Positions 1-64,000 of a stretch of DNA of 64,000 nucleotides are shown here, piece after piece. The stretch is from Oharaeibacter diazotrophicus (GTDB lineage Bacteria > Pseudomonadota > Alphaproteobacteria > Rhizobiales > Pleomorphomonadaceae). The notes beneath the pieces are model-generated. The model worked only from the letters and a program-made list of their open reading frames with translations. It did not search any database and was not told the origin of the DNA. The stretch is taken from positions 434,001 to 498,000 of the forward strand of contig NZ_SNXY01000007.1 in NCBI RefSeq assembly GCF_004362745.1, read 5' to 3'. How positions within the stretch are numbered: position 1 is the first letter of the stretch; each line of letters opens with the position of its first letter. The translations under genes and the position numbers were made by a program.

Positions 1-3000
1 CGGCGGCGAGATCGGCGCGGTGGCGTTGGAAGATCGCCACGCCCCGCATGTTGCCGATGCGATTGCAGGTCTCCACGACCCGCCGGTATCCTTCCTCGGC
101 CGGCTCGAGGCTGCCGGAGATGTGGTTGCACAATGCCGCGTATCCGCCGGCGTAGGTGCGGGTCAGGCTGGGCGTGGTGCCGTCGCGATAGCCGGTGGCG
201 GCCAGGATCTGTTCGCAGAGCTTCGCCGCCTTGACGATGTTGCCGCGATCGATCTGCGCCGCGACCCAGTTGACGCCGATGCGCCGCTCCATCGCGTGAT
301 AGGAGGCGTCGTGCATGCGGGCACCGCGGGTGTGACGAACCACCTCGAAGGCGCGCTGGAAGTGCTGCACGGCGTCGAAGGTACGCCCCTGCACGTAGGA
401 GACCAGTCCGCGCTCGTTGAGCAGCCAAGCGATCTCGTCGGTGAAGAACGCCCGACGGATGGCCGGCGTGGCAACGGTCGAAGGCGGGTCACCGGGAGCA
501 GCCGTGATTTCCGCGCTCGCGAACGCATTCATCTCGCGGGCGCAATGGTCGATGCCGTTCGCCACGTTGACGAGACTGCGCAGCCAGTCACGGTACTCGT
601 CGAATGGTAAGCGACGTTCGCGTGCGCTCTCGGGCATGGCGATGCGGGCGACCGCGCTGATCGAGAAGCCCCCCCGCAGCATGCCGTAGATCGCGCGCAC
701 CGTCTGCTCGACCGCCTCGACGCGGGCCTTGTCGCCGGCGAAGCGCCGAATCTCAGGCGCGATGCGCCTGGGCAACTCGTAGAGCACGGCCGGCCTTGTC
801 GCCGCCTTGCCGCTCTTGCACTTGTAGAAGAAGCCGAGCGTGTCTCGGCACTGCGTCAGCCCGTTGCGCACGATGTCACGGACCCAGTCGAAGTGCTCGG
901 GCGTGGGCGTGGGCAGGTCCCTCGGTTGCGAGCAGTGCAGAGACACCTGGAAGTGGTTCCGCTCTCCGCCATCCGGTACGAAGAGCTTCATCTCGTGAGC
1001 GAGATGTTCGCGGATCTGGTCGTGGAGCACGTAGCGAAGGCGCGTCTCGGTGGCGCGCTCCGGTCCGCCGGCCGGTTCGATCGCGACGACGAGCCCGCGC
1101 CGAACGGGGACGTCCATCGCTTCGTGGATCCGGCGCAGCGGGCGCGCGGGATTGTCCGGCCCGAGGAACTCGAGCGGTGGAATCGCTTCCTCGATCCTGG
1201 GACAGCGCAGCAGCGGCAAGATCTCGACGGGTGTCACGAACAACACCAGATGGCGCATGATCTGCTGCCGCAGGTTCGCCAGGTCCCTGCCGGTGCCGTC
1301 CAGGCAGTCGCCGCGGTGCCATTCGCGCAGGAGATACCGCAGCACGCCGTGCAGGCCGTCGCCTCCGGCGGCGCCTTCGAGGTCTCCTACGTATCTGCCG
1401 AGTTCGGCCACGGCCTCGTCGAGCGGTTCGCCCGACGGGCGTATGGGGGCAACTCGCTGAACTCTTTCGGTATAGTACCGAAAGCACCACATGGTGAGAG
1501 CCGTGCTCTGCTCGATTGCACGCTGAATGGAGAGGCGGCCGTGGAAGGGACCGTCGTGGTCCTTCAGCGAGCGATCGGCCTGTTGTTGCAGGAACGTCCC
1601 GATGGCTTCGATCCTGCTGCCATCACCGGTCGTCGTGATCGGAGCCGTAGCCACCAACAATTTGATCTTGTCGCGGAAGGTGAGCCGCGGGAGGATCGTC
1701 CACGGCTTCCAGGCCTTTCCGGTGGCGCTGACGGTGTGTTCACCCGGGCTCCCCGGCTCCGAGAGATACGCCAAGGACGGGTCGACACTCCCCGACACCA
1801 GCACGAGATCGATCGGCCAGTCTCCGCCCTGGACCTGCCCGGTGATCAGCCGGAAGAAGGCGCGGTGAGCGGGGCTGTAGCCGTCGCCGTGCTCGTCGCA
1901 CAGGCGGTCCAGTCCGGCCAGACAGACGAACAGCCGGTCCTCCGATCGGGCGCCCTTGGCGTGCTCCCGCAGCAGCAGCTCGAGGATCTCCAGGCGATGG
2001 GGATGGCCGCCGAGTTCGGCGGGATCGACGGCGGTGAGAACCGACTGCGGCCGCTCCTCGGCGATCGCGATCGCGATCGCGGCCTCGCGGACGGCGAGAT
2101 CCCTGCTCCGGTGCCACGCGATGCGTCCCGCGACGAACGACGACAGGGCGCTGATCACCGACGAGAACTGCGTGCCGAACGCGGTGGTCGCGATGAAGGC
2201 GCCCGCGTACCCGACGCCGCGCCGATCGAACAGCTCTCGCTGTACGGAGCGGTCCTGCAGCAACGCCACCAGCGTTCCACGGCCCGAACCACGGCGCATC
2301 GCGAGGCGCATCACGCGAAGACGCGGCGTCGCGGGCTGTCCCCCGGGGTGTCGCGCGATCTTGCGGCGTGCGGCGAGGAGCGGCCGCCTCCACGTCAGGA
2401 AGTCCCAGATCGATTTCGAGAACATGGAACGCTCCGACGAACCCGTCGCCGGGGCAGGAGCGAGGCGGGGGGCGAATCGGACCCATACGGGATGGGTCCA
2501 AGGTCCGACGCGCCCGTCCTCGGATTTGTCTTCAGGCCGCTGGTGATAGACGGGGCGACGCTGACGCGGCACGACCCGCCACTCGTCCCACCATTGCCTT
2601 CGCTTGACGTCGATGCGGGAGATCTCGTGGATCAATGCACGCGCCTGCATGCGGCCGTTGATCGTGCCGAGAACCAAGTGAAGCAATTTCTTTTGAATTT
2701 CCGCGGCAGCCGCTGTGCTTCCGGTCAAGTTCGCGATTGAATTCTTGATTGTCTCGACCTCATCGCCGCTTACAGTGGTTGTTTTCAGCTTTTTACCGGT
2801 TGCGTGACTGTCGGTGGTGTACTCAATAATTTTGTCTAGATTCTTGTCATTCCTGATGTAATCATTGAAATAGGCGCGAATCATCTTGTACTGATTGTCA
2901 TGGGCGCCATAGAAAATCGTATGGATGTCGTACTTCAGCTTCAGCTCGAGCGCCTTCTTGACGTCCTCCTCGCTCGGGGAATTGCCCGCCGCCGCCCACT

Positions 3001-4207
3001 CCGCTTCGCTGGCGTCGGCCGCGACCGGGGCCGTCGCCTCCAAGAGCGCGAAGCTCTGCCGGGCCTCGCCGCGGGCAAGTTGCTCGCGCGTCATGTAGAG
3101 GCGCAGCACGCCGAGGACGTCGGCCTCGTCCATGCCGGTGCCCACGAACAGGACGTCGTTTCCGGCGAACAGCACCTGCCGGGCGTCGCGGAGCATGTGG
3201 CCGGCGACGTCGTCCTTGACGTAGAGGCGCTTGTAGTCTGCTTCGGTCAGGATGAGACCTTCGGGACGATCCGCCCGGCCGTGAAGGTGCATCACGCCGC
3301 GACGGGCACGCCGGGGGTGGACGGAGAAGTTGACGAGGTCCGTCACGGTCCGGTCGTCGAGGGTGACGCTGACGCTGGGAACGTCGCCCGGATCGTGGGC
3401 GGTCGCGCGTCGCGCCGCCGCTCCGCGTTCCTCGGGACGGCCGACCAGACGGTCGAAGGTCTCGCCGGGCAGGTCGCGCGCGATGCGCCGCTCGATCTCG
3501 ACGTCGTAGTTCAACGTCACGAAGCGTTGCAGATCGAGGTCGAGCAGAGTGCCTAGCACATCGCAGCCGAGATCGCCGATCTCGACGGGCTTCGCGCTCC
3601 GTACCTCTGTTACGATGGCCCCCCAGTCGGTGGGCGTCGTCTTCATGAACGAGAAGGCCAAGTCGGCGAGGTCGACCAGCGACCTGTCGTCACGGTCCGC
3701 GTCGGCCGGATACTCGCCCGGCGTCACACCGAGCGCGCGCGCGATCCGGATCGCCGCGATCTTGCGCGGCGAGGCGAGCAGGCGCTCGGCGATGCGCGTG
3801 CGCGCCGATGCGCCGTCGCCGGACTTGGCGAGGATCATCTCGCACTGCTCGATGACGATCGTGAGCCGCCCGGTCAGTTTGCCCTCGTTGGCCGCCGTGA
3901 TCGCGATGCACGCGGTGTCATGGGCCCGGATCTGCGACGGCTGGGCGTTGAGCATGGTCGCCAGGGCGGCGACCTCGTCGCTCCATTGCAACGTCCCGTG
4001 CCGCCCCAACTGATCGCGCACCGCGTCCACCGCCACGGCGGCGAGCTCGGTCCAGGTCGGCTGGCCGTAGACGATGGACGCACCGGATCCGACGAAGGTG
4101 ACGAGGCGGCGGAGATTGAGGGCCCGTTGCAAGGCCATCCGCCCGTGCAACTCGATCGAGCGCACCGTCAGGGCCGGGTCCTCGTAGGGGTGTACGTGTG
4201 TCCACAT
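1..4207 (-). CDS. Giant SIR2-like / P-loop NTPase / TPR protein, partial (3' end outside window)
   Basis: The frame is open for 1402 codons from ATG at 4207 and leaves the left edge without a stop. Residues 38-44 read FVGSGAS followed by YGQPTW, the NAD-binding start of SIR2-like domains. Further SIR2 marks are LNYD at 232-235, HLHG at 307-310 with the usual catalytic His position, and FVGTGMDEAD at 354-363. Residues 638-645 (RRGSGRGT) sit after a beta strand like a Walker A, but with Arg for Lys. A hydrophobic strand ending AGLDRL near 760-769 resembles Walker B. The region near 1045-1070 looks like a winged helix, and from about 1260 to the edge there are TPR-like helical pairs. A GAGGGAGGG Shine-Dalgarno lies 8 nt upstream of the ATG. 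Family knowledge: SIR2 plus STAND NTPase plus TPR is typical of NAD-depleting anti-phage proteins (Avs5/DSR-like). That role here is inferred. Exact family is uncertain. Confidence 0.85.
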   Translation of the reverse strand, partial: MWTHVHPYEDPALTVRSIELHGRMALQRALNLRRLVTFVGSGASIVYGQPTWTELAAVAVDAVRDQLGRHGTLQWSDEVAALATMLNAQPSQIRAHDTACIAITAANEGKLTGRLTIVIEQCEMILAKSGDGASARTRIAERLLASPRKIAAIRIARALGVTPGEYPADADRDDRSLVDLADLAFSFMKTTPTDWGAIVTEVRSAKPVEIGDLGCDVLGTLLDLDLQRFVTLNYDVEIERRIARDLPGETFDRLVGRPEERGAAARRATAHDPGDVPSVSVTLDDRTVTDLVNFSVHPRRARRGVMHLHGRADRPEGLILTEADYKRLYVKDDVAGHMLRDARQVLFAGNDVLFVGTGMDEADVLGVLRLYMTREQLARGEARQSFALLEATAPVAADASEAEWAAAGNSPSEEDVKKALELKLKYDIHTIFYGAHDNQYKMIRAYFNDYIRNDKNLDKIIEYTTDSHATGKKLKTTTVSGDEVETIKNSIANLTGSTAAAAEIQKKLLHLVLGTINGRMQARALIHEISRIDVKRRQWWDEWRVVPRQRRPVYHQRPEDKSEDGRVGPWTHPVWVRFAPRLAPAPATGSSERSMFSKSIWDFLTWRRPLLAARRKIARHPGGQPATPRLRVMRLAMRRGSGRGTLVALLQDRSVQRELFDRRGVGYAGAFIATTAFGTQFSSVISALSSFVAGRIAWHRSRDLAVREAAIAIAIAEERPQSVLTAVDPAELGGHPHRLEILELLLREHAKGARSEDRLFVCLAGLDRLCDEHGDGYSPAHRAFFRLITGQVQGGDWPIDLVLVSGSVDPSLAYLSEPGSPGEHTVSATGKAWKPWTILPRLTFRDKIKLLVATAPITTTGDGSRIEAIGTFLQQQADRSLKDHDGPFHGRLSIQRAIEQSTALTMWCFRYYTERVQRVAPIRPSGEPLDEAVAELGRYVGDLEGAAGGDGLHGVLRYLLREWHRGDCLDGTGRDLANLRQQIMRHLVLFVTPVEILPLLRCPRIEEAIPPLEFLGPDNPARPLRRIHEAMDVPVRRGLVVAIEPAGGPERATETRLRYVLHDQIREHLAHEMKLFVPDGGERNHFQVSLHCSQPRDLPTPTPEHFDWVRDIVRNGLTQCRDTLGFFYKCKSGKAATRPAVLYELPRRIAPEIRRFAGDKARVEAVEQTVRAIYGMLRGGFSISAVARIAMPESARERRLPFDEYRDWLRSLVNVANGIDHCAREMNAFASAEITAAPGDPPSTVATPAIRRAFFTDEIAWLLNERGLVSYVQGRTFDAVQHFQRAFEVVRHTRGARMHDASYHAMERRIGVNWVAAQIDRGNIVKAAKLCEQILAATGYRDGTTPSLTRTYAGGYAALCNHISGSLEPAEEGYRRVVETCNRIGNMRGVAIFQRHRADLAA

Positions 4208-4235
4208 GGTCGCCGCCCTCCCTCGACGACCATGG

Positions 4236-4264
4236 ATTGTCGATGCCTCTGTTCACACTGTCAA
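4236..4264 (-). promoter_or_regulatory. Sigma-70-like promoter of the SIR2 gene
   Basis: On the minus strand TTGACA (4264-4259) is followed after exactly 17 bp by GACAAT (4241-4236). A start site near 4229 would leave a leader of about 22 nt that holds the strong Shine-Dalgarno of the SIR2 gene. The -35 is a perfect match and the -10 matches at four of six positions. This suggests that the gene is transcribed independently of the phn operon upstream of it. Confidence 0.55.
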
Positions 4265-4308
4265 TCAGAGCGAGTTCATGATTTCTTCATATCGGGCGCC
4301 GGCGCCGC

Positions 4309-5472
4309 TCAGCTAACCCGGCGGCCCTGGCGCCAGGTTTCGCGGACGACCGGGTGACGGTCGATGAGGGCGACGCGGACGAGGTCGGCGCGCAGGCCCT
4401 CGGCGATGGCGCCGCGGTCGGAAAGGCTGGTGGCGCGGGCGGGGGTGAGCGAGACGGTGCGGATCGCGCCCGGCAGGCCGCCGAGGGCGGGGACGCCGGC
4501 GAGCGCGAACGCGCCCTCGACGAGGCTGACCGGCACGTAGTCGGACGAGAGGATGTCGAGGAGGCCCGCCTCGGCGAGCTCGACCGCCGAGACGTTGCCG
4601 GAGTGCGAGCCGCCGCGCACCACGTTGGGCGCGCCCATCAGCACGGCGAGGCCGGCCATGTGCGAGGCCTCGGCCGCCTCGAGCGTGGTCGGGAACTCGG
4701 CGATGGCGACGCGGTCGGCGAGGGATTCCGCCACGTGGTCCTCGGTGGTGTCGTCGTGGCTGGCGAGCGCGACGTCGCGCCCGTGCGCCATCCGGACCAG
4801 GGCGCGGCGGTGCTCGGCGCCGTGGGCGTCGTGGAGGGCGCGGCGCTTGTCGATGAAGCGGTCGAGCTCGGCCTCGCTCATGGTGCTCTTGCCGCGGTAA
4901 TAGTCGCGCAGCTTGACGATGTCGCGGAACTGGCGCTGGCCGGGCGTGTGGTCCATCAGCGACATCAGCCGCACGTCGAAGCGGGCGAGGAAGCCCTCGG
5001 CCTCGGTCAGCACGTCCTCCGAGCAGATCTCGCAGCGCAGGTGGGTGTGGTGGTCGACGCGCAGGAGACCGGTGCCCTTGGCCGCCTCGATCGCCTCGCC
5101 GAGCGCGAGCAGCCCGGCGCCGAGCGAGCGGCGGTCGCCGTCGGAGCCGGCGCGCAGGCTGTCGAACACGGTGGTGATGCCCGAGGCGGCGATCTGGGCG
5201 TCGTAGGCGAACACGGCCGACAGCGGTTTCCAGGTCACCTTCGGACGCGGCGTGTAGTGCGGCTCGAGATGGTCGGTGTGCAGCTCGACGAGGCCGGGGA
5301 TCAGAACGTCGTCGCCGCAGTCGATCGCGTCGGGATCGAAGCGGTCCTCGTCGATGCCGACGATCAGGCCGCGCTCGACGTGGACGGTGCCGGCGGTCTC
5401 GCGGTCGGCGAGGACGATGCGGCGGGCGGAGAGGGCGACGGCGCCGCCGGCGTCGGGCAGGGGCTGCAGCAT
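4309..5472 (-). CDS. phnM: PhnM, alpha-D-ribose 1-methylphosphonate 5-triphosphate diphosphatase
   Basis: This 387-residue amidohydrolase removes pyrophosphate from ribose 1-methylphosphonate 5-triphosphate, giving the substrate of the C-P lyase PhnJ. The metal-binding motif VELHTDHLEPH lies near residues 62-72, the segment DHHTHLRCE near 139-147 and SHDDTTEDH near 242-250. All are typical of PhnM and length matches the family. It is the last phn gene present: it starts 12 bp after phnL, and no phnN or phnP follows. The next gene downstream is the unrelated SIR2 giant gene. Confidence 0.96.
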   Translation of the reverse strand: MLQPLPDAGGAVALSARRIVLADRETAGTVHVERGLIVGIDEDRFDPDAIDCGDDVLIPGLVELHTDHLEPHYTPRPKVTWKPLSAVFAYDAQIAASGITTVFDSLRAGSDGDRRSLGAGLLALGEAIEAAKGTGLLRVDHHTHLRCEICSEDVLTEAEGFLARFDVRLMSLMDHTPGQRQFRDIVKLRDYYRGKSTMSEAELDRFIDKRRALHDAHGAEHRRALVRMAHGRDVALASHDDTTEDHVAESLADRVAIAEFPTTLEAAEASHMAGLAVLMGAPNVVRGGSHSGNVSAVELAEAGLLDILSSDYVPVSLVEGAFALAGVPALGGLPGAIRTVSLTPARATSLSDRGAIAEGLRADLVRVALIDRHPVVRETWRQGRRVS

Positions 5473-5484
5473 GGGGGCGTTCCT

Positions 5485-6192
5485 TCAGGCGGCGATCGGC
5501 GCGGCGAAGCGGGTGACGTCGACGATGCGGTCGGCGACGCGGTCGCGGACGTCCTCGTCGTGGAAGATGCCGAGCATGGCGACGCCGCGGCGCTTCTTCT
5601 CGGCGATCAGCTCGACCACCGCGGCGCGGTTGCGGGCGTCGAGCGAGGCGGTCGGTTCGTCGAGCAGCAGGCAGGCGTGGTCGGCGACGAAGCCGCGGGC
5701 GATGTTGACGCGCTGCTGCTCGCCGCCCGAGAAGGTCGCCGGCGGCAGCGACCACAGCCGCTCCGGAACGTTGAGCCGGGCGAGGAGGTCGCGGGCGCGG
5801 GCCTCGGCCTCGCCCTCGGCGACGCCCTGGTCGCGGGCGGCGGCGGCGACGATGTCGAGCGCGCCGATGCGCGGGATGACGCGCAGGAACTGGCTGACGT
5901 AGCCGAGCGTGCGGCGCCGGAGCGCCACGATCCGGCGCGGCTCGGCAGTGGCGACGTCGACGGTCTCGTCGCCGTCGCGCACCAGGATGCGGCCGGCGTC
6001 GCAGCGGTAGTTGCCGTAGATCATCTTCAGGATCGACGACTTGCCGGCGCCGGACGGGCCGCCGAGCACGACGCACTCGCCGGCCCCGACCTCGAGGGCG
6101 ACGCCCCCGACCACCGGCAGGCGCTTGCCGCCCTGGAGATGCATGACGAAGGTCTTGCCGACGCCTTCGAGGGTGATCGCAGCGGCCGTCAT
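5485..6192 (-). CDS. phnL: PhnL, C-P lyase ABC-type ATPase subunit
   Basis: A 235-residue ABC ATPase with Walker [11 protein letters not shown] (about 44-53), signature FSGGEQQRV and Walker [10 protein letters not shown]. PhnL proteins resemble LolD/MacB-type ATPases but no membrane partner is encoded here; they act with the C-P lyase core rather than in transport. The N-terminal form, with [13 protein letters not shown] before the P-loop, is characteristic of PhnL. The gene lies 2 bp after phnK and 12 bp before phnM, so the three are surely one transcript. Its precise biochemical role in C-P bond cleavage is less well settled than that of PhnK. Confidence 0.95.
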
Positions 6193-6194
6193 GG

Positions 6195-6965
6195 TCAGAG
6201 CACCGAGGACACGAGGAGCTGGGTGTAGGGCTCGCGCGGATCGTCGAGCACCTGGTCGGTCAGACCGGTCTCGATCACGCGGCCCTGGCGCATCACCATG
6301 ATCCGGTGCGACAGCAGCCGGGCGACCGCGAGGTCGTGGGTGACGATGACGACGGCGAGGCCGAGGTCGGCGACGAGGCCGCGCACGAGGTCGAGCAGGC
6401 GGGCCTGCACCGAGACGTCGAGACCGCCGGTCGGCTCGTCCATGAAGACGAGGCGCGGGCTGGTGACGAGGTTGCGGGCGATCTGCAGGCGTTGGCGCAT
6501 GCCGCCGGAGAAGGCGCGCGGGGCGTCGTCGATGCGGCTCTCGTCGATCTCGACGCGGCCGAGCCAGTCGAGCGCGGTGTCGCGGATGCGGCCGTAGTGG
6601 CGCTCGCCGACGGCCATCAGCCGCTCGCCGACGTTGCCGCCGGCCGACACCGCCATGCGCAGGCCCTCGCGGGCGTCCTGGTGGACGAAGCCCCAGTCGG
6701 TGCGCATCAGGAGGCGCCGGCGCGCCTCGTCGAGGGCGAGCACGTCGCGCACCTCGCCGTCGCGCATCCGGTAGAGCACGGCGCCGGCGGTGGGGGCGAG
6801 GCGGGTCGACAGCACCGACAGCAGCGTCGACTTGCCCGAACCGGACTCGCCGACGATCGCCAGCACCTCGCCCTCGTAGAGGTCGAAGGAGACGTCGCGG
6901 CAGCCGACGCGCGGGCCGTAGAGCTTGGTGACGCCACGGGCGGAGAGGAGGGGCGTGTCGGTCAT
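6195..6965 (-). CDS. phnK: PhnK, C-P lyase ABC-type ATPase subunit
   Basis: A 256-residue ABC ATPase of oligopeptide-transporter type: Walker [10 protein letters not shown] (about 38-46), signature [14 protein letters not shown], Walker [13 protein letters not shown] and H-loop VTHDL. PhnK docks on PhnJ in the PhnGHIJ core, where ATP use is coupled to the catalytic cycle. No permease gene accompanies it, which fits PhnK rather than a Dpp/Opp importer. It starts 46 bp after the phnJ stop and is nearly contiguous with phnL. Confidence 0.95.
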
Positions 6966-7011
6966 GGGCGGGTGTTCCGGAGGGGAGCGGCGCGGGAGGC
7001 GGGCGTGGACG

Positions 7012-7920
7012 TCACGCTCCGACCGCCGCGGCGACGCCGAGTTCGCCGACGTGGCCGTCGGCGCGGCGGGTCTCGCAGTGGTCGGTGTCGGAGCAGACGA
7101 ACATCCGCCCGCCGCGGTCGTCGAGCACGACCTCGTCGAGATAGACGCCCTCGGCGCCGCAGAGCGCGCAGGGACGGTCGAACTTGTTGACCTCGAAGGG
7201 GTGGTCCTCGAAGTCGAGGCTGACCACCTCGGTGTGCGGCGGGATCGCGTAGATGCGCTTCTCGCGGCCGGCGCCGAACAGCTGCAGCGCGGCGCTCATG
7301 TGCATCTTCGGATTGTCGAACTTCGGCGTCGGCGAGGGATCCATCAGGTAGCGGCCGGCCACCGTCACCGGATAGGCGTAGGTGGTGGCGATGTGGCCGT
7401 GGCGGGCGATGTCCTCGTAGAGCTTGACGTGCATCAGCCCGTATTCCGCGAGCGCGTGCATGGTGCGCGTCTCGGTCTCGCGCGGCTCGAGGAAGCGCAG
7501 CGGCTCGGGGATCGGCACCTGGTAGACCAGGATCTGCCCGGCCGCGAGCGGCTGCTCGGGGATGCGGTGGCGGGTCTGGATCACGGTGGCCGCGCCGGTC
7601 GAAGTGGTGGTGGCGACGCCGGCGGTCTTCTCGAAGAACTTGCGGATCGACACCGCGTTGGTGGTGTCGTCCGAGCCCTGGTCGATCACCTTCAGCACGT
7701 CGTCGGGCCCGAGCACCGCCGCGGTGACCTGGACGCCGCCGGTGCCCCAGCCGTAGGGCATCGGCATCTCGCAGCTGGCGAAGGGCACCTGGTAACCCGG
7801 CACGGCGATCGCCTTCAGGATCGCGCGGCGGATCATCCGCTTGGTCTGCTCGTCGAGATAGGCGAAGTTGTAGCGGGCCTCGCGCTCCCGGATCTGCGCG
7901 GTTGTCGGCGACGCGGTCAT
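7012..7920 (-). CDS. phnJ: PhnJ, radical-SAM C-P lyase
   Basis: The catalytic subunit that cleaves the carbon-phosphorus bond of ribose 1-methylphosphonate 5-phosphate, giving methane (or another hydrocarbon) and a cyclic ribose phosphate. Four cysteines near the C-terminus (about C251, C254, C276, C282) have the spacing C-x2-C-x21-C-x5-C. This matches the E. coli enzyme, where three bind the 4Fe-4S cluster and one acts in catalysis. The protein is 302 residues when started at ATG 7918-7920, which overlaps the phnI stop as ATGA. The frame is open further upstream, but that stretch lies inside phnI and is rejected. Confidence 0.97.
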   Translation of the reverse strand: MTASPTTAQIREREARYNFAYLDEQTKRMIRRAILKAIAVPGYQVPFASCEMPMPYGWGTGGVQVTAAVLGPDDVLKVIDQGSDDTTNAVSIRKFFEKTAGVATTTSTGAATVIQTRHRIPEQPLAAGQILVYQVPIPEPLRFLEPRETETRTMHALAEYGLMHVKLYEDIARHGHIATTYAYPVTVAGRYLMDPSPTPKFDNPKMHMSAALQLFGAGREKRIYAIPPHTEVVSLDFEDHPFEVNKFDRPCALCGAEGVYLDEVVLDDRGGRMFVCSDTDHCETRRADGHVGELGVAAAVGA

Positions 7921-9026
7921 TCGGCGGCTTCCCCGATCTCGGCGGCCGCGGCGGCGCGGCGCTCGGCGTGTTCGCGGCGCATCTGGCGGACGAGGCCGAG
8001 CTCGGCCTGGAAGTCCACGTAGTGCGGCAGCTTGAGGTGCTCGACGAAGCCGGTCGCCTGGACGTTGTCGGCGTGCGAGAGCACGAACTCCTCGTCCTGG
8101 GCCGGGGCGCCGGTCTCCTCGCCGAGTTCGGCGGCGCGCAGAGCGCGATCGACGAGCGCCATCGACATCGCCTTGCGCTCGAGCTGGCCGAAGGCGAGGC
8201 CGTAGCCGCGGGTGAACTGCGGCGGCACCTCGGCCGAGCCGACGAACTGGTTGACCATCTCGCACTCGGTGACGCGGATGCGCCCGAGCGGCACGGCGAA
8301 GCCGACCTCCTCGGCGAAGAACTCGACCTCGACGTCGCCGATGCGGATCTCGCCGGCGAAGGCGTGGGTGCGGCCGTAGCCGCGCTGGGTCGAATAGCCG
8401 AGCGCGAGCACGAAGCCCTCGTCGCCGCGCGCCAGCGTCTGCAGGCGGACATCCCGGCCGGCCGGGAAGGCTAGCGGCTCGCGGGTGAGGTCGCCCGGCT
8501 CGCCCGCATCGGCGGGATCGCGGTTGCGCTCGATCAGGCCCTCGCCGTCGAGGAGGGCGGTGACGTGCGGCGCCGGCTCGAGCGGCGTCGGCGCGACCGC
8601 CGGGGCGGCGGGTGCGCCGCTCTCGGCGAGGTCGAAGTCGACGAGGCGGTGGGTGTAGTCGAAGGTCGGCCCGAGCACCTGCCCGCCGGGCAGGTCCTTG
8701 TAGGTCGCCGAGACCCGGCGCACCACGTCCATCCGGCCGGTGTCGAGCGGTTCGGAATAGCCGAAGCGCGGCAGCGTGGTGCGGTAGGCGCGGGTGAGGA
8801 AGATCGCCTCGATCAGATCGCCGCGCGCCTGCTTGATCGCGATCGACGCGATGCCGGGATCGTAGAGCGAGCCCTCGGCCATGACGCGGTCGACGGCGAG
8901 CGTCAGCTGGCCGCGGATCTGGTCGGTGCCGAGCTCGGGCACGGCGGGATCGCCGCGGCGCTCGTGGGCGAGCAGGCGGTGGGCCGCCTCGATCGCCTTC
9001 TCCCCGCCCTTGACGGCGACGTACAT
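7917..9026 (-). CDS. phnI: PhnI, nucleosidase subunit of the C-P lyase core
   Basis: A 369-residue protein that forms the PhnGHI(J) core. With PhnG and PhnH it displaces adenine from ATP by methylphosphonate to give the ribose 1-phosphonate triphosphate; PhnI alone has nucleosidase activity in E. coli. The start MYVAVKGGEKAIEAAH and the internal LPRFGYSEPLDTGRMDVVRRVS segment are family hallmarks. It follows phnH by 10 bp and overlaps phnJ by 4 bp, indicating translational coupling. It is of normal length and intact. Confidence 0.97.
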   Translation of the reverse strand: MYVAVKGGEKAIEAAHRLLAHERRGDPAVPELGTDQIRGQLTLAVDRVMAEGSLYDPGIASIAIKQARGDLIEAIFLTRAYRTTLPRFGYSEPLDTGRMDVVRRVSATYKDLPGGQVLGPTFDYTHRLVDFDLAESGAPAAPAVAPTPLEPAPHVTALLDGEGLIERNRDPADAGEPGDLTREPLAFPAGRDVRLQTLARGDEGFVLALGYSTQRGYGRTHAFAGEIRIGDVEVEFFAEEVGFAVPLGRIRVTECEMVNQFVGSAEVPPQFTRGYGLAFGQLERKAMSMALVDRALRAAELGEETGAPAQDEEFVLSHADNVQATGFVEHLKLPHYVDFQAELGLVRQMRREHAERRAAAAAEIGEAAE

Positions 9027-9036
9027 CGGAGCCTCC

Positions 9037-9627
9037 TCAGAGCGTGACGGTGGTCGAGCGCGGCAGGCCGACGACGGCGTCCGGCGCGGCGAGCACGAGG
9101 TCGACCCCGCGCGGGAACAGGGCGCGGTTGGCGGCGAGCGCCGGGACGAGCGCGGACGGCAGCGGATCGATGCCGAGCCGACGGGTGCCGGGCACGCCCG
9201 GGCCGGCGAGGGTCAGCGGACCGTCCGCGGCGAGGGCGTCGACCTGGAGGATCAGCGTCGCCGAGCGGTCGGGATAGTCGAACGTGCCGATCGCGAGGCC
9301 CTCGAGGCCGGCGAAGCCGGCGGCGTCGGCGATCACGAAGGCCGCGCGCCCGGTGTCGGAAACGACGGCGGCGCCGGTGTGGAAGCGCAGGAAGGCGGCG
9401 GCCGCATCGGAGGCGAGGCCCGGGGCGAGGGCGATCGGCGTCTCGTAATCGGCGAGCGCCAGCGCGATCGCGGCGGCGGTGGCCGACAGCGGCGCCGGCG
9501 GCGTCGGCAGGTCGGCGAGCGCGACGATCCGGCCTGGCTCGGCGAGCGCGGACATCACGGCGCGGAAGACGCGCTGGGCGTCGTCGACGGGGGCGGGAAA
9601 GCCCGGCAGGGGCTGGACGGCTGACAT
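9037..9627 (-). CDS. phnH: PhnH, C-P lyase core subunit
   Basis: A 196-residue protein matching PhnH, a PLP-transferase-like fold that does not bind PLP and serves as a structural subunit of PhnGHIJ. The N-terminal PGFPAPVDDAQRVFRAVMSALAEPGRIV is the characteristic opening (split here as PGFPAPVDDAQRVF then RAVMSALAEPG). The C-terminal FPRGVDLVLAAPDAVVGLPR also fits. It lies between phnG (15 bp gap) and phnI (10 bp gap) in the standard gene order. Confidence 0.95.
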   Translation of the reverse strand: MSAVQPLPGFPAPVDDAQRVFRAVMSALAEPGRIVALADLPTPPAPLSATAAAIALALADYETPIALAPGLASDAAAAFLRFHTGAAVVSDTGRAAFVIADAAGFAGLEGLAIGTFDYPDRSATLILQVDALAADGPLTLAGPGVPGTRRLGIDPLPSALVPALAANRALFPRGVDLVLAAPDAVVGLPRSTTVTL

Positions 9628-9642
9628 GGCGTTCGGATCCGG

Positions 9643-10107
9643 TCAGTCCACGTCGCCGCGGACCATGGTGAAGAAGTCGACGCGGGTGGCGGCGGCGCGG
9701 CGCGAGGCGTCGTCGCGGTCGGCGGCGAGGCGGGCCTCGACCGGGGCGACCAGCGCCGCCTCGACGGCGGGCCGGCGGGCAGGGTCCTGCCAGAGCGCGT
9801 CGGCGATGGCGGCGAGGCGGGCGGCGCCGGTGTCGCGGCCGAGGCGGTAGGCATGGCCGACGAGGCCGCCGACCGTGACGGAGGCGCGGGCGACCGAGGC
9901 TTCGCCGAGGTTGAAGGCCGGGCCGTCGCCGCCGATCCGCCCGCGCACCATCACGAGGCCGGCCTCGGGGCGGCGGAGGTCCGTGGCGGCGGTCTCGCCG
10001 AGGATGGCGTCGAGCGCGCCGGCGAGTTCGTCGGCGGTGGCCTCGGCGAAGGCCGCCATGGCGCGGCGGCGGGCGGTCACGTCGGGGGCGATACGGGACT
10101 CTGGCAT
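9643..10107 (-). CDS. phnG: PhnG, C-P lyase core subunit
   Basis: A 154-residue protein with the PhnG features: an N-terminal helix RRRAMAAFAEATADELAGAL, the strand-turn segment GLVMVRGRIGGDGPAFNLGE, and a C-terminal TRVDFFTMVRGD. PhnG is needed with PhnH and PhnI to transfer methylphosphonate to the ribose of ATP. It is the first core gene after the transporter genes, 67 bp downstream of the second phnE. No regulator gene of PhnF type lies between phnE and phnG, unlike in E. coli. Confidence 0.94.
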   Translation of the reverse strand: MPESRIAPDVTARRRAMAAFAEATADELAGALDAILGETAATDLRRPEAGLVMVRGRIGGDGPAFNLGEASVARASVTVGGLVGHAYRLGRDTGAARLAAIADALWQDPARRPAVEAALVAPVEARLAADRDDASRRAAATRVDFFTMVRGDVD

Positions 10108-10174
10108 GGCTCTCCGGCTCCGGGCCGCCTGTTTCGCCGGCTCCGATGACGCTGTGATGAAGGCGGGCGGGAAG

Positions 10175-11041
10175 TCAGTGAGCCGGCTTACCGATCACCG
10201 CGAAGCGGATGCGGCTCGACACAAGGTCGATCACGGTGACCACGACGAGGATCATCAGCACGAGGAAGGCGACCTGCTGAAGTTCGAGCGTGCGGATCGC
10301 CTCGGCGAGCGGAATGCCGATGCCGCCGGCGCCGACGATGCCGATGATGGTGGCCGAGCGGGTGTTGGATTCGAAGTAGTAGAGCACCTGGCTGACCATC
10401 ACCGGCACGATCTGCGGCAGGATGCCGAAGCGGTGGCCAGCGAGGCGCGAGCCGCCGGCGGAGATCACGCCCTCGACCGGCCGGCGGTCGGCGGTCTCGA
10501 TCGCCTCGGAGAACAGCTTGCCGAAGGCGCCGATGTCCGAGCAGATGATCGCCAGCACGCCGGCGAACGGACCGAGGCCGACCACGCTCACCCAGATCAG
10601 CGCCCAGATCAGCGTGTCGACGCCGCGCAGCGTGTCGAGGAAGCGGCGGACGCCGACGTGGACGAACACGTTGGGAATGACGTTGCGGGCGGCGAGGAAG
10701 CCGAAGGGGAAGGCTATGATCGCCGCGACCAGCGTGCCGAGATAGGCGATGCCGACGGTCTCGGCCATCGCCTGGAGATAGGTCCAGAGATAGCGGTCCG
10801 GCGAGGGCGGGATCATCAGCACCAGGAAACCGCCGAGGCGGCCGACGCCGTTCCAGATCGCCAGGATCGAAAAGTCGAGATACCAGAGCGCGAAGGCGGC
10901 GAGGCCGACCACGGCGGCGGCCGCGGCGGCGCCGAGCACGAGCCTGCGGCGGTCGTCGAAGGCGGCCGGATGGGCGGCGCGCAGGCGGTCGAGGTTCTCG
11001 GCGGCGAGGGCGGCGAGCGGAGAGGTGGCGGCGGCGGTCAT
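10175..11041 (-). CDS. phnE: PhnE-type phosphonate ABC permease (second copy)
   Basis: A 288-residue inner-membrane permease with about six helices and the cytoplasmic coupling segment RPVEGVISAGGSRLAGHRFGILPQ (positions about 195-218, split motif RPVEG and GHRFGILPQ). It pairs with the other PhnE to form the transport channel powered by PhnC. ATG 11039-11041 overlaps the stop of the upstream phnE as ATGA, so the two are translationally coupled. The frame stays open further upstream, inside the other phnE, and that extension is rejected. Confidence 0.95.
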   Translation of the reverse strand: MTAAATSPLAALAAENLDRLRAAHPAAFDDRRRLVLGAAAAAAVVGLAAFALWYLDFSILAIWNGVGRLGGFLVLMIPPSPDRYLWTYLQAMAETVGIAYLGTLVAAIIAFPFGFLAARNVIPNVFVHVGVRRFLDTLRGVDTLIWALIWVSVVGLGPFAGVLAIICSDIGAFGKLFSEAIETADRRPVEGVISAGGSRLAGHRFGILPQIVPVMVSQVLYYFESNTRSATIIGIVGAGGIGIPLAEAIRTLELQQVAFLVLMILVVVTVIDLVSSRIRFAVIGKPAH

Positions 11042-11922
11042 CGGGCGCGTCCCTCGAGGCCGATCAGGTGGTGGCGCAGCTTCTCGGTGAGGAAGTCGAT
11101 CGCCATCACCGTGGCGACGATCAGGATCAGGAGGGCGCTGACGTCGGGGTAGTAGAACTGGCGGATCGAGGTCACGAGGTCCTCGCCGATGCCGCCGGCG
11201 CCGACGAACCCCATCACCGCGCTCTCGCGGACGTTGATCTCGAAGCGCAGCAGCGTGTAGCTGGCGAAGCCCGGCAACACCTGCGGCAGCACGGCGAAGC
11301 GGACCCGGGCGAGCCAGGAGCCGCCGGCGGCGGCGACACCCTCGACCGGCTTCATGTCGACGTTCTCGACCACCTCGGCGTAGAGCTTGGCGAGCGCGCC
11401 GGCGGTGTGCAGCGCCACGGCGAACACGCCGGGCATCGGCCCGAGGCCGAAGGCGATCACGAACAGGAGCGCGAACACGACGCCCGGCACGGTGCGCAGC
11501 AGTTCCATGGTGCGGCGCACGAGGAAGCGCGAGGTCGGGTTCGGGTTGAGGTTGGCGGCGGCGAGGAAGGAGAGGGCGAAGCCGACGACGGCGCCCATCA
11601 GCGTGCCGAGATAGGCGATCAGCAGCGTCTCGGCGAGCAGCGACAGCCAGTGCGGCAGGTTCCAGTACCAGGCCGCAAGGCTCTGGAACGGCGTCGCCCA
11701 GGAGAACTCGGGCGTGATCCGGCCGAGGTAGCTGGTGAAGCGCCAGAGGTTGGTCGCGAAGGTGCCGATCCGGACCTCGGCGGCCCATCCGGCCACCAGA
11801 GCGAGGAGGACGACCGCGGTGAGGCCGACGAGGAGGCGGATGCGGCGGGCGCGCACGGTGGCGGCGTAGCCGCTCGCGAGGCTGACGCGCTGCGCGTCGG
11901 GCAGCACCGGGACGAGGCTCAA
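11038..11922 (-). CDS. phnE: PhnE-type phosphonate ABC permease (first copy)
   Basis: A 294-residue membrane permease. One helix lies near residues 29-48 (LLVGLTAVVLLALVAGW) and several more follow, with the coupling motif KPVEGVAAAGG before VRFAVLPQV. Tandem phnE genes are common in alphaproteobacteria, and the two products probably form a heterodimer. It starts 73 bp after phnD. It has typical length and shows no sign of decay. Confidence 0.95.
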   Translation of the reverse strand: MSLVPVLPDAQRVSLASGYAATVRARRIRLLVGLTAVVLLALVAGWAAEVRIGTFATNLWRFTSYLGRITPEFSWATPFQSLAAWYWNLPHWLSLLAETLLIAYLGTLMGAVVGFALSFLAAANLNPNPTSRFLVRRTMELLRTVPGVVFALLFVIAFGLGPMPGVFAVALHTAGALAKLYAEVVENVDMKPVEGVAAAGGSWLARVRFAVLPQVLPGFASYTLLRFEINVRESAVMGFVGAGGIGEDLVTSIRQFYYPDVSALLILIVATVMAIDFLTEKLRHHLIGLEGRAR

Positions 11923-11995
11923 GGCGGCGGCTCCTGGAAAGGGGCCGGGGCCGGATCCCGCGCGCGGCGGAACCCGGCCCCGGTGAAGGCCTGCG

Positions 11996-12931
11996 TCAGG
12001 ACTTGCGGGCGGCGTCGTTGAACTTGACCATCTCGATGATCGGGTCGAACGCGGCGCGGTCGATCCCGACGAACTCCTTGTCCTTGCCGTCGGACAGGGC
12101 GGCGTAGCCCTTCGGATCCTTCGAGGGCATGTCGAGGAAGGCCTGCTTGATCTGGGCCTTGAGGTCCTCCGGCAGGGCGGAGAGCACCGAGAACGGGCCC
12201 TCGGGCAGGAAGTCCGACTTGAAGACGATGCGGAAGTCCTCCTTCTTCATCGGATTGCCGGCGGCGTCCTTGAGCACGCCCTTGGTGATCATCCGGGTGA
12301 GGTTGGAGTCGTCCTCGGAGTTCCAGGAGTTGGCGGCGGCGTCGGCCGTGCCCTGGGCGAGCGCCAGGACGGCGTTGTCGTGGCTGCCGGCGAAGAAGGA
12401 CTTGCCGAAGAAGGTGTCGACCGAGTAGCCGGCGCGGTCCAGGAAGAAGCGCGGGGCGTTGTTGCCGGAGGTCGAGTTCGGGTCGACCAGGGCGAGGGTC
12501 TTGCCGCGCAGGTCCTCGATGGTCTTGTAGGCGCTGTCGGCGCGGACGTAGACGACCGAGAAGTAGCCGGTCATGCCGTTCGAGTGGCGCGGCACGACGA
12601 GCGGGTCGAGCTCGACGCCGGTCATGACGGCGCGGGCGTAGGAGGCCGGGCCGTACATGGCGATCTGGGCGTTGCCGGCGCGCTGGGCCTCGATGACCGC
12701 GGCGTAGTCGTTGGCGACGCGCAGCGTGACCTTCACGCCGAGCTCCTTGGAGAGGTAGTCGGCGAGCGGGCCGTAGCGGTCGGTGGTGGTCGAGGCGTTC
12801 TCGGCCGGGATCACCGCCAGCGACAGCTCGGGATACTGGTCCTTCCAGCCCTCGGCGAAGGCGGCAGAGGCGGTGCCGGCGAGGGTGGCGGCCGCGACGG
12901 CGGCCACCACGAAGCTGCGACGATCGAGCAT
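11996..12931 (-). CDS. phnD: PhnD, periplasmic phosphonate-binding protein
   Basis: A 311-residue solute-binding protein with an N-terminal export signal. DRRSFVVAA followed by a hydrophobic stretch and an AFAEG cleavage region could be a Tat signal as well as a Sec signal. The mature part has the PhnD pattern: IPAENASTTTDRYGPLADYLSKE, then ANDYAAVIEAQ, and VDPNSTSGNNAPRFFL in the ligand cleft. It delivers phosphonates to PhnE/PhnC. It lies 45 bp after phnC, the usual order. Confidence 0.96.
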   Translation of the reverse strand: MLDRRSFVVAAVAAATLAGTASAAFAEGWKDQYPELSLAVIPAENASTTTDRYGPLADYLSKELGVKVTLRVANDYAAVIEAQRAGNAQIAMYGPASYARAVMTGVELDPLVVPRHSNGMTGYFSVVYVRADSAYKTIEDLRGKTLALVDPNSTSGNNAPRFFLDRAGYSVDTFFGKSFFAGSHDNAVLALAQGTADAAANSWNSEDDSNLTRMITKGVLKDAAGNPMKKEDFRIVFKSDFLPEGPFSVLSALPEDLKAQIKQAFLDMPSKDPKGYAALSDGKDKEFVGIDRAAFDPIIEMVKFNDAARKS

Positions 12932-12976
12932 GCTGATCTCCTATCGGGACAAAGAGGTTTCGGGCCGGCTCCGCCG

Positions 12977-13792
<816 letters not shown>

Positions 13793-13972
13793 CGTCCAAC
13801 CTCCGTGCCGGCCTCGGAGTTATTGGAGTTTCACGTAAATTTAGTGACGGTCGGCTAATAATGAGCCGGGTAATTTATGAACAAGTCTCGCAACCCGCGA
13901 CACGAAACCGTCATCACCGGCTGATTCCCTCTGCCGCGCCCGCACTTCCATCGCGGCGAAGGGGAGATTTCC
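13793..13972. promoter_or_regulatory. Divergent phn promoter region with possible Pho boxes
   Basis: This 180-bp gap separates phnC (minus) from the hexapeptide protein (plus) and is AT-richer than its surroundings. On the plus strand GCGACAC (13897-13903) and CCGTCAT (13908-13914) are separated by 4 bp, the 7-4-7 layout of a Pho box; the second half is close to CTGTCAT, the first is weak. On the minus strand CCGTCAC (13850-13844) is a single good half-site. PhoB control is expected from other phn loci but is only weakly supported by these matches. Confidence 0.35.
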
Positions 13973-14581
13973 ATGCTCGGCGTCGATCCGACCATCCACC
14001 AGGGCGCACGCGTCGTCGCCTCGACGCTCGGCCGCTTCACCGAGGTCGGCGAGCGCTCGCAGGTCACCGAGACCGTGTTCGGCGACTATTCCTACGTCGC
14101 CCACGACGCCGAGATCATCTACACGACGATCGGCAGGTTCTGCTCGATCGCCTCGCACACCCGGATCAACCCGGGCAACCATCCGATGCACCGGGCGACG
14201 CAGGCGCATTTCACCTACCGGTCCTCGCTCTATTTCGAGGGCGAAGCCGACGAGGCCGCCTTCTTCGACTGGCGGCGCTCGACCCCGGTGACCATCGGCC
14301 ACGATGTCTGGATCGGCCACGGTGCGGTGATCCTGCCCGGCGTCACGGTCGGTGACGGTGCGGTCGTCGCGGCGGGCGCCGTGGTCAGCCGCGACGTGCC
14401 GGCCTACACCATCGTCGGCGGCGTTCCGGCCAAGCCGATCCGCCGCCGCTTCCCGGAGACGGTGGCGGCGCGGTTGCAGGTGCTGGCGTGGTGGGACTGG
14501 GACCACGATCGCCTGCGTCGCGCACTGCCCGACTTCCGGGCGCTGCCGGTCGAGGCCTTCCTGGAGAAGCACGGCGGTTGA
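13973..14581 (+). CDS. Phosphonate-locus hexapeptide-repeat acetyltransferase-like protein
   Basis: A 202-residue left-handed beta-helix protein. Hexapeptide turns run through much of the sequence, e.g. [20 protein letters not shown], then [30 protein letters not shown], the classic CoA-binding end of the xenobiotic acetyltransferase fold. It matches the transferase hexapeptide family regularly found in phosphonate operons. Its natural acceptor is unknown. It is transcribed divergently from phnC and may replace the aminoalkylphosphonate N-acetyltransferase PhnO. GGGGAG (13959-13964) gives a Shine-Dalgarno 8 nt before the ATG. Confidence 0.88.
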
Positions 14582-14702
14582 GAGCTCGGGCGTCGGCGCG
14601 GCCGCCTACACGATCGCGTCATCGCCCGGGGGTGCGGTCTTGCGGAACGGCTCGGAAGATCGGAATTGTCGAACCGATGCTCCCCGATCCGGACCGACGC
14701 CC

Positions 14703-15710
14703 ATGACCGCCTTCTCGATCCTCGACCTCGCCCCCGTCGCCGAGGGCCGGACGCCCGGCGAGGCGCTCGCCAACTCGCTCGACCTCGCCCGCCACGCGGA
14801 AGGTTGGGGCTACCGGCGTTTCTGGCTCGCCGAGCACCACAACATGGTCGGCATCGCCAGCGCGGCGACGGCGGTGGTGCTCGCCCACGTCGCCGCGGGC
14901 ACCTCGACGATCCGCGTCGGCGCCGGCGGGATCATGCTGCCGAACCACTCCCCGCTGGTGATCGCCGAGCAGTTCGGCACGCTGGCGGAACTCCACCCCG
15001 GCCGGATCGACCTCGGCCTCGGCCGCGCGCCCGGCACCGACCAGCGCACGCTGCGCGCGTTGCGCCGCACCCCCGAGGCGGCCGACCGCTTCCCGAGCGA
15101 CGTCGTCGAGCTCCAGGCGCTGCTGGCGCCGGCGGGCGAGGATCAGGTGATCCGCGCCGTGCCCGGCGCCGGCACCGAGGTGCCGCTCTATATCCTGGGC
15201 TCCTCGCTGTTCGGCGCCGAACTCGCCGGCCTGCTCGGGCTGCCCTACGCCTTCGCCTCGCATTTCGCGCCGCAGGCGCTGATCGAGGCGCTGGCGCTCT
15301 ACCGCGCAGGCTTCCGGCCGTCCGAGCAGAGCGACCGGCCGTACGCCATCGCCGGCGTCAACGTGATCGCCGCCGACACCGACGTCGAGGCGCGCCGGCT
15401 GTTCACCTCGACGCAGCAGGCCTTCACCAACATGATCCGCGGCCGGCGCGGCCGGCTGCAGCCGCCGATCGCCGACATCGAAGCCTATTGGACCCCGGGC
15501 GAGAAGGCCCACGTGTCGGGCATGCTGGCGCGCTCCTTCGTCGGCTCGCGCGAGACGGTGCGGGCCGGTCTCGCCGCCTTCGTCGCCGAGACCGGCGTCG
15601 ACGAGGTGATCGCCGCCGCCGCGATCCACGACCACGGCGCCCGGCTGCGCTCCTACGAGATCCTCGCCGACGTCGCCGCGGACTTGCGGGCCGGCCGCGC
15701 CGCGGCGTGA
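14703..15710 (+). CDS. LLM-class flavin-dependent oxidoreductase
   Basis: A 335-residue luciferase-like monooxygenase with a TIM-barrel fold that uses reduced FMN. Marks are the opening [15 protein letters not shown], then [40 protein letters not shown], and [13 protein letters not shown]. This YhbW-like subgroup has no firmly assigned substrate. ATG 14703 was chosen because the conserved FSILDLAPV starts 3 residues later; the open frame upstream is inside and beyond the previous gene. It stands alone, 121 bp after the hexapeptide gene, and ends 16 bp before the convergent ABC ATPase gene. Confidence 0.88.
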
Positions 15711-15726
15711 GGACCCGGGTTCGGGC

Positions 15727-16791
15727 TCAGTCGAGGCGACGGCCGTCGTCGGCGGAGAACCAGTGCAGACGCGCCGGGTCGATCGTGACGGCGACGGTAC
15801 GGCCGGCGACCGCGACCGCGCGGTCGAGGGTGAACGCCTTGACGTCGCGGTCGAACAGCCGGACGTGGGCGATGGTGCCGAAGCCGGTGGGCTCGACGAT
15901 GTCGATGGTGCCGGCGAACCCCGGCCCGCCCGCGGGCGCGAGCTGCAGGTGCTCCGGCCGGACGCCGACCTTGACCGCCGCGCCCTCGGCGACCGCGAGC
16001 CCCGCCGGCGCCGGCAGCACGGCACCACCCGCCAATTCGACGCCGCCGCCGCGGCGCACGCCGTCGAGCACGTTCATCGCCGGCGAGCCGATGAAGCCGG
16101 CGACAAACAGGTTGGCGGGGCGGTCGTAGAGGTCGAGCGGGCTGCCGACCTGCTGAACCACGCCGCCGTGCATGGCGACGATGCGGTCGGCCAGCGTCAT
16201 CGCCTCGATCTGGTCGTGGGTGACGTAGATCGAGGTCGCCCCGAGGTCGCGGTGCAGCGTCTTGATCTCGGCGCGCATCTGTTCGCGCAGGCGGGCGTCG
16301 AGGTTCGAGAGCGGTTCGTCGAACAGGAAGGCCTTGGGGCTGCGCACGATCGCCCGGCCCATGGCGACGCGCTGGCGCTGGCCGCCGGACAGCGCCTTCG
16401 GCCGGCGCTCGAGCAGCGCCGGCAGTTCCAGCTTCTCGGCGGCGCGCGCCACCGTCGCCGCGATCGTCTCCTTCGGCGTCTTCCGCAGCTTGAGGGCGTA
16501 GCTCATGTTGTCGGCCACGGTCATGTGCGGGTAGAGCGCGTAGGACTGGAACACCATGGCGATGTCGCGGTCCTTGGGCGCGAGGTCGTTGACGCGCTTG
16601 TCGGCGATGCGGATCTCGCCGGCCGAGATGTCCTCGAGCCCGGCGATCATCCTGAGGAGGGTGGACTTGCCGCAGCCGGACGGGCCGACCAGCACGACGA
16701 ACTCGCCGTCGCGGATGGAGAGGTCGACACCGTGGAGGACGCGGACGGCGCCGTAGGCCTTGTGGACGCCGGCGATCTCGATGGAGGCCAT
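15727..16791 (-). CDS. CUT1-type sugar ABC importer ATPase (UgpC/MsmK/MalK family)
   Basis: A 354-residue ATPase with Walker A GPSGCGKST (about 36-44), signature LSGGQRQRVAMGRA, Walker B AFLFDEPLSNLD, H-loop VTHDQIEAMTLADRI and a C-terminal TOBE/OB regulatory part from about 240. It energises the permease pair encoded just upstream. Such ATPases are often shared between several sugar importers. It is the last gene of the operon, 13 bp after the MalG-like permease. The substrate cannot be read from the sequence. Confidence 0.92.
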   Translation of the reverse strand: MASIEIAGVHKAYGAVRVLHGVDLSIRDGEFVVLVGPSGCGKSTLLRMIAGLEDISAGEIRIADKRVNDLAPKDRDIAMVFQSYALYPHMTVADNMSYALKLRKTPKETIAATVARAAEKLELPALLERRPKALSGGQRQRVAMGRAIVRSPKAFLFDEPLSNLDARLREQMRAEIKTLHRDLGATSIYVTHDQIEAMTLADRIVAMHGGVVQQVGSPLDLYDRPANLFVAGFIGSPAMNVLDGVRRGGGVELAGGAVLPAPAGLAVAEGAAVKVGVRPEHLQLAPAGGPGFAGTIDIVEPTGFGTIAHVRLFDRDVKAFTLDRAVAVAGRTVAVTIDPARLHWFSADDGRRLD

Positions 16792-16804
16792 GGTCGGATA
16801 CCCC

Positions 16805-17635
16805 TCAGCCCTTCACCGCGCCGGCCGTCAGGCCCTGCACGAGATAGCGCTGGATCAGGAGGAAGAAGAGGCAGGCGGGCACGAGGGCGAGCACGCCCGC
16901 GGCCATCATCTGCCCGAAGTCGACGGAGAATTTCGAGACGAAGGACAGGAGGCCGACCGGGAAGGTCGCCGACTGGTTGCCCGAGATCAGCATCAGCGCG
17001 AACAGGAGTTCGCTCCACGCCGCGGTGAAGACGAAGCCGAGCGTGGCGGCGACGCCCGGCAGCGTCAGCGGCAGGATGATCTCGCGGAAGGCGCCGAAGC
17101 GGGTGGCGCCGTCGATCATCGCGGCCTCCTCGAGGTCCTTCGGGATGCCGTCGAAGAAGGACTGCATCAGGAAGGTGGCGAAGGGCACGTTGAAGGCGAC
17201 GTAGACGACCACGAGGCCGGCGAGGTTGTTGGTGAGCCCGAGCGGCGACAGCATCTTGAACATCGGCGCGATCAGCATCACCAGCGGGAACATCTGGGTG
17301 ACCAGCATCAGCGCGACGATCGCCATCTTGCCGCGGAAGGCGAAGCGCGACAGCGCGTAGCCGGCGAGGGCGGCGATCGCGGTCACGATCAGCGCGGTCG
17401 AGCCGGAGACCACCACGCTGTTGCGGAAGAACAGCGGAAAGTCGCTGTGGGCGAGCACGAAGCCGTAGTGCTCGAAGCTCGTCCGCGACGGCCACATCCG
17501 GACGCCCTCGGAATAGAGCAGGTCGTTCGGCGTCACCGAGACCTTGAGCAGCCAGTAGAGCGGGAACAGCGCGAAGGCGACGTAGGCGAGAATCGCCAGC
17601 CGGTGCGCCACGGTGAGCACGGAAGATCGGCGCAT
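16805..17635 (-). CDS. CUT1-type ABC permease, MalG-like
   Basis: A 276-residue inner-membrane permease with six predicted helices. The coupling loop carries EEAAMIDGATRFGAFREIILP (EAA motif plus following helix, about 180-200). The C-terminus FLLIQRYLVQGLTAGAVKG is the standard MalG-family end. It sits 7 bp after the MalF-like gene and 13 bp before the ATPase gene, completing a two-permease channel. Confidence 0.92.
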   Translation of the reverse strand: MRRSSVLTVAHRLAILAYVAFALFPLYWLLKVSVTPNDLLYSEGVRMWPSRTSFEHYGFVLAHSDFPLFFRNSVVVSGSTALIVTAIAALAGYALSRFAFRGKMAIVALMLVTQMFPLVMLIAPMFKMLSPLGLTNNLAGLVVVYVAFNVPFATFLMQSFFDGIPKDLEEAAMIDGATRFGAFREIILPLTLPGVAATLGFVFTAAWSELLFALMLISGNQSATFPVGLLSFVSKFSVDFGQMMAAGVLALVPACLFFLLIQRYLVQGLTAGAVKG

Positions 17636-17642
17636 CGGCGGG

Positions 17643-18557
17643 TCAGCTCCTCGACGTCAGCGACTGCCGGAGCAGCACGATCAGCAGCGAATAGGCGAGC
17701 AGCAGGGCGAGCAGCACCAACGCGATCGCCGAGGCGTAGCCGAAGTCGAGCCGGCGGAAGGCGGTGGTGAAGATGTAGCTCGCCACGATCTGGGTGCGGT
17801 CGGCCGGGCCGCCGTTGGTCATCACCACGATCAGGTCGGCGAAGTTGGAGATCCAAACGGTGCGCAACAGCACGGTGATCGCGATGGTGGGCGCGAGGAA
17901 GGGCAGGGTGATCGCGCGGAAGCGTTCGAACGGGCCGGCGCCGTCGATCGCGGCGGCCTCGTAGAGGTCGCGCGGGATCGCCTGGAGGGCGGCGAGCAGG
18001 GTGATCGCGAAGAACGGGATGCCCCACCAGACGTTGGCGACGATCGGCCCCCACATCGCCAGCCTCGGGTTCGACAGGATGTTGTCGGGGGCGTCGAGGA
18101 TGCCGAGCGCCGCCATCCAGTGCGGCAGCGGGCCGATCACCGGATTGAACATCCAGGCCCAGTCGAGGCCGGACAGGAAGCTCGGCACCGCCCAGGGCAG
18201 GAAGCACAGCGCCTGCGCGATCGCCCGGCCGCGGAACGGCTTGTCGAGCAGGAGGGCGAGGATCAGGCCGAGGGCGAACTGGAAGAACACGGACGCGCCG
18301 GTCCACCACAGCGTGTTCTTCAGCGCCTGCGCGAAGGACGCGTCGGTCGCGAGCGCGCGCATGTGCTGCAGCCCGACGAAACCGCCGGAAAACGGGTTGA
18401 GGAGGCGGACGTCGCGGAAGGCGTAGGAGATGCCGAGCGCCAGCGGCACCAGCATCACGGCGACGATCAGGATCAGCGCCGGCGCCGCGTAGAGCCAGGG
18501 CTCGGCGGCGTGCGCGAGGCGGCGCAGGACGGGACGTCGGGCGGGGAGGGCGGTCAT
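17643..18557 (-). CDS. CUT1-type ABC permease, MalF-like
   Basis: A 304-residue permease with a first helix near 18-40 (LYAAPALILIVAVMLVPLALG) and the coupling motif YEAAAIDGAGPFERFRAITLP (about 205-225). It is shorter than enterobacterial MalF, as usual for CUT1 systems of this group. The gene follows the solute-binding protein gene across a 233-bp gap rich in hairpins, and lies 7 bp before the MalG-like gene. Confidence 0.92.
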   Translation of the reverse strand: MTALPARRPVLRRLAHAAEPWLYAAPALILIVAVMLVPLALGISYAFRDVRLLNPFSGGFVGLQHMRALATDASFAQALKNTLWWTGASVFFQFALGLILALLLDKPFRGRAIAQALCFLPWAVPSFLSGLDWAWMFNPVIGPLPHWMAALGILDAPDNILSNPRLAMWGPIVANVWWGIPFFAITLLAALQAIPRDLYEAAAIDGAGPFERFRAITLPFLAPTIAITVLLRTVWISNFADLIVVMTNGGPADRTQIVASYIFTTAFRRLDFGYASAIALVLLALLLAYSLLIVLLRQSLTSRS

Positions 18558-18589
18558 GGATTCCCTGGTTGCGCAAGGCCGGGCACGTC

Positions 18590-18725
18590 GGCGCCACCCT
18601 CCCCGGCGCTTCGCGCCGACCCTCCCACGAGGGGAGGGTCAGGGGCGCGGCGGCGCGGGACGGTCCTACCCTCCCCTTCGTGGGGAGGGTCGGCGGCCGC
18701 GAGGCCGCCGGGGTGGGGTGGCGCC
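18590..18725. repeat. Intergenic palindromic repeat element
   Basis: A 136-bp element between the solute-binding protein gene and its permease gene. Its ends are near-perfect inverted repeats (GGCGCCACCCTCCCCGGCG at 18590-18608; reverse complement of 18706-18725). Inside are four hairpins: 18605-18617, 18618-18640 (GACCCTCCC arms), 18668-18690 (ACCCTCCCC arms) and 18691-18710. In an operon such a structure could act as an RNA stabiliser or partial attenuator below the abundant binding-protein message; that is inference. A similar element lies at 50759-50904. Confidence 0.75.
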
Positions 18726-18790
18726 GACGGCGCGGGGGAGGCGGAGGAACGAACGGCGGGGGAGGCGACGGGGCGCCTCCCCCATGTCCC

Positions 18791-20056
18791 TCACTTCTTG
18801 CTCGCGAGATACTTCTGCTGCGCGATGGTCATGTAGTCGGCCCACTGCTTGGCGAGCTCTTCCGGCGTGATCTCGCCGAGCAGGGCCTGCTGGCTGGTCT
18901 TGATGACGAGGCTGTCCTTGAAGAAGGCGAATTCCTCGAGGTAGGTCGGCATCGAGATCGGCTTGGCGTCGGGGTCGGCGAGTTCGGCGAACCAGCCCTT
19001 GAACTGCTCAGAGGCGAAGAACTGGTCGTTCGAGGCCGAGGTCAGCGCCGGCAGGGCGCCGGTGCGCTTGTTCCAGGCGATGTTGCCGGCCGGACCCTCG
19101 AGGGTCGCGATCAGCTTCCAGGCGAGGTCCTTGTGCTCGGAGGCGGCGAACATCGACCAGCCGCCGTAGCCGATGGTCGGGAAGGTCTTGCCGTCCGGGC
19201 CCTTCGGCATGGTGGTGACGCCGAAGTCCTCGGCCTTCATGCGCTCGGCGATCGCGATCAGCGCGTCCGGGTCCTGGTCCAGGAAGGCGCAGGTGCCGGA
19301 GTAGAAGCCGGCCACGATCTCGTTGAAGCCCCAGTTGACCGAGTCCTTCGGGGCGTAGCCGTTCTTGTAGAGGTCGACCAGGTAGGTGATGCCCTTGACC
19401 CAGCCCGGATCGGCGAAGGTCGAGGTGCCGTCCTCGTGGAAGAAGGCGTCGCTGCCGGCCATCGAGGCGCCGAACATCACCCAGCCGTTGAGGCCGCCGG
19501 GACCGCCGCGCAGGCAGTAGCCCGACTTGCCCGGCAGCGCCGAGACCTTCTTGGCCGCCTCGGCGAACTCGTCGAGGGTCTTCGGCGGCTCGGCGACGCC
19601 GGCCTCGGCGAGCAGCTTCTTGTTGTAGAACATCGCCCGGAGGTAGAACCCGTAGGGCAGCATGTAGGCGGTGTCCTTGACCTGACGGCCGAACTCCAGC
19701 GCGCGGGCGGACAGGTCGCCGGCGTGCTCCCAGTCCTTCAGGTAGGGCTCGAGGCTCTCGAGCGCGCCGTTGTTGGCGTAGAGCGACACCCAGGTGTCCG
19801 GCATCTCCATCACGTCCGGGATCTCGCCCGCGGCGTACATGGTGGCGAACTTTTCGAAGGCTTCGCCCCAGGGCAGGGAGACGATCTCCACCGTGGTGCC
19901 CGGGTTGGCCTCCTCGAAGGTCTTCACGATGCCCTTCAGCGTCTCGGTGCGCTCGGGGCTCGTGATCACCTCCACCAGCTTCAGCGTGGTGTCGGCGAGC
20001 GCGGTGCCCGCCATCATGATGGTCATCAGCGCGGCGGCTGCCAGCGTCCTCGTCAT
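18791..20056 (-). CDS. Extracellular sugar-type solute-binding protein (family 1)
   Basis: A 421-residue periplasmic binding protein with a clear signal peptide (first 22 residues, cleavage after TALA). The mature part follows the MalE-like pattern: TLKGIVKTFEEANPGTTVEI, then WGEAFEKFATMYAAGEIPDV and ETW-like MPDTWVSLYA, and a C-terminal lobe with GYGGWSMFAAS. It should bind the substrate of the CUT1 importer encoded downstream. The 39 bp to the PLP enzyme gene upstream suggest one operon. The ligand is unknown. Confidence 0.92.
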   Translation of the reverse strand: MTRTLAAAALMTIMMAGTALADTTLKLVEVITSPERTETLKGIVKTFEEANPGTTVEIVSLPWGEAFEKFATMYAAGEIPDVMEMPDTWVSLYANNGALESLEPYLKDWEHAGDLSARALEFGRQVKDTAYMLPYGFYLRAMFYNKKLLAEAGVAEPPKTLDEFAEAAKKVSALPGKSGYCLRGGPGGLNGWVMFGASMAGSDAFFHEDGTSTFADPGWVKGITYLVDLYKNGYAPKDSVNWGFNEIVAGFYSGTCAFLDQDPDALIAIAERMKAEDFGVTTMPKGPDGKTFPTIGYGGWSMFAASEHKDLAWKLIATLEGPAGNIAWNKRTGALPALTSASNDQFFASEQFKGWFAELADPDAKPISMPTYLEEFAFFKDSLVIKTSQQALLGEITPEELAKQWADYMTIAQQKYLASKK

Positions 20057-20095
20057 GGTCAGGTTCCCCTCGTCTTCTCTCGTTGATCCGGCCGT

Positions 20096-21280
20096 TCAGG
20101 CTCGGGATTTGTTGGACGCGGCGTCGATCGCCGCGTCGAGGTCGCGCCACAGCGCGTCCGTGCCTTCGAGGCCGACGTGCAGGCGGATCATCCGCGCGTC
20201 GACGCCGAAATCGATTGCCGAGTTCGGCCCGGCCGCCTGCTTGCGCACCACCTCGGCCGGCACGACGAGACTCTCGTGGCCGCCCCAGCTGACGCCGAGC
20301 TTGAACAGCGACAGGGCGTCCGCGAGCGTCGGCACATCGACGTCGTCGCGGACGGTGAAGGAGAACAGACCCGAGGTGCCCTCGAGGCCGGTCGGCAGGG
20401 CGTTGCCGAGGCCGGGGTGGGCGACCGAGACGACGGCGTCGTGGGCGGCGAGCCGGCGCGCGATCTCCAGCGCCGACGCCTCGTGCGCCTTCATGCGCAG
20501 CGGCAGGGTCCTGAGGCCGCGGATCAGCAGCCAGGCGTCGAAGGGCGACAGCTTGCCGCCGAGATAGGGATAGGCGGTGCGGCGGATCTCGCCGATCAGC
20601 GCCTTCGATCCGGCGACGACACCGGCGACCACGTCGGAATGGCCGCCGAGATACTTCGATGCCGAGTGCAGCACGAGGTCGACGCCGAGCGTCAGCGGCC
20701 GCTGGAAGATCGGCGTCGCCCAGGAATTGTCGATCGCGGTCAGGACGCCGTGGCGGCGGGCGAGGGCGGCGAGCGCGCCGACGTCGTGGGCCTCCATGGT
20801 CCAGCTGGTCGGGCTCTCCATGTAGAACAGCGCCGCCCCCGGCAGCGCCGCCTCGACCTCGGCCTCGTCGCGGCCGTCGACGTAGGTGACCGCGACGTTC
20901 CAGCGCTTCAGCAGCGTCTCGAACAGCCGGTAGGCGTCCGGATAGACGTGGCGGACGCAGACGATGCGGTCGCCCGGCTTCGTGAAGGTCATCACCGTCG
21001 AGGAGATCGCCGCCATGCCGGAGGCGAAGCCGAGGGCGTCCTCGGCGACCTCGAGTTCGGCGAGCTTCTCCTCGAACATCCGGACGGTCGGGTTGAGGCC
21101 GCGGGTGTAGGTCGGCCGCACCTTGAGGCCGCGGTAGGTCTCCTCCATCTCGGCGTAGGACGAGAAGGTGAACAGCGAGGTCTGCGCGATCGGCGGGACG
21201 ACCGCGTCGTAGGCGTTGGCCTCGTCGTGGGCGACGACGAGGCGCGCGACGTCGAAGGGGTCGTCGTGGTCGGCGGTCAT
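20096..21280 (-). CDS. Cys/Met metabolism PLP-dependent enzyme (cystathionine lyase/synthase family)
   Basis: A 394-residue fold-type I PLP enzyme. The PLP lysine lies in LVLHSASKYLGGHSDVVAG, preceded by AIDNSWATPIFQRPL; RPTYTRGLNPTVRMFEEKLAELE near the N-terminus is the conserved substrate-entry region. Family members are cystathionine beta-lyases, gamma-lyases and gamma-synthases; the exact reaction is unclear. ATG 21278-21280 overlaps the GntR gene stop as ATGA. A very long antisense-like open frame spans this region but only this segment is coding. Its place between a GntR regulator and a sugar-type importer is unusual. Confidence 0.9.
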   Translation of the reverse strand: MTADHDDPFDVARLVVAHDEANAYDAVVPPIAQTSLFTFSSYAEMEETYRGLKVRPTYTRGLNPTVRMFEEKLAELEVAEDALGFASGMAAISSTVMTFTKPGDRIVCVRHVYPDAYRLFETLLKRWNVAVTYVDGRDEAEVEAALPGAALFYMESPTSWTMEAHDVGALAALARRHGVLTAIDNSWATPIFQRPLTLGVDLVLHSASKYLGGHSDVVAGVVAGSKALIGEIRRTAYPYLGGKLSPFDAWLLIRGLRTLPLRMKAHEASALEIARRLAAHDAVVSVAHPGLGNALPTGLEGTSGLFSFTVRDDVDVPTLADALSLFKLGVSWGGHESLVVPAEVVRKQAAGPNSAIDFGVDARMIRLHVGLEGTDALWRDLDAAIDAASNKSRA

Positions 21281-21990
21281 TGCGACATGTCCCTGATGTC
21301 CTCCTCGACGACGGCCAGAATGGCCAGCGTCTTCTCGCGGGCCGCGTCGGGGTCGCGCGCGGCGATGGCGTCGAAGAGTTCGCGGTGGAAGGGGAAGGAG
21401 CGGCGGGCGAAGTCCGGCCGGTCGAACGGCTTGGCCCAGAAGCTCTCGAAGGCCTCCCGCATCTGCTCGAGCAGCTGCGGGAACAGCGAATTGTGGGTGG
21501 CGTCGTAGATCGCGAGGTGGAAGGCGAGATCCTCGCGGCCGGCGGTGCCCTTCTCCTGGTGGACCCGCTCCATCTCGTCGAGCCGCGCCCCGATGACCGC
21601 GAGGTCGGCGTCGGTGCGGCGCAGGGCGGCGAGGGCGCTCGCCTCGGCTTCGAGGCCGCGGCGGACGTCGAGCGTCTGCAAGAGGACGTCGCGCAGGTGC
21701 GTGGCGTCGAAGGACAGCGGCATGTGCACCGTCGCCGCCGACACGGTCCTCAGCAGGTAGGTGCCGCTGCCCTTGCGCGATTCGACGATGCCGAGCGCCT
21801 GCAACTGCCGGATCACCTCGCGCACCGTCGAGCGCCCGACCGCCAGCGCGCCCATCAGCTCGCGCTCGGCGGGCAGGCGGTCGCCGGGCTTCAGGCCGGA
21901 GCGGTCGATGTAGTCCGCCAGCGCGTTCATCACGGCGCGGGCGCGGTCCATCGACGGCAGCGGGGCCAGGAGGGCGGCGGGTTCGGACAT
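21277..21990 (-). CDS. GntR-family (FCD domain) transcriptional regulator
   Basis: A 237-residue regulator with an N-terminal winged helix (LKPGDRLPAERELMGALAVGRSTVREVIRQL) and a C-terminal helical FCD effector domain from about 95 onward. ATG 21990 (MSEPAALLAPLPS) is preferred over an in-frame ATG at 22062, because the latter lies inside the palindromic operator at 22056-22069. It overlaps the PLP enzyme gene by 4 bp and probably controls the whole operon and itself. FCD regulators usually sense organic acids or related metabolites. Confidence 0.88.
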   Translation of the reverse strand: MSEPAALLAPLPSMDRARAVMNALADYIDRSGLKPGDRLPAERELMGALAVGRSTVREVIRQLQALGIVESRKGSGTYLLRTVSAATVHMPLSFDATHLRDVLLQTLDVRRGLEAEASALAALRRTDADLAVIGARLDEMERVHQEKGTAGREDLAFHLAIYDATHNSLFPQLLEQMREAFESFWAKPFDRPDFARRSFPFHRELFDAIAARDPDAAREKTLAILAVVEEDIRDMSQ

Positions 21991-22055
21991 CCGGTTCGGC
22001 GGGCTCCGATGCCCACGGAATGCGACGGTGCGCGCCGTCCGCGGGCAAAATTGGT

Positions 22056-22069
22056 CTGACATCTGTCAG
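22056..22069. promoter_or_regulatory. Palindromic operator candidate for the GntR regulator
   Basis: CTGAC-ATCT-GTCAG is a perfect inverted repeat, flanked by TTGGT on the left and GTTC on the right. It lies 66 bp upstream of the GntR ATG in the 289-bp gap to the divergent PAS-GGDEF-EAL gene. Location and form fit autoregulation by an FCD-type GntR protein, as known for FadR-like repressors. An AT-rich patch with TTGACG (22217-22222) further right may serve the divergent gene. Confidence 0.5.
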
Positions 22070-22279
22070 GTTCGCCGCAGCCGTCGGCGCTGTCAAGGCC
22101 GGGAGCTCGGGGCGCGCCGGTGCGGGCACCCTTTCCACGTCGGACGCATCGGGATCCGCCCCGTCCGTAGCTCTCCCGATGAAATTCGCGGCTGCACAAC
22201 AAAAGGGCGCATCCATTTGACGAACAATAAGGAATGATTCAATTTCGCCCGTCATTCTGCGCCGCGAGAGGTCTTCGCG

Positions 22280-24373
22280 ATGCACAATCGATCCCGCCGC
22301 CTGCCCCGTCCCCGCCCCGTCGAGATGCTGCGCCGTGGGCTCTCGGTCGCGCGGTCGTGGGTGACCGGGCGCACCGCCTTGCGCGAAGTGCTGGATTCGC
22401 TGCCGCAGGGCGTGGTGCTGCTCGATTCCGACGGCCGCTACGTCCACTGGAACCCGCGCTACGCCGACATCTACAGCGGCAGCGCCGACCTGTTCCGCGT
22501 CGGCGCCCGCCTCGAGGACACCCTGCGGGTCGGTGTGCGGCGCGGCCACTATCCGGAGGCGATCGGCCGCGAGGAGGAGTGGATCGCCCGCCGCCTGCAC
22601 GCGATCCGCAACCCGGCCGGCAAGAGCGAGCAGCGCCTCGCCGACGGCCGCTGGATCCTGATCGACGAGCGCCCGACCAGCGACGGCGGCTACATCGGCA
22701 TCCGCGTCGACGTCACCGACCTCAAGCGCCGCGAGACCGCCTACCGCCAGCTGTTCGACGACAACCCGGTGCCGATGCTGGTGCTCGCCGCCGACGACCG
22801 CACCGTGCTCGCCGCCAACGGCGCCGCCGTCGACCAGTTCGGCTTCCCGGCCGAGGACCTGATCGGGCGCCCCTTCGTGCTGATGGCCGACGGCGAGGAC
22901 GACCTCGCCACCGACCGCGACGCCGACGATCCGGCGCAGGAGCGCCGCTGCGTCACCGCCGCCGGCGACGTCGTCGACATGCAGATCTACGCCCGCCCGC
23001 ACGTTTTCGGCGACGACGACGCCGTGCTCCTGGCGCTGTTCGACGTCACCGAGCGCAATCGCGCCAAGGCCGAGGCGGCCTATCTCGCCCACCACGACTA
23101 TCTCACCGGCCTCGCCAACCGCTCCTATCTCAACCTGCGTCTCGGCGAGATCCTGGAGGGCGCCGAGCCCGGCACCTCGGTCGGCATCCTCCTGGTCGAC
23201 CTCGACCACTTCAAGTCGATCAACGACACGCTCGGGCACCATGCCGGCGACGCCCTCCTGAAGGAGGTGGCGCGCCGGATCCGCGCGGCGCTCGCCCCCG
23301 GCGACGTCGCGGCCCGGCTCGGCGGCGACGAGTTCGTCGTCGTCACCACCTTCGAGGACGTCGCCGACCTCGGCGCCACCGCCGAGGCGCTGATCGCCTC
23401 CTTCGCCCCGGCGATCACCGTGGACGAACAGGAGATCCGGCCGCAGGCGAGCATCGGCGTCGCGATCTGGCCGGCCGACGGCGCGACGCCCGAGGAACTG
23501 CTGCGCAACGCCGACCTGGCGCTCTACCGCGCCAAGGCCGAGGGTCGCGGCACCTACCGCTATTTCGAGACCGAGATGGACGCCCGGCTGCGCAAGCGGC
23601 GCGCGCTCGAGCTCGAACTGCGCACCGCGATCGACGACGGCCAGCTCTCGGTCCACTACCAGCCGCTGGTCGACCTCTCGACGCGGACGGTGACCAGCTT
23701 CGAGGCGCTGGTGCGCTGGCAGCACCCGGAGCGCGGTGCGATTCCCCCGGTCGAGTTCATCCCGCTCGCCGAGGAGGGCAACCTGATCGGGCGGATCGGC
23801 GAGTTCGTGCTGCGCGAGGCCTGCCGCACCGCGCTGGCGTGGCCGGAGGAGGTTCGCGTCGCGGTCAACCTGTCGCCGCTGCAGTTCCGCTCGGGCACGC
23901 TGTTCCAGACCGTGCGCCGCATCCTGTTCGAGACCGGTCTGCCGGCGACGCGGCTCGAGCTCGAGATCACCGAGGCGCTGCTGCTCGAGCGGACCGACAA
24001 CGTGCTCGCCACGCTGCACGCGCTGCGCGCCCTCGGCGTGCGGATCGCCATGGACGACTTCGGCACCGGCTATTCCAGCCTCAGCTACCTGCGCAGCTTT
24101 CCCTTCGACAAGATCAAGATCGATCAGTCCTTCATCCGCGACGTCGCCTCCGACCCCGAGGCGGTGGCGATCGTGCGGGCGATCGTCACCCTCGGCGGCA
24201 GCCTCGGCATGCGCGTCACCGCCGAGGGCATCGAGGACGAGGCCGCCGTCGGCCTGCTCGACGCCGTCGGCTGCAACGAGGGCCAGGGCTACTTCTTCAG
24301 CCGGCCCTGCCGCGGCGAGGACGTGCCCGTCCTGTTGAACCGCGCCCGCGAAGGACTCGCCCGCACCGGCTGA
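22280..24373 (+). CDS. PAS-PAS-GGDEF-EAL cyclic-di-GMP protein
   Basis: A 697-residue signalling protein. PAS domains lie at about 30-150 and 155-255, followed by a GGDEF domain (GGDEF at 348-352) and an EAL domain (EAL at 475-477). The cyclase signature is intact, but the RxxD inhibitory site is absent (APGD where RxxD is expected). The EAL part keeps its metal and catalytic marks (NLSPLQF, EITE, DDFGTGYSS, KIKID, TAEGIE, GYFFSRP), so phosphodiesterase activity is likely. No transmembrane helix is evident. It is monocistronic, and the N-terminal PAS probably senses a cytoplasmic signal that cannot be named. Confidence 0.93.
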   Translation: MHNRSRRLPRPRPVEMLRRGLSVARSWVTGRTALREVLDSLPQGVVLLDSDGRYVHWNPRYADIYSGSADLFRVGARLEDTLRVGVRRGHYPEAIGREEEWIARRLHAIRNPAGKSEQRLADGRWILIDERPTSDGGYIGIRVDVTDLKRRETAYRQLFDDNPVPMLVLAADDRTVLAANGAAVDQFGFPAEDLIGRPFVLMADGEDDLATDRDADDPAQERRCVTAAGDVVDMQIYARPHVFGDDDAVLLALFDVTERNRAKAEAAYLAHHDYLTGLANRSYLNLRLGEILEGAEPGTSVGILLVDLDHFKSINDTLGHHAGDALLKEVARRIRAALAPGDVAARLGGDEFVVVTTFEDVADLGATAEALIASFAPAITVDEQEIRPQASIGVAIWPADGATPEELLRNADLALYRAKAEGRGTYRYFETEMDARLRKRRALELELRTAIDDGQLSVHYQPLVDLSTRTVTSFEALVRWQHPERGAIPPVEFIPLAEEGNLIGRIGEFVLREACRTALAWPEEVRVAVNLSPLQFRSGTLFQTVRRILFETGLPATRLELEITEALLLERTDNVLATLHALRALGVRIAMDDFGTGYSSLSYLRSFPFDKIKIDQSFIRDVASDPEAVAIVRAIVTLGGSLGMRVTAEGIEDEAAVGLLDAVGCNEGQGYFFSRPCRGEDVPVLLNRAREGLARTG

Positions 24374-24753
24374 CCGCGATCCGCCCGCCCCGGCGGCCGA
24401 TGGTCGCCCGGCGGCGAAACCCGCTTCGCCACGCCCGCGATTCGCGCTAGCATCCCTTGTCGGGATCGCTTCGCGCGGCGTGCCGCGAGGGAGGAAGCGT
24501 CCCGGTCCAGGGCTGTCGCCGACCACGCCCACCCAATGCCGGATCAACCGGCGGGCGGCGCCCGACAGGGCGCCCGAGCGACGGTGAGACGGTGATACGG
24601 GGCGCAGCGGCCGAGCTTAGCCGCCATGCTTTCGCCACGGCGCCCGAAGCATCATCGACGTGTCCGGAAGTGCCGGTGGATCCGATCGGCCACTCGAGCG
24701 GTTCCATGGGTTCTCCGTATCGCGCACTCGCCACCGGTGGGGCTGACAGAACC
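24374..24753. other. Intergenic region before prkA with one strong hairpin
   Basis: This 380-bp stretch has no convincing gene. The prkA frame stays open through most of it, but the conserved PrkA N-terminus begins only at 24754. It contains a perfect hairpin at 24557-24574 (GGCGCCC, loop GACA, GGGCGCC) without a U-tract. A GGAAC-type EcfG promoter was looked for and not found. It could be a long 5' leader of the prkA operon. Confidence 0.5.
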
Positions 24754-26697
24754 ATGGCTGACTTCGATCTCTTCACGGAATTCGCAAGGACCTACCAGGC
24801 GCGCCGCGAGGTCGAGATGTCGCTGCGCGACTATCTCGAAGGCTGCAGGACCGATCCGACCATGTGGGCGAGCGCGCCCGAGCGCATCCTCGCCGCCATC
24901 GGCGAGCCGGAGATGGTCGACACCTCCCGCGACAGCCGGCTCGGCCGGGTGTTCATGAACCGGACGATCCGCGTCTACCCCGCCTTCGCCGAGTTCTACG
25001 GCATGGAGGAGACGATCGAGCGCATCGTCGGCTTCTTCCGTCACGCCGCCCAGGGCCTCGAGGAGCGCAAGCAGATCCTCTACCTGCTCGGGCCGGTCGG
25101 CGGCGGCAAGTCGTCGCTGGCGGAGCGGCTGAAGCAACTGATGGAGGTCCACCCGATCTACGTGCTGAAGGCCGGCGACGAGATCTCGCCTGTGTTCGAG
25201 AGCCCGCTCGGCCTGTTCGATCCCGAGCGCGACGGCGCCATGCTGGAGGACCGCTTCGGCATCCCGCGCCGCCGCCTCACCGGCCTGATGAGCCCGTGGT
25301 GCCTGAAGCGGCTCGACGAGTTCGGCGGCGACATCTCGCGATTCCGGGTGGTGCGGGTCAACCCGTCGCGGCTGCGGCAGGTCGCCATCGCCAAGACCGA
25401 GCCCGGCGACGAGAACAACCAGGACATCTCCTCGCTGGTCGGCAAGGTCGACATCCGCAAGCTGGAGACGCTGTCGCAGGCCGATCCGGACGCCTACGCC
25501 TATTCCGGCGGCCTCAACCGCGCCAACCAGGGCATGCTCGAGTTCGTCGAGATGTTCAAGGCGCCGATCAAGATGCTGCACCCGCTGCTGACGGCGACCC
25601 AAGAGGGCAACTACATCGGCACCGAGAACATCGGCGCCATCCCCTTCACCGGCGTGATCATGGCGCATTCCAACGAGGCGGAGTGGGCGAGCTTCAAGTC
25701 GAACCGCAACAACGAGGCGTTCATCGACCGCATCTTCGTCATCAAGGTGCCCTACTGCCTGCGCGTCACCGAGGAACAGCGGATCTACGACAAGCTGATT
25801 TCCCGTTCGGAACTCGCCGCGGCCCCCTGCGCGCCGGCGACTCTGGAGATGCTGGCGCGCTTCTCGGTGCTGTCGCGCCTGAAGACGCATGAGAACTCCA
25901 ACCTCTATTCCAAGATGAGGGTCTACGACGGCGAGAGCCTGCGCGAGGTCGATCCGCGTGCCCGCTCGCTGCAGGAATACCGCGATGCCGCCGGCGTCGA
26001 CGAGGGCATGGACGGCGTCTCCACCCGCTTCGCCTTCAAGGTGCTGGCGGCGACCTTCAACCACGACACCGTGGAGGTGTCGGCCGATCCGGTCCACCTG
26101 ATGTATGTGCTCGAGCAGGCGCTGCGCCGCGAGCAGCTCGCGCCGGAGACCGAGAAACGCTACCTCGAGTTCATCAAGGCGGAGTTGGCGCCGCGATACG
26201 CCGAGTTCATCGGCAACGAGATCCAGAAGGCCTATCTGGAATCCTACAACGACTACGGCCAGAACCTATTCGACCGCTACATCGACTACGCCGACGCCTG
26301 GATCGAGGACCAGGACTTCAAGGATCCCGACACCGGCCAGCTGCTCAACCGCGAACTGCTGAACCAGGAGCTGACCAAGATCGAGAAGCCCGCGGGCATC
26401 GCCAACCCCAAGGACTTCCGCAACGAGGTCGTCAAGTTCGCGCTGCGCTGGCGCGCCACCAACGGCGGACGCAACCCGTCGTGGGCGAGCTACGAGAAGA
26501 TCCGCGACGTCATCGAGCGGCGCATGTTCAGCCAGGTCGAGGAACTCCTTCCGGTCATCAGCTTCGGCTCGAAGAAGGACAGCGACACCGAGAAGAAGCA
26601 CGCCGACTTCGTCGAGCGCATGGTCTCGCGCGGCTACACCGAGCGGCAGGTCCGCCGGCTGGTCGAGTGGTACATGCGAGTGAAACAGGCCGGCTGA
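24754..26697 (+). CDS. prkA: PrkA-type serine protein kinase (YeaG)
   Basis: A 647-residue AAA+-like protein with P-loop GPVGGGKS at 113-120 and a C-terminal kinase-related region. The start MADFDLFTEFARTYQARREVEMSLRDYL is the conserved family opening (split: FTEFARTYQARR and MSLRDYLEGC). PrkA/YeaG acts in stationary-phase and nitrogen-starvation survival and may have Lon-like protease activity in some bacteria. It heads the prkA-yeaH-spoVR cluster, which is conserved across Proteobacteria. ATG 24754 is preferred to the upstream start at 24457, which gives a non-conserved, low-complexity extension. Confidence 0.95.
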   Translation: MADFDLFTEFARTYQARREVEMSLRDYLEGCRTDPTMWASAPERILAAIGEPEMVDTSRDSRLGRVFMNRTIRVYPAFAEFYGMEETIERIVGFFRHAAQGLEERKQILYLLGPVGGGKSSLAERLKQLMEVHPIYVLKAGDEISPVFESPLGLFDPERDGAMLEDRFGIPRRRLTGLMSPWCLKRLDEFGGDISRFRVVRVNPSRLRQVAIAKTEPGDENNQDISSLVGKVDIRKLETLSQADPDAYAYSGGLNRANQGMLEFVEMFKAPIKMLHPLLTATQEGNYIGTENIGAIPFTGVIMAHSNEAEWASFKSNRNNEAFIDRIFVIKVPYCLRVTEEQRIYDKLISRSELAAAPCAPATLEMLARFSVLSRLKTHENSNLYSKMRVYDGESLREVDPRARSLQEYRDAAGVDEGMDGVSTRFAFKVLAATFNHDTVEVSADPVHLMYVLEQALRREQLAPETEKRYLEFIKAELAPRYAEFIGNEIQKAYLESYNDYGQNLFDRYIDYADAWIEDQDFKDPDTGQLLNRELLNQELTKIEKPAGIANPKDFRNEVVKFALRWRATNGGRNPSWASYEKIRDVIERRMFSQVEELLPVISFGSKKDSDTEKKHADFVERMVSRGYTERQVRRLVEWYMRVKQAG

Positions 26698-26712
26698 GGC
26701 CTCCGGCCGGCC

Positions 26713-26730
26713 GCGGCTCGGCCGAGCCGC
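26713..26730. repeat. Perfect 18-bp palindrome between prkA and yeaH
   Basis: GCGGCTCGG followed directly by its complement CCGAGCCGC forms a cruciform-capable palindrome 15 bp after the prkA stop. There is no U-tract, so it is more likely an mRNA-stabilising or processing structure than a full terminator; the downstream genes form a conserved functional unit. Confidence 0.5.
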
Positions 26731-26813
26731 CGGAAAGCCACGGCGTCGCGTCCGCGCGGCGCCGCGCGTTCCCCGGATCCGCCCGAAGCGGATCCACCTG
26801 AAGCGGAGCCTCG

Positions 26814-28127
26814 ATGCACATCGTCGACAGGCGTCTCAATCCGGGCGGCAAGAGCCTGCCCAACCGTCAGCGCTTCCTCCGCCGTGCCAAGGAGACCGTG
26901 CAGCGCGCCGTCCGCGAGACCTCGAAGGGTCGCGAGATCCGCGATCTCGACCAGTCCGGCGAGATCACCATCCCGATCGACGGCATCCGCGAACCCTCGT
27001 TCCGGCGCGCGTCCAGCGGCGGCCGGCGCGACCACCTGCTGCCCGGCAACCGCGACCACGTCGAGGGCGACCTGATCGCCCGTCCCGACGGCGGCGCCGG
27101 CGGCGGCGGGGGCGGGGGACAGGCGGGCGACGGCGGCGGCGGCGAGGACGGCTTCCGCTTCGTGCTGACGCGCGAGGAGTTCCTCGACATCTTCCTCGAC
27201 GACCTCGAACTGCCCGATCTCGCCAAGCGCAAGCTCGCGGTCACCGAGGTCCAGGGCATCCGCCGCGCCGGCTACACCACCACCGGCTCGCCGGCCAACC
27301 TCGCCCTCGGGCAGACGATGAAGATCGCGCTCGCCCGACGCATCGCCCTGAACCGGCCGACCACGGCGGACGTCGCCGCCTTCGACGAGCGCATCGCCGC
27401 CGCCGAGGCGGTCGGCGAGAGCGGCCGCGCCGAGGAACTCCGGGCCGAGCGCGACGCCCTCGAGACGCGGCGCCGGCGCATCCCCTACATCGACCCGCTC
27501 GACCTGCGCTTCCGCCGCTACGAGCCGTTCCCGCGCCCGGTCGCGCAGGCGGTGATGTTCTGCCTGATGGACGTCTCGGGCTCGATGACCGAGCACAAGA
27601 AGGACGTCGCCAAGCGCTTCTTCATGCTGCTGCACGTCTTCCTGACGCGGCGCTACAAGCACGTCGACGTCGTGTTCATCCGGCACACCGACCGCGCCGC
27701 CGAGGTCGACGAGGACACATTCTTCCATTCGCCGGAGACCGGCGGAACCCTGGTCTCCTCCGCGCTCGCCGAGATGAAGCGGGTGGTGGAGGAGCGCTAC
27801 GACCCGGCCGACTGGAACATCTACGCGGCGCAGGCCTCCGACGGCGACAACATGTCCTCCGACGCCGAGCGCACCGCCGTGCTGCTGCGCGACCACGTCC
27901 TGCCGGCCTGCCAGTATTTCGCCTATCTCGAGGTCGGCGATCCCCCCGGCAGCCAGTTCGGCTTCATCGGCCAGGGTCCGACCTCGCTGTGGCGGACCTA
28001 CGAGGCGCTCGGCCTCGCGGGCGCGCGCTTCGACATGCGCCGCGTCAGCCGCCAGGAGGAGATCTACGCCGTGTTCCGGCAGCTGTTCCAGCGCCGCGAC
28101 GCGGTCGGGGAAAGGGTGGGTGCATGA
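26814..28127 (+). CDS. yeaH: YeaH/YhbH family protein (UPF0229)
   Basis: A 437-residue protein of the UPF0229 family that accompanies PrkA. The opening MHIVDRRLNPGGKSLPNRQRF (split MHIVDRRLNPGGK, LPNRQRF) is diagnostic. A Gly-rich linker occupies about 90-108, and a von Willebrand-A-like motif DVSGSM sits at 253-258 with later conserved GGT and SDGDN segments. It works with YeaG in stress survival; molecular action is unknown. Its stop overlaps the spoVR start (ATGA), showing coupling. Confidence 0.94.
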   Translation: MHIVDRRLNPGGKSLPNRQRFLRRAKETVQRAVRETSKGREIRDLDQSGEITIPIDGIREPSFRRASSGGRRDHLLPGNRDHVEGDLIARPDGGAGGGGGGGQAGDGGGGEDGFRFVLTREEFLDIFLDDLELPDLAKRKLAVTEVQGIRRAGYTTTGSPANLALGQTMKIALARRIALNRPTTADVAAFDERIAAAEAVGESGRAEELRAERDALETRRRRIPYIDPLDLRFRRYEPFPRPVAQAVMFCLMDVSGSMTEHKKDVAKRFFMLLHVFLTRRYKHVDVVFIRHTDRAAEVDEDTFFHSPETGGTLVSSALAEMKRVVEERYDPADWNIYAAQASDGDNMSSDAERTAVLLRDHVLPACQYFAYLEVGDPPGSQFGFIGQGPTSLWRTYEALGLAGARFDMRRVSRQEEIYAVFRQLFQRRDAVGERVGA

Positions 28128-29674
28128 ACGCCTTCGCGCCGAACCGGCTCTTGTTCGAGGGCGCCGACTGGGACTTCGACACCATCCGCCGCATCCACGA
28201 CGCGGTGGAGGAACTGTCGCGCCGCAGCCTCGGGCTCGACGTCTTTCCCAACCAGATCGAGATCATCACCGCCGAGCAGATGCTCGACGCCTACGCCTCC
28301 ACCGGCATGCCGCTGTTCTACAAGCACTGGAGCTTCGGCAAGCACTTCGCCCAGCACGAGACGGTCTATCGCAAGGGACTGATGGGCCTCGCCTACGAGA
28401 TCGTCATCAACTCCGATCCCTGCATCAGCTACATCATGGAGGAGAATTCCGCCACGATGCAGACGCTGGTGATCGCCCACGCCGCCTTCGGCCACAACCA
28501 CTTCTTCAAGAACAACTATCTCTTCAAGCAGTGGACCGACCCCTCTGGGATCCTCGACTACCTCGCCTTCGCCAAGAGCTACGTCGCCGCCTGCGAGGAG
28601 CGCTGGGGCCATGCCGCGGTCGAGCGCGTGCTCGACGCCGGGCACGCGCTGCAGTCCCAGGGCGTCCACCGCTACCCGCGCAAGAGCGTGCCGGACCTCC
28701 TGTCCGAGGAACGCCGCGAGCGCGACCGCCAGGCCCACGCCGAGCGGATGTACAACGACCTCTGGCGCACGCTGCCGTCGAGGCCAGCCGGTGGCGATGC
28801 CCGGCGCCGCCGCGAGGAGCGCCGGCGCGCCCTGCTCGGGCTGCCGCAGGAGAACCTCCTGTATTTCCTCGAGAAGACCGCGCCGCGCCTCGCGCCGTGG
28901 CAGCGCGAGATCCTGCGCATCGTCCGCAACGTCGCGCAGTATTTCTATCCGCAGATGCAGACCAAGGTGATGAACGAGGGCTGCGCCACCTTCGTGCACT
29001 ACCAGCTGATGACCGGTCTGCACCGCGAGGGCCGCATCTCCGACGGGTCCTTCCTCGAGTTCCTGACCTCGCACACCAACGTCGTGCGCCAGCCGATGTA
29101 CGACGATCCCTCCTACAACGGCATCAACCCCTACGCCCTCGGCTACGCGATGATGGAGGACATCGCCCGCATCGCCACCACGCCGACCGACGAGGATCGC
29201 GCGTGGTTCCCCGACCTCGCCGGCAACGGCGATCCGATCGGGACGCTGCGCGACGTCTGGGCCAATTATCGCGACGAGAGCTTCATCGCGCAGTTCCTGT
29301 CGCCCAACCTGATACGCAAGTGGCGCTTCTTCCACGTTCGCGACGACGCCGACGAGCCGGTGCTCCGGGTCGAGCGCATCCACGACGAGCGCGGTTACCG
29401 GGCGCTGCGCCGCTCGCTCGCCCGGCAGTACGACATCGCCTGGCTCGCTCCCGACATCCAGGTCGTCGACGTCGATCTCGACGACACCCGTCGGCTGGTG
29501 CTGCGCCACCGGGTCCTCGACGGCATCCTGCTCCAGCCCGACGACGCCCGCCGCGTGCTCCAGCACATCGCGGACCTCTGGGGCTACGAGGTCGTCCTCG
29601 AGGAAGTGTCGGCCGACACCGGCGCGACGCTGAAGGAACACCGCACCACCGCGCGGGCGGGCATGTTCTTCTGA
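28124..29674 (+). CDS. spoVR: SpoVR family protein (YcgB)
   Basis: A 516-residue protein of the SpoVR/YcgB family, named for B. subtilis spore cortex formation but common in non-spore-formers next to prkA and yeaH. Conserved segments include MPLFYKHWSFGKHF, a repeated His-rich stretch AHAAFGHNHFFKNN, NEGCATFVHYQLM and the Tyr-rich SYNGINPYALGY. The His/Glu pattern suggests a metal site, but this is inference. Start ATG 28124 overlaps the yeaH stop by 4 bp. Confidence 0.95.
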   Translation: MNAFAPNRLLFEGADWDFDTIRRIHDAVEELSRRSLGLDVFPNQIEIITAEQMLDAYASTGMPLFYKHWSFGKHFAQHETVYRKGLMGLAYEIVINSDPCISYIMEENSATMQTLVIAHAAFGHNHFFKNNYLFKQWTDPSGILDYLAFAKSYVAACEERWGHAAVERVLDAGHALQSQGVHRYPRKSVPDLLSEERRERDRQAHAERMYNDLWRTLPSRPAGGDARRRREERRRALLGLPQENLLYFLEKTAPRLAPWQREILRIVRNVAQYFYPQMQTKVMNEGCATFVHYQLMTGLHREGRISDGSFLEFLTSHTNVVRQPMYDDPSYNGINPYALGYAMMEDIARIATTPTDEDRAWFPDLAGNGDPIGTLRDVWANYRDESFIAQFLSPNLIRKWRFFHVRDDADEPVLRVERIHDERGYRALRRSLARQYDIAWLAPDIQVVDVDLDDTRRLVLRHRVLDGILLQPDDARRVLQHIADLWGYEVVLEEVSADTGATLKEHRTTARAGMFF

Positions 29675-29687
29675 GGCGGGGAGGCCT

Positions 29688-30158
29688 TCAGACCGGCCCG
29701 CCGTCGCCCCCGGTCGGCGCCGTCCCGTCGAGGGCCTCGCGCAGGCGGACGAGGTCGTCCTTGAGGGCGGCGAGTTCGGCCGGTGTGCGGCCGCCGCGGC
29801 AGACGAGCGGATTGTCGGTGGAAAGGACGCGTTCGCGGAGCGCGCGCCCCGTCTCGGTGAGGCCGACGCGGACCTGGCGCTCGTCGGCGGCGTCGCGGCG
29901 GCGGGCGAGGAGGCCGCCGGCCTCCATCCGCTTCAGGAGCGGCGTCAGCGTGCCGGAGTCGAGCATCAGCCGCTCGCCGATCGCCTTGACGGTGAGGTCG
30001 TCGTCCTCCCACAGCACCAGCAGCACCAGATATTGCGGATAGGTGATGCCGAGCGCGTCCAGCATCGGCTTGTAGGCGCGCGTGATCGCGTGGCCGGCGG
30101 CGTAGACGGCGAAGCAGAGCTGGCGGTCGAGGTGGAGACGATCCGGGGGCGTAGTCAT
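29688..30158 (-). CDS. MarR-family regulator, OhrR-like
   Basis: A 156-residue winged-helix repressor. The N-terminal RQLCFAVYAAGHAITRAYKP with Cys15 matches the peroxide-sensing Cys region of OhrR, and the DNA-binding part is LMLDSGTLTPLLKRMEAGGLL with the wing RRDAADERQVRV. OhrR represses an organic hydroperoxide resistance gene until its Cys is oxidised. No ohr gene is in the window. It starts 9 bp after the iclR stop on the same strand and ends convergent to spoVR. Confidence 0.85.
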   Translation of the reverse strand: MTTPPDRLHLDRQLCFAVYAAGHAITRAYKPMLDALGITYPQYLVLLVLWEDDDLTVKAIGERLMLDSGTLTPLLKRMEAGGLLARRRDAADERQVRVGLTETGRALRERVLSTDNPLVCRGGRTPAELAALKDDLVRLREALDGTAPTGGDGGPV

Positions 30159-30167
30159 GGCGCCATT

Positions 30168-31088
30168 CTATCGCGCAAGATCGAATTGTGCGAGGTCGTT
30201 CGTTACCGCAGTGGCACCGCGCGGCGCGAGCATCATCGTCTCGGCGGCGACGGCGATCTCGGCGGCGGCGGCGGCGAGGGCGGGGCGGTGGCGTTCCAGC
30301 GCCGCGAGGCCGCCGGCGTGGATCGTGGTGGTCAGCGACAGCCCGCCGACGAGGCCGCCGGCCGGCGCGAGGATCGGCACCGCGAGGCAGACGATGGTCT
30401 CCTCGTGCTCCTGGTCGTCGACCGCGTGGCCGCGCGCCCGGATCGCGTCGAGTTCGGCGGCGAGCGCGGCGGGGTCGACGATGGTGCGCGGGGTGTGGCG
30501 AACGAAGGACTGGCGGGCGATCGCCTCTGCCTGCGCGTCCGCGGGCAGGAAGGCCAGCATCGCCTTGCCGACCCCCGTGCAATGGGCCGGGCCGATCCGG
30601 CCGGGCGCCGAGAACATCCGGACCGCCGGGCGTGCCAACCGCTTGTCGAGATAGAGCACCTGACCGCCGTCGAGGCAGGCGAGGTGGACGGTCATGCCGA
30701 CGTCGCCGACCAGCCGGTCCAGCACCGGTCGCGCCGCCTCGACCAGGGTCGCACCCTCCCAGGCCGCGTGGGCGAGGCGGACGAGACGCAGGCCGAGCCG
30801 GTAGCGCCGGCTCGCCGGGTCGAAGGCGAGCATGCCCTCGGCCTCGAGCTGGCGCAGCAGCCGCGACAGCGTCGCCTTCGGCAGGCCAGCCGCCTGTTGG
30901 ACCTCGGAGAATCGCACCGGCTCACCGGCGGCCGCCACCACGTCGAGCAGACGCAGCGCCCGCGTCAGCGGCCCGTCCGCCGCGCCGTCGACGTCGAGCT
31001 GCCGGTCGCCGTGCGCCGCATGGCCCCGGTTGACCTGCACTGCGTCCCCCCGGTTGACTTGCACCGCGTCCCGCTCCAGGATTTCCAT
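30168..31088 (-). CDS. IclR-family transcriptional regulator
   Basis: A 306-residue regulator. The helix-turn-helix lies at about 55-85 (VRFSEVQQAAGLPKATLSRLLRQLE) and the ligand domain carries CTGVGKAMLAFLP and GLSLTTTIHAGG. It is transcribed away from the sugar-acid operon, with a perfect palindrome just upstream of its start, so it is the likely repressor or activator of that operon (compare KdgR/DgoR-type control). The N-terminal 38 residues are unusual: two copies of AVQVNRGD-like sequence from a 24-bp tandem repeat. The true start may lie further in, near residue 39. Confidence 0.88.
   Translation of the reverse strand: MEILERDAVQVNRGDAVQVNRGHAAHGDRQLDVDGAADGPLTRALRLLDVVAAAGEPVRFSEVQQAAGLPKATLSRLLRQLEAEGMLAFDPASRRYRLGLRLVRLAHAAWEGATLVEAARPVLDRLVGDVGMTVHLACLDGGQVLYLDKRLARPAVRMFSAPGRIGPAHCTGVGKAMLAFLPADAQAEAIARQSFVRHTPRTIVDPAALAAELDAIRARGHAVDDQEHEETIVCLAVPILAPAGGLVGGLSLTTTIHAGGLAALERHRPALAAAAAEIAVAAETMMLAPRGATAVTNDLAQFDLAR
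30173..30191. promoter_or_regulatory. Possible OhrR-type operator
   Basis: GCGCAA-N7-TTGTGC is an inverted repeat with one mismatch, ending about 15 bp upstream of the MarR/OhrR-like gene start. OhrR operators contain similar CAA..TTG dyads. It lies inside the 3' end of the iclR coding sequence, so the match could be accidental. Confidence 0.3.
31024..31071. repeat. 24-bp tandem direct repeat in the iclR start region
   Basis: Two adjacent 24-bp units (31024-31047 and 31048-31071) beginning CCCCGGTTGAC differ at only two bases. They encode a repeated eight-residue unit in the annotated IclR N-terminus. If translation starts further in, the repeats would be leader or operator DNA instead. Confidence 0.7.
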
Positions 31089-31099
31089 CCAACGAAACC

Positions 31100-31120
31100 A
31101 TGTTCCATTGAATGGAACAT
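31100..31120. promoter_or_regulatory. Perfect palindromic operator between iclR and the sugar-acid operon
   Basis: TGTTCCATTGAATGGAACA with one further A/T pair outside gives a 21-bp perfect palindrome centred on G31110. It is similar in form to IclR-family sites such as those of KdgR (TGGAAC/GTTCCA cores). It lies 12 bp before the iclR start and 52 bp before the kinase gene start, so one protein could control both directions. Confidence 0.75.
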
Positions 31121-31171
31121 CTGGTCAAGGGGCGTTGGGCGCCCCCTTTGGCGAAGAGGGAGAACGGCTCG

Positions 31172-32119
31172 GTGCGCGTGGAGACTCCCGCCTTCGTGGC
31201 GGTCGACTGGGGCACGTCGAGCCTCCGGCTCTGGCTGATGGCGGCCGACGGCGCCGTGCTCGCCGAGACGCGCTCGGCCGAGGGCATGGGCGGCCTGTCG
31301 CCGGATGCCTTCGAGCCGGTGCTGCGCGGCCGCCTGCAGGGCCTCGGACCCGCCGTCGCGGCGATGCCGACGCCGCTGCGCGTCGTGCTCTGCGGCATGG
31401 TCGGCGCCCGCCAGGGCTGGCGCGAGGCCGTCTATGTCGACGTGCCCGCGCCGCTGGACGCCGTCGCCGGCCGCGCCGTCTCCCCCGCCGCCGACGGCCT
31501 CGACGCCCGCATCCTGCCCGGTCTCTCCGCCCGCGGCGACCGACCCGACGTGATGCGCGGCGAGGAGACCCAGTTGCTCGGCCTCGTGCTCGACGCGCCG
31601 GCGCTCTCGGCCACCGTCTGCATGCCCGGCACCCATTCCAAGTGGGTGACGCTCGACGAAGGCCGCGTCGCGGGCTTCTCGACGGTGATGACCGGCGAGT
31701 TCTACGCGCTGCTCGCCGGCCAGTCGATCCTGCGCCACACGGTCGCCGGTTCGTCCGGCAGCGGCGATCCCGCCGCGCCGGCCTTCGTCGGCGGCCTCGC
31801 CGACGGCCTCTCTGCCCCGGACGACGCGCTCGCCCGCCTGTTCGGGATCCGCGCCGCCGGCCTCCTCTCCGGCCTTCCCGCCGCCGATGCCGCCGACCGA
31901 CTGTCCGGCCTGCTGATCGGCGCCGAGGTCGGTGCGCGGCTCGCCCGGGCCGATGCCGGCGCCGAGGTCGTGCTGGTCGCCTCCGGCCGGCTCGCCGCGC
32001 TCTACGCCGCGGCCCTGCGCGCCGCCGGCCGCTCCCACCGCCTCGTCGACGCCGACGCCGCCGTGCGCGGCGGCCTCGTCCACGCCGCCCGCGCCCTCTG
32101 GCCGGAGATCCAGCCGTGA
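31172..32119 (+). CDS. dgoK: 2-dehydro-3-deoxygalactonokinase
   Basis: A 315-residue kinase that phosphorylates 2-keto-3-deoxy-D-galactonate. The ATP-binding start FVAVDWGTSSLRLWLM, then GMVGARQGW, PGTHSKWVTL and the C-terminal VASGRLAALY are DgoK marks. GTG 31172 is chosen: it has a good Shine-Dalgarno (GAGGGAG, 31156-31162) and an upstream ATG at 31112 would sit inside the operator. Its stop overlaps the aldolase start (GTGA). First gene of the sugar-acid operon. Confidence 0.9.
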   Translation: MRVETPAFVAVDWGTSSLRLWLMAADGAVLAETRSAEGMGGLSPDAFEPVLRGRLQGLGPAVAAMPTPLRVVLCGMVGARQGWREAVYVDVPAPLDAVAGRAVSPAADGLDARILPGLSARGDRPDVMRGEETQLLGLVLDAPALSATVCMPGTHSKWVTLDEGRVAGFSTVMTGEFYALLAGQSILRHTVAGSSGSGDPAAPAFVGGLADGLSAPDDALARLFGIRAAGLLSGLPAADAADRLSGLLIGAEVGARLARADAGAEVVLVASGRLAALYAAALRAAGRSHRLVDADAAVRGGLVHAARALWPEIQP

Positions 32120-32763
32120 CCGTTTCCGTGCCCTGGCCGCGGCTCGCCCGCAACCTCGTCGCCATCCTGCGCTGCCTGACACCCGCCGACGTCGACGCCG
32201 TCGGCGACGTGCTGGTCGAGGCCGGTTTCGAGGCGATCGAGGTGCCGCTCAACTCGCCCGATCCCTTCGCCTCGATCGAGCGCCTCGCCGCCCGTCTGCC
32301 GGCCTCGGTGCTGGTCGGCGCCGGCACGGTGCTGACCGCCGCCGACGCCGGTCGCGTCGCCGACGTCGGCGGGCGCATCCTGGTCGCGCCCAACGTCGAT
32401 CCCCTGGTGATCGCCGCCGCCACCGCCCGCGGCATGGTGACGATGCCCGGCGTGTTCACGCCGACCGAGGCGTTCCAGGCGCTCGCCGCCGGCGCCTCGG
32501 CGCTGAAGTTCTTCCCGGCCGCCGCCCTCGGCGCGACCGGCATCGCCGCGGTGCGTGCCGTGCTGCCGAAGGGCACGGTGATCGGCGCCGTCGGCGGCGT
32601 CTCGGAGGCCGATTTCGCCGCCTATGCCGCTGCCGGCGTCACGGCCTTCGGCCTCGGTTCCAGCCTCTACAAGCCCGGCGCCTCCGCCGCCGACGTCGCC
32701 GCCCGCGCCGCCGCCGCCGTCCGCGCCTACGACGACACCTTCGCCTCCGGAGCCGCCAGATGA
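32116..32763 (+). CDS. dgoA: 2-dehydro-3-deoxy-6-phosphogalactonate aldolase
   Basis: A 215-residue KDPG/KDPGal-type class I aldolase, splitting 2-keto-3-deoxy-6-phosphogalactonate to pyruvate and glyceraldehyde 3-phosphate. The Schiff-base lysine lies in [28 protein letters not shown] and [13 protein letters not shown] fit the DgoA branch (NSPDP rather than the Eda form). GTG 32116 overlaps the kinase stop and gives a standard family length. The next gene overlaps by 4 bp. Confidence 0.92.
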
Positions 32764-33623
32764 CCGCCACCGTCTTCAGCGACGTCGTCTGCAACCTCGG
32801 CGAGGGGCCGTCGTTCCACCCGGACAGCGGCCGGGTCTACTGGTTCGACATCCTGGAGAAGCGCCTGCTCGAGAAGCGGCCGGACCGCTCCGGCACGATC
32901 GTGCACCAGCTCCCGTTCAACGCCTCGGTGATCGCGGCGGTCGACGACGACCGCCAGCTCGTGGTCGGCGCCGGCGGGCTCCACGTCCGCCGCATCGCCG
33001 ACGGCGCGCTGACCTTGCACCGGCCGCTGGTCGCCGAGGACCCCGGCATCCGCAGCAACGACGGCCGTGTCCATCCCGCCGGCGCGCTCTGGCTCTCGAC
33101 CATGAGCCGGACCGCGGAGGAGGGCGCCGCGGCGATCTGGTGGTACCGCGACGGCGAACTCCGCCGCCTGATCGGCGGGCTGACGATCCCGAACGGCATC
33201 GCCTTCGCGCCCGACGGCACCCACGCCTTCTACGCCGACACCCGGCCGGGCAAGGTCTGGCGCATCCCGACCGATCCCTCCACGGGCCTGCCGGTGGGCG
33301 ATCCCTCCCTGTTCCTCGACGGCGGCGACGGCGGCCCGGACGGTGCGGTGGTCGACGCCGACGGCCTCTATTGGAGCGCCCGCTGGGGCGCCGGCGCCGT
33401 GATCGCCCACGACCGCGACGGCCGCGAGGTCGCGCGCCTCGCCGTGCCGGCGACGCAGAGCTCCTGCCCGGCCTTCGTCGGCGAGCGCATGGTGGTGACC
33501 TCGGCGCAGGAGGGCATGGACGAGGCCGCCCGCGCCGCCGACCCGCTTTCCGGTCAGACCTTCCTGCTCGACGGCCCGTTCCGCGGCCGTCACGACCCGG
33601 CGGTGCGGCTCGGGGAAGGCTGA
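32760..33623 (+). CDS. SMP-30/gluconolactonase family lactonase
   Basis: A 287-residue six-bladed beta-propeller lactonase. Metal-site marks are [20 protein letters not shown] (Glu), [19 protein letters not shown] (Asn, Asp) and [13 protein letters not shown] (Asn). It would open an aldonolactone, probably galactonolactone, before the dehydratase step. ATG 32760 overlaps the aldolase stop. A galactose dehydrogenase that would supply the lactone is not in the window. Confidence 0.9.
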
Positions 33624-33654
33624 CGCGGGGGCCGACGCGTCGGAGCCAGGGTGA

Positions 33655-33688
33655 GACAAGTTGTCGAGCGATAACCGGACGGTTATCG
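33655..33688. promoter_or_regulatory. Two dyads upstream of the dehydratase gene
   Basis: GACAAGTTGTC (33655-33665) is an 11-bp perfect palindrome, and CGATAACCG-GA-CGGTTATCG (33669-33688) is a 20-bp perfect dyad. Both lie in the 242-bp gap between the lactonase and the dehydratase. They differ from the IclR palindrome, so a second regulator may control the dehydratase; the first has a GntR-like form. No promoter elements could be fixed. Confidence 0.5.
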
Positions 33689-33865
33689 GATGCGGCCGAC
33701 TCTTCATCGTTCGGCTATCGCTTCCGCCTTGCGGGCGCCGCCGAGACGGGCGAGTCTGACGCGCGACAAGAAAGTCCCCCGCGTCGACACGAGCGACGCC
33801 CGCGCCGGCGGGAGGGCCCGTCACGCGCGCCGCCCGCGCCGGCTGCGAAACAACTCGGAAACGCC

Positions 33866-35635
33866 ATGACCAAGCCGACCCGCCGCTCCGCCCTCTGGTT
33901 CGACAACCCGGACAACCCGGGCATGACCGCGCTCTACCTCGAGCGCTACCTGAACTACGGCCTGACGCGCGAGGAGCTGCAGTCCGGCAAGCCGCTGATC
34001 GGCATCGCCCAGACCGGCTCGGACCTGTCGCCCTGCAACCGCGTCCACCTCGAGTTGGCCCAGCGCGTGCGCGAGGGCATCCGCGCCGCCGGCGGCATCG
34101 CCTTCGAGTTCCCGGTCCACCCGATCCAGGAGACCGGCCGCCGCCCGACCGCCTCGCTCGATCGCAACCTCGCCTATCTCGGCCTCGTCGAGATCCTGCA
34201 CGGCTATCCGCTCGACGGCGTCGTGCTGACCACCGGCTGCGACAAGACCACGCCGGCCTGCATCATGGCGGCGGCGACGGTGAACCTGCCGGCGATCGTG
34301 CTCTCGGCCGGCCCGATGCTCGACGGCTGGGTCGACGGCCGGCTCGCCGGTTCCGGCACCATCATCTGGGAGAGCCGCCTGCGCCTCGCCACCGGCGAGA
34401 TCGGCTATGACGAGTTCATGGGGCACGCCGCCGCGGCGGCGCCGTCGACCGGCTATTGCAACACCATGGGCACGGCCTCGACGATGAACTCGCTGGCCGA
34501 GGCGCTCGGGATGTGCCTGCCCGGCAACGCCTCGATCCCGGCGCCCTACCGCGAGCGCGGCCAGATGGCCTATCTCACCGGCAAGCGCATCGTCGAGATG
34601 GTCGACGAGGACCTGCGTCCGTCGAAGATCCTGACCCGCGCGGCGATCGAGAACGCCATCCTGGTCAACTCGGCGATCGGCGGCTCGACCAACGCCCAGC
34701 CGCACATCACCGCCATCGCCCGCCACGCCGGCGTCGAGATCGTGCCGGAGGATTGGCAGACCGTCGGCTACGACGTCCCGCTGCTGGTCAACGTGCAGCC
34801 GGCCGGCAAGTATCTCTCCGAGGGCTTCCACCGCGCCGGCGGCGTGCCGGTGGTGATGAAGGAGCTGCTCGCCAACGGCAAGCTCAACGGCGACGCGCTG
34901 ACCGTCTCCGGCCGTACCGCCGCCGAGAACGTGGCGGACGCCCGGGCGCCGGACGGCGAGGTCATCAAGTCCTTCGCCGCGCCGATGAAGGAAAAGGCCG
35001 GCTTCGTGGTGCTGAAGGGCAACCTGTTCGACAGCGCGATCATGAAGACCTCGGTGATCTCCGACGACTTCCGCGCCCGCTATCTGTCGCGCCCCGGCCG
35101 GGAGAACGTGCTCGAGGGCCGCGTCGTGGTGTTCGACGGTTCGGAGGACTACCACCACCGCATCGAGGATCCTGCGCTCGGCATCGACGAGAACACCATC
35201 CTCGTGATCCGCTACTCCGGCCCGATCGGCTGGCCCGGTGCGGCCGAGGTGGTGAACATGCAGCCGCCCGCCGCCCTCATCAAGCGCGGCGTCGCCTCGC
35301 TGCCCTGCATCGGCGACGGCCGCCAGTCCGGCACCTCCGGCTCGCCGTCGATCCTGAACGCCTCGCCGGAAGCGGCGATCGGCGGCGGACTCGGCCTGCT
35401 CGAGACCGGCGACGTCGTGCGCATCGATCTCAACACCGGCGCCGCCGACGCCCTGGTCGAGCCCGCCGAGTGGGAGCGCCGCCGCGCCGCCTTCGTGCCG
35501 AACTATCCCGAGAGCCAGACGCCCTGGCAGGAGATCTTCCGCGAGAAGGTCGGCCAGCAGTCCGACGGCGCGGTGCTCGAACTCGCGGTCAAGTACCGCG
35601 ACGTCTACGAGAAGATCCCGCGCGACAACCACTGA
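33866..35635 (+). CDS. IlvD/Edd-family sugar-acid dehydratase
   Basis: A 589-residue Fe-S dehydratase. Marks are [30 protein letters not shown] (cluster cysteines), [21 protein letters not shown] and the C-terminal [17 protein letters not shown]. Length and motifs fit the pentonate/hexonate branch (L-arabinonate, D-xylonate or galactonate dehydratases) rather than IlvD itself. With KDGal kinase and KDPGal aldolase upstream, D-galactonate is the most coherent substrate; D-fuconate or L-arabinonate cannot be excluded. The gene has its own upstream region with dyads and ends before a strong terminator. Confidence 0.9.
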
Positions 35636-35674
35636 CGAGGACGACGGGACGTCCCGGTGTTTCGCAAGCCGACC

Positions 35675-35712
35675 CGGCCCGGACCCGCATCCACGCGGGG
35701 CCGGGCCGTTTT
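35675..35712 (+). terminator. Rho-independent terminator after the dehydratase gene
   Basis: CGGCCCGGACCCGC (35675-35688), a 6-nt loop, then GCGGGGCCGGGCCG (35695-35708) pair over 14 positions with one mismatch, followed by TTTT. It lies 40 bp after the dehydratase stop and ends the sugar-acid operon. Confidence 0.85.
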
Positions 35713-35842
35713 CGTCATACCGAGCGCGCAAAGTTCCAACCCGTGGTCGGAGCTTATCGCGCGAAGAGCGCCCGACCGGGTGCCGGCCGGTTGGCCGAAA
35801 CCGCGCAAGGTCCCGACGAGTCGGGACTTTGCGAGACCGGGG

Positions 35843-37390
35843 TCAGTCGCCCGACGCCGGCACGATAGCGTCGGCGGGCGTGGCGGCGGCGGATCGGCCG
35901 CCGCCGCAGAGCCGTTCGGCGTCGAGCAGGCCGGCACCGAACACCGGGTCGCGGCCGGCGGGGCCGAGGTCGTGCGCGCTCGCCTCCAGCACGGCCTCGA
36001 CGCCGGCCGGCGAGCCGCCGCGGCCGCCGGAGCGGGCGAGCGCGGCCGCCGCGGTCACGAAGGGCGCGGCGAAGGAGGTGCCGGTCCGCTTGGCGGCGCT
36101 GCCGCCGGCGGCGGCGGTCCAGACGTCGACGCCGGGGGCGGCGAGGTCGATGTAGTCGCCGTGGTTGGCGCGGCGATAGGCGGCGAGCCGGCCGTCGACG
36201 GCGGTGACCGCGACGACGCCGGCATAGGCCGCCGGATAGGACGGCGGTGCCGTGGCGCCGCCGTTGCCGGCCGCGGCCACCACGACGACACCGCGGGCGA
36301 CCGCCGCCTCGACGGCGCGTTCCAGCATCGGGTTGGGCGGTCCGGACAGGCTGAGGTTGACCACGCTCGCGCCCGCGCCGACCACCCGCTCCAGCGCGCC
36401 GACCAGCGTCGCGACGTCGGTGCGGTCGGCGGTGCCGCCGTCGCGGTAGAAGGCGTCGACCGCGACGAGGCGGGCACCGGGCAGCAGGCCCGGCGTCGGG
36501 CTGTCGGGCCGGCCGACCAAAAGGGCCGCGACGGCGGTACCGTGGTCGGTCGTGGACGGCTCCGTGGCGTCGCCGCGACCGGCCGAGGCCTCCAGCCGGG
36601 CGCCGCGCAGGGCCGGATGGCCGGTGTCGACGCCGGTGTCGACCAGCCCGATCGTCGGCGGTGCGCCGCAGGCCGCGGTGGCCGACGGGCTCCAGCGCAC
36701 CAGTGTCGGCGCGACGCAGCCCTCGCCGGTGCAGTCGCCCGCCTCGGTGTAGTAGTAGTCGTTGGTGGCGGCGAGCGCGCGCGCCGACACCGACAGGATC
36801 TCGCCGTAGCCGTCGACCAGGGACTTGCCCTTCGGCAGCTTCAGGCGCCACACGGTGGCGTCGAGCCGGGCGCCGGTGCGGCCGATCACGGCGAATCCGC
36901 GCGCCTCCAGCGCCTTCACGTCAGCCGCGGTCAGGCCGGAGGCCACCATCTCCTCGGGGGCGTAGGCCGGCTCGCCCGGGCGGCGGACGGATCGGGGCAC
37001 CGTGGCGATCGTCTGCGGTTCTGGAGCGGCCTTCGCCGGCGGTTCGCCGCGGCCGGAGGTGTCGTCGTCGTCGTCGCGGTCGGAGCCGTCGTCACCGGCG
37101 AAGTCCCGGACGCCGCCGTGGCGGCCGTCGGGCGTCTCGTAGGAGCCGCCGCCGTGGTCGTCGCCGTCCTCGGGATCGTCGTCGACGCTCTCGTCGCCGT
37201 CGCCGGGGTGGTCGTGCTCGCCGCCGCCGCGGTTGCCGTGGTCGTCGTGATCGCCATGCTCGCGCGCGGCGGCGGGCGAAGCGGTCGCGGCCAGGACGAC
37301 GCTCGCGACGGATATCCCGCCGGCGAGCGGCACGGTCGGTGCGAGGAGGAGCGCCGCCGCGGCGGCGCCCCTGAACAGGAGGCCCTTCAT
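35843..37390 (-). CDS. Secreted S8 (subtilisin-like) serine protease
   Basis: A 515-residue protein with a signal peptide (about 1-41). Residues 44-115 are a low-complexity His/Asp/Gly-rich region that could bind metal ions. The catalytic triad is visible: Asp251 in GLVDTGVDTGH, His283 in TDHGTAVAAL, Ser439 in GTSFAAPFV, with oxyanion Asn376 in AAAGNGG. Two Cys (220, 225) lie just before the domain. It is coupled (ATGA overlap) to a short upstream ORF and divergent from an ECF sigma/anti-sigma pair, which may control it. No typical I9 propeptide was recognised. Confidence 0.9.
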   Translation of the reverse strand: MKGLLFRGAAAAALLLAPTVPLAGGISVASVVLAATASPAAAREHGDHDDHGNRGGGEHDHPGDGDESVDDDPEDGDDHGGGSYETPDGRHGGVRDFAGDDGSDRDDDDDTSGRGEPPAKAAPEPQTIATVPRSVRRPGEPAYAPEEMVASGLTAADVKALEARGFAVIGRTGARLDATVWRLKLPKGKSLVDGYGEILSVSARALAATNDYYYTEAGDCTGEGCVAPTLVRWSPSATAACGAPPTIGLVDTGVDTGHPALRGARLEASAGRGDATEPSTTDHGTAVAALLVGRPDSPTPGLLPGARLVAVDAFYRDGGTADRTDVATLVGALERVVGAGASVVNLSLSGPPNPMLERAVEAAVARGVVVVAAAGNGGATAPPSYPAAYAGVVAVTAVDGRLAAYRRANHGDYIDLAAPGVDVWTAAAGGSAAKRTGTSFAAPFVTAAAALARSGGRGGSPAGVEAVLEASAHDLGPAGRDPVFGAGLLDAERLCGGGRSAAATPADAIVPASGD

Positions 37391-37578
37391 TCGCCGTCAC
37401 CCCTGCGCTCGCCGGAACGCCGCGCCGCGATCTGGAAGGTCACGGGCAGCCAGGCGGTCCAGTCCGCCGCGTCGGCCTCGGGTGCGGCCTCCGCCGCCCC
37501 GGTCGCCCGCCGTTCGGCCGTCGCGGCACCGCCGCGGTCCGTCGTGGGCGGCCTGTCGCCGTCGAAGAAGTTCCACAT
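37387..37578 (-). CDS. Short 63-residue protein upstream of the subtilase
   Basis: The frame starts at ATG 37578 with a good Shine-Dalgarno (GGGAGG, 7 nt spacing) and ends with ATGA overlap into the subtilase gene. It begins MWNFFDGDRPPTTD and contains DWTAWLPVTFQIA near the end; the rest is Ala/Arg rich. It has no signal peptide or helix long enough to span a membrane. It resembles no family I know. Coupling and Shine-Dalgarno support translation; it might be a leader or partner of the protease. Confidence 0.6.
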   Translation of the reverse strand: MWNFFDGDRPPTTDRGGAATAERRATGAAEAAPEADAADWTAWLPVTFQIAARRSGERRGDGE

Positions 37579-37705
37579 CGTCCGCCTCCCGTGCCGGGGC
37601 CGCACCGCCGCGGCGTCGCCCCGGTGTCCCGGCGTCCGGCTCTCCCCCTGGAGAACGCGTCACGCGCGCGACCTAATCCCGCGGCCGGGATATTCTGGGG
37701 ACACC

Positions 37706-37719
37706 ATCGCGAACGCGAT
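37706..37719. repeat. Hairpin in the subtilase/sigma divergent region
   Basis: ATCGCG-AA-CGCGAT is a perfect inverted repeat in the 223-bp gap between the short ORF (minus) and the sigma factor (plus). It may be a binding site for a regulator of either direction. No clear -35/-10 pair was found near it. Confidence 0.35.
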
Positions 37720-37801
37720 TCCCTCGCCCCGACTCTGCCCGACCGGGAATAGAGAATGGGTCCGGATCGTTGGTTCCGTCAAAGGGCAGTTGTCGACCCA
37801 G

Positions 37802-38293
37802 ATGCAGACCGTGATCGGCCCAGACCTCGTCCTGCTGCTGCCGCGGCTGAGGCGCTACGCGTTGTCGCTGACCAGATCGTCCACGGAAGCGGACGACCTG
37901 GTGCAGACCGCCTGCGTCAAGGCCCTGGCGGGTGCGTCGGGGTGGACGCCGGGCACGCGTTTCGACGCCTGGGTGTTCCGGGTGATGCGCAACGCGTGGA
38001 TCGACGGCCTGCGCCGCCGCAAGGTGGCCGGGGTCGTCACCGAGGTGGAGGCGGTGGACGGCGAGGTCCACGAGTCCGGGGAGCAGCGGGCGATGGCGAA
38101 GCTGACGCTCGACGACGTCCGGCGCGCGATCGACGCCCTGCCGACCGATCAGCGCGAGGTCGTACTGCTGGTCTGCGTCGAGGAGATGTCCTACCGCGAA
38201 GTCGCGGAAGTGCTGGACGTGCCGATCGGCACGGTGATGAGCCGGTTGGCGCGGGCGCGGCGCCGGCTGGCGGAGGCGACCGACGCGGCGTGA
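37802..38293 (+). CDS. ECF-family RNA polymerase sigma factor
   Basis: A 163-residue sigma-70 family protein with region 2 (RRYALSLTRSSTEADDLVQTACVKAL, then FDAWVFRVMRNAWID) and region 4 (LPTDQREVVLLVCVEEMSYREVAEVLDVPIGTVMSRLARARRRL). Start ATG 37802 gives the usual ECF length; a TTG nine codons upstream is less likely. A probable anti-sigma gene follows after 53 bp. The divergent secreted protease suggests an envelope-directed regulon, which is inference. Confidence 0.93.
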   Translation: MQTVIGPDLVLLLPRLRRYALSLTRSSTEADDLVQTACVKALAGASGWTPGTRFDAWVFRVMRNAWIDGLRRRKVAGVVTEVEAVDGEVHESGEQRAMAKLTLDDVRRAIDALPTDQREVVLLVCVEEMSYREVAEVLDVPIGTVMSRLARARRRLAEATDAA

Positions 38294-38346
38294 GCCGTGG
38301 TCGCATCGGGTGCCGGGGGTTGGCGAGACGATGGTGGATGCGTGAG

Positions 38347-39105
38347 ATGGCCTTGGAACACCTGACCGACGAGCACCTTGTCGCCTATACCGACGGCGAA
38401 CTCGACGAGGCTTCCGCCCGCCGCGTCGAGATCGCCATGGCGGCCGATCCCGACGTCGCGCGCCGCGTCATGGCGTTCCAGCGCAGCCGCCGCCTCGTCC
38501 GCGCCGCCTTCGCCGCCGAACCGGTCGAGGTACCGCCGGCGCTGCGCGAGGCCGTCGAGGCCCGGATCGCGGCCGTCGAAGCCCGGACCGTGCCGAAGGC
38601 GGAGGGCAGCGTGGTGCCGTTCCGGCCGCGTCGGCCGATCGGCGGCGGCTTCTCGGGCCTGTTGCGCGGCGCCGCGGCGGCGGCCGCGGTGGCGGCCGTC
38701 GCCGCCGGCGCCGGCCTCTACGTCGGGCGCGGGCCGTCGGCCGAGACGACCGCGGTCGCCGTCCTCGACCGCCCGGAGACCGCCGAGGCGCTCTCGACCC
38801 GGGCCGCCGGCGACGGCGTCACGATCGACGGCGCCCGGGTCTCGCTGGTCCAGAGCTACGTGCTCGCTGACGGCTCGCTCTGCCGCGAGATCGCGGTCGA
38901 GGAGGCCTCCGGTGCGACTTCCGCGCTGGCCTGCCGGGCGGCGGGCCGCTGGGAGGTGCGCTTCTCGGCGCGGCAGCCGGCCGCCGTCGACGGCTATGCG
39001 CCGGCCTCGGGCGCCACGGCGATCGACGGCTACCTGGACGCCGTCGGTGCCGGTTCGCCGCTCGACCCCGTCGCCGAGGCGGCGGCGTTGGCGGCGCTGC
39101 GCTGA
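38347..39105 (+). CDS. Probable membrane anti-sigma factor
   Basis: A 252-residue protein (alternative ATG at 38338). The N-terminal LTDEHLVAYTDGELDEASARRVEIAMAADPDVARRV is a typical anti-sigma cytoplasmic helix set without the zinc motif HxxxCxxC. One Ala-rich transmembrane helix lies near 102-125 (LLRGAAAAAAVAAVAAGAGLYV region), followed by a periplasmic domain with two cysteines (about 178 and 195). It would hold the sigma factor encoded upstream at the membrane until a periplasmic signal arrives. Confidence 0.82.
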   Translation: MALEHLTDEHLVAYTDGELDEASARRVEIAMAADPDVARRVMAFQRSRRLVRAAFAAEPVEVPPALREAVEARIAAVEARTVPKAEGSVVPFRPRRPIGGGFSGLLRGAAAAAAVAAVAAGAGLYVGRGPSAETTAVAVLDRPETAEALSTRAAGDGVTIDGARVSLVQSYVLADGSLCREIAVEEASGATSALACRAAGRWEVRFSARQPAAVDGYAPASGATAIDGYLDAVGAGSPLDPVAEAAALAALR

Positions 39106-39210
39106 GCGCGCCGCCGGCCCGGAAGGTTCCGTTTCCACCGGGGCGCACGATGGTCTAGGGATGGACGGGATCCGGCCCGGACGGCCGGTCGTTCATTCCG
39201 AGAGCCGGCG

Positions 39211-40167
39211 ATGCAGGACGCGAGCACCAAGGTCAGCACCCACGATTCCGCCGAGGATCCGCGCAACGCGGCGGTCCTCATCCACGTCGACGGCAAGCTC
39301 TACCCGCGCGAGGAGGCCAAGGTCTCGGTCTACGATTCGGGCTTCATGATGGGCGACGGCATCTGGGAGGGCCTCCGGCTCTACGAGGGCCACGTCGCCT
39401 TCCTCGCCGACCATCTCGACCGGCTCTACGAGGCCGCCAAGGCGATCGACCTCGACATCGGGATGACCCCCGCCGCGCTCGAAGCGGTGCTCTACGACAC
39501 CCTCGCCGCAAACGGCATGACCGACGGCGTCCACATCCGCCTGATGGTGACGCGCGGCAAGAAGAAGAACCCGTTCCAGGATCCGCGCCTGTCGGTCTAC
39601 GGCCCGACCATCGTGATCATCCCGGAATACAAGGTCGCCTCCGAGGCGACCGTCGAGCGCGGCCTGTCGCTGTTCACGGTGCACGTCCACCGCCAGACCC
39701 CGGACAGCCAGGATCCCAAGCTCAACTCGCACTCCAAGCTGAACTGCATCCTGGCGCTGATCCAGGCGCTGAAGGCGGGCGGCGACGAGGCGCTGATGCT
39801 GGACCCGCACGGCTTCGTCAACACCTGCAATTCCACCAACTTCTTCATCGTCCGCAAGGGCGAGGTCTGGACCTCGTCCGGCGACCACTGCATGAACGGC
39901 ATCACCCGCCGCAAGGTGATCGAGGCCTGCCGCGGCGCCGGCATCCCGGTGTTCGAGCGCAACTATTCGCTGGTCGACACCTACGGCGCCGACGAGGCCT
40001 TCGTCACCGGCACCTTCGGCGCGCAGACCCCGGTGGTCTCGATCGACGGCCGCACCATCGGCGACGGCCGCCCCGGCCCGATGTTCCGCCGCATCCGCGG
40101 GCTCTACAAGGACCTCGTCGTGCGCGACCGCGCGGCCGCGGCCGAGCGCGCAGCGGCCCGGGGCTGA
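39211..40167 (+). CDS. Class IV PLP aminotransferase (BCAT/D-amino-acid aminotransferase-like)
   Basis: A 318-residue fold-type IV transaminase. The PLP lysine is K176 in LNSHSKLNC. Other marks are YDSGFMMGDGIWEGLRLY near the start and TFGAQTPVVSIDGRTIGDG near the end. In classic family members a Glu binds the pyridine nitrogen at the position of T205 here (GFVNTCNSTNFF, 201-212); Thr at this site seems to be a trait of a subfamily rather than decay. Amino-acid specificity is unknown. It is 7 bp upstream of the Nudix gene. Confidence 0.85.
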   Translation: MQDASTKVSTHDSAEDPRNAAVLIHVDGKLYPREEAKVSVYDSGFMMGDGIWEGLRLYEGHVAFLADHLDRLYEAAKAIDLDIGMTPAALEAVLYDTLAANGMTDGVHIRLMVTRGKKKNPFQDPRLSVYGPTIVIIPEYKVASEATVERGLSLFTVHVHRQTPDSQDPKLNSHSKLNCILALIQALKAGGDEALMLDPHGFVNTCNSTNFFIVRKGEVWTSSGDHCMNGITRRKVIEACRGAGIPVFERNYSLVDTYGADEAFVTGTFGAQTPVVSIDGRTIGDGRPGPMFRRIRGLYKDLVVRDRAAAAERAAARG

Positions 40168-40174
40168 GCGGGCG

Positions 40175-40786
40175 ATGTCCGACGACGCCCTGCCGCCGAG
40201 CCGGCTTCCGCCCGCCCGCGTCGCCGACCGGCGCCGGGTCTACGAAGGCTGGCTCGCTCTCGACGTGGTGGTGATCGACACGCTGGTGCGCGGCGTGCCG
40301 ACGCGGCTGCGCCGCGAGGTCCACGACCACGGCAACGGCGCCGCCGTGCTCGCCTACGACCCGGCCCGCCGCACGGCCGTGATGGTGCGTCAGGTCCGCG
40401 CGGCCGCCCTGGTCGCCGACGGCGCCGGCGTCACGCTCGAGGTGCCGGCCGGACTCGTCGACCACGGCGAGGATCCGGCGGCGACCGCCCGGCGCGAGGC
40501 CGGCGAGGAGGCCGGCGTCGTGCTCGTCTCGCTCGACCTCGTCGCCAATCCCTACGCCTCGCCGGGGGCGCTGACCGAGCGGCTCTGGCTCTATCTCGCC
40601 GAGATCGATCCGACTGCCCCGCGCACCGGCGGCGGCGGCGTCGCCCACGAGCACGAGGAGATCGAGGTGCTCGACGTGCCGCTGCGCCTGCTCGCCGTCA
40701 TGGCCGACGACGGCCGGCTGATCGACATGAAGACGCTGCTCCTGGTGGAGACGCTCAGGCGTCGCCGGCCGGACCTTTTCGCGTGA
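40175..40786 (+). CDS. Nudix hydrolase, ADP-ribose/NDP-sugar pyrophosphatase type
   Basis: A 203-residue protein with a complete Nudix box GLVDHGEDPAATARREAGEEAGV (about 91-113; split G-x5-E then REAGEEAG). The N-terminal part VYEGWLALDVVVID and the layout before the box fit the NudF/GDP-mannose pyrophosphatase group. It would hydrolyse a nucleoside-diphosphate sugar such as ADP-ribose. It overlaps nothing and closely follows the aminotransferase gene. Confidence 0.88.
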   Translation: MSDDALPPSRLPPARVADRRRVYEGWLALDVVVIDTLVRGVPTRLRREVHDHGNGAAVLAYDPARRTAVMVRQVRAAALVADGAGVTLEVPAGLVDHGEDPAATARREAGEEAGVVLVSLDLVANPYASPGALTERLWLYLAEIDPTAPRTGGGGVAHEHEEIEVLDVPLRLLAVMADDGRLIDMKTLLLVETLRRRRPDLFA

Positions 40787-40804
40787 GGAGGGAACGGCGG
40801 CGGG

Positions 40805-41614
40805 CTATTCGCCGCCGCCGGCCTTGCGGACGGTGAAGCCGCGGCTCGGGTTGTAGCCGTAGACCGCGCCGGCGAGGAACAGCACCAGCGTGCCGCCGAC
40901 GACGCCGAGCGACCACCATTCCGCGCGCATGTAGAGCCCGAAGCGCAGCGCCTCGACGGCGTAGGTGAACGGGTTGAGCTGGCAAAGCTGCCAGACCAGA
41001 TACGAACTCTCGCGCATCTTCCAGAGCGGATAGAGCGCCGACGACATGAAGAAGGTCGGGAAGATGATGAAGTTCATCACACCCGCGAAGTTCTCCAACT
41101 GCCGGATCGTCGACGACAGCAGCATGCCGAGGCTGCCGAGCATCAGGCCGGTCATCATCAGGATCGGCAGGGCGGTCAGGTAGCCCCAGGCCGGCATCTT
41201 GATGCCGAACAGATAGGCGACCGCGAGGAAGGCGTAGGCCTGGATGATCGAGACGAGGGCACCGGCGAAGAGCTTGGAGAACAGCACGAACCACCGCGGC
41301 AACGGCGTCGTCAGAAGGACGCGCATCGAGCCCATCTCGCGGTCGTAGACCATCGACAGCGACGACTGCATGCCGTTGAAGAGCTGGATCATCGCCAACA
41401 GGCCGGGCACGATGTAGACGTCGTACTCGACATAGGTCCGGTAGGGCGGCTGCATCGACAGGCCGAGCACGGCGCGAAAGCCGGCGGCGAAGATCAGGAG
41501 CCAGACCAGCGGCCGCACCAGCGCCGAGAAGAAGCGTTCGCGCTGGTGCAGGAAGCGCAGGATCTCGCGGCCGACGATGCCGACGAAGGCGCGGCGGTAG
41601 ACGGTGAGGTTCAC
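40805..41614 (-). CDS. ABC-2 type permease, PQQ-alcohol-oxidation-associated
   Basis: A 269-residue membrane protein with six helices of the ABC-2 type (NodJ/DrrB-like): RPLVWLLIFAAGFRAVL, a DREMGSMRVLLTTPLPRW loop, then TGLMLGSLGMLLSS and FPTFFMSSALYPL. GTG 41614 is the start, overlapping the ATPase stop as GTGA; longer frames run into the ATPase gene and are rejected. Family knowledge: such permease/ATPase pairs occur beside PQQ-dependent alcohol dehydrogenase genes. What is moved is not known. Confidence 0.88.
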   Translation of the reverse strand: MNLTVYRRAFVGIVGREILRFLHQRERFFSALVRPLVWLLIFAAGFRAVLGLSMQPPYRTYVEYDVYIVPGLLAMIQLFNGMQSSLSMVYDREMGSMRVLLTTPLPRWFVLFSKLFAGALVSIIQAYAFLAVAYLFGIKMPAWGYLTALPILMMTGLMLGSLGMLLSSTIRQLENFAGVMNFIIFPTFFMSSALYPLWKMRESSYLVWQLCQLNPFTYAVEALRFGLYMRAEWWSLGVVGGTLVLFLAGAVYGYNPSRGFTVRKAGGGE

Positions 41615-42363
41615 GCCGCATCCTCCCGGGCCGGACGGCCGATCAGCTTGGCGAAGGCGGCGTCGAGGCTCGCCGTGCCGGTGGACGCCACCACGCCGGC
41701 GGCGGTGCCGCTGGCGACGATGCGCCCCTTGTTCATGACGACGAGGTCGTCGTCGGCGTGGATCTCGTCGATCAGGTGGGTGGTCCACAGCACCGCGAGG
41801 CCGCGGGTGCGCGCGAGCTCGTGGACGTGGCCGACGATGGCCTTGCGCGTCGGCACGTCGAGGCCGACGGTCGCTTCGTCGAGCACGACCAGCTGCGGGT
41901 CGTGCAGCAGGGCGCGGGCGATCTCGACCCGGCGGCGGTGGCCGCCGTTGAGGGCGCGCACCTTCTCGTCGATGCGCTCGGCGGTGTCGAGGCGCGACAG
42001 CTCCTCCTCGATGCGCCGGTCGGCGTCGCGGATCGACATGCCGCGCAGCCGCGCGAAGTAGCGCAGGTTCTGCCGCACCGTGAGGTCGAGGTCGAGCGTG
42101 GTCTGCTGGAACACCACGCCGAGCGGGGCGAGCGCCTGCGGACCGGCCTCGGCGAGCGTGCGCCCGCAGATCGCGATCGACCCGACGCGGGTGTCGAACA
42201 GCCGCGTGATCAGCGAGAACAGCGTGGTCTTGCCGGCGCCGTTCGGGCCGAGCAGCGCGGTGAAACGGCCGCGGCGGACGGTGAAGCCGACGTCGTCGAG
42301 GGCGAGGCGGCCGGCGTAGGAGAAGGAGACGTCCTTCACCTCGAGCACGGCATCGGACTGCAT
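41611..42363 (-). CDS. ABC transporter ATPase, PQQ-alcohol-oxidation-associated
   Basis: A 250-residue ATPase with Walker A GPNGAGKTT (about 39-47), a variant signature LNGGHRRRVEIARA (LSGGQ replaced by LNGGH), Walker B LVVLDEATVGLD and H-loop TTHLIDE. It pairs with the ABC-2 permease that overlaps it by 4 bp. The LNGGH signature and gene context match the ATPase family linked to PQQ-dependent alcohol dehydrogenase systems. Confidence 0.88.
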   Translation of the reverse strand: MQSDAVLEVKDVSFSYAGRLALDDVGFTVRRGRFTALLGPNGAGKTTLFSLITRLFDTRVGSIAICGRTLAEAGPQALAPLGVVFQQTTLDLDLTVRQNLRYFARLRGMSIRDADRRIEEELSRLDTAERIDEKVRALNGGHRRRVEIARALLHDPQLVVLDEATVGLDVPTRKAIVGHVHELARTRGLAVLWTTHLIDEIHADDDLVVMNKGRIVASGTAAGVVASTGTASLDAAFAKLIGRPAREDAA

Positions 42364-42440
42364 GGTCACCGGCGAACCTCCCTTCGCTGGTCGCTGTCGG
42401 CCGACGGTCCGGCGCGCGGCGGCGCCGGACCGCGGCGACG

Positions 42441-42680
42441 TCAGGGCTTGGCGGCCGGCTGCTCGTCGGTGTCGTCGGCGCCGGGCTCCGGCGCGTATTC
42501 GCAGCGCCAGTTCTTGATCGTCCAGCCCTTGTTCTCGGCCTGCCAGCTGGCGATGTAGAACTGGGCGTCGAAGACGCATTCGTTGAGCGACTTGTAGCTC
42601 TCGAACTGCAGGCGCTGCTCGTGGCAGGACGAGGGATCGCTTGCCATGCAGAGCATCATGACGATGTCGAAGATGTTCAT
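42441..42680 (-). CDS. Short cysteine-containing protein of the PQQ-associated cluster
   Basis: A 79-residue protein starting MNIFDIVMMLCMASD with an AAGG Shine-Dalgarno. The first 12 residues are hydrophobic and could be a short signal or anchor. Four cysteines (in MLCMA, SSCHE, NECVF, WRCEY) may form two disulfides outside the cytoplasm. The frame extends further upstream but the extra part is not gene-like. It lies 77 bp upstream of the ATPase gene on the same strand. Function unknown. Confidence 0.7.
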   Translation of the reverse strand: MNIFDIVMMLCMASDPSSCHEQRLQFESYKSLNECVFDAQFYIASWQAENKGWTIKNWRCEYAPEPGADDTDEQPAAKP

Positions 42681-43086
42681 CGGACCTTCAGAACTCCTCC
42701 CGTGGCGCCGGTTCCCCTCCGCTCGCGGCGGTTCCTCCCGACCGGCTCCTTCCGGGCTGACGACAATATCCGCGGACCGGGGTGGGTCAAGCCGCGGTGG
42801 TGACGGCGTTTCGCCGCCGGCACCCGGGTCGGGACGGCGGATTTCGCCGGATCGGGGGGCGCGAGCCGGTGCCGATCGACCTTGACAGGGCGACGGTGCG
42901 TCATTTTGATCCGCGTCTCGGTCTTGAAGAAGTGCGCCGGGCCATCGATTTTCGCATGGAGACGGGAACAACAGACCAAATCAAATAGAGAATGTTTCCC
43001 GTTTCGTCCTCGGTGTTCTGGATCATGACAAGATTTTAATGTTCCGGACGATCGAGGAGCCTGACGGGTTTCGGGAGGATGACGGG
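42681..43086. promoter_or_regulatory. Divergent regulatory region of the PQQ-associated cluster
   Basis: This 406-bp gap separates the minus-strand ABC genes from the plus-strand binding-protein genes. TTGACA (42882-42887), 17 bp, TTTGAT (42905-42910) form a good sigma-70-like promoter on the plus strand. From about 42900 to 43050 the DNA is distinctly AT-richer. An imperfect inverted repeat, ACGGGAACA (42962-42970) and TGTTTCCCGT (42993-43002), may be a regulator site. No gene was recognised. Confidence 0.5.
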
Positions 43087-44295
43087 ATGGAACTTCTGAA
43101 CCGGGGCGCGACGCGCCTGGCCGCCGTGCTGGTCGCGGCCACCACCACGCTCGCGGCACCGGCCGCCCGGGCCGAGGATCCCGCGACGATCTCGGTCGGG
43201 TACATCCAGTGGGGCGTGCCGCGCGCGACGCTGTCGATCGTCGACCTTCCGACCCCGGACCGGGGCGTCGCCGGCGCCCGCCTCGCCATCGACGACAACA
43301 ACACCACCGGCAAGTTCACCAAGCAGCACTACGAACTGGTCGAGAAGGTCGTCGCGTCGGTGGACGAGGCGGTGAAGGCCTACGACGAGCTCGCCGCCGC
43401 CGGCGTCAAGATGGTGGTCGCCGACCTCCCTGCCGACGGCATCCTGGCGCTCGCCGACCGCGACAAGGACCCCGCCAGCCTGATCTTCAACGTCTCGGCG
43501 CGCGAGGATTCCCTGCGCGAGGAGAATTGCCGCGCCAACGTCGTCCACGTCGCGCCGACCTACAGCATGCTCGCCGACGGCCTCGCCCAGTATCTCGTCT
43601 GGAAGAAGTGGCCGCGCTGGCTGCTGCTGACGGGCGCGCTGCCGCAGGACAAGATCTGGGCCGACGCCCTGAAGCGGGCGGCCGAGCGCTTCGGCGGCGA
43701 GATCGTCGAGGAGCGGGTCTATTCCTCGACCGACACCTCGGCGCGCACCGACAGCGGCCACACCCAGGTGCAGCGCCAGATCCCGGTGTTCACCCAGAAC
43801 GCGCCCGAGCACGACTTCGTGCTGGTGGCCGACGAGAGCCAGATCTTCGGCCAGTACATCCCCTACCGTACCTGGGACCCGCGCCCGGTGGGCGGCTCGG
43901 CGGGGCTGGTGCCGACCGAGTGGGATCCCTCGCACGAGCAGTGGGGCGGCTGGCAGACCCAGGACCGCTTCCGCAACATGGCCAAGCGCGGCATGCGCGC
44001 CATCGACGCCGACGCCTGGACCGCCGTGCGCATCATCGGCGAAGGCGCGACTCGCGCCCGCACGTCCGATCCGCAGCAGATCCGCGACTACGTGCTCGGC
44101 CCGAAGATGCAGATCGCCGCCTACAAGGGCGAGAAGCTGACGATCCGCTCGTGGAACCACCAGCTGCGCCAGCCGATCCTGCTGACCGACCGCGGCACTG
44201 TGGTGTCGGTGTCGCCGCAGGAGGGCTTCCTGCACGAGCGCACCGAACTCGACACGCTCGGCATCGACCAGCCCGAGACGGCCTGCAAGTTCTGA
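43087..44295 (+). CDS. ABC substrate-binding-like protein, PQQ-alcohol-dehydrogenase-associated
   Basis: A 402-residue periplasmic protein with a signal peptide (to about residue 30, AARAED). The mature part is of the Leu/Ile/Val-binding type (periplasmic-binding fold I): ISVGYIQWGVPRATLSIVDLP, GARLAIDDNNTTGKF and a strongly conserved Trp-rich region WDPSHEQWGGWQTQDRF. It matches the binding-protein family found beside PQQ-dependent alcohol dehydrogenases. ATG 43087 has GGAGG 7 nt upstream and directly precedes the signal peptide. Confidence 0.88.
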   Translation: MELLNRGATRLAAVLVAATTTLAAPAARAEDPATISVGYIQWGVPRATLSIVDLPTPDRGVAGARLAIDDNNTTGKFTKQHYELVEKVVASVDEAVKAYDELAAAGVKMVVADLPADGILALADRDKDPASLIFNVSAREDSLREENCRANVVHVAPTYSMLADGLAQYLVWKKWPRWLLLTGALPQDKIWADALKRAAERFGGEIVEERVYSSTDTSARTDSGHTQVQRQIPVFTQNAPEHDFVLVADESQIFGQYIPYRTWDPRPVGGSAGLVPTEWDPSHEQWGGWQTQDRFRNMAKRGMRAIDADAWTAVRIIGEGATRARTSDPQQIRDYVLGPKMQIAAYKGEKLTIRSWNHQLRQPILLTDRGTVVSVSPQEGFLHERTELDTLGIDQPETACKF

Positions 44296-44360
44296 CCAGG
44301 ACCGCCGGTGCGGGAGCAAGGCCGGCGATCGACGGACAACGACACCAGGGAGGAGAGACA

Positions 44361-45335
44361 ATGTCGAGACTTCGCGCGAGCCTCGCCGTATCGGCCGCGG
44401 TCCTCGTGTGGGCGGCGCCGGCCGACGCCTACCAGATCTACGTCTCCAACGAGAAGGACAACACCGTCACCGTCATCGACGGCGAGACGCTGGAGCCGGT
44501 CAAGACCGTCCAGGTCGGCCAGCGCCCGCGCGGCATCCTGATGGCCCACGACGGTTCCGAGCTCTACCTCTGCGCCTCCGACGACGACACCGTGCAGGTG
44601 TTCGATCCGAAGACGATGCAGATGACGCACACGCTGCCGTCGGGGCCGGACCCCGAGCTGTTCACGCTCGCCCCCTCCGGCCAGTATCTCTACGTCGCCA
44701 ACGAGAACGACAACCTCGTCACCGTGCTCGACACCAAGAAGCGCGACATGGTCTCCGAGGTGCCGGTCGGCGTCGAGCCGGAGGGCATGGCGGTCTCGCC
44801 GGACGGCAAGATCATCATCAACACCTCCGAAACCACCAACATGGCGCACTGGATCGACGCGGAGAGCCACGAGATCGTTGGCAACACGCTGGTCGACGCC
44901 CGCCCGCGCTACGCCCAGTTCAAGGACGACGGTTCCGAACTCTGGGTCTCCGCCGAGATCGGCGGCACGGTCTCGGTGATCGACCCGGCCACCCAGGAGG
45001 TCACCAAGACCATCACCTTCGAGATCCCGGGCCTGCGCTCGGAGGCGATCCAGCCGGTCGGCATCAAGATCACCAAGGACGGCAAGACCGGCTTCGTGGC
45101 GCTCGGGCCGGCCAACCGCGTCGCGGTGATCGACGGCACCACCCACGAGGTGCTCGACTATCTGCTGGTCGGCCAGCGCGTCTGGCAGCTCGCCTTCTCG
45201 CCGGACCAGAAGTATCTCTTCACCACCAACGGCGTCTCCAACGACATCTCGGTGATCGACGTCGCCAACCGCGAGGTGATCAAGTCGATCCCCGTGGGGT
45301 CGATGCCCTGGGGCGTCACCGTGTCGCCGAACTGA
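44361..45335 (+). CDS. YVTN-repeat beta-propeller protein, PQQ-associated
   Basis: A 324-residue secreted protein with a signal peptide (about 1-23, ending ADA). Seven-fold repeats of YVTN type follow, e.g. IYVSNEKDNTVTVIDGETLE, LYVANENDNLVTVLDTKK and LFTTNGVSNDISVIDVANRE. It belongs to the propeller family co-occurring with PQQ-dependent catabolism genes. Its partner is unknown. AGGAGAG 6 nt before ATG supports the start. It lies 65 bp after the binding-protein gene. Confidence 0.9.
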   Translation: MSRLRASLAVSAAVLVWAAPADAYQIYVSNEKDNTVTVIDGETLEPVKTVQVGQRPRGILMAHDGSELYLCASDDDTVQVFDPKTMQMTHTLPSGPDPELFTLAPSGQYLYVANENDNLVTVLDTKKRDMVSEVPVGVEPEGMAVSPDGKIIINTSETTNMAHWIDAESHEIVGNTLVDARPRYAQFKDDGSELWVSAEIGGTVSVIDPATQEVTKTITFEIPGLRSEAIQPVGIKITKDGKTGFVALGPANRVAVIDGTTHEVLDYLLVGQRVWQLAFSPDQKYLFTTNGVSNDISVIDVANREVIKSIPVGSMPWGVTVSPN

Positions 45336-45389
45336 CCGCGGCCGCGGGCGGTTCGGGGCGATAGACTGCGTGGGGAAGCGAGAGGGACC

Positions 45390-46013
45390 ATGACCAGCCT
45401 CCATCGTGTCTGCCTGTTCCTGGCGGCCGTCGCCGCGGCCGCGCCCGCCGCGGCCGCCAGCCGGCCCGACCCGGGCGATCCGAACTGGCCCTGCGTCCAG
45501 CGCAAGGTACCGGAACTCGACGTCGCCACCGTCTGGGCCGGGCCGCCGGTCGATTCGGCCTCGACCGCGTGGCGCGACGATCCCGAGGTGGTGCAACTGG
45601 TCGAGTACGTCGCCCAGCGGCGCGTCTCGCTGGAGGAGGCCGACGCCGCGGTGAAGGACTTCGCGGCCAAGGCGGGGGAGAAGCGCGCCGATCGGCTCGG
45701 CGCGCTGTTCACCGGCCTGTTCCAGAAGCTGAACCGCGAGCGCAAGGACGTCATGTCCGGCATCGACCGTTTCGCCACCAAGCAGCGCAAGATGGCCGAC
45801 GGGCTCAAGGCCGAGAACGCCGACCTCGAGGCCATGCGCAACGATTCGAAGGTCGTCTTCGAGGCGTTGCAGGCCAAGCTCGACGAGGTCACGCTGCACA
45901 ACCGCATCTTCGACGAGCGGCAGAAGTCGCTGACCTACGTCTGCGAGGTGCCGGTTCTGATCGAGCAGCGGCTCGGCCACGTCGGCCGCACCATCCAGGC
46001 CGCCCTGAAGTGA
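45390..46013 (+). CDS. Secreted coiled-coil protein of unknown function
   Basis: A 207-residue protein with a signal peptide (about 1-25, AAAAS end). The mature part has PNWPCVQRKVPELDVATVWAGP, then mainly helical sequence (about 85-165) with heptad-like pattern and a C-terminal TYVCEVPVLIEQRLGHV. Two cysteines may form a disulfide. It follows the propeller gene by 54 bp and is probably co-transcribed with it, so a role in the same periplasmic system is inferred. Similar proteins are seen in alphaproteobacterial PQQ clusters, but I know no function. Confidence 0.8.
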   Translation: MTSLHRVCLFLAAVAAAAPAAAASRPDPGDPNWPCVQRKVPELDVATVWAGPPVDSASTAWRDDPEVVQLVEYVAQRRVSLEEADAAVKDFAAKAGEKRADRLGALFTGLFQKLNRERKDVMSGIDRFATKQRKMADGLKAENADLEAMRNDSKVVFEALQAKLDEVTLHNRIFDERQKSLTYVCEVPVLIEQRLGHVGRTIQAALK

Positions 46014-46025
46014 AGTGACGGCTCC

Positions 46026-46054
46026 GGTCCGGCGCGGCCATGCCGGGCCGGACC
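46026..46054. terminator. Hairpin after the PQQ-associated cluster
   Basis: GGTCCGGC (46026-46033) pairs perfectly with GCCGGACC (46047-46054), 12 bp after the coiled-coil protein stop. No U-tract follows, so terminator function is uncertain. Confidence 0.45.
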
Positions 46055-46105
46055 GCGGTTCCACGGCCCACGTCGACCGCGCATAGGGGTTTATACTAAA
46101 GGCTT

Positions 46106-46130
46106 GGAACCGTAGGCGCGGGCGGACGTT
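46106..46130 (+). promoter_or_regulatory. EcfG-type general stress promoter
   Basis: GGAAC (46106-46110), 16 bp, CGTT (46127-46130) matches the alphaproteobacterial EcfG/SigT/RpoE2 promoter consensus exactly. It lies 28 bp upstream of the sigma factor gene, so the factor is probably autoregulated, together with the short membrane protein and CsbD-like gene downstream. Confidence 0.8.
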
Positions 46131-46158
46131 GTTCCGGTATCAACAGGGACGACGACGA

Positions 46159-46728
46159 ATGACGGACGTGAAGCTGCCGCGCGACGAGATCGTCGCGCTG
46201 ATCCCTTCCCTGCGCGCCTTCGCCAGGTCCTTGACGCGCAACGCGACGGACGCCGACGACCTCGTGCAGGAGACCCTGCTGAAGGCCTACGGCAACCTCG
46301 ACAAGTTCACGCCCGGCACCCAGCTGCGCCAGTGGCTGTTCACCATCATGCGCAACGCCTTCTACTCCGGGCACCGCAAGCACGGTCGCGAGGTGACGTC
46401 GGCCGAGGACGGCATCGTCGATCGCGGCGCCGCCCCGCCGGAGCAGGAATGGTCGGTCTACGGCGGCGAGATCGGTGCCGCCCTCGCCAGCCTCTCCGAC
46501 GACCAGCGTCAGGCGCTGATGCTGGTGGGCGCCATGGGCGTCTCCTACGAGGAGGCCGCCGAGGTGTGCGGCTGCGCCGTCGGCACCATGAAGTCCCGCG
46601 TCAACCGCGGCCGCAGCCGCCTCGCCGCCCTGCTCGGGCTCGAGCTTCCCGCGCCGCCGAAGACGGCGACGCCGACGCGGCCGATGACCATGCGCCAATA
46701 CGGCGCCGCGGCCGCCGCCGCCTGGTGA
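46159..46728 (+). CDS. EcfG-type general stress sigma factor
   Basis: A 189-residue ECF sigma factor. Region 2 is RAFARSLTRNATDADDLVQETLLKAY with LRQWLFTIMRNAFYS; region 4 is LSDDQRQALMLVGAMGVSYEEAAEVCGCAVGTMKSRVNRGRSRL. The SLTRN..ADDLVQ and GCAVGT pattern fits the EcfG group that drives the general stress response under NepR/PhyR control. Neither nepR nor phyR is in the window, so this may be a second EcfG copy. ATG 46159 is preferred over 46129. The EcfG-type promoter just upstream supports the assignment. Confidence 0.9.
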   Translation: MTDVKLPRDEIVALIPSLRAFARSLTRNATDADDLVQETLLKAYGNLDKFTPGTQLRQWLFTIMRNAFYSGHRKHGREVTSAEDGIVDRGAAPPEQEWSVYGGEIGAALASLSDDQRQALMLVGAMGVSYEEAAEVCGCAVGTMKSRVNRGRSRLAALLGLELPAPPKTATPTRPMTMRQYGAAAAAAW

Positions 46729-46738
46729 GGATACCGAC

Positions 46739-46963
46739 ATGAGAGCTTTCGGATTTCTGCTGGCGGTCGCCCTGATCGCCGGCGCCGCCTGGTACTTCCT
46801 GGACGTCCGCGTCGTCGACGCCGGCCGCCTCCCCGACGTGGAGGTGACCGTGAAGGATCCCGGGAAGCTCCCCGACGTCGACGTCTCCGTGAAGACCGTC
46901 GACGTCCCCGAGACGACCGGAGCCGTCGGCATGCCGACGGAGCCGGCGACCACCGCCCGCTGA
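46739..46963 (+). CDS. Short membrane-anchored protein with PDV repeats
   Basis: A 74-residue protein with one N-terminal helix (FGFLLAVALIAGAAWYFLDV) and an outside part with two related units, LPDVEVTVKDPGK and LPDVDVSVKTVDV, then a Thr/Pro-rich tail. It begins 10 bp after the sigma factor stop and is probably in the same stress operon. No function can be named. Confidence 0.7.
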   Translation: MRAFGFLLAVALIAGAAWYFLDVRVVDAGRLPDVEVTVKDPGKLPDVDVSVKTVDVPETTGAVGMPTEPATTAR

Positions 46964-47024
46964 GGGCGAACCCCGCCCGCCGAACGCGGGCCGACCACAG
47001 ACAACGATCGAAGGAGTGACTCCG

Positions 47025-47216
47025 ATGGGCAGCACCACCGACAAGATCAAGGGCATGGCCAACGAGGCCGTCGGCAACGTCAAGCAGGCCGTCGGCAAGG
47101 CGACCGACGACAAGCATCTCCAGGCCGAAGGCGTCGTGCAGGAGCGCAAGGGCGAGGCCCAGCAGGCCGTCGGCAAGGCCAAGGAAGCCGTCAAGAACGT
47201 GATCGACCGCGCCTGA
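47025..47216 (+). CDS. CsbD-family stress protein
   Basis: A 63-residue hydrophilic protein of the CsbD family: DKIKGMANEAVGNVKQAVGKATDDKHLQAEGVVQERKGEAQQAVGKAKEAVK shown here in parts (DKIKGMANEAVGN; AEGVVQERKGEAQQAVG). CsbD proteins are induced by general stress. AAGGAG lies 8 nt before ATG 47025; a GTG three codons upstream overlaps this Shine-Dalgarno and is rejected. It is likely part of the EcfG regulon. Confidence 0.9.
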   Translation: MGSTTDKIKGMANEAVGNVKQAVGKATDDKHLQAEGVVQERKGEAQQAVGKAKEAVKNVIDRA

Positions 47217-47232
47217 CCGGCCGATCCCTCCG

Positions 47233-47288
47233 CGTCCCGTTCAGGCGGGACGCCCGGCGCGGGCCGCCGTCCACCCGGGCGGCGGCCC
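47233..47288. terminator. Two hairpins between csbD and glmU
   Basis: CGTCCCG (47233-47239) pairs with CGGGACG (47246-47252), and GGGCCGCCG (47261-47269) pairs with CGGCGGCCC (47280-47288). They follow the csbD stop and probably end the stress operon, though no clear U-tract is present. Confidence 0.5.
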
Positions 47289-47385
47289 GTCGCCGTTCGG
47301 ACGCGGAGCGGCGGCCCGGGGGTCTTGACCCGGAAACCGGCGCTCCGCCAAATGCGGCCGTCCCGCTTCGCCCGGAGTTCGCCGC

Positions 47386-48741
47386 ATGACTGCCCGCCGC
47401 TGCCTCGCCGTCGTCCTCGCCGCCGGAGAAGGCACGCGGATGCGCTCGGCCCTGCCGAAGGTGATGCACCCGGTCGGCGGCCGGCCGATGCTGGACGCGG
47501 TGATCGCCTCTGCCCGTGCCGCCGGCGCCGACCGTGTCGCCGTCGTGGTCGGTGCGGGCGCCGACCTCGTGCGCCGGCACCTCGCGCGCACCGCTCCCGA
47601 CGCCTCGATCCACGAGCAGACCGAGCGGCTCGGCACCGCCCACGCCGTGCTCGCCGCCCGCGCCGCCTTCGCCGAGCCCGCCGACGAGGTCGTGGTGCTC
47701 TACGGCGACACGCCGCTGGTGCGTCCCGAGACCATCGCCGCCGTACGCGGCCGCCTCGCCGCCGGCGTCGACGTCGCCGTGCTCGGCTTCGAGGCCGCCG
47801 ATCCCACCGGCTACGGCCGCCTCGTCCTCGACGGCGAGCGCCTCGTGCGCATCGTCGAGGAGCGCGACGCCGACGCCGAGACCCGGCGGATCCGGCTCTC
47901 CAACTCGGGCATCATGGGCTTTCGCGGCGACCTTCTGCCCGGCCTGCTCGACGCGGTCGGCAACGCCAACGCCAAGGGCGAGTACTACCTGACCGACGCC
48001 ATCGAGATCGCGGTCGGTCGCGGCCTCGCGACCGGCGTCGTCGTCGGCCCCGAGGACGAGTTCCTGGGCGTCAACGACCGCGTCCAGCTCGCCGTCGCCG
48101 AGGCGGTGTTCCAGGGCCGCGCCCGCATCGCGGCGATGCGGGCGGGCGCGACGCTGCAGGCGCCGGAGACCGTGTTCTTCAGCCACGACACCCGGCTCGG
48201 CCGCGACGTCGTCGTCGAGCCGAACGTGGTGTTCGGCCCCGGCGTCACCGTCGCCGATGGCGTCGTGGTGCGCGCCTTCAGCCATCTCGAGGGCGCGACG
48301 GTCGCCGCCGGTGCCACGCTCGGGCCCTATGCCCGGCTCCGGCCCGAGGCGTCGATCGGGGAGGGCGCCCACATCGGCAACTTCGTCGAGATCAAGAAGG
48401 CGGACATCGCCGCCGGCGCCAAGATCAACCACCTCTCCTACATCGGCGACGCCGTGGTCGGGGCGGGCACCAACGTCGGCGCCGGCACCATCACCTGCAA
48501 CTACGACGGCGTCTTCAAGCACCTGACCCGGATCGGCGCCGGCGTCTTCGTCGGCTCCAACACCACGCTGGTCGCCCCGGTCGCGATCGGCGACGGCGGC
48601 TATACAGCGGCCGGCAGCGTCGTCACCGCGGACGTCCCCGCCGACGCGGTCGCCTTCGGCCGCGCCCGCCAGGAGAACAAGCCGGGCCGGGCGCGCGAGA
48701 TCCGCGAGGCGCTGGCGGCGAAGAAGGCACGCAAGGGCTGA
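47386..48741 (+). CDS. glmU: GlmU, bifunctional N-acetylglucosamine-1-P uridyltransferase / glucosamine-1-P acetyltransferase
   Basis: A 451-residue enzyme that makes UDP-GlcNAc for peptidoglycan and lipopolysaccharide. The N-terminal uridyltransferase domain has LAAGEGTRM (11-19) and YYLTDAIE; the C-terminal left-handed beta-helix has NFVEIKKADIAAGAKINHLSYIGDA and TITCNYDG with YTAAGSVV, the acetyltransferase site. Length and motifs are complete. glmS follows on the same strand, 183 bp away, linking two steps of the same pathway. Confidence 0.97.
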   Translation: MTARRCLAVVLAAGEGTRMRSALPKVMHPVGGRPMLDAVIASARAAGADRVAVVVGAGADLVRRHLARTAPDASIHEQTERLGTAHAVLAARAAFAEPADEVVVLYGDTPLVRPETIAAVRGRLAAGVDVAVLGFEAADPTGYGRLVLDGERLVRIVEERDADAETRRIRLSNSGIMGFRGDLLPGLLDAVGNANAKGEYYLTDAIEIAVGRGLATGVVVGPEDEFLGVNDRVQLAVAEAVFQGRARIAAMRAGATLQAPETVFFSHDTRLGRDVVVEPNVVFGPGVTVADGVVVRAFSHLEGATVAAGATLGPYARLRPEASIGEGAHIGNFVEIKKADIAAGAKINHLSYIGDAVVGAGTNVGAGTITCNYDGVFKHLTRIGAGVFVGSNTTLVAPVAIGDGGYTAAGSVVTADVPADAVAFGRARQENKPGRAREIREALAAKKARKG

Positions 48742-48924
48742 CGCCGCGGCCGGCGCCCGGCGGCGGCCAAAGCAGATCGGCCGGCGCAACGAACCGAAAA
48801 CCTTGTTGATTTCCGTTAACCGCATTCCTCCGATTATAGAGGGGCGCACGAGACACGGCCGTGCGTTCACCGGACCTTCGGGCTTTTCCGGTTAAACCTC
48901 GCGCGGACAGCGGAGACGGGCAGC

Positions 48925-50751
<1,827 letters not shown>

Positions 50752-50758
50752 GAGGACG

Positions 50759-50904
50759 CCTTCTCCCCCTGCGGGAGACGGTGCCGGCAGGCGGATGAGG
50801 GGGAACCGCCGCCGTTCGAGGCTCGCCGGAGCCCGGACGGCCGGACGAGGAGGATCCCCCTCGTCCGGCCCTGACGGGCCACCTTCTCCCGCAAGGGGAG
50901 AAGG
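50759..50904. repeat. Intergenic palindromic repeat element
   Basis: A 146-bp imperfect palindrome between convergent glmS and the xylose ATPase gene. The ends CCTTCTCCCCCTGCGGGAGA (50759-50778) and the reverse complement of 50882-50904 match closely, and inner arms TGAGGGGGA and TCCCCCTCG also pair. It may serve as a two-way terminator. Its build is like the element at 18590-18725, though sequence differs. Confidence 0.7.
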
Positions 50905-50914
50905 TGCTCTACCC

Positions 50915-51727
<813 letters not shown>

Positions 51728-51738
51728 CGGACCCTCCC

Positions 51739-53058
51739 TCACTTGATCCTGGAGCGGTAGACGCCGTCGACCCAGACGGCGACGACGAGGACGAAGCCGA
51801 CCACGATGTTCTGCAGCGGCGTGTCGAGGCCGAGTAGCACCATGCCCGACTGCAGGCTCTGCATCACCAGGGCGCCGAGCATGGCGCCGGCGATGGTGCC
51901 GGAGCCGCCGGCGAGCGAGGTGCCGCCGATCACCGCCGCGGCGATGGTGTAGAGCTCGTCGAGCGTGCCGGCCGCGTTGGTGCCCGAGGTCAGGCGGGCG
52001 GTGGTGATCGCCGCGCCGAGGGCGGCGAGGCCGCCCATGAGGGCGAAGATCGCCATGGTGACGAGCTTGGTGTTGATGCCGGCGAGTTCGGCCGCTTCGG
52101 GATTGCCGCCGATGGCAAAGACGTAGCGGCCGAAGCTGGTGCGACGGGTGACGAAGGTCATCACCACGCCGACGCCGATCGCGATCAGCACCGGCACGGC
52201 GAAGCCGAACGGCACCTGCAGCGGCGAGCCGTCGGCCGGCAGGGCGATGCCGGCGGTCTCGGCGTATTTCTTGGCGAGGGCGGGCGGCAGCAGGTAGCTG
52301 TTGACGATCACCGTCGCCGCCACGATCGCGAGCGCGCCGGCGCCGACCACCACCGCCTCGGCCCAGAACGGACGGAGCGGGAAGTTGAAGCGCTGGCGCT
52401 GGCGCCGGGCGTTGAGCGCGGCGAACACCACCGCGACGATCGCCACCGCGGCGAGGATCCAGCTCCAGGACGCGCCGATCGCGCCGTCGGCGCCGCCGCC
52501 GATGAGCTTGAAATTGTTGTCGGTGAGCGGAATGGTCTTGCCGCTCGCCACCCACCACGCCGCGCCGCGCCAGACCAGCAGGCCGCCGAGCGTGACGATG
52601 AAGGCGGGTACCTGGAGATAGGCGATGACGAAGCCGTGCAGCGCGCCGATGGCGACGCCGCAGCCGATGCCGATCACCAGCGTCAGGATCCAGACCGCCG
52701 GATGGTCGAAGCCGAGGCCCGGCGTCAGGTAGGCCGACTGCACCACCGCCATCACCATGCCGGTGACGCCGAGCATGGAGCCGACCGAGAGGTCGATGTT
52801 GCGGGTGACGATGACCAGCACCATGCCGGTGGCCATCACCGAGATCGACGCGGTCTGGACCGAGAGGTTCCAGAGGTTGCGCGGCGTCAGGAAGGTGCCA
52901 CCGGAGAGGATGTGGAACCCGACCCAGATCACCGCGAGCGCCGCGGCCATGCCGAGGAAGCGGACGTCGATCTCGAGGGCGGAAATGAACGAGGTCGTCT
53001 GCGCCTGCGGCGGCGACCCCGACGGCGCCGAAGCGCGCGCGGTGGCGTTGTCTGTCAT
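51739..53058 (-). CDS. xylH: Xylose-type sugar ABC permease
   Basis: A 439-residue permease, longer than RbsC-type ones and typical of XylH. Helices include [39 protein letters not shown] (conserved NIDLSVGS) and [15 protein letters not shown] before a last pair. The long middle part (about 195-275) adds extra helices. It lies 148 bp after the xylF gene. Confidence 0.93.
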
Positions 53059-53206
53059 GGGGGAGGGTCCCGGGGCTCGTCGGGCGGACGTCCGGCGGGG
53101 TGTGCGCGCCGGTGTGCGGGAACCCCGCGGCGGCGTGCGCCACGGGGATGGTCCGTGTCCGGACCGGTGCGGGGCTCGCCGCGCGAGCCCCGCCCGTCGT
53201 CGTCGA

Positions 53207-54250
53207 TCAGTTGCAGGCGGCGACCGAACCGGCCGCGACGCCCTGGCAGACCACGTCCTTGGACACCCAGCCGGCGTCGATGACGACGTTGAGGTTGTCC
53301 TTGGTGATGGCGACCGGGGTCAGGAAGGTGGCGTTCATCTCGGCGCCCTTCGGGCCGCCCGAGAACTTCACCGTACCGTCGACCTTGTCCATCGCGGTGC
53401 CGCCGGCGAGGGCGACGGCGATCTCGCCCGCCTTCTTGCCGAGTTCGCGGGCGTCCTTCCAGACCGACACGGTCTGGGTGCCGAGCGCGACGCGGTTCAG
53501 CGCCGCCTGGTCGCCGTCCTGGCCGGAGACCGGCACGGAACCGGCGAGACCCTGGGCCGCGAGCGCGGCGACGACGCCGCCGGCCGTGCCGTCGTTGGAG
53601 GCCACCACCGCGTCGACCTTGTTGTCGTTGGCGGTGAGGATCTGCTCCATGTTCTTCTGGGCGTTGGCCGGCAGCCACTGGTCGGTGTAGGCCTCGCCGA
53701 CGTTCTTGATCTTGCCGGCGTCCATCGCCTCCTTCAGGACCTCCATCTGGCCCGAGAACAGGAAGTCGGCGTTCGGGTCGGTGGAAGCGCCCTTGATGAA
53801 GGCGTAGTTGCCCTCGGGCTTGACCTTGAACACCTCGCGAGCCTGGATGCGGCCCACTTCCTTGTTGTCGAAGGTGATGTAGTAGGCGGCCGGGTTCTCG
53901 ATCAGGCGGTCGTAGCCGACCACCGGGATGCCCTCGGCCACGGCCTTCTCGACCGCCGGGGTGATGGCGTCGGTGTCCTGGGCCAGGATGATCAGGGCGT
54001 TGGCACCCTGCGAGATCAGGCTCTCGACGTCGGTCAGCTGCTTGGCCGGCGACGACTGGGCGTCGGCGGAGATGTACTCGGCGCCGGCGGCCTCGAGCGC
54101 GGCCTTGATCGCGGCCTCGTCGGTCTTCCAGCGCTCTTCCTGGAAGTTCGACCAGCTGACGCCGACCTTGAGGCCCTCGGCCTGCGCGACGGTGACCAGC
54201 GAAGCCGCCGACAGCAGCGCGGCGGCGACGACGGAACGAATCCGCACCAT
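53207..54250 (-). CDS. xylF: D-xylose-binding periplasmic protein
   Basis: A 347-residue binding protein with a signal peptide (first 24 residues, ending AQAEG). The XylF pattern is clear: [48 protein letters not shown] and [13 protein letters not shown]. Start ATG 54250 has GGAGG 8 nt upstream; a start 8 codons further out is less likely. First gene of xylFHG, facing the ROK regulator gene across a 336-bp region. Confidence 0.95.
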
Positions 54251-54586
54251 GGTGTCATCCTCCCTGTGGTCCACACACGGGTGGACCGTTGTGGAACCCG
54301 TCCCCAGCGGGCCTCCCCCCGCAGTCGGATCGGTAGGCCTCGAACATAATTCAAGGCTCGAAAAAAGGTTGGACCGAAACCCCCGGTGCTGTCAATATGC
54401 TTCGCGAACTCCGGACGTGCCGGTGGATCGATTTTCCCGGGCTGGTGAGGAAATCTCGTCAGAACGGAGGCCGGGAAAGCGATCGGGACCCTGCCGGAGC
54501 GGGAGGACTTCGATGAACGGACAGGATCGGCGGCGCCCGGCGCCGCGGCGCGGCGGAGCCGCATCCGGCACGACGAGGCGCGGCGG
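54251..54586. promoter_or_regulatory. Divergent xylF/xylR regulatory region
   Basis: This 336-bp gap holds no gene. About 54330-54410 is AT-richer, with CCTCGAAC..AATTCAAGGCTCGAAA (two CTCGAA units, 54339-54362) that may be part of the XylR or promoter site. The remaining GC-rich 150 bp before xylR hold nothing I recognise. No confident -35/-10 pair could be fixed. Confidence 0.4.
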
Positions 54587-55864
54587 ATGACCGGCGGGCG
54601 ACACTTGCGGACCGCCGCCTACGGCAAGGCGGACAGCGACCACGTCCGCCGTCAGAACCGTTCGCTGGTGCTGTCGACGCTCCGGCGCCTCGCGCCGATC
54701 GCCCGCGTCGACCTCGGCGTCGCCACCGGCCTGTCGCCTGCCACCATCACCGCCATCACCGCCGACCTGATCGCCGAGGGTCTCGTCGAGACCGTGCCGG
54801 ACGAGACCGCCGACCTCGACGACGCCCCCGCCCGCCGCGGTCGGCCGCGGGTGATGTTGCGGCTCGATCCGCGCGCCGCGCTGGTGCTCGGCGTCAAGCT
54901 CTCGACCAACCACGTCACGCTGCTGCTCGCCGATTTCGGCGGCACGCTCCGGGCCCGGCGCGACCTCTCGCCCCGCACGATCGACCGCGACCGCGACGGC
55001 TTCGGCGCCATGCTGGTCGAGCTCGTCGGCGGCTTCCTCGCCGAGGAGGGCGTGCCGGTCGAGCACCTCGCCGAGATCACCGTCGCCGCCCAGGGCTTCG
55101 TCGACACCCGCTCGGGCACGCTGATGTGGTCGCCGGCGGCACGGGAGCGCAACATCCCGATCGTCGCCCCGCTCGAGGCCGCGTTCGGGCGCAGCTGCAC
55201 CATCTCCAACGACGCCAACATGATCGCGCAGGCGCTCCACACCGTGGACCCCGCCACCTACGACGGCACCTTCGCGGTCGTGTTCGTCGACTACGGCGTC
55301 GGCATGGGCCTGTTCGTGGCCGGCCGCCTGCACCACGGTGCCGACGGTTCCGCCGCCGAGTTCGGCCACATGAACCACATGCCCGGTGGGCCGCTGTGCC
55401 GTTGCGGCCGGCGCGGCTGCCTCGAGGCCTTCACCGCCGACTACGCCATCGCCCGCGAGGCGCGCGGCCTGCCGCCCGACACCGACCCGCTGGTCGCCAG
55501 CCCGAGCGCCGGCGAACTCGCCGCCCTCGAGGCGGCCGCCCACGGCGGCGACGCCCGCCTCGCCGCGGTCTACGACGGCGTCGGCACCGCGCTCGGCTAC
55601 GGCCTCGCCCGGCTGATGGCGCTGGTCAACCCGAGCCGGATCGTGCTGACCGGTGCCTCGACCCGCGCCTATCCGCTGTTCCGGCCGGCGATGGAGGCGG
55701 CGATCGACGCCGCGCTGGTCGAGGACCTGCGCCGCTTCACCGTCGTCGAGGCGCTGCCCTGGGACCGCGACATGATCGCGACCGGGCTGATCTCCGACGC
55801 GCTGCGCCGGCTCGACCACGACGTCTTTTCGCAGGCCGTCAACGCCCGCCGCTTCCGCGCCTGA
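54587..55864 (+). CDS. xylR: ROK-family transcriptional repressor, XylR-like
   Basis: A 425-residue regulator with an N-terminal winged helix (NRSLVLSTLRRLAPIARVDLGVATGLSPATITAITADL, region about 23-60) and a sugar-kinase-like ROK domain. The ROK metal site is visible as HMNHMPGGPLCRCGRRGCLEAF (Cys cluster), but the kinase catalytic and ATP motifs are degenerate, as in repressors. Divergent placement to xylFHG supports xylose-responsive control. Confidence 0.9.
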   Translation: MTGGRHLRTAAYGKADSDHVRRQNRSLVLSTLRRLAPIARVDLGVATGLSPATITAITADLIAEGLVETVPDETADLDDAPARRGRPRVMLRLDPRAALVLGVKLSTNHVTLLLADFGGTLRARRDLSPRTIDRDRDGFGAMLVELVGGFLAEEGVPVEHLAEITVAAQGFVDTRSGTLMWSPAARERNIPIVAPLEAAFGRSCTISNDANMIAQALHTVDPATYDGTFAVVFVDYGVGMGLFVAGRLHHGADGSAAEFGHMNHMPGGPLCRCGRRGCLEAFTADYAIAREARGLPPDTDPLVASPSAGELAALEAAAHGGDARLAAVYDGVGTALGYGLARLMALVNPSRIVLTGASTRAYPLFRPAMEAAIDAALVEDLRRFTVVEALPWDRDMIATGLISDALRRLDHDVFSQAVNARRFRA

Positions 55865-55962
55865 CGTCACCCGCGGGGATGTCGGATGCGGCCGACCGCG
55901 ACCGTCCTCGGGTGGACGGGCCGCCGCCGCGGCGGCACCGCGCCCCACCACGGAGACGCCCG

Positions 55963-56421
55963 ATGTCGAAGATCTCGCCCTGCCTGTGGTTCGCCCGCGA
56001 CGCCGAGACGGCCGCCGCCTTCTACGTCTCGCTGCTGCCGGACAGCCGGATCGACCATGTCCGCCGCAGCCCGGTCGACACGCCGTCCGGCCCGGCCGGC
56101 GACGTGCTGCTGGTCGAGTTCACCCTCGCCGGCCAGCCCTATCTCGCCCTCAACGGCGGCCAGCCGGCCGAGCCGTCGATGTCGGTGTCGCTCCTGGTGC
56201 GCTGCGACGACCAGGCCGAGGTCGACCGGCTGTGGGCCGCGCTGGTCGAGGGCGGCAGGCCGCTGCAATGCGGCTGGCTGGTCGACCGCTGGGGGATCCA
56301 CTGGCAGATCGTGCCGCGCCGCATGCTGGAGCTGCTCGCCGATCCGGTCCGCGCGCCGCGGGCGATGGCGGCGATGATGGAGATGGTCAAGCTCGACATC
56401 GCCACGATCGAGGCGGCCTGA
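55963..56421 (+). CDS. VOC-superfamily protein (PhnB-like)
   Basis: A 152-residue protein of the glyoxalase/bleomycin-resistance fold, PhnB/3-demethylubiquinone-methyltransferase-like subgroup: CLWFARDAETAAAFYVSLLPDS at the start, VLLVEFTLAGQPYLALNGG and GWLVDRWGIHWQIVPRRM. Despite the PhnB name, this family has no shown role in phosphonate use. ATG 55963 gives the standard length. It ends 1 bp before the convergent Na/Pi cotransporter gene. Confidence 0.88.
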   Translation: MSKISPCLWFARDAETAAAFYVSLLPDSRIDHVRRSPVDTPSGPAGDVLLVEFTLAGQPYLALNGGQPAEPSMSVSLLVRCDDQAEVDRLWAALVEGGRPLQCGWLVDRWGIHWQIVPRRMLELLADPVRAPRAMAAMMEMVKLDIATIEAA

Positions 56422-58071
56422 TCACGCGCTCTTCAGGCGCGACCCGCCGATCAGGCCGGCCTGTTCGAGGATCGGGTGCGCGACCACCGCGACGTGGGCG
56501 GCGATGCGCTTCAGGTCGCGGATCACGTCGAGGTGGACCGCGCTGGTCTCGATCGAGGCCGGCGTGCCGGCGCGCAGCCGTTCGAGATGGAGCGCGATCG
56601 CCTCGCGCTCGCGGCTGCGGATCTCGTCCTTGCGCGCGATCAGGTCGCGCGCCATCGCGGTGTCCTGGGTGACGAAGACCGTGAGGGCGAGCCGCATCTG
56701 CTCGAGGACGGTGCGGTGCATCTCCCGGATCTCCCGCCAGCCGCTGTCGGAGAAGGCGACGTGCCGGCGACGCATCTTCTCGGCCAGCGGCAGCAGGCTC
56801 TTGTCGATGACGTCGCCGACGTGCTCGAGGTTGGTGGTGAAGACGACGAGGTCGAAGGCGCGCCGCGCCTCGGCCTCGCCGAGCGGACCGCGGGTGAGGC
56901 GGGTCAGGTAGAGCTTGATCTCCTCCTGGAGTTCGTCGATCGCGGTGTCCTGCGAGGCGATCGAGGCGCGCGACACCGCGCCGTCCGGCTCGAAGGCGAC
57001 GATCGCCTCGCGCAGCATCGCCTCCACCATGTCGGCGAGCCGCATCAGTTCGCGCGTCGCCGCCCCGAGCGCGAGGCCCGGCCGGTCGAGCAGGTCGTCG
57101 TCGAGGTGCAGCGGCCGCGACGGCGAGGGTGCCACCACGGGCTCCGGCACCAGCCGGACCAGGAGGTCAGCCACCGGACCGGTCACCGGCAGGAAGACGG
57201 CGGCGAGCAGGAGGTTGAAGCCGGTGTGCGCGAGCGCCACCTGCGCGGCCGGCGAAAGGCCGGTCGAGCCCAGCACCGGCCCGATCCACGGCAGCAGCGC
57301 GGCCGCGGCGGCGGCGCCGGCGACGCGGAAGCCGAAGTTGCCCCAGAGTATGCGCCGCACCGACGGCCCCGAACCGGCCGTGAGCCCGAGCGGGATCATG
57401 CCCGAGCCGACGTTGGCGCCGAGGGTGAGGGCGAGCGCCACCGGCACCGGTACGGCGCCCGACGCGGCCAGCGACATGAACAGCAGCACCATCGCCACCG
57501 AGGAGTGCACCATCCAGGTCGCCGCGGCGGCGAACACCACGGTCAGGAGCACGTCGCCGCCGACGCCGGCGATCACCGCGTCGAAGGCCGCGCTGCCGCG
57601 GGCGGGGCCGGAGGCCGCGACGATCATCTTCAGCGACAGGATCATCAGGGCGAGCCCGACGATCACGCGGCCGATCTGGCGGACGCGGGGCCGCCGCCCG
57701 TCGAGGAACGCGAGCACGCCGACGACCAGCAGCACGGGCGCCAGCGCGGCGAGGTTCACCGACATCACCTGCACCACCAGCGTCGAGCCGACGTCGGCGC
57801 CGAGCATCACGGCGAGCCCGGCCGAGAGGGTGACGAGACCGCGCTCGGCAAAGGATGCGGTCAACAGGCCGGCGGCGGTGGAGCTCTGCAGCGCCGCGGC
57901 CGCGGCGACACCGGCGGCGAGCGCCCCGATCCGCGTCGCGGTCGCACGCCGCAAGAGCGTGCGCAGGGCGTTCTCGTAGGCGCGCAGGATGCCGGTCTTC
58001 ACCATGCGCGTGGCGAAGACGAGCAGGGCGATGCCGCCGAGGAGATCGAGCAGGAACTGGTGGTCCGCCAT
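56422..58071 (-). CDS. Na/Pi cotransporter with PhoU-like C-terminus
   Basis: A 549-residue membrane protein of the NptA/YjbB type. The first inverted repeat carries AALQSSTAAGLL and MLGADVGSTL, the second WMVHSSVAMVLLF (QSS replaced by HSS) and LGANVGSGM; nine or so helices lie within 1-315. From about 340 a cytoplasmic PhoU-like helical region follows (TTNLEHVGDVIDKSLLPLA). It probably moves phosphate with Na+, outward or inward. It stands alone. Confidence 0.9.
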   Translation of the reverse strand: MADHQFLLDLLGGIALLVFATRMVKTGILRAYENALRTLLRRATATRIGALAAGVAAAAALQSSTAAGLLTASFAERGLVTLSAGLAVMLGADVGSTLVVQVMSVNLAALAPVLLVVGVLAFLDGRRPRVRQIGRVIVGLALMILSLKMIVAASGPARGSAAFDAVIAGVGGDVLLTVVFAAAATWMVHSSVAMVLLFMSLAASGAVPVPVALALTLGANVGSGMIPLGLTAGSGPSVRRILWGNFGFRVAGAAAAAALLPWIGPVLGSTGLSPAAQVALAHTGFNLLLAAVFLPVTGPVADLLVRLVPEPVVAPSPSRPLHLDDDLLDRPGLALGAATRELMRLADMVEAMLREAIVAFEPDGAVSRASIASQDTAIDELQEEIKLYLTRLTRGPLGEAEARRAFDLVVFTTNLEHVGDVIDKSLLPLAEKMRRRHVAFSDSGWREIREMHRTVLEQMRLALTVFVTQDTAMARDLIARKDEIRSREREAIALHLERLRAGTPASIETSAVHLDVIRDLKRIAAHVAVVAHPILEQAGLIGGSRLKSA

Positions 58072-58348
58072 CGTGAACCGCCTCGCGAATGCGCCGAAAC
58101 TGCCAGTCTACTCCTTAGCCGGTGAAACGAAAGGGCGTTGAACGGTCGACGAAACCGGGCGAAAGCGACACCTCGGGCGGACGCCCGCGACATCGGCTTC
58201 GTCACGGGCGGACCGGGGCCGCCGGCTCGAGGCGCGCGGCGTTCCCCGGGGCGCCCCCGGCGGGGAAGGGATTTGCTTGATTCCCCGCCGGGCTTCCTCT
58301 TTGATCGCGGCCCTCGCCACGTCGAACCGCTCAGCCACAGGGGGCATC

Positions 58349-59137
58349 ATGTTCGATCTCGTCCGGACGGCGGCCGCCGCCGTCCTCGCCGCCGTCGTGT
58401 CGGTCGGCGCCGCCGTCGCCGCCGAATTGCCGGATCTGAAGGGCCGCACCATCGCCTTCGCGACCGCGGGCGACTACACGCCCTATTCCTACATCGACAC
58501 CGCCACCGGAAAGCCGATCGGCTGGGACGTCGACTTCGTGGAGGCGGCCGCGGCCAAGCTCAACGCCAAGGTCGAGTGGAAGGTGGTGTCCTGGGACATC
58601 ATGCTCCAGGCGATCCGCGACGGTCAGTTCGACGCCGGCACCGACGGCATCACCATCACCGACGAGCGCCGCGAGGTGGTCGACTTCTCCGCGCCCTACT
58701 TCACCGCCGCCACCCGCATGCTGGTGCGCGCGGACGAGACCCGCTTCTCCGACGCCAAGGGCTTCGCCGCCGACGAGAATCTCACCGTGGTCGCCCTGCC
58801 GGGCACGTCGCAATATTACGTCGCGGTCGGCACCTTCTTCGGCGGCACCGAAGGCAATCCGCGCCTGAAGCAGTTCGACACCTTCGAGAACAGCCTGCTC
58901 GCCCTGAACGCCGGCGACGTCGACCTCCTGCTCACCGACAGCTTCAGTGCCGACAAGTTCGTCGCCAACTCCGGCGGCAAGCTGAAGGCGCTGCCGGAGG
59001 TGCTCGGCTCGGAGGACTTCGGCCTCGTCTTCCCCAAGGGCTCCGACCTCGTCGCGCCGTTCGACGCCGCCATCGCGGCGCTGAAAGCCGACGGCACCAC
59101 CGCCAAGCTCGACGAGAAGTGGCTCTCGCACAAGTGA
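58349..59137 (+). CDS. Polar amino-acid type ABC solute-binding protein (family 3)
   Basis: A 262-residue periplasmic protein with a signal peptide (about 1-25, ending AVAAEL). Family 3 marks are DYTPYSYIDTATGKPIGWDVDFVEAAAAKL, FDAGTDGITITDERREVVDFSAPY and the end TTAKLDEKWLS. ATG 58349 was chosen because it begins right at the signal peptide; an open frame extends 24 codons upstream. Its stop overlaps the permease GTG. Confidence 0.92.
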   Translation: MFDLVRTAAAAVLAAVVSVGAAVAAELPDLKGRTIAFATAGDYTPYSYIDTATGKPIGWDVDFVEAAAAKLNAKVEWKVVSWDIMLQAIRDGQFDAGTDGITITDERREVVDFSAPYFTAATRMLVRADETRFSDAKGFAADENLTVVALPGTSQYYVAVGTFFGGTEGNPRLKQFDTFENSLLALNAGDVDLLLTDSFSADKFVANSGGKLKALPEVLGSEDFGLVFPKGSDLVAPFDAAIAALKADGTTAKLDEKWLSHK

Positions 59138-59934
59138 GCGGGGGCGAGCGCGAGTTCCCCTGGTGGCTGGTGGCGATGGTCGTCCTGCTCGGCGGCCTCG
59201 CCGTGATGATCTGGCGCGACCCGGTCTACGCCGGGTTGTTCGCCGTGGTCTCCCGGGGCGTCCTGACCACGATCTGGGTGACGCTGGCGAGCTTCGTCGC
59301 CGCGTCCGTGCTCGGGCTGGCGATCGCCGCCGCCGGCCTGTCGCGCTTTCGCCCGCTGCGGCAGGCCGCGATCTTCTACGTCCAGCTGGTCCGCGGCATC
59401 CCGATCATCGTGATCCTGTCCTACACCGCCTTCGTCGGCGTGCCGTTGCTGGTGGCCGCCTACGGCACGGTGTTCGCGCCGGCGATCGAGGCGGGGCTGA
59501 TGCCGGCGGTGCTGACGCGCGACGTCGACCTCGTCTGGAGGGCCGTCTTCGCGCTGACGATCGGCTACGCCGCCTTCCTCGCCGAGATCTTTCGGGCCGG
59601 CATCCTGTCGGTGTCGAAGGGGCAGGTCGAGGCGGCGACCGCGCTGGGGCTCGGGCGGTTCCAGGTGTTCCGCCTGATCGTGCTGCCGCAGGCGGTGCCG
59701 GTCGTGCTGCCGCCGCTCGGCAACGACTTCATTTCGATGGTCAAGGACAGCGCGCTGGTCTCGGCGATCGGCGTCGCCGACATCGCCTACATGGGCAAGA
59801 CCGCCTCCAGCACCAACTTCCGCTATTTCGAGACCTACAACATCGTCGCCTTCCTCTACCTCGTCATGACCCTCGGCCTCTCGCTCGGCCTCGGCTGGGT
59901 CGAACGGCGGCTGCGCCGCCGCTACGAACGCTGA
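59134..59934 (+). CDS. Polar amino-acid type ABC permease
   Basis: A 266-residue HisM/GlnP-type permease with five helices; the coupling motif is AEIFRAGILSVSKGQVEAATALGLGRFQVFRLIVLPQA (about 150-188). GTG 59134 overlaps the stop of the binding-protein gene (GTGA). No ATPase gene follows: the next gene is a convergent RND pump, so the ATPase must be encoded elsewhere. Confidence 0.9.
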   Translation: MSGGEREFPWWLVAMVVLLGGLAVMIWRDPVYAGLFAVVSRGVLTTIWVTLASFVAASVLGLAIAAAGLSRFRPLRQAAIFYVQLVRGIPIIVILSYTAFVGVPLLVAAYGTVFAPAIEAGLMPAVLTRDVDLVWRAVFALTIGYAAFLAEIFRAGILSVSKGQVEAATALGLGRFQVFRLIVLPQAVPVVLPPLGNDFISMVKDSALVSAIGVADIAYMGKTASSTNFRYFETYNIVAFLYLVMTLGLSLGLGWVERRLRRRYER

Positions 59935-59937
59935 GGG

Positions 59938-62900
59938 TCACTCGGCGGGCGAGGGGGCCGGAGGTGCGGGGGCGACGGACGACGGCTCCGGGATGGGCTC
60001 CGTCGGCGCTGTGGGTTCGTCGTCGCCGGCGAGGCGAGCCTCCTCGGCCTCCTCGAGTTCGCGGGCGAGCCGGGCCTCGCCCTCGGCGCGGGGCTTGGAG
60101 AAGCCGGCGAGCAGGAGATAGGCGACCGGTGTCAGGAACAGCGTGAAGACCGTCGCGAAGCCGAGGCCGCCGACCAGCACCCAGCCGAGCGCCACCCGCG
60201 CCTCGGCGCCGGCGCCGAAGGCGAGCACCAGCGGCACCGCGCCGACCACGGTCGCGATCATCGTCATCGACACCGGGCGCAGCCGCGTCAGGCTGGCCTC
60301 CAGGATGGCGGCTCGGACGCCGCGGCCCTCGTCGCGCAGGTGATTGGCGAACTCGACGATCAGGATGCCGTTCTTGGCCATGATGCCGACCAGCATCACG
60401 AGGCCGATCTGGCTGTAGAGGTTCAGCGTGCCGCCGGTGAGCGCGATCGCGAACACCGCGGCGGCGAGGCCGAAGGGCACGGTGGCGATGATGATCAGCG
60501 CCGCGACGAAGCTCTCGAACTGCGCCGCCAGCACCAGGAGGATCACCACCAAGGCGAAGCCGAAGGTGGTGGCGAAACCGCCGGAGGTCTCCTCCAGCGT
60601 CGCCGCCTCGCCGAGCGGCACGATCCGGAAGCCCGGCGGCAGCGTCGCCGCGGCCACCGTGCGGGCGGCGTCGAGACCGGCGCGGAGCGCGGTGCTGTTG
60701 TCGAGGTCGGCGGTGATCGGCACGGCGCGTTGTTGCGATTCGCGCGACAGCGACGGTGCCGTCGCCTCCTCGCGGATGGTCGCGATCGACGACATCGGCA
60801 CCATCCGGCCGTCGCGGGTGCGCACGAACACGCCGGCGAGGTCGCCTGGATCGTCGATCGGGTTGCCGGTCGAGACCAGCTTCACCGGGATCGACTGGTC
60901 GGCGACGTTGACGGTGGCGACCTCGCGACCGTCGAGCACCGCCTGCAGCGCCTCGCCGAGACCGGTGATCGAGACGCCGAGGTCCTGCGCCCGGTCGCGG
61001 TCGATCACGACGGAAAGCTGCGGCTGGGTCGCCTGGAAGTCCAGGCGGACATTGGCGAGTTCCGGCGTCGCCTCCAGCGCGGCGACCAGCTTGTCGCCCT
61101 CGGTGGCGAGGCTGGCGTAATCCGGCCCGAGCAGCGCGATCCGGAGCCCCTGGCCGCCGCCGCGGATGCCGAGCGAGTTCGACGACAGGGTGAACGCGCG
61201 CACGCCCGGGACGCCGGCGACCTTGCGGCCGATCTCGGCGGCGATGTCGGTCTGGCTGCGGGCGCGCTCCTCCCACGGTGCCAGCGTCAGGATGGCGAAG
61301 CCGCTGTTGGCGCCGTTGCGGCCGGCGATGGTGAACACCGCCGCGCCCTCGCCGCTGTCGAGATAGGGCTTCAGCACCGCGTTGATGCGGTCCATCTGCC
61401 GGCCCATGTAGTCGATCGACACGCCCTGCGGCGCCGTCACCGACAGCGCCACGCTGCCGCGGTCCTCCTTGGGCGTCAGTTCCTGCGGCAGCTGGAGGAA
61501 GGCGATCCAGGCGGCGAAGGCGAAGGCCGACGAGGCCACGATCACCACCAGCGGCGCGGCGAGTGCGGCCCTCAGCAGCCTCGCGTAGAGCGCCGCGAGC
61601 AGGTTGCCCGCGCCGCCGACGATCCGGCCGAGGATCGAGCGGCGCCGGGCCCGGCCGGCGTCGCCGAGGATGGTCGCCGCCAGCATCGGCGCGAAGGTGA
61701 GCGCGGTCACCGACGAGATCAGCACCGAGATCGCCAGCACGAATCCGAATTCGCGGAACAGGCCGCCGGCGACGCCGGGCAGGAACGAGATCGGCACGAA
61801 GACGGCGGCGAGCGTCGCGGTGGTCGCCAGCACCGCGAAGAACACCTCGCGGGTGCCGACCACGGCCGCCGCCCGCGCTCGGGCGCCCATGGCGCGGCGG
61901 CGGACGATGTTCTCGAGCACCACGATGGCGTCGTCGACCACGAGGCCGGTGGCGAGCACCAGGGCGAGCAGGGTCAGGATGTTGACCGAGAAGCCGACCA
62001 GCCACATCGCCGCCAGCGTGCCGATCAGCGAGACCGGGATGGTCACGGCCGGGATCAGCGTCGCCTTGAGGTCGCCGAGGAACAGGAAGATCACCGCGAC
62101 GACGATGACGACGCCGAGGCCGAGCGCGATCTCGACCTCGTGCAGCGCGCCGCGGATGAACTGGGCGTCGTCGGAGGTGACGAAGAGTTCGACGCCCGGC
62201 GGCATCGTCGCGGCGAGTTCGGCGACCGCCTTGCGCACGCCGGCGGAGATCTCGATCGTGTTCGACTTGGCGGCCCGCACGATGCCGAGGCCGATGCCGG
62301 TATGGCCGTTGACGCGCAACTGCGAGGTCTCGAGGTCCGGTCCGAGCGTCACCGCGGCGACGTCGGCGAGCCGGGTGTTCGGGTCGATCAGCAGGTTGCC
62401 GATCGCGGCGGCGTCGACGAGGCGAGCGTCGGCGCGCACGACGAGGCTCTGGTCGGCGTTCTGCAGCGATCCCGCCGGGGCGTCGAAGTCGACGCTGTCG
62501 AGCGCAGCCGACAGGTCGGCGACGGTGAGGCCGCGGGCGGCGAGGGCGGCCTGGTTGATGTCGACCCGGAACACCGCCTCCTGGTCGCCGAACTCCTGGA
62601 CGTCGGCGACGCCGTCGACGGCGGCGAGCCGGTCGAGGACGCGCTCCTCCACCAGCGTGGTCAGCGCCTCGATCGAGAGGGTGTCGGACGTCACCGCGAC
62701 CCGCATGATCGGGTCCGAATCGGCGTCGGCCTTGACGATCTGCGGCTCGTCGGCGTCGTCCGGCAGGGTGTTGCGGACGCGGGAGACGGCGTCGCGGAGA
62801 TCGTTGGCGGCGACGTTGAGGTCGACGTCGTCGGAGAACTCCACGGTGACGCGCGAGCGGCCGAATTGCGACTGGCCCGAGATGTTCTCGACGCCCGCGA

Positions 62901-63135
62901 CCCTGGACGCCGCGCCCTCGACCGTGGAGGTGATCTCGGCGTCGACGGTTTCCGGCGAAGCGCCGGTGTAGGTCACCGTCACGGTCACGACCGGGCGGTC
63001 GATGTCGGGCAACTCGCGGATCTCGATGCCGCGGAAGGCGGCGAGGCCGGCGACCACCACCAGCGCGTTGACGACGAGCGCCAGCACCGGGCGGCGGACG
63101 AACAGGGCCGTGAAGGCGGCGGCGCCGGAGACCAT
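59938..63135 (-). CDS. RND efflux pump inner-membrane transporter
   Basis: A 1065-residue AcrB-type transporter. FVRRPVLALVVNALVVVAGLAAF is helix 1; ELPDIDRPVVTVTVTYTGASPETV, then the proton-relay pair Asp-Asp about residue 400 (GLVVDDAIVVLENIVRR) and the second-half GRNGANSGFAILTL are clear. The C-terminal 45 residues are acidic and Pro-rich (from about 1020), an added tail. It is downstream of its adaptor gene, 18 bp away, and would form a tripartite pump with an outer-membrane channel encoded elsewhere. The substrate is unknown. Confidence 0.95.
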   Translation of the reverse strand: MVSGAAAFTALFVRRPVLALVVNALVVVAGLAAFRGIEIRELPDIDRPVVTVTVTYTGASPETVDAEITSTVEGAASRVAGVENISGQSQFGRSRVTVEFSDDVDLNVAANDLRDAVSRVRNTLPDDADEPQIVKADADSDPIMRVAVTSDTLSIEALTTLVEERVLDRLAAVDGVADVQEFGDQEAVFRVDINQAALAARGLTVADLSAALDSVDFDAPAGSLQNADQSLVVRADARLVDAAAIGNLLIDPNTRLADVAAVTLGPDLETSQLRVNGHTGIGLGIVRAAKSNTIEISAGVRKAVAELAATMPPGVELFVTSDDAQFIRGALHEVEIALGLGVVIVVAVIFLFLGDLKATLIPAVTIPVSLIGTLAAMWLVGFSVNILTLLALVLATGLVVDDAIVVLENIVRRRAMGARARAAAVVGTREVFFAVLATTATLAAVFVPISFLPGVAGGLFREFGFVLAISVLISSVTALTFAPMLAATILGDAGRARRRSILGRIVGGAGNLLAALYARLLRAALAAPLVVIVASSAFAFAAWIAFLQLPQELTPKEDRGSVALSVTAPQGVSIDYMGRQMDRINAVLKPYLDSGEGAAVFTIAGRNGANSGFAILTLAPWEERARSQTDIAAEIGRKVAGVPGVRAFTLSSNSLGIRGGGQGLRIALLGPDYASLATEGDKLVAALEATPELANVRLDFQATQPQLSVVIDRDRAQDLGVSITGLGEALQAVLDGREVATVNVADQSIPVKLVSTGNPIDDPGDLAGVFVRTRDGRMVPMSSIATIREEATAPSLSRESQQRAVPITADLDNSTALRAGLDAARTVAAATLPPGFRIVPLGEAATLEETSGGFATTFGFALVVILLVLAAQFESFVAALIIIATVPFGLAAAVFAIALTGGTLNLYSQIGLVMLVGIMAKNGILIVEFANHLRDEGRGVRAAILEASLTRLRPVSMTMIATVVGAVPLVLAFGAGAEARVALGWVLVGGLGFATVFTLFLTPVAYLLLAGFSKPRAEGEARLARELEEAEEARLAGDDEPTAPTEPIPEPSSVAPAPPAPSPAE

Positions 63136-63153
63136 CGGTTCTCTCCCCTGTCG

Positions 63154-64000
63154 TCAGCCGCGAGTGCCGGCGGGCGCGGGCGGTGTCGCGGCCGCCGGCC
63201 CGTCGCCGCGGGCGGCGTCGGCGAGCGCGACTTTGGCGCCGGGCCGCAGCCGCTGCACGCCCTCGACCACCACGGTGTCGCCGGCGGCGAGGTCGCCGTC
63301 GACCAGCACGGTCTCGGCGCTGCGCTCGACGATCCGGACCGCGACGCGCTCGACGGCGCCGTCCTTCACCCGCCAGACGTAGGAGCCGTCGCGGTCCCAC
63401 TGCACGGAGAGGGCGGGCACGGCGATCTCGTCGTCGCCGGAGAAGCGCAGGGTGACGTGGAAGCTCATGCCGGGGCGCAGGAGGTCGGCGGCGTTGTCGA
63501 GCGCGGCCTGGACCACCAGGGTCCGGCTGTCGCTCTCGACGCGGCTGCCGAGCGCTGTGACCTCGCCCTCGAAGTCGTCGCCGGGCCGGGCCGGCGTCAC
63601 CGCCGAGACCGACTGGCCGAGCGCGACCTTGGAGGCGAAGGCCTCGGGGATGCGGAACTCGATCTTCAGCGTGGCGCGCTCGTCGAGGGTGACGATCTCC
63701 GTCGTCGACGACACCATGGCGCCGACTTCCACCGTGGTCAGGCCGACGACGCCGGCGTAGGGCGCCAGGATCACGCGGCGGTCGAGCGCAAGCCGGGCGT
63801 CGCGGACGGCGAGTTCGGCCGCCTGGAGTTCGGAGCGCGCGGTGTCGCGGTCGACCGCGGATATGGCGCGCGAGCCGGCCAGCGTCTCGTAGCGCGTCGC
63901 CTTGGCGCGGGCGTCGGAGAGCGTGAGCTCGGCCTTGGCGAGGGCGATCTTCTCGGCGTCGTCGTCGAGACGCACCAGCACGGCGCCGGCCTTGACGACC
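63154..64000 (-). CDS. RND pump periplasmic adaptor (membrane fusion protein), partial at 5' end
   Basis: 282 codons are visible; the frame enters the right edge open, so the N-terminus is missing. The visible part starts in the biotinyl-lipoyl half (VVKAGAVLVRLDDDAEKIAL), continues with a short coiled-coil hairpin (about 60 residues), the second lipoyl half VILAPYAGVVGLTTVEVGAMVS, then beta-barrel and membrane-proximal domains. HlyD/AcrA family. It is 18 bp upstream of the pump gene, the common adaptor-pump order. Confidence 0.92.
   Translation of the reverse strand, partial: VVKAGAVLVRLDDDAEKIALAKAELTLSDARAKATRYETLAGSRAISAVDRDTARSELQAAELAVRDARLALDRRVILAPYAGVVGLTTVEVGAMVSSTTEIVTLDERATLKIEFRIPEAFASKVALGQSVSAVTPARPGDDFEGEVTALGSRVESDSRTLVVQAALDNAADLLRPGMSFHVTLRFSGDDEIAVPALSVQWDRDGSYVWRVKDGAVERVAVRIVERSAETVLVDGDLAAGDTVVVEGVQRLRPGAKVALADAARGDGPAAATPPAPAGTRG

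What the first reader, a model, noticed from the sequence alone, without database searches (positions are those of the whole stretch)
1..4207. Giant SIR2 / P-loop NTPase / TPR protein, a likely undescribed or rare anti-phage effector
Seen: one frame of at least 1402 codons with FVGSGAS, LNYD, HLHG and FVGTGMDEAD in the right order for a SIR2-like NADase, then a P-loop region, then TPR-like repeats. Known: SIR2 domains fused to STAND NTPases (Avs5) and DSR proteins cause abortive infection by NAD depletion. Inference: this is a defence protein, but the length (over 1400) and the 500-residue region between NTPase and TPRs make a simple match to Avs5 or DSR2 unclear.
Basis: partly seen in the sequence, partly recalled or inferred. 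Interest (0 to 1): 0.88.

Follow-up and report, generated by a model that had tools for sequence, protein, structure and literature searches.

The report
Giant NAD-cutting defence protein candidate
A bacterium carries a lone gene for a very large protein that joins an apparently working NAD-destroying enzyme to a worn-down molecular switch and a repeat tail; it most likely makes phage-infected cells shut down, and it belongs to a small, patchily spread family not recognised by the family libraries searched.

Summary
The full gene, recovered from the host genome, encodes 1578 residues. It has a SIR2_2 domain (Pfam E 2.8e-12) with the NAD-site Asn and His kept in 11 of 11 aligned rows, a P-loop-like region, a possible winged helix and MalT-like TPRs. 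The P-loop is degenerate: Arg replaces the Walker lysine here, and the first Walker B acid is absent in 11 of 11. Fold matches of a low-confidence model are P-loop ATPases, none significant.

Relatives (nine uninterrupted members of 1570-2439 aa, this one included) are rare and alphaproteobacterial (2/20 genomes in its family, 5/150 in its order); libraries recognise only their SIR2 and TPR parts. It fails tests for Avs5 (no nSTAND3) and DSR. In 3 of 12 carriers a homologous AAA ATPase lies beside it; that gene is rare elsewhere and absent from the window's genome.

Best reading: a STAND-like SIR2 NADase acting by abortive infection. That is inference: no phage test exists and no defence neighbour was recognised. 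New variant of a known kind.

The parts
1..4207 (-). Giant SIR2 / P-loop / TPR gene, 5' part (residues 1-1402 of 1578); the 3' end lies beyond the left edge (G000:C7:433471-434000)
4236..4264 (-). Sigma-70-like promoter match (TTGACA, 17 nt, GACAAT; 10 of 12) 28 bases upstream of the ATG; weak evidence
   Evidence: 1 found against 0.5 expected in shuffles
4076..4096 (-). FVGSGAS, SIR2 NAD-binding glycine motif, residues 38-44
3563..4051 (-). Variable insert inside the SIR2 domain, residues 53-215 (117-424 aa in 11 rows, 17% mean identity in 10): candidate sensor region
2990..3523 (-). Pfam SIR2_2 match, residues 229-406
   Evidence: E 2.8e-12
3503..3514 (-). LNYD (residues 232-235) of the TxNYD motif; catalytic Asn kept in 11 of 11 rows
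3278..3289 (-). HLHG with the catalytic His of the HG motif; HG kept in 11 of 11 rows
3119..3148 (-). FVGTGMDEAD, residues 354-363
2327..3091 (-). Variable linker between SIR2 and P-loop, residues 373-627 (159-450 aa, 19% mean identity)
2273..2293 (-). Degenerate Walker A, RGSGRGT, residues 639-645 (K in 6, R in 4, Q in 1 of 11 rows)
1901..1921 (-). Walker-B-like LAGLDRL, residues 763-769; first acidic position not acidic in 11 of 11
1787..1807 (-). Sensor-1-like strand LVLVSGS, residues 801-807
   Evidence: strand in the low-confidence model
1283..1789 (-). Variable region, residues 807-975 (127-425 aa, 15% mean identity)
983..1282 (-). Possible winged-helix region with RHLxLFxxPxxxxxL and RYxLHDxIRE, residues 976-1075; assignment by recalled motifs, no Pfam match
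2..442 (-). TPR array, in-window part (residues 1256-1402; the array runs to about 1560); nearly constant in length, 30% mean identity

Best explanation
A single-gene, STAND-like immune switch with a SIR2 NADase as effector. At rest the P-loop/winged-helix centre and the TPR tail hold the SIR2 domain silent. A phage-derived ligand (probably bound by one of the length-variable regions: the insert in the SIR2 domain, the linker, or residues 807-975) releases it, the protein assembles, the SIR2 domains destroy NAD+, and the infected cell stops before phage are made. Because the P-loop is degenerate in this copy, the switch probably works by nucleotide binding or by assembly alone rather than by ATP hydrolysis; in some relatives a separate AAA ATPase encoded next door may do the energy-dependent step. 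Shown: gene, SIR2 domain with its active-site residues, P-loop motif with only weak fold support, TPRs, patchy distribution, linked AAA gene in 3 carriers. Inferred: NAD loss, phage trigger, abortive infection, oligomerisation, which part senses.
For: SIR2_2 in 9 of 9 aligned members; TxNYD Asn and HG His kept in 11 of 11 rows. P-loop fold, weakly: for a model of residues 610-870 (pLDDT 49.9, pTM 0.57) the 50 listed Foldseek hits of 1120 are, by their descriptions, P-loop ATPases (best E 0.013), and VIA-align lists Orc/Cdc6 first (Z up to 8.8) with MalT 8bob (6.8), the NRC4 and NRC2 plant NLRs (6.7, 6.6) and Dark (6.1) among other AAA+ proteins. TPR_12 in 8 of 9 members. Sporadic occurrence: 2/20, 5/150 and 7/289 genomes (two of the 7 are weak TPR-only hits); two plasmid copies. 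GC3 0.845 here against 0.929-0.978 in 9 of 10 neighbours named by a family match and 0.861 in the tenth. No long neighbour shared among 11 loci except the AAA gene and common transporter or regulator types. The nearest experimentally studied architecture, Avs5 (SIR2-nSTAND3-repeats), hydrolyses NAD+ on phage infection (PMC12931631, passages and section 9 read).
Against: No experiment. No recognised defence gene beside it or its relatives among the neighbours tested. No PADLOC model covers more than part of the SIR2 domain, and NCBIfam gives no match. Avs5 needs its Walker lysine (PMC12931631), which this copy lacks, so the Avs5 mechanism cannot simply be carried over. In L026 GC3 does not differ from the neighbours. 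The NTPase assignment rests on motifs and a low-confidence model; profile comparison with nSTAND3 aligned only 26 P-loop columns (probability 2.4%, E 0.02, one comparison), not far from an internal control (TPR region, E 0.13). VIA-align's note says a best Z of 7-8 is typical for models without a clear match.
Confidence: 0.6

Rival explanations
1. It is a divergent Avs5: same phage-protein-triggered, ATP-dependent SIR2-STAND switch, only longer.
For: Same order of parts (SIR2, P-loop region, repeats); three tested Avs5 share only 18-21% identity with one another (PMC12931631), so weak similarity alone does not exclude it.
Against: PF20720 nSTAND3 is not detected in any of 9 members; Walker lysine replaced in 5 of 11 rows; the repeat tail is the steady part here (288-309 aa in 9 of 11 rows, plus 348 in G339 and 237 in the broken G671), whereas that paper describes the carboxy-terminal repeats of Avs5 as poorly conserved.
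Confidence: 0.15
2. A two-gene system: the degenerate STAND SIR2 protein is the effector and a separate AAA ATPase (AAA core, in one case with RyR) remodels or licenses it; the window's copy has lost or never had the partner.
For: Homologous AAA genes (31-32% identity, blastp E 3e-58 to 3e-74) directly beside the giant in Chthonobacter and G113 and, with an HTH gene and a transposase gene between, in Methylobacterium FF17; otherwise rare: 0 long matches in 289 class genomes, 2 further in 387 order genomes; the three lie in three separate branches. Parallel: MoxR AAA plus inactive STAND 'ternary' systems (PMC7159879, passages).
Against: Absent in 9 of 12 carriers, including the window's genome; also found without the giant nearby in G098, G059 and on a Streptomyces plasmid; loss of the lysine does not track with the partner (G113 keeps K); the label is no more structured on the tree than shuffled labels.
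Confidence: 0.15
3. Not defence: an NAD-dependent regulator or stress switch (STAND-TPR proteins such as MalT are regulators).
For: MalT-like TPRs and MalT among the fold matches; no defence neighbours; lies 101 bases downstream of phnM on the same strand, so it could be read together with the phosphonate genes.
Against: No DNA-binding domain found; other neighbours in the relatives; sporadic, in two cases plasmid-borne occurrence; a phnM relative is found in 14 of 20 family genomes, 12 of which lack this gene.
Confidence: 0.08

Closest known systems
Avs5 (AVAST type 5; SIR2-nSTAND3-repeats)
   Same: N-terminal SIR2_2 effector with GxGxS and TxNxD motifs, middle P-loop region, C-terminal repeats
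   Different: No nSTAND3 match, degenerate Walker A and B, longer (1578 aa; the passages place the PaAvs5 Foldseek match at residues 3-818), variability in inserts and linker rather than in the repeats; keeps HG, which Avs5 replaces by NG about as often as not (PMC12931631, passages)
DSR1/DSR2 defence-associated sirtuins
   Same: Large protein with N-terminal SIR2 NADase-type domain; PADLOC Dsr1 matches best at residues 302-368 (E 1.8e-6)
   Different: DSR proteins have no NTPase domain (recalled); here a P-loop region and MalT-like TPRs are present
SAMD9 family (animals and bacteria)
   Same: SIR2-like domain, STAND-like P-loop with a changed Walker lysine, TPR array (PMC5445408, parts 1-2 of 4 read)
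   Different: No AlbA_2 or OB-fold match; here the residue is K, R or Q, not G; the SIR2 catalytic residues are kept
MoxR-vWA-iSTAND ternary conflict systems
   Same: Inactive-looking STAND-like protein with an AAA ATPase gene linked in 3 carriers (PMC7159879, passages)
   Different: No vWA protein seen among the neighbours scanned; the AAA gene is mostly absent

Membership tests
SIR2_2 (PF13289) NADase-type domain | Profile match and catalytic Asn (TxNxD) and His (HG) | tested here: met
   E 2.8e-12, over the curated cut-off; Asn and HG kept in 11 of 11 rows
SIR2_2 (PF13289) NADase-type domain | NAD+ hydrolysis | not testable with these tools
   needs an assay
STAND NTPase | P-loop (AAA+/NB-ARC-like) core | tested here: inconclusive
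   motif present; fold matches are P-loop ATPases but the model is of low confidence and no hit is significant
STAND NTPase | Canonical Walker A lysine and Walker B acid | tested here: not met
   R in the window; first Walker B position not acidic in 11 of 11 rows, acid three residues later in 10 of 11
STAND NTPase | Winged-helix domain after the NTPase | tested here: inconclusive
   motifs by eye only; no Pfam match in the 3 members scanned
Avs5 | N-terminal SIR2 effector | tested here: met
Avs5 | nSTAND3 (PF20720) | tested here: not met
   0 of 9 full-length members at E up to 1; 0 of 9 NTPase regions at E up to 10; hhalign aligns only the P-loop
Avs5 | Working Walker A (GxxxxGK[ST]) | tested here: not met
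   GSGRGT
Avs5 | Recognition of a phage protein, NAD+ loss | not testable with these tools
   needs phage experiments
DSR1/DSR2 | SIR2 followed by a helical region without NTPase (recalled) | tested here: not met
   P-loop motif region and TPRs present; the Dsr1 model's best stretch is SIR2 only
SAMD9 family | AlbA_2 and OB-fold domains around SIR2-P-loop-TPR | tested here: not met
   no such Pfam match in 9 members at E up to 1; some SAMD9 members lack AlbA_2 (PMC5445408)
MoxR-vWA-iSTAND ternary system | Adjacent MoxR AAA and vWA genes | tested here: inconclusive
   AAA in 3 of 12 carriers (weak bpMoxR match in one); no vWA match in the 18 sequences scanned with Pfam, a part of the neighbours only

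The most novel reading that the evidence does not exclude
The giant and the AAA protein are the two halves of an undescribed NAD-depletion system in which a STAND module that has given up its own ATP hydrolysis is switched by a separate AAA ATPase (in one case fused to a RyR domain), and in which sensing has moved from the C-terminal repeats into inserts within the NADase; stand-alone copies such as the window's are self-sufficient or reduced versions.
Probability: 0.25. Interest if true: 0.7.

Novelty: new variant of a known kind. Interest (0 to 1): 0.5.

Why it matters
If it works as inferred, it adds a further architecture of large SIR2 defence proteins beside Avs5 and DSR. It would make a clean question testable: can a STAND immune switch run with a broken P-loop, as was suggested as possible for animal SAMD9 (PMC5445408), and does a separate AAA ATPase stand in for it? 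The natural K/R/Q series at the Walker lysine, with and without the AAA neighbour, is a ready-made comparison.

Tried and rejected
Filing as Avs5 (nSTAND3 not found) and as DSR. Structure of residues 600-1402 from a two-row alignment: pLDDT 40.5, not used further. Structure of 610-870: pLDDT 49.9, pTM 0.57, used only for the general P-loop fold. Phage records and viral contigs: no relative. C-terminal profile over 378 genomes of the phylum: 72 with matches; apart from the window's own genome only G671 is strong (E 9e-65); the best E of the other 70 is 8e-11 or weaker, and I read them as ordinary TPRs. nSTAND3 search, meant to find Avs5 proteins for comparison: 115 of 378 genomes over the cut-off; I read the frames behind 13 of the 25 loci returned and saw no SIR2 motif by eye, so no Avs5 sequence was at hand and no Avs5 tree could be built. 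PADLOC/NCBIfam: I did not check that these libraries hold an Avs5 model. A PfkB-like fold in the N-terminal half of the AAA partner was suspected by eye; Pfam gave no support in 6 proteins at E up to 5. An empty insertion site was sought by mapping the two flanking genes in the 20 family genomes: in the three other genomes that match both (G001, G003, G005) they lie on different contigs, so the site is not informative. hhalign of the NTPase region against E. coli MalT (first 472 residues), a Streptomyces NACHT-like protein and a CHAT/NB-ARC-like protein gave nothing (E 0.61, 0.087, 0.43). A link between lost Walker lysine and presence of the AAA partner fails: G113 has both lysine and partner. 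Literature: the searches and 123 of the open library showed no description of this family or of SIR2 with an RyR/AAA partner in their listings; most subscription papers and all preprints are not held.

Counting notes: of the 7 class genomes G251 and G172 are weak TPR-only hits and G198 is split over contig ends; these three were left out of the alignments. Nine rows (without Chthonobacter and G671) were used; Chthonobacter is the tenth row and G671, which lacks its 5' end, the eleventh from then on. Lengths are counted from the first possible start codon. PADLOC hits of the window's neighbours PhnL and PhnK (mad3 E 1.4e-24 and 1.7e-26, and others) were read as generic ATPase matches, since NCBIfam names both genes at E 1e-99 or better.
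Full report
WHAT IS THERE. Window 2-4207 holds an open frame of 1402 codons on the minus strand, starting at an ATG at 4207 and running off the left edge. Such a length is not chance: 300 Markov simulations of the same stretch gave at most 622 open codons. The window is G000:C7:434001-498000 of a 4.99 Mb genome, 99.96% complete; the whole gene is C7:433471-438207, 1578 residues. The next gene upstream, on the same strand and 101 bases away, is phnM, followed upstream by phnL, phnK, phnH, phnG and phnD; two further frames between phnK and phnH had no NCBIfam match. On the other side lie, on the opposite strand, a FAD/NAD oxidoreductase-like and a luciferase-like monooxygenase gene. A promoter-like match lies just upstream of the ATG (1 found, 0.5 expected), so it may have its own promoter or be read from the phn genes.

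DOMAINS. Pfam: SIR2_2 at 229-406 (E 2.8e-12), TPR_MalT at 1319-1437 (E 5.8e-9, below its cut-off), TPR_12 from 1258 (E 1e-5, below its cut-off). NCBIfam: none. PADLOC: LmuA and Dsr1 at E 1.8e-6, best stretches in the SIR2 part; across nine relatives ThsA models match 9 of 9 (best E 6.5e-8), again SIR2-type models. A single-sequence search of solved structures gives nothing better than E 0.9; the profile of nine relatives finds SIR2 and TPR proteins such as a USG protein (7uxt), KomC and kinesin light chain.

THE FAMILY. A relative over nearly the whole length lies in Chthonobacter albigriseus (42% identity in the best segment, 47% in the genome search). That copy is interrupted by one in-frame TGA, so it is either broken or misread; intact relatives exist elsewhere. 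tblastn on plasmids gave Azospirillum lipoferum 4B (1570 aa) and Methylobacterium sp. FF17 (2082 aa), both annotated only as 'SIR2 family protein'. Genome searches gave matches in 2 of 20 genomes of the family, 5 of 150 of the order and 7 of 289 of the class, the window's own genome included each time. In the class sample two of the 7 are weak TPR-only matches and one is split over contig ends. A profile of the C-terminal part over 378 genomes of the phylum added one clear member, G671, of the same class. The nine uninterrupted members with both ends, this one included, run from 1570 to 2439 aa. No relative was found in phage records or viral contigs.

WHAT IS CONSERVED AND WHAT VARIES. In the 11-row alignment the TxNxD Asn and the HG His are kept in 11 of 11, so the SIR2 domain is expected to be active; the GxG motif is altered in G339 and missing with the 5' end in G671. 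The TPR array is steady in length (288-309 aa in 9 of 11 rows; 348 in G339 and 237 in the broken G671) with 30% mean identity; the SIR2 core has 37%. Three regions vary widely: an insert inside the SIR2 domain (117-424 aa, 17%), the linker before the P-loop (159-450 aa, 19%) and residues 807-975 (127-425 aa, 15%). This is unlike Avs5, whose repeats are described as poorly conserved (PMC12931631 section 9). I infer that the variable regions, not the TPRs, are the likelier ligand-binding parts.

THE MIDDLE DOMAIN. The P-loop reads G-x-G-[K/R/Q]-G: K in 6, R in 4 (the window among them), Q in 1 of 11. The first acidic position of Walker B is not acidic in 11 of 11, while the position three residues later is acidic in 10 of 11. 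In 9 NTPase regions Pfam gives only single-member hits at E 0.04-0.05, among them NACHT and AAA_22. Profile comparison with ten nSTAND3 proteins aligns only the P-loop (26 columns, probability 2.4%, E 0.02); the internal controls in the same run gave E 0.13 (TPR region) and 0.47 (SIR2 region). A two-row AlphaFold model of 610-870 is poor (pLDDT 49.9, pTM 0.57) but has the expected strand-loop-helix order. The 50 listed of 1120 Foldseek hits are P-loop ATPases by their descriptions (best E 0.013). VIA-align places Orc/Cdc6 first (Z 8.8), with MalT, plant NLRs and Dark at Z 6.1-6.8 next to other AAA+ proteins such as TnsC, Sec18/NSF, BrxC and VCP; the tool notes that a best Z of 7-8 is typical of models without a clear match. 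So: most likely a P-loop domain, possibly STAND-like, with a compromised active site; this is not proven.

A LINKED AAA GENE. Beside the giant in Chthonobacter (L005:7761-9932, same strand, abutting), in G113 (L027:5090-7336, divergent, 147 bases away) and in Methylobacterium FF17 (L010:1567-4299, divergent, an HTH gene and a transposase gene between) lies a homologous AAA ATPase (31-32% identity over 577-643 residues, blastp E 3e-58 to 3e-74). The Methylobacterium one ends in an RyR domain (E 1.1e-14). Among 12 carriers searched (10 genomes, 2 plasmid records) the AAA gene occurs in these 3 and in no other; the window's genome has none. In 289 class genomes there is no long match (1 weak). 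In 387 order genomes 52 match, of which 4 are long: G001 and G113 (adjacent to the giant) and G098 and G059 (no relative of the giant in the 19.5 kb read); the other 48 are at E 2e-6 or weaker, those listed being short AAA-core matches. A further homologue sits on a Streptomyces plasmid with no SIR2 gene annotated in the 25 kb read. In an all-against-all comparison of neighbour frames from 11 loci, the AAA gene is the only long shared neighbour apart from common transporter and regulator types. On the tree of the giants the three AAA-linked members lie in three separate branches (three changes; shuffled labels give 2.8 on average, so the label is not clustered). Adjacency of two rare genes in three branches is hard to explain by chance, so a functional link is likely where both occur, but the partner is not obligatory.

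MOBILITY. GC3 of the gene is 0.845; nine of ten neighbours named by a family match have 0.929-0.978 and the tenth, whose start is uncertain, 0.861. In the frame lists of L005, L027, L039, L040 and L041 the giant is also below the recognisable neighbours that I picked by eye (for example 0.52 against 0.77-0.86 in L041), but not in L026. Two members are on plasmids with transposase genes close by, one (L040) ends 94 bases from a tRNA-His, and one (L025) has an integrase gene about 4 kb away. PADLOC scanning of 10 neighbours of relatives gave one weak hit, and of 10 neighbours of the window gene only generic ATPase and oxidoreductase hits. This fits a mobile, sporadically kept gene; it does not prove defence.

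MECHANISM. Best reading: phage ligand binding releases an inhibited, STAND-like assembly and the SIR2 domains destroy NAD+, as shown experimentally for Avs5 (PMC12931631, passages) and DSR2 (starts of abstracts in the listing). Shown here: domains, residues, conservation, distribution, linked gene. Inferred: everything dynamic. In Avs5, changing the Walker Gly362 or Lys363 abolishes defence; the Arg here makes ATP hydrolysis doubtful. SAMD9 proteins also carry a changed Walker lysine next to a SIR2-like domain and TPRs (PMC5445408, parts 1-2 of 4), and iSTAND systems pair an inactive STAND with a MoxR AAA (PMC7159879, passages); these are the nearest precedents.

VERDICT. A real, intact, probably horizontally acquired gene of a small unnamed family, most likely a SIR2-effector STAND-like defence protein; a new variant of a known kind, with an unexplained AAA partner in some relatives.

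Noticed in passing
L005:7761-9932 (+); L027:5090-7336 (-); L010:1567-4299 (-); L099:8307-10817 (-); L100:8394-10991 (-); L084:10831-12957 (+): A rare family of 708-910 aa proteins with a C-terminal AAA core (once with an RyR domain), three of them next to the giant SIR2 gene, three without; the N-terminal half has no convincing Pfam match.
   Followed up: partly
L106 (G000:C8 around 55069-55545, - strand): The window's own genome carries a strong nSTAND3 protein (766-codon frame, E 3.3e-46) whose N-terminus looks by eye like a restriction-type nuclease: a candidate Avs-like gene elsewhere in the same genome.
   Followed up: no
window 4309-12931: Phosphonate C-P lyase genes (phnM, L, K, H, G, D named by NCBIfam); a second phnM-like gene (54% identical) lies at G000:C10:216840-217961.
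   Followed up: partly
L005:12554-12556: The Chthonobacter copy of the giant gene is cut by a single in-frame stop in an otherwise open frame; broken gene or sequencing error.
   Followed up: no
L009:13760-16234 (+): Directly downstream of the Azospirillum giant is an 824 aa protein with hydrophobic N-terminal stretches and a GxSGG-like motif (patatin-like by eye); no Pfam or PADLOC match at E up to 0.01.
   Followed up: no
L085:2788-6747 (-) and 8425-9819 (+): Methylorubrum extorquens CM4 plasmid pCMU01 carries two SIR2 family proteins (1319 and 464 aa) separated by an IS5-like transposase gene and a small frame; the smaller one matches this family only in the SIR2 part, the larger one not at all.
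   Followed up: no
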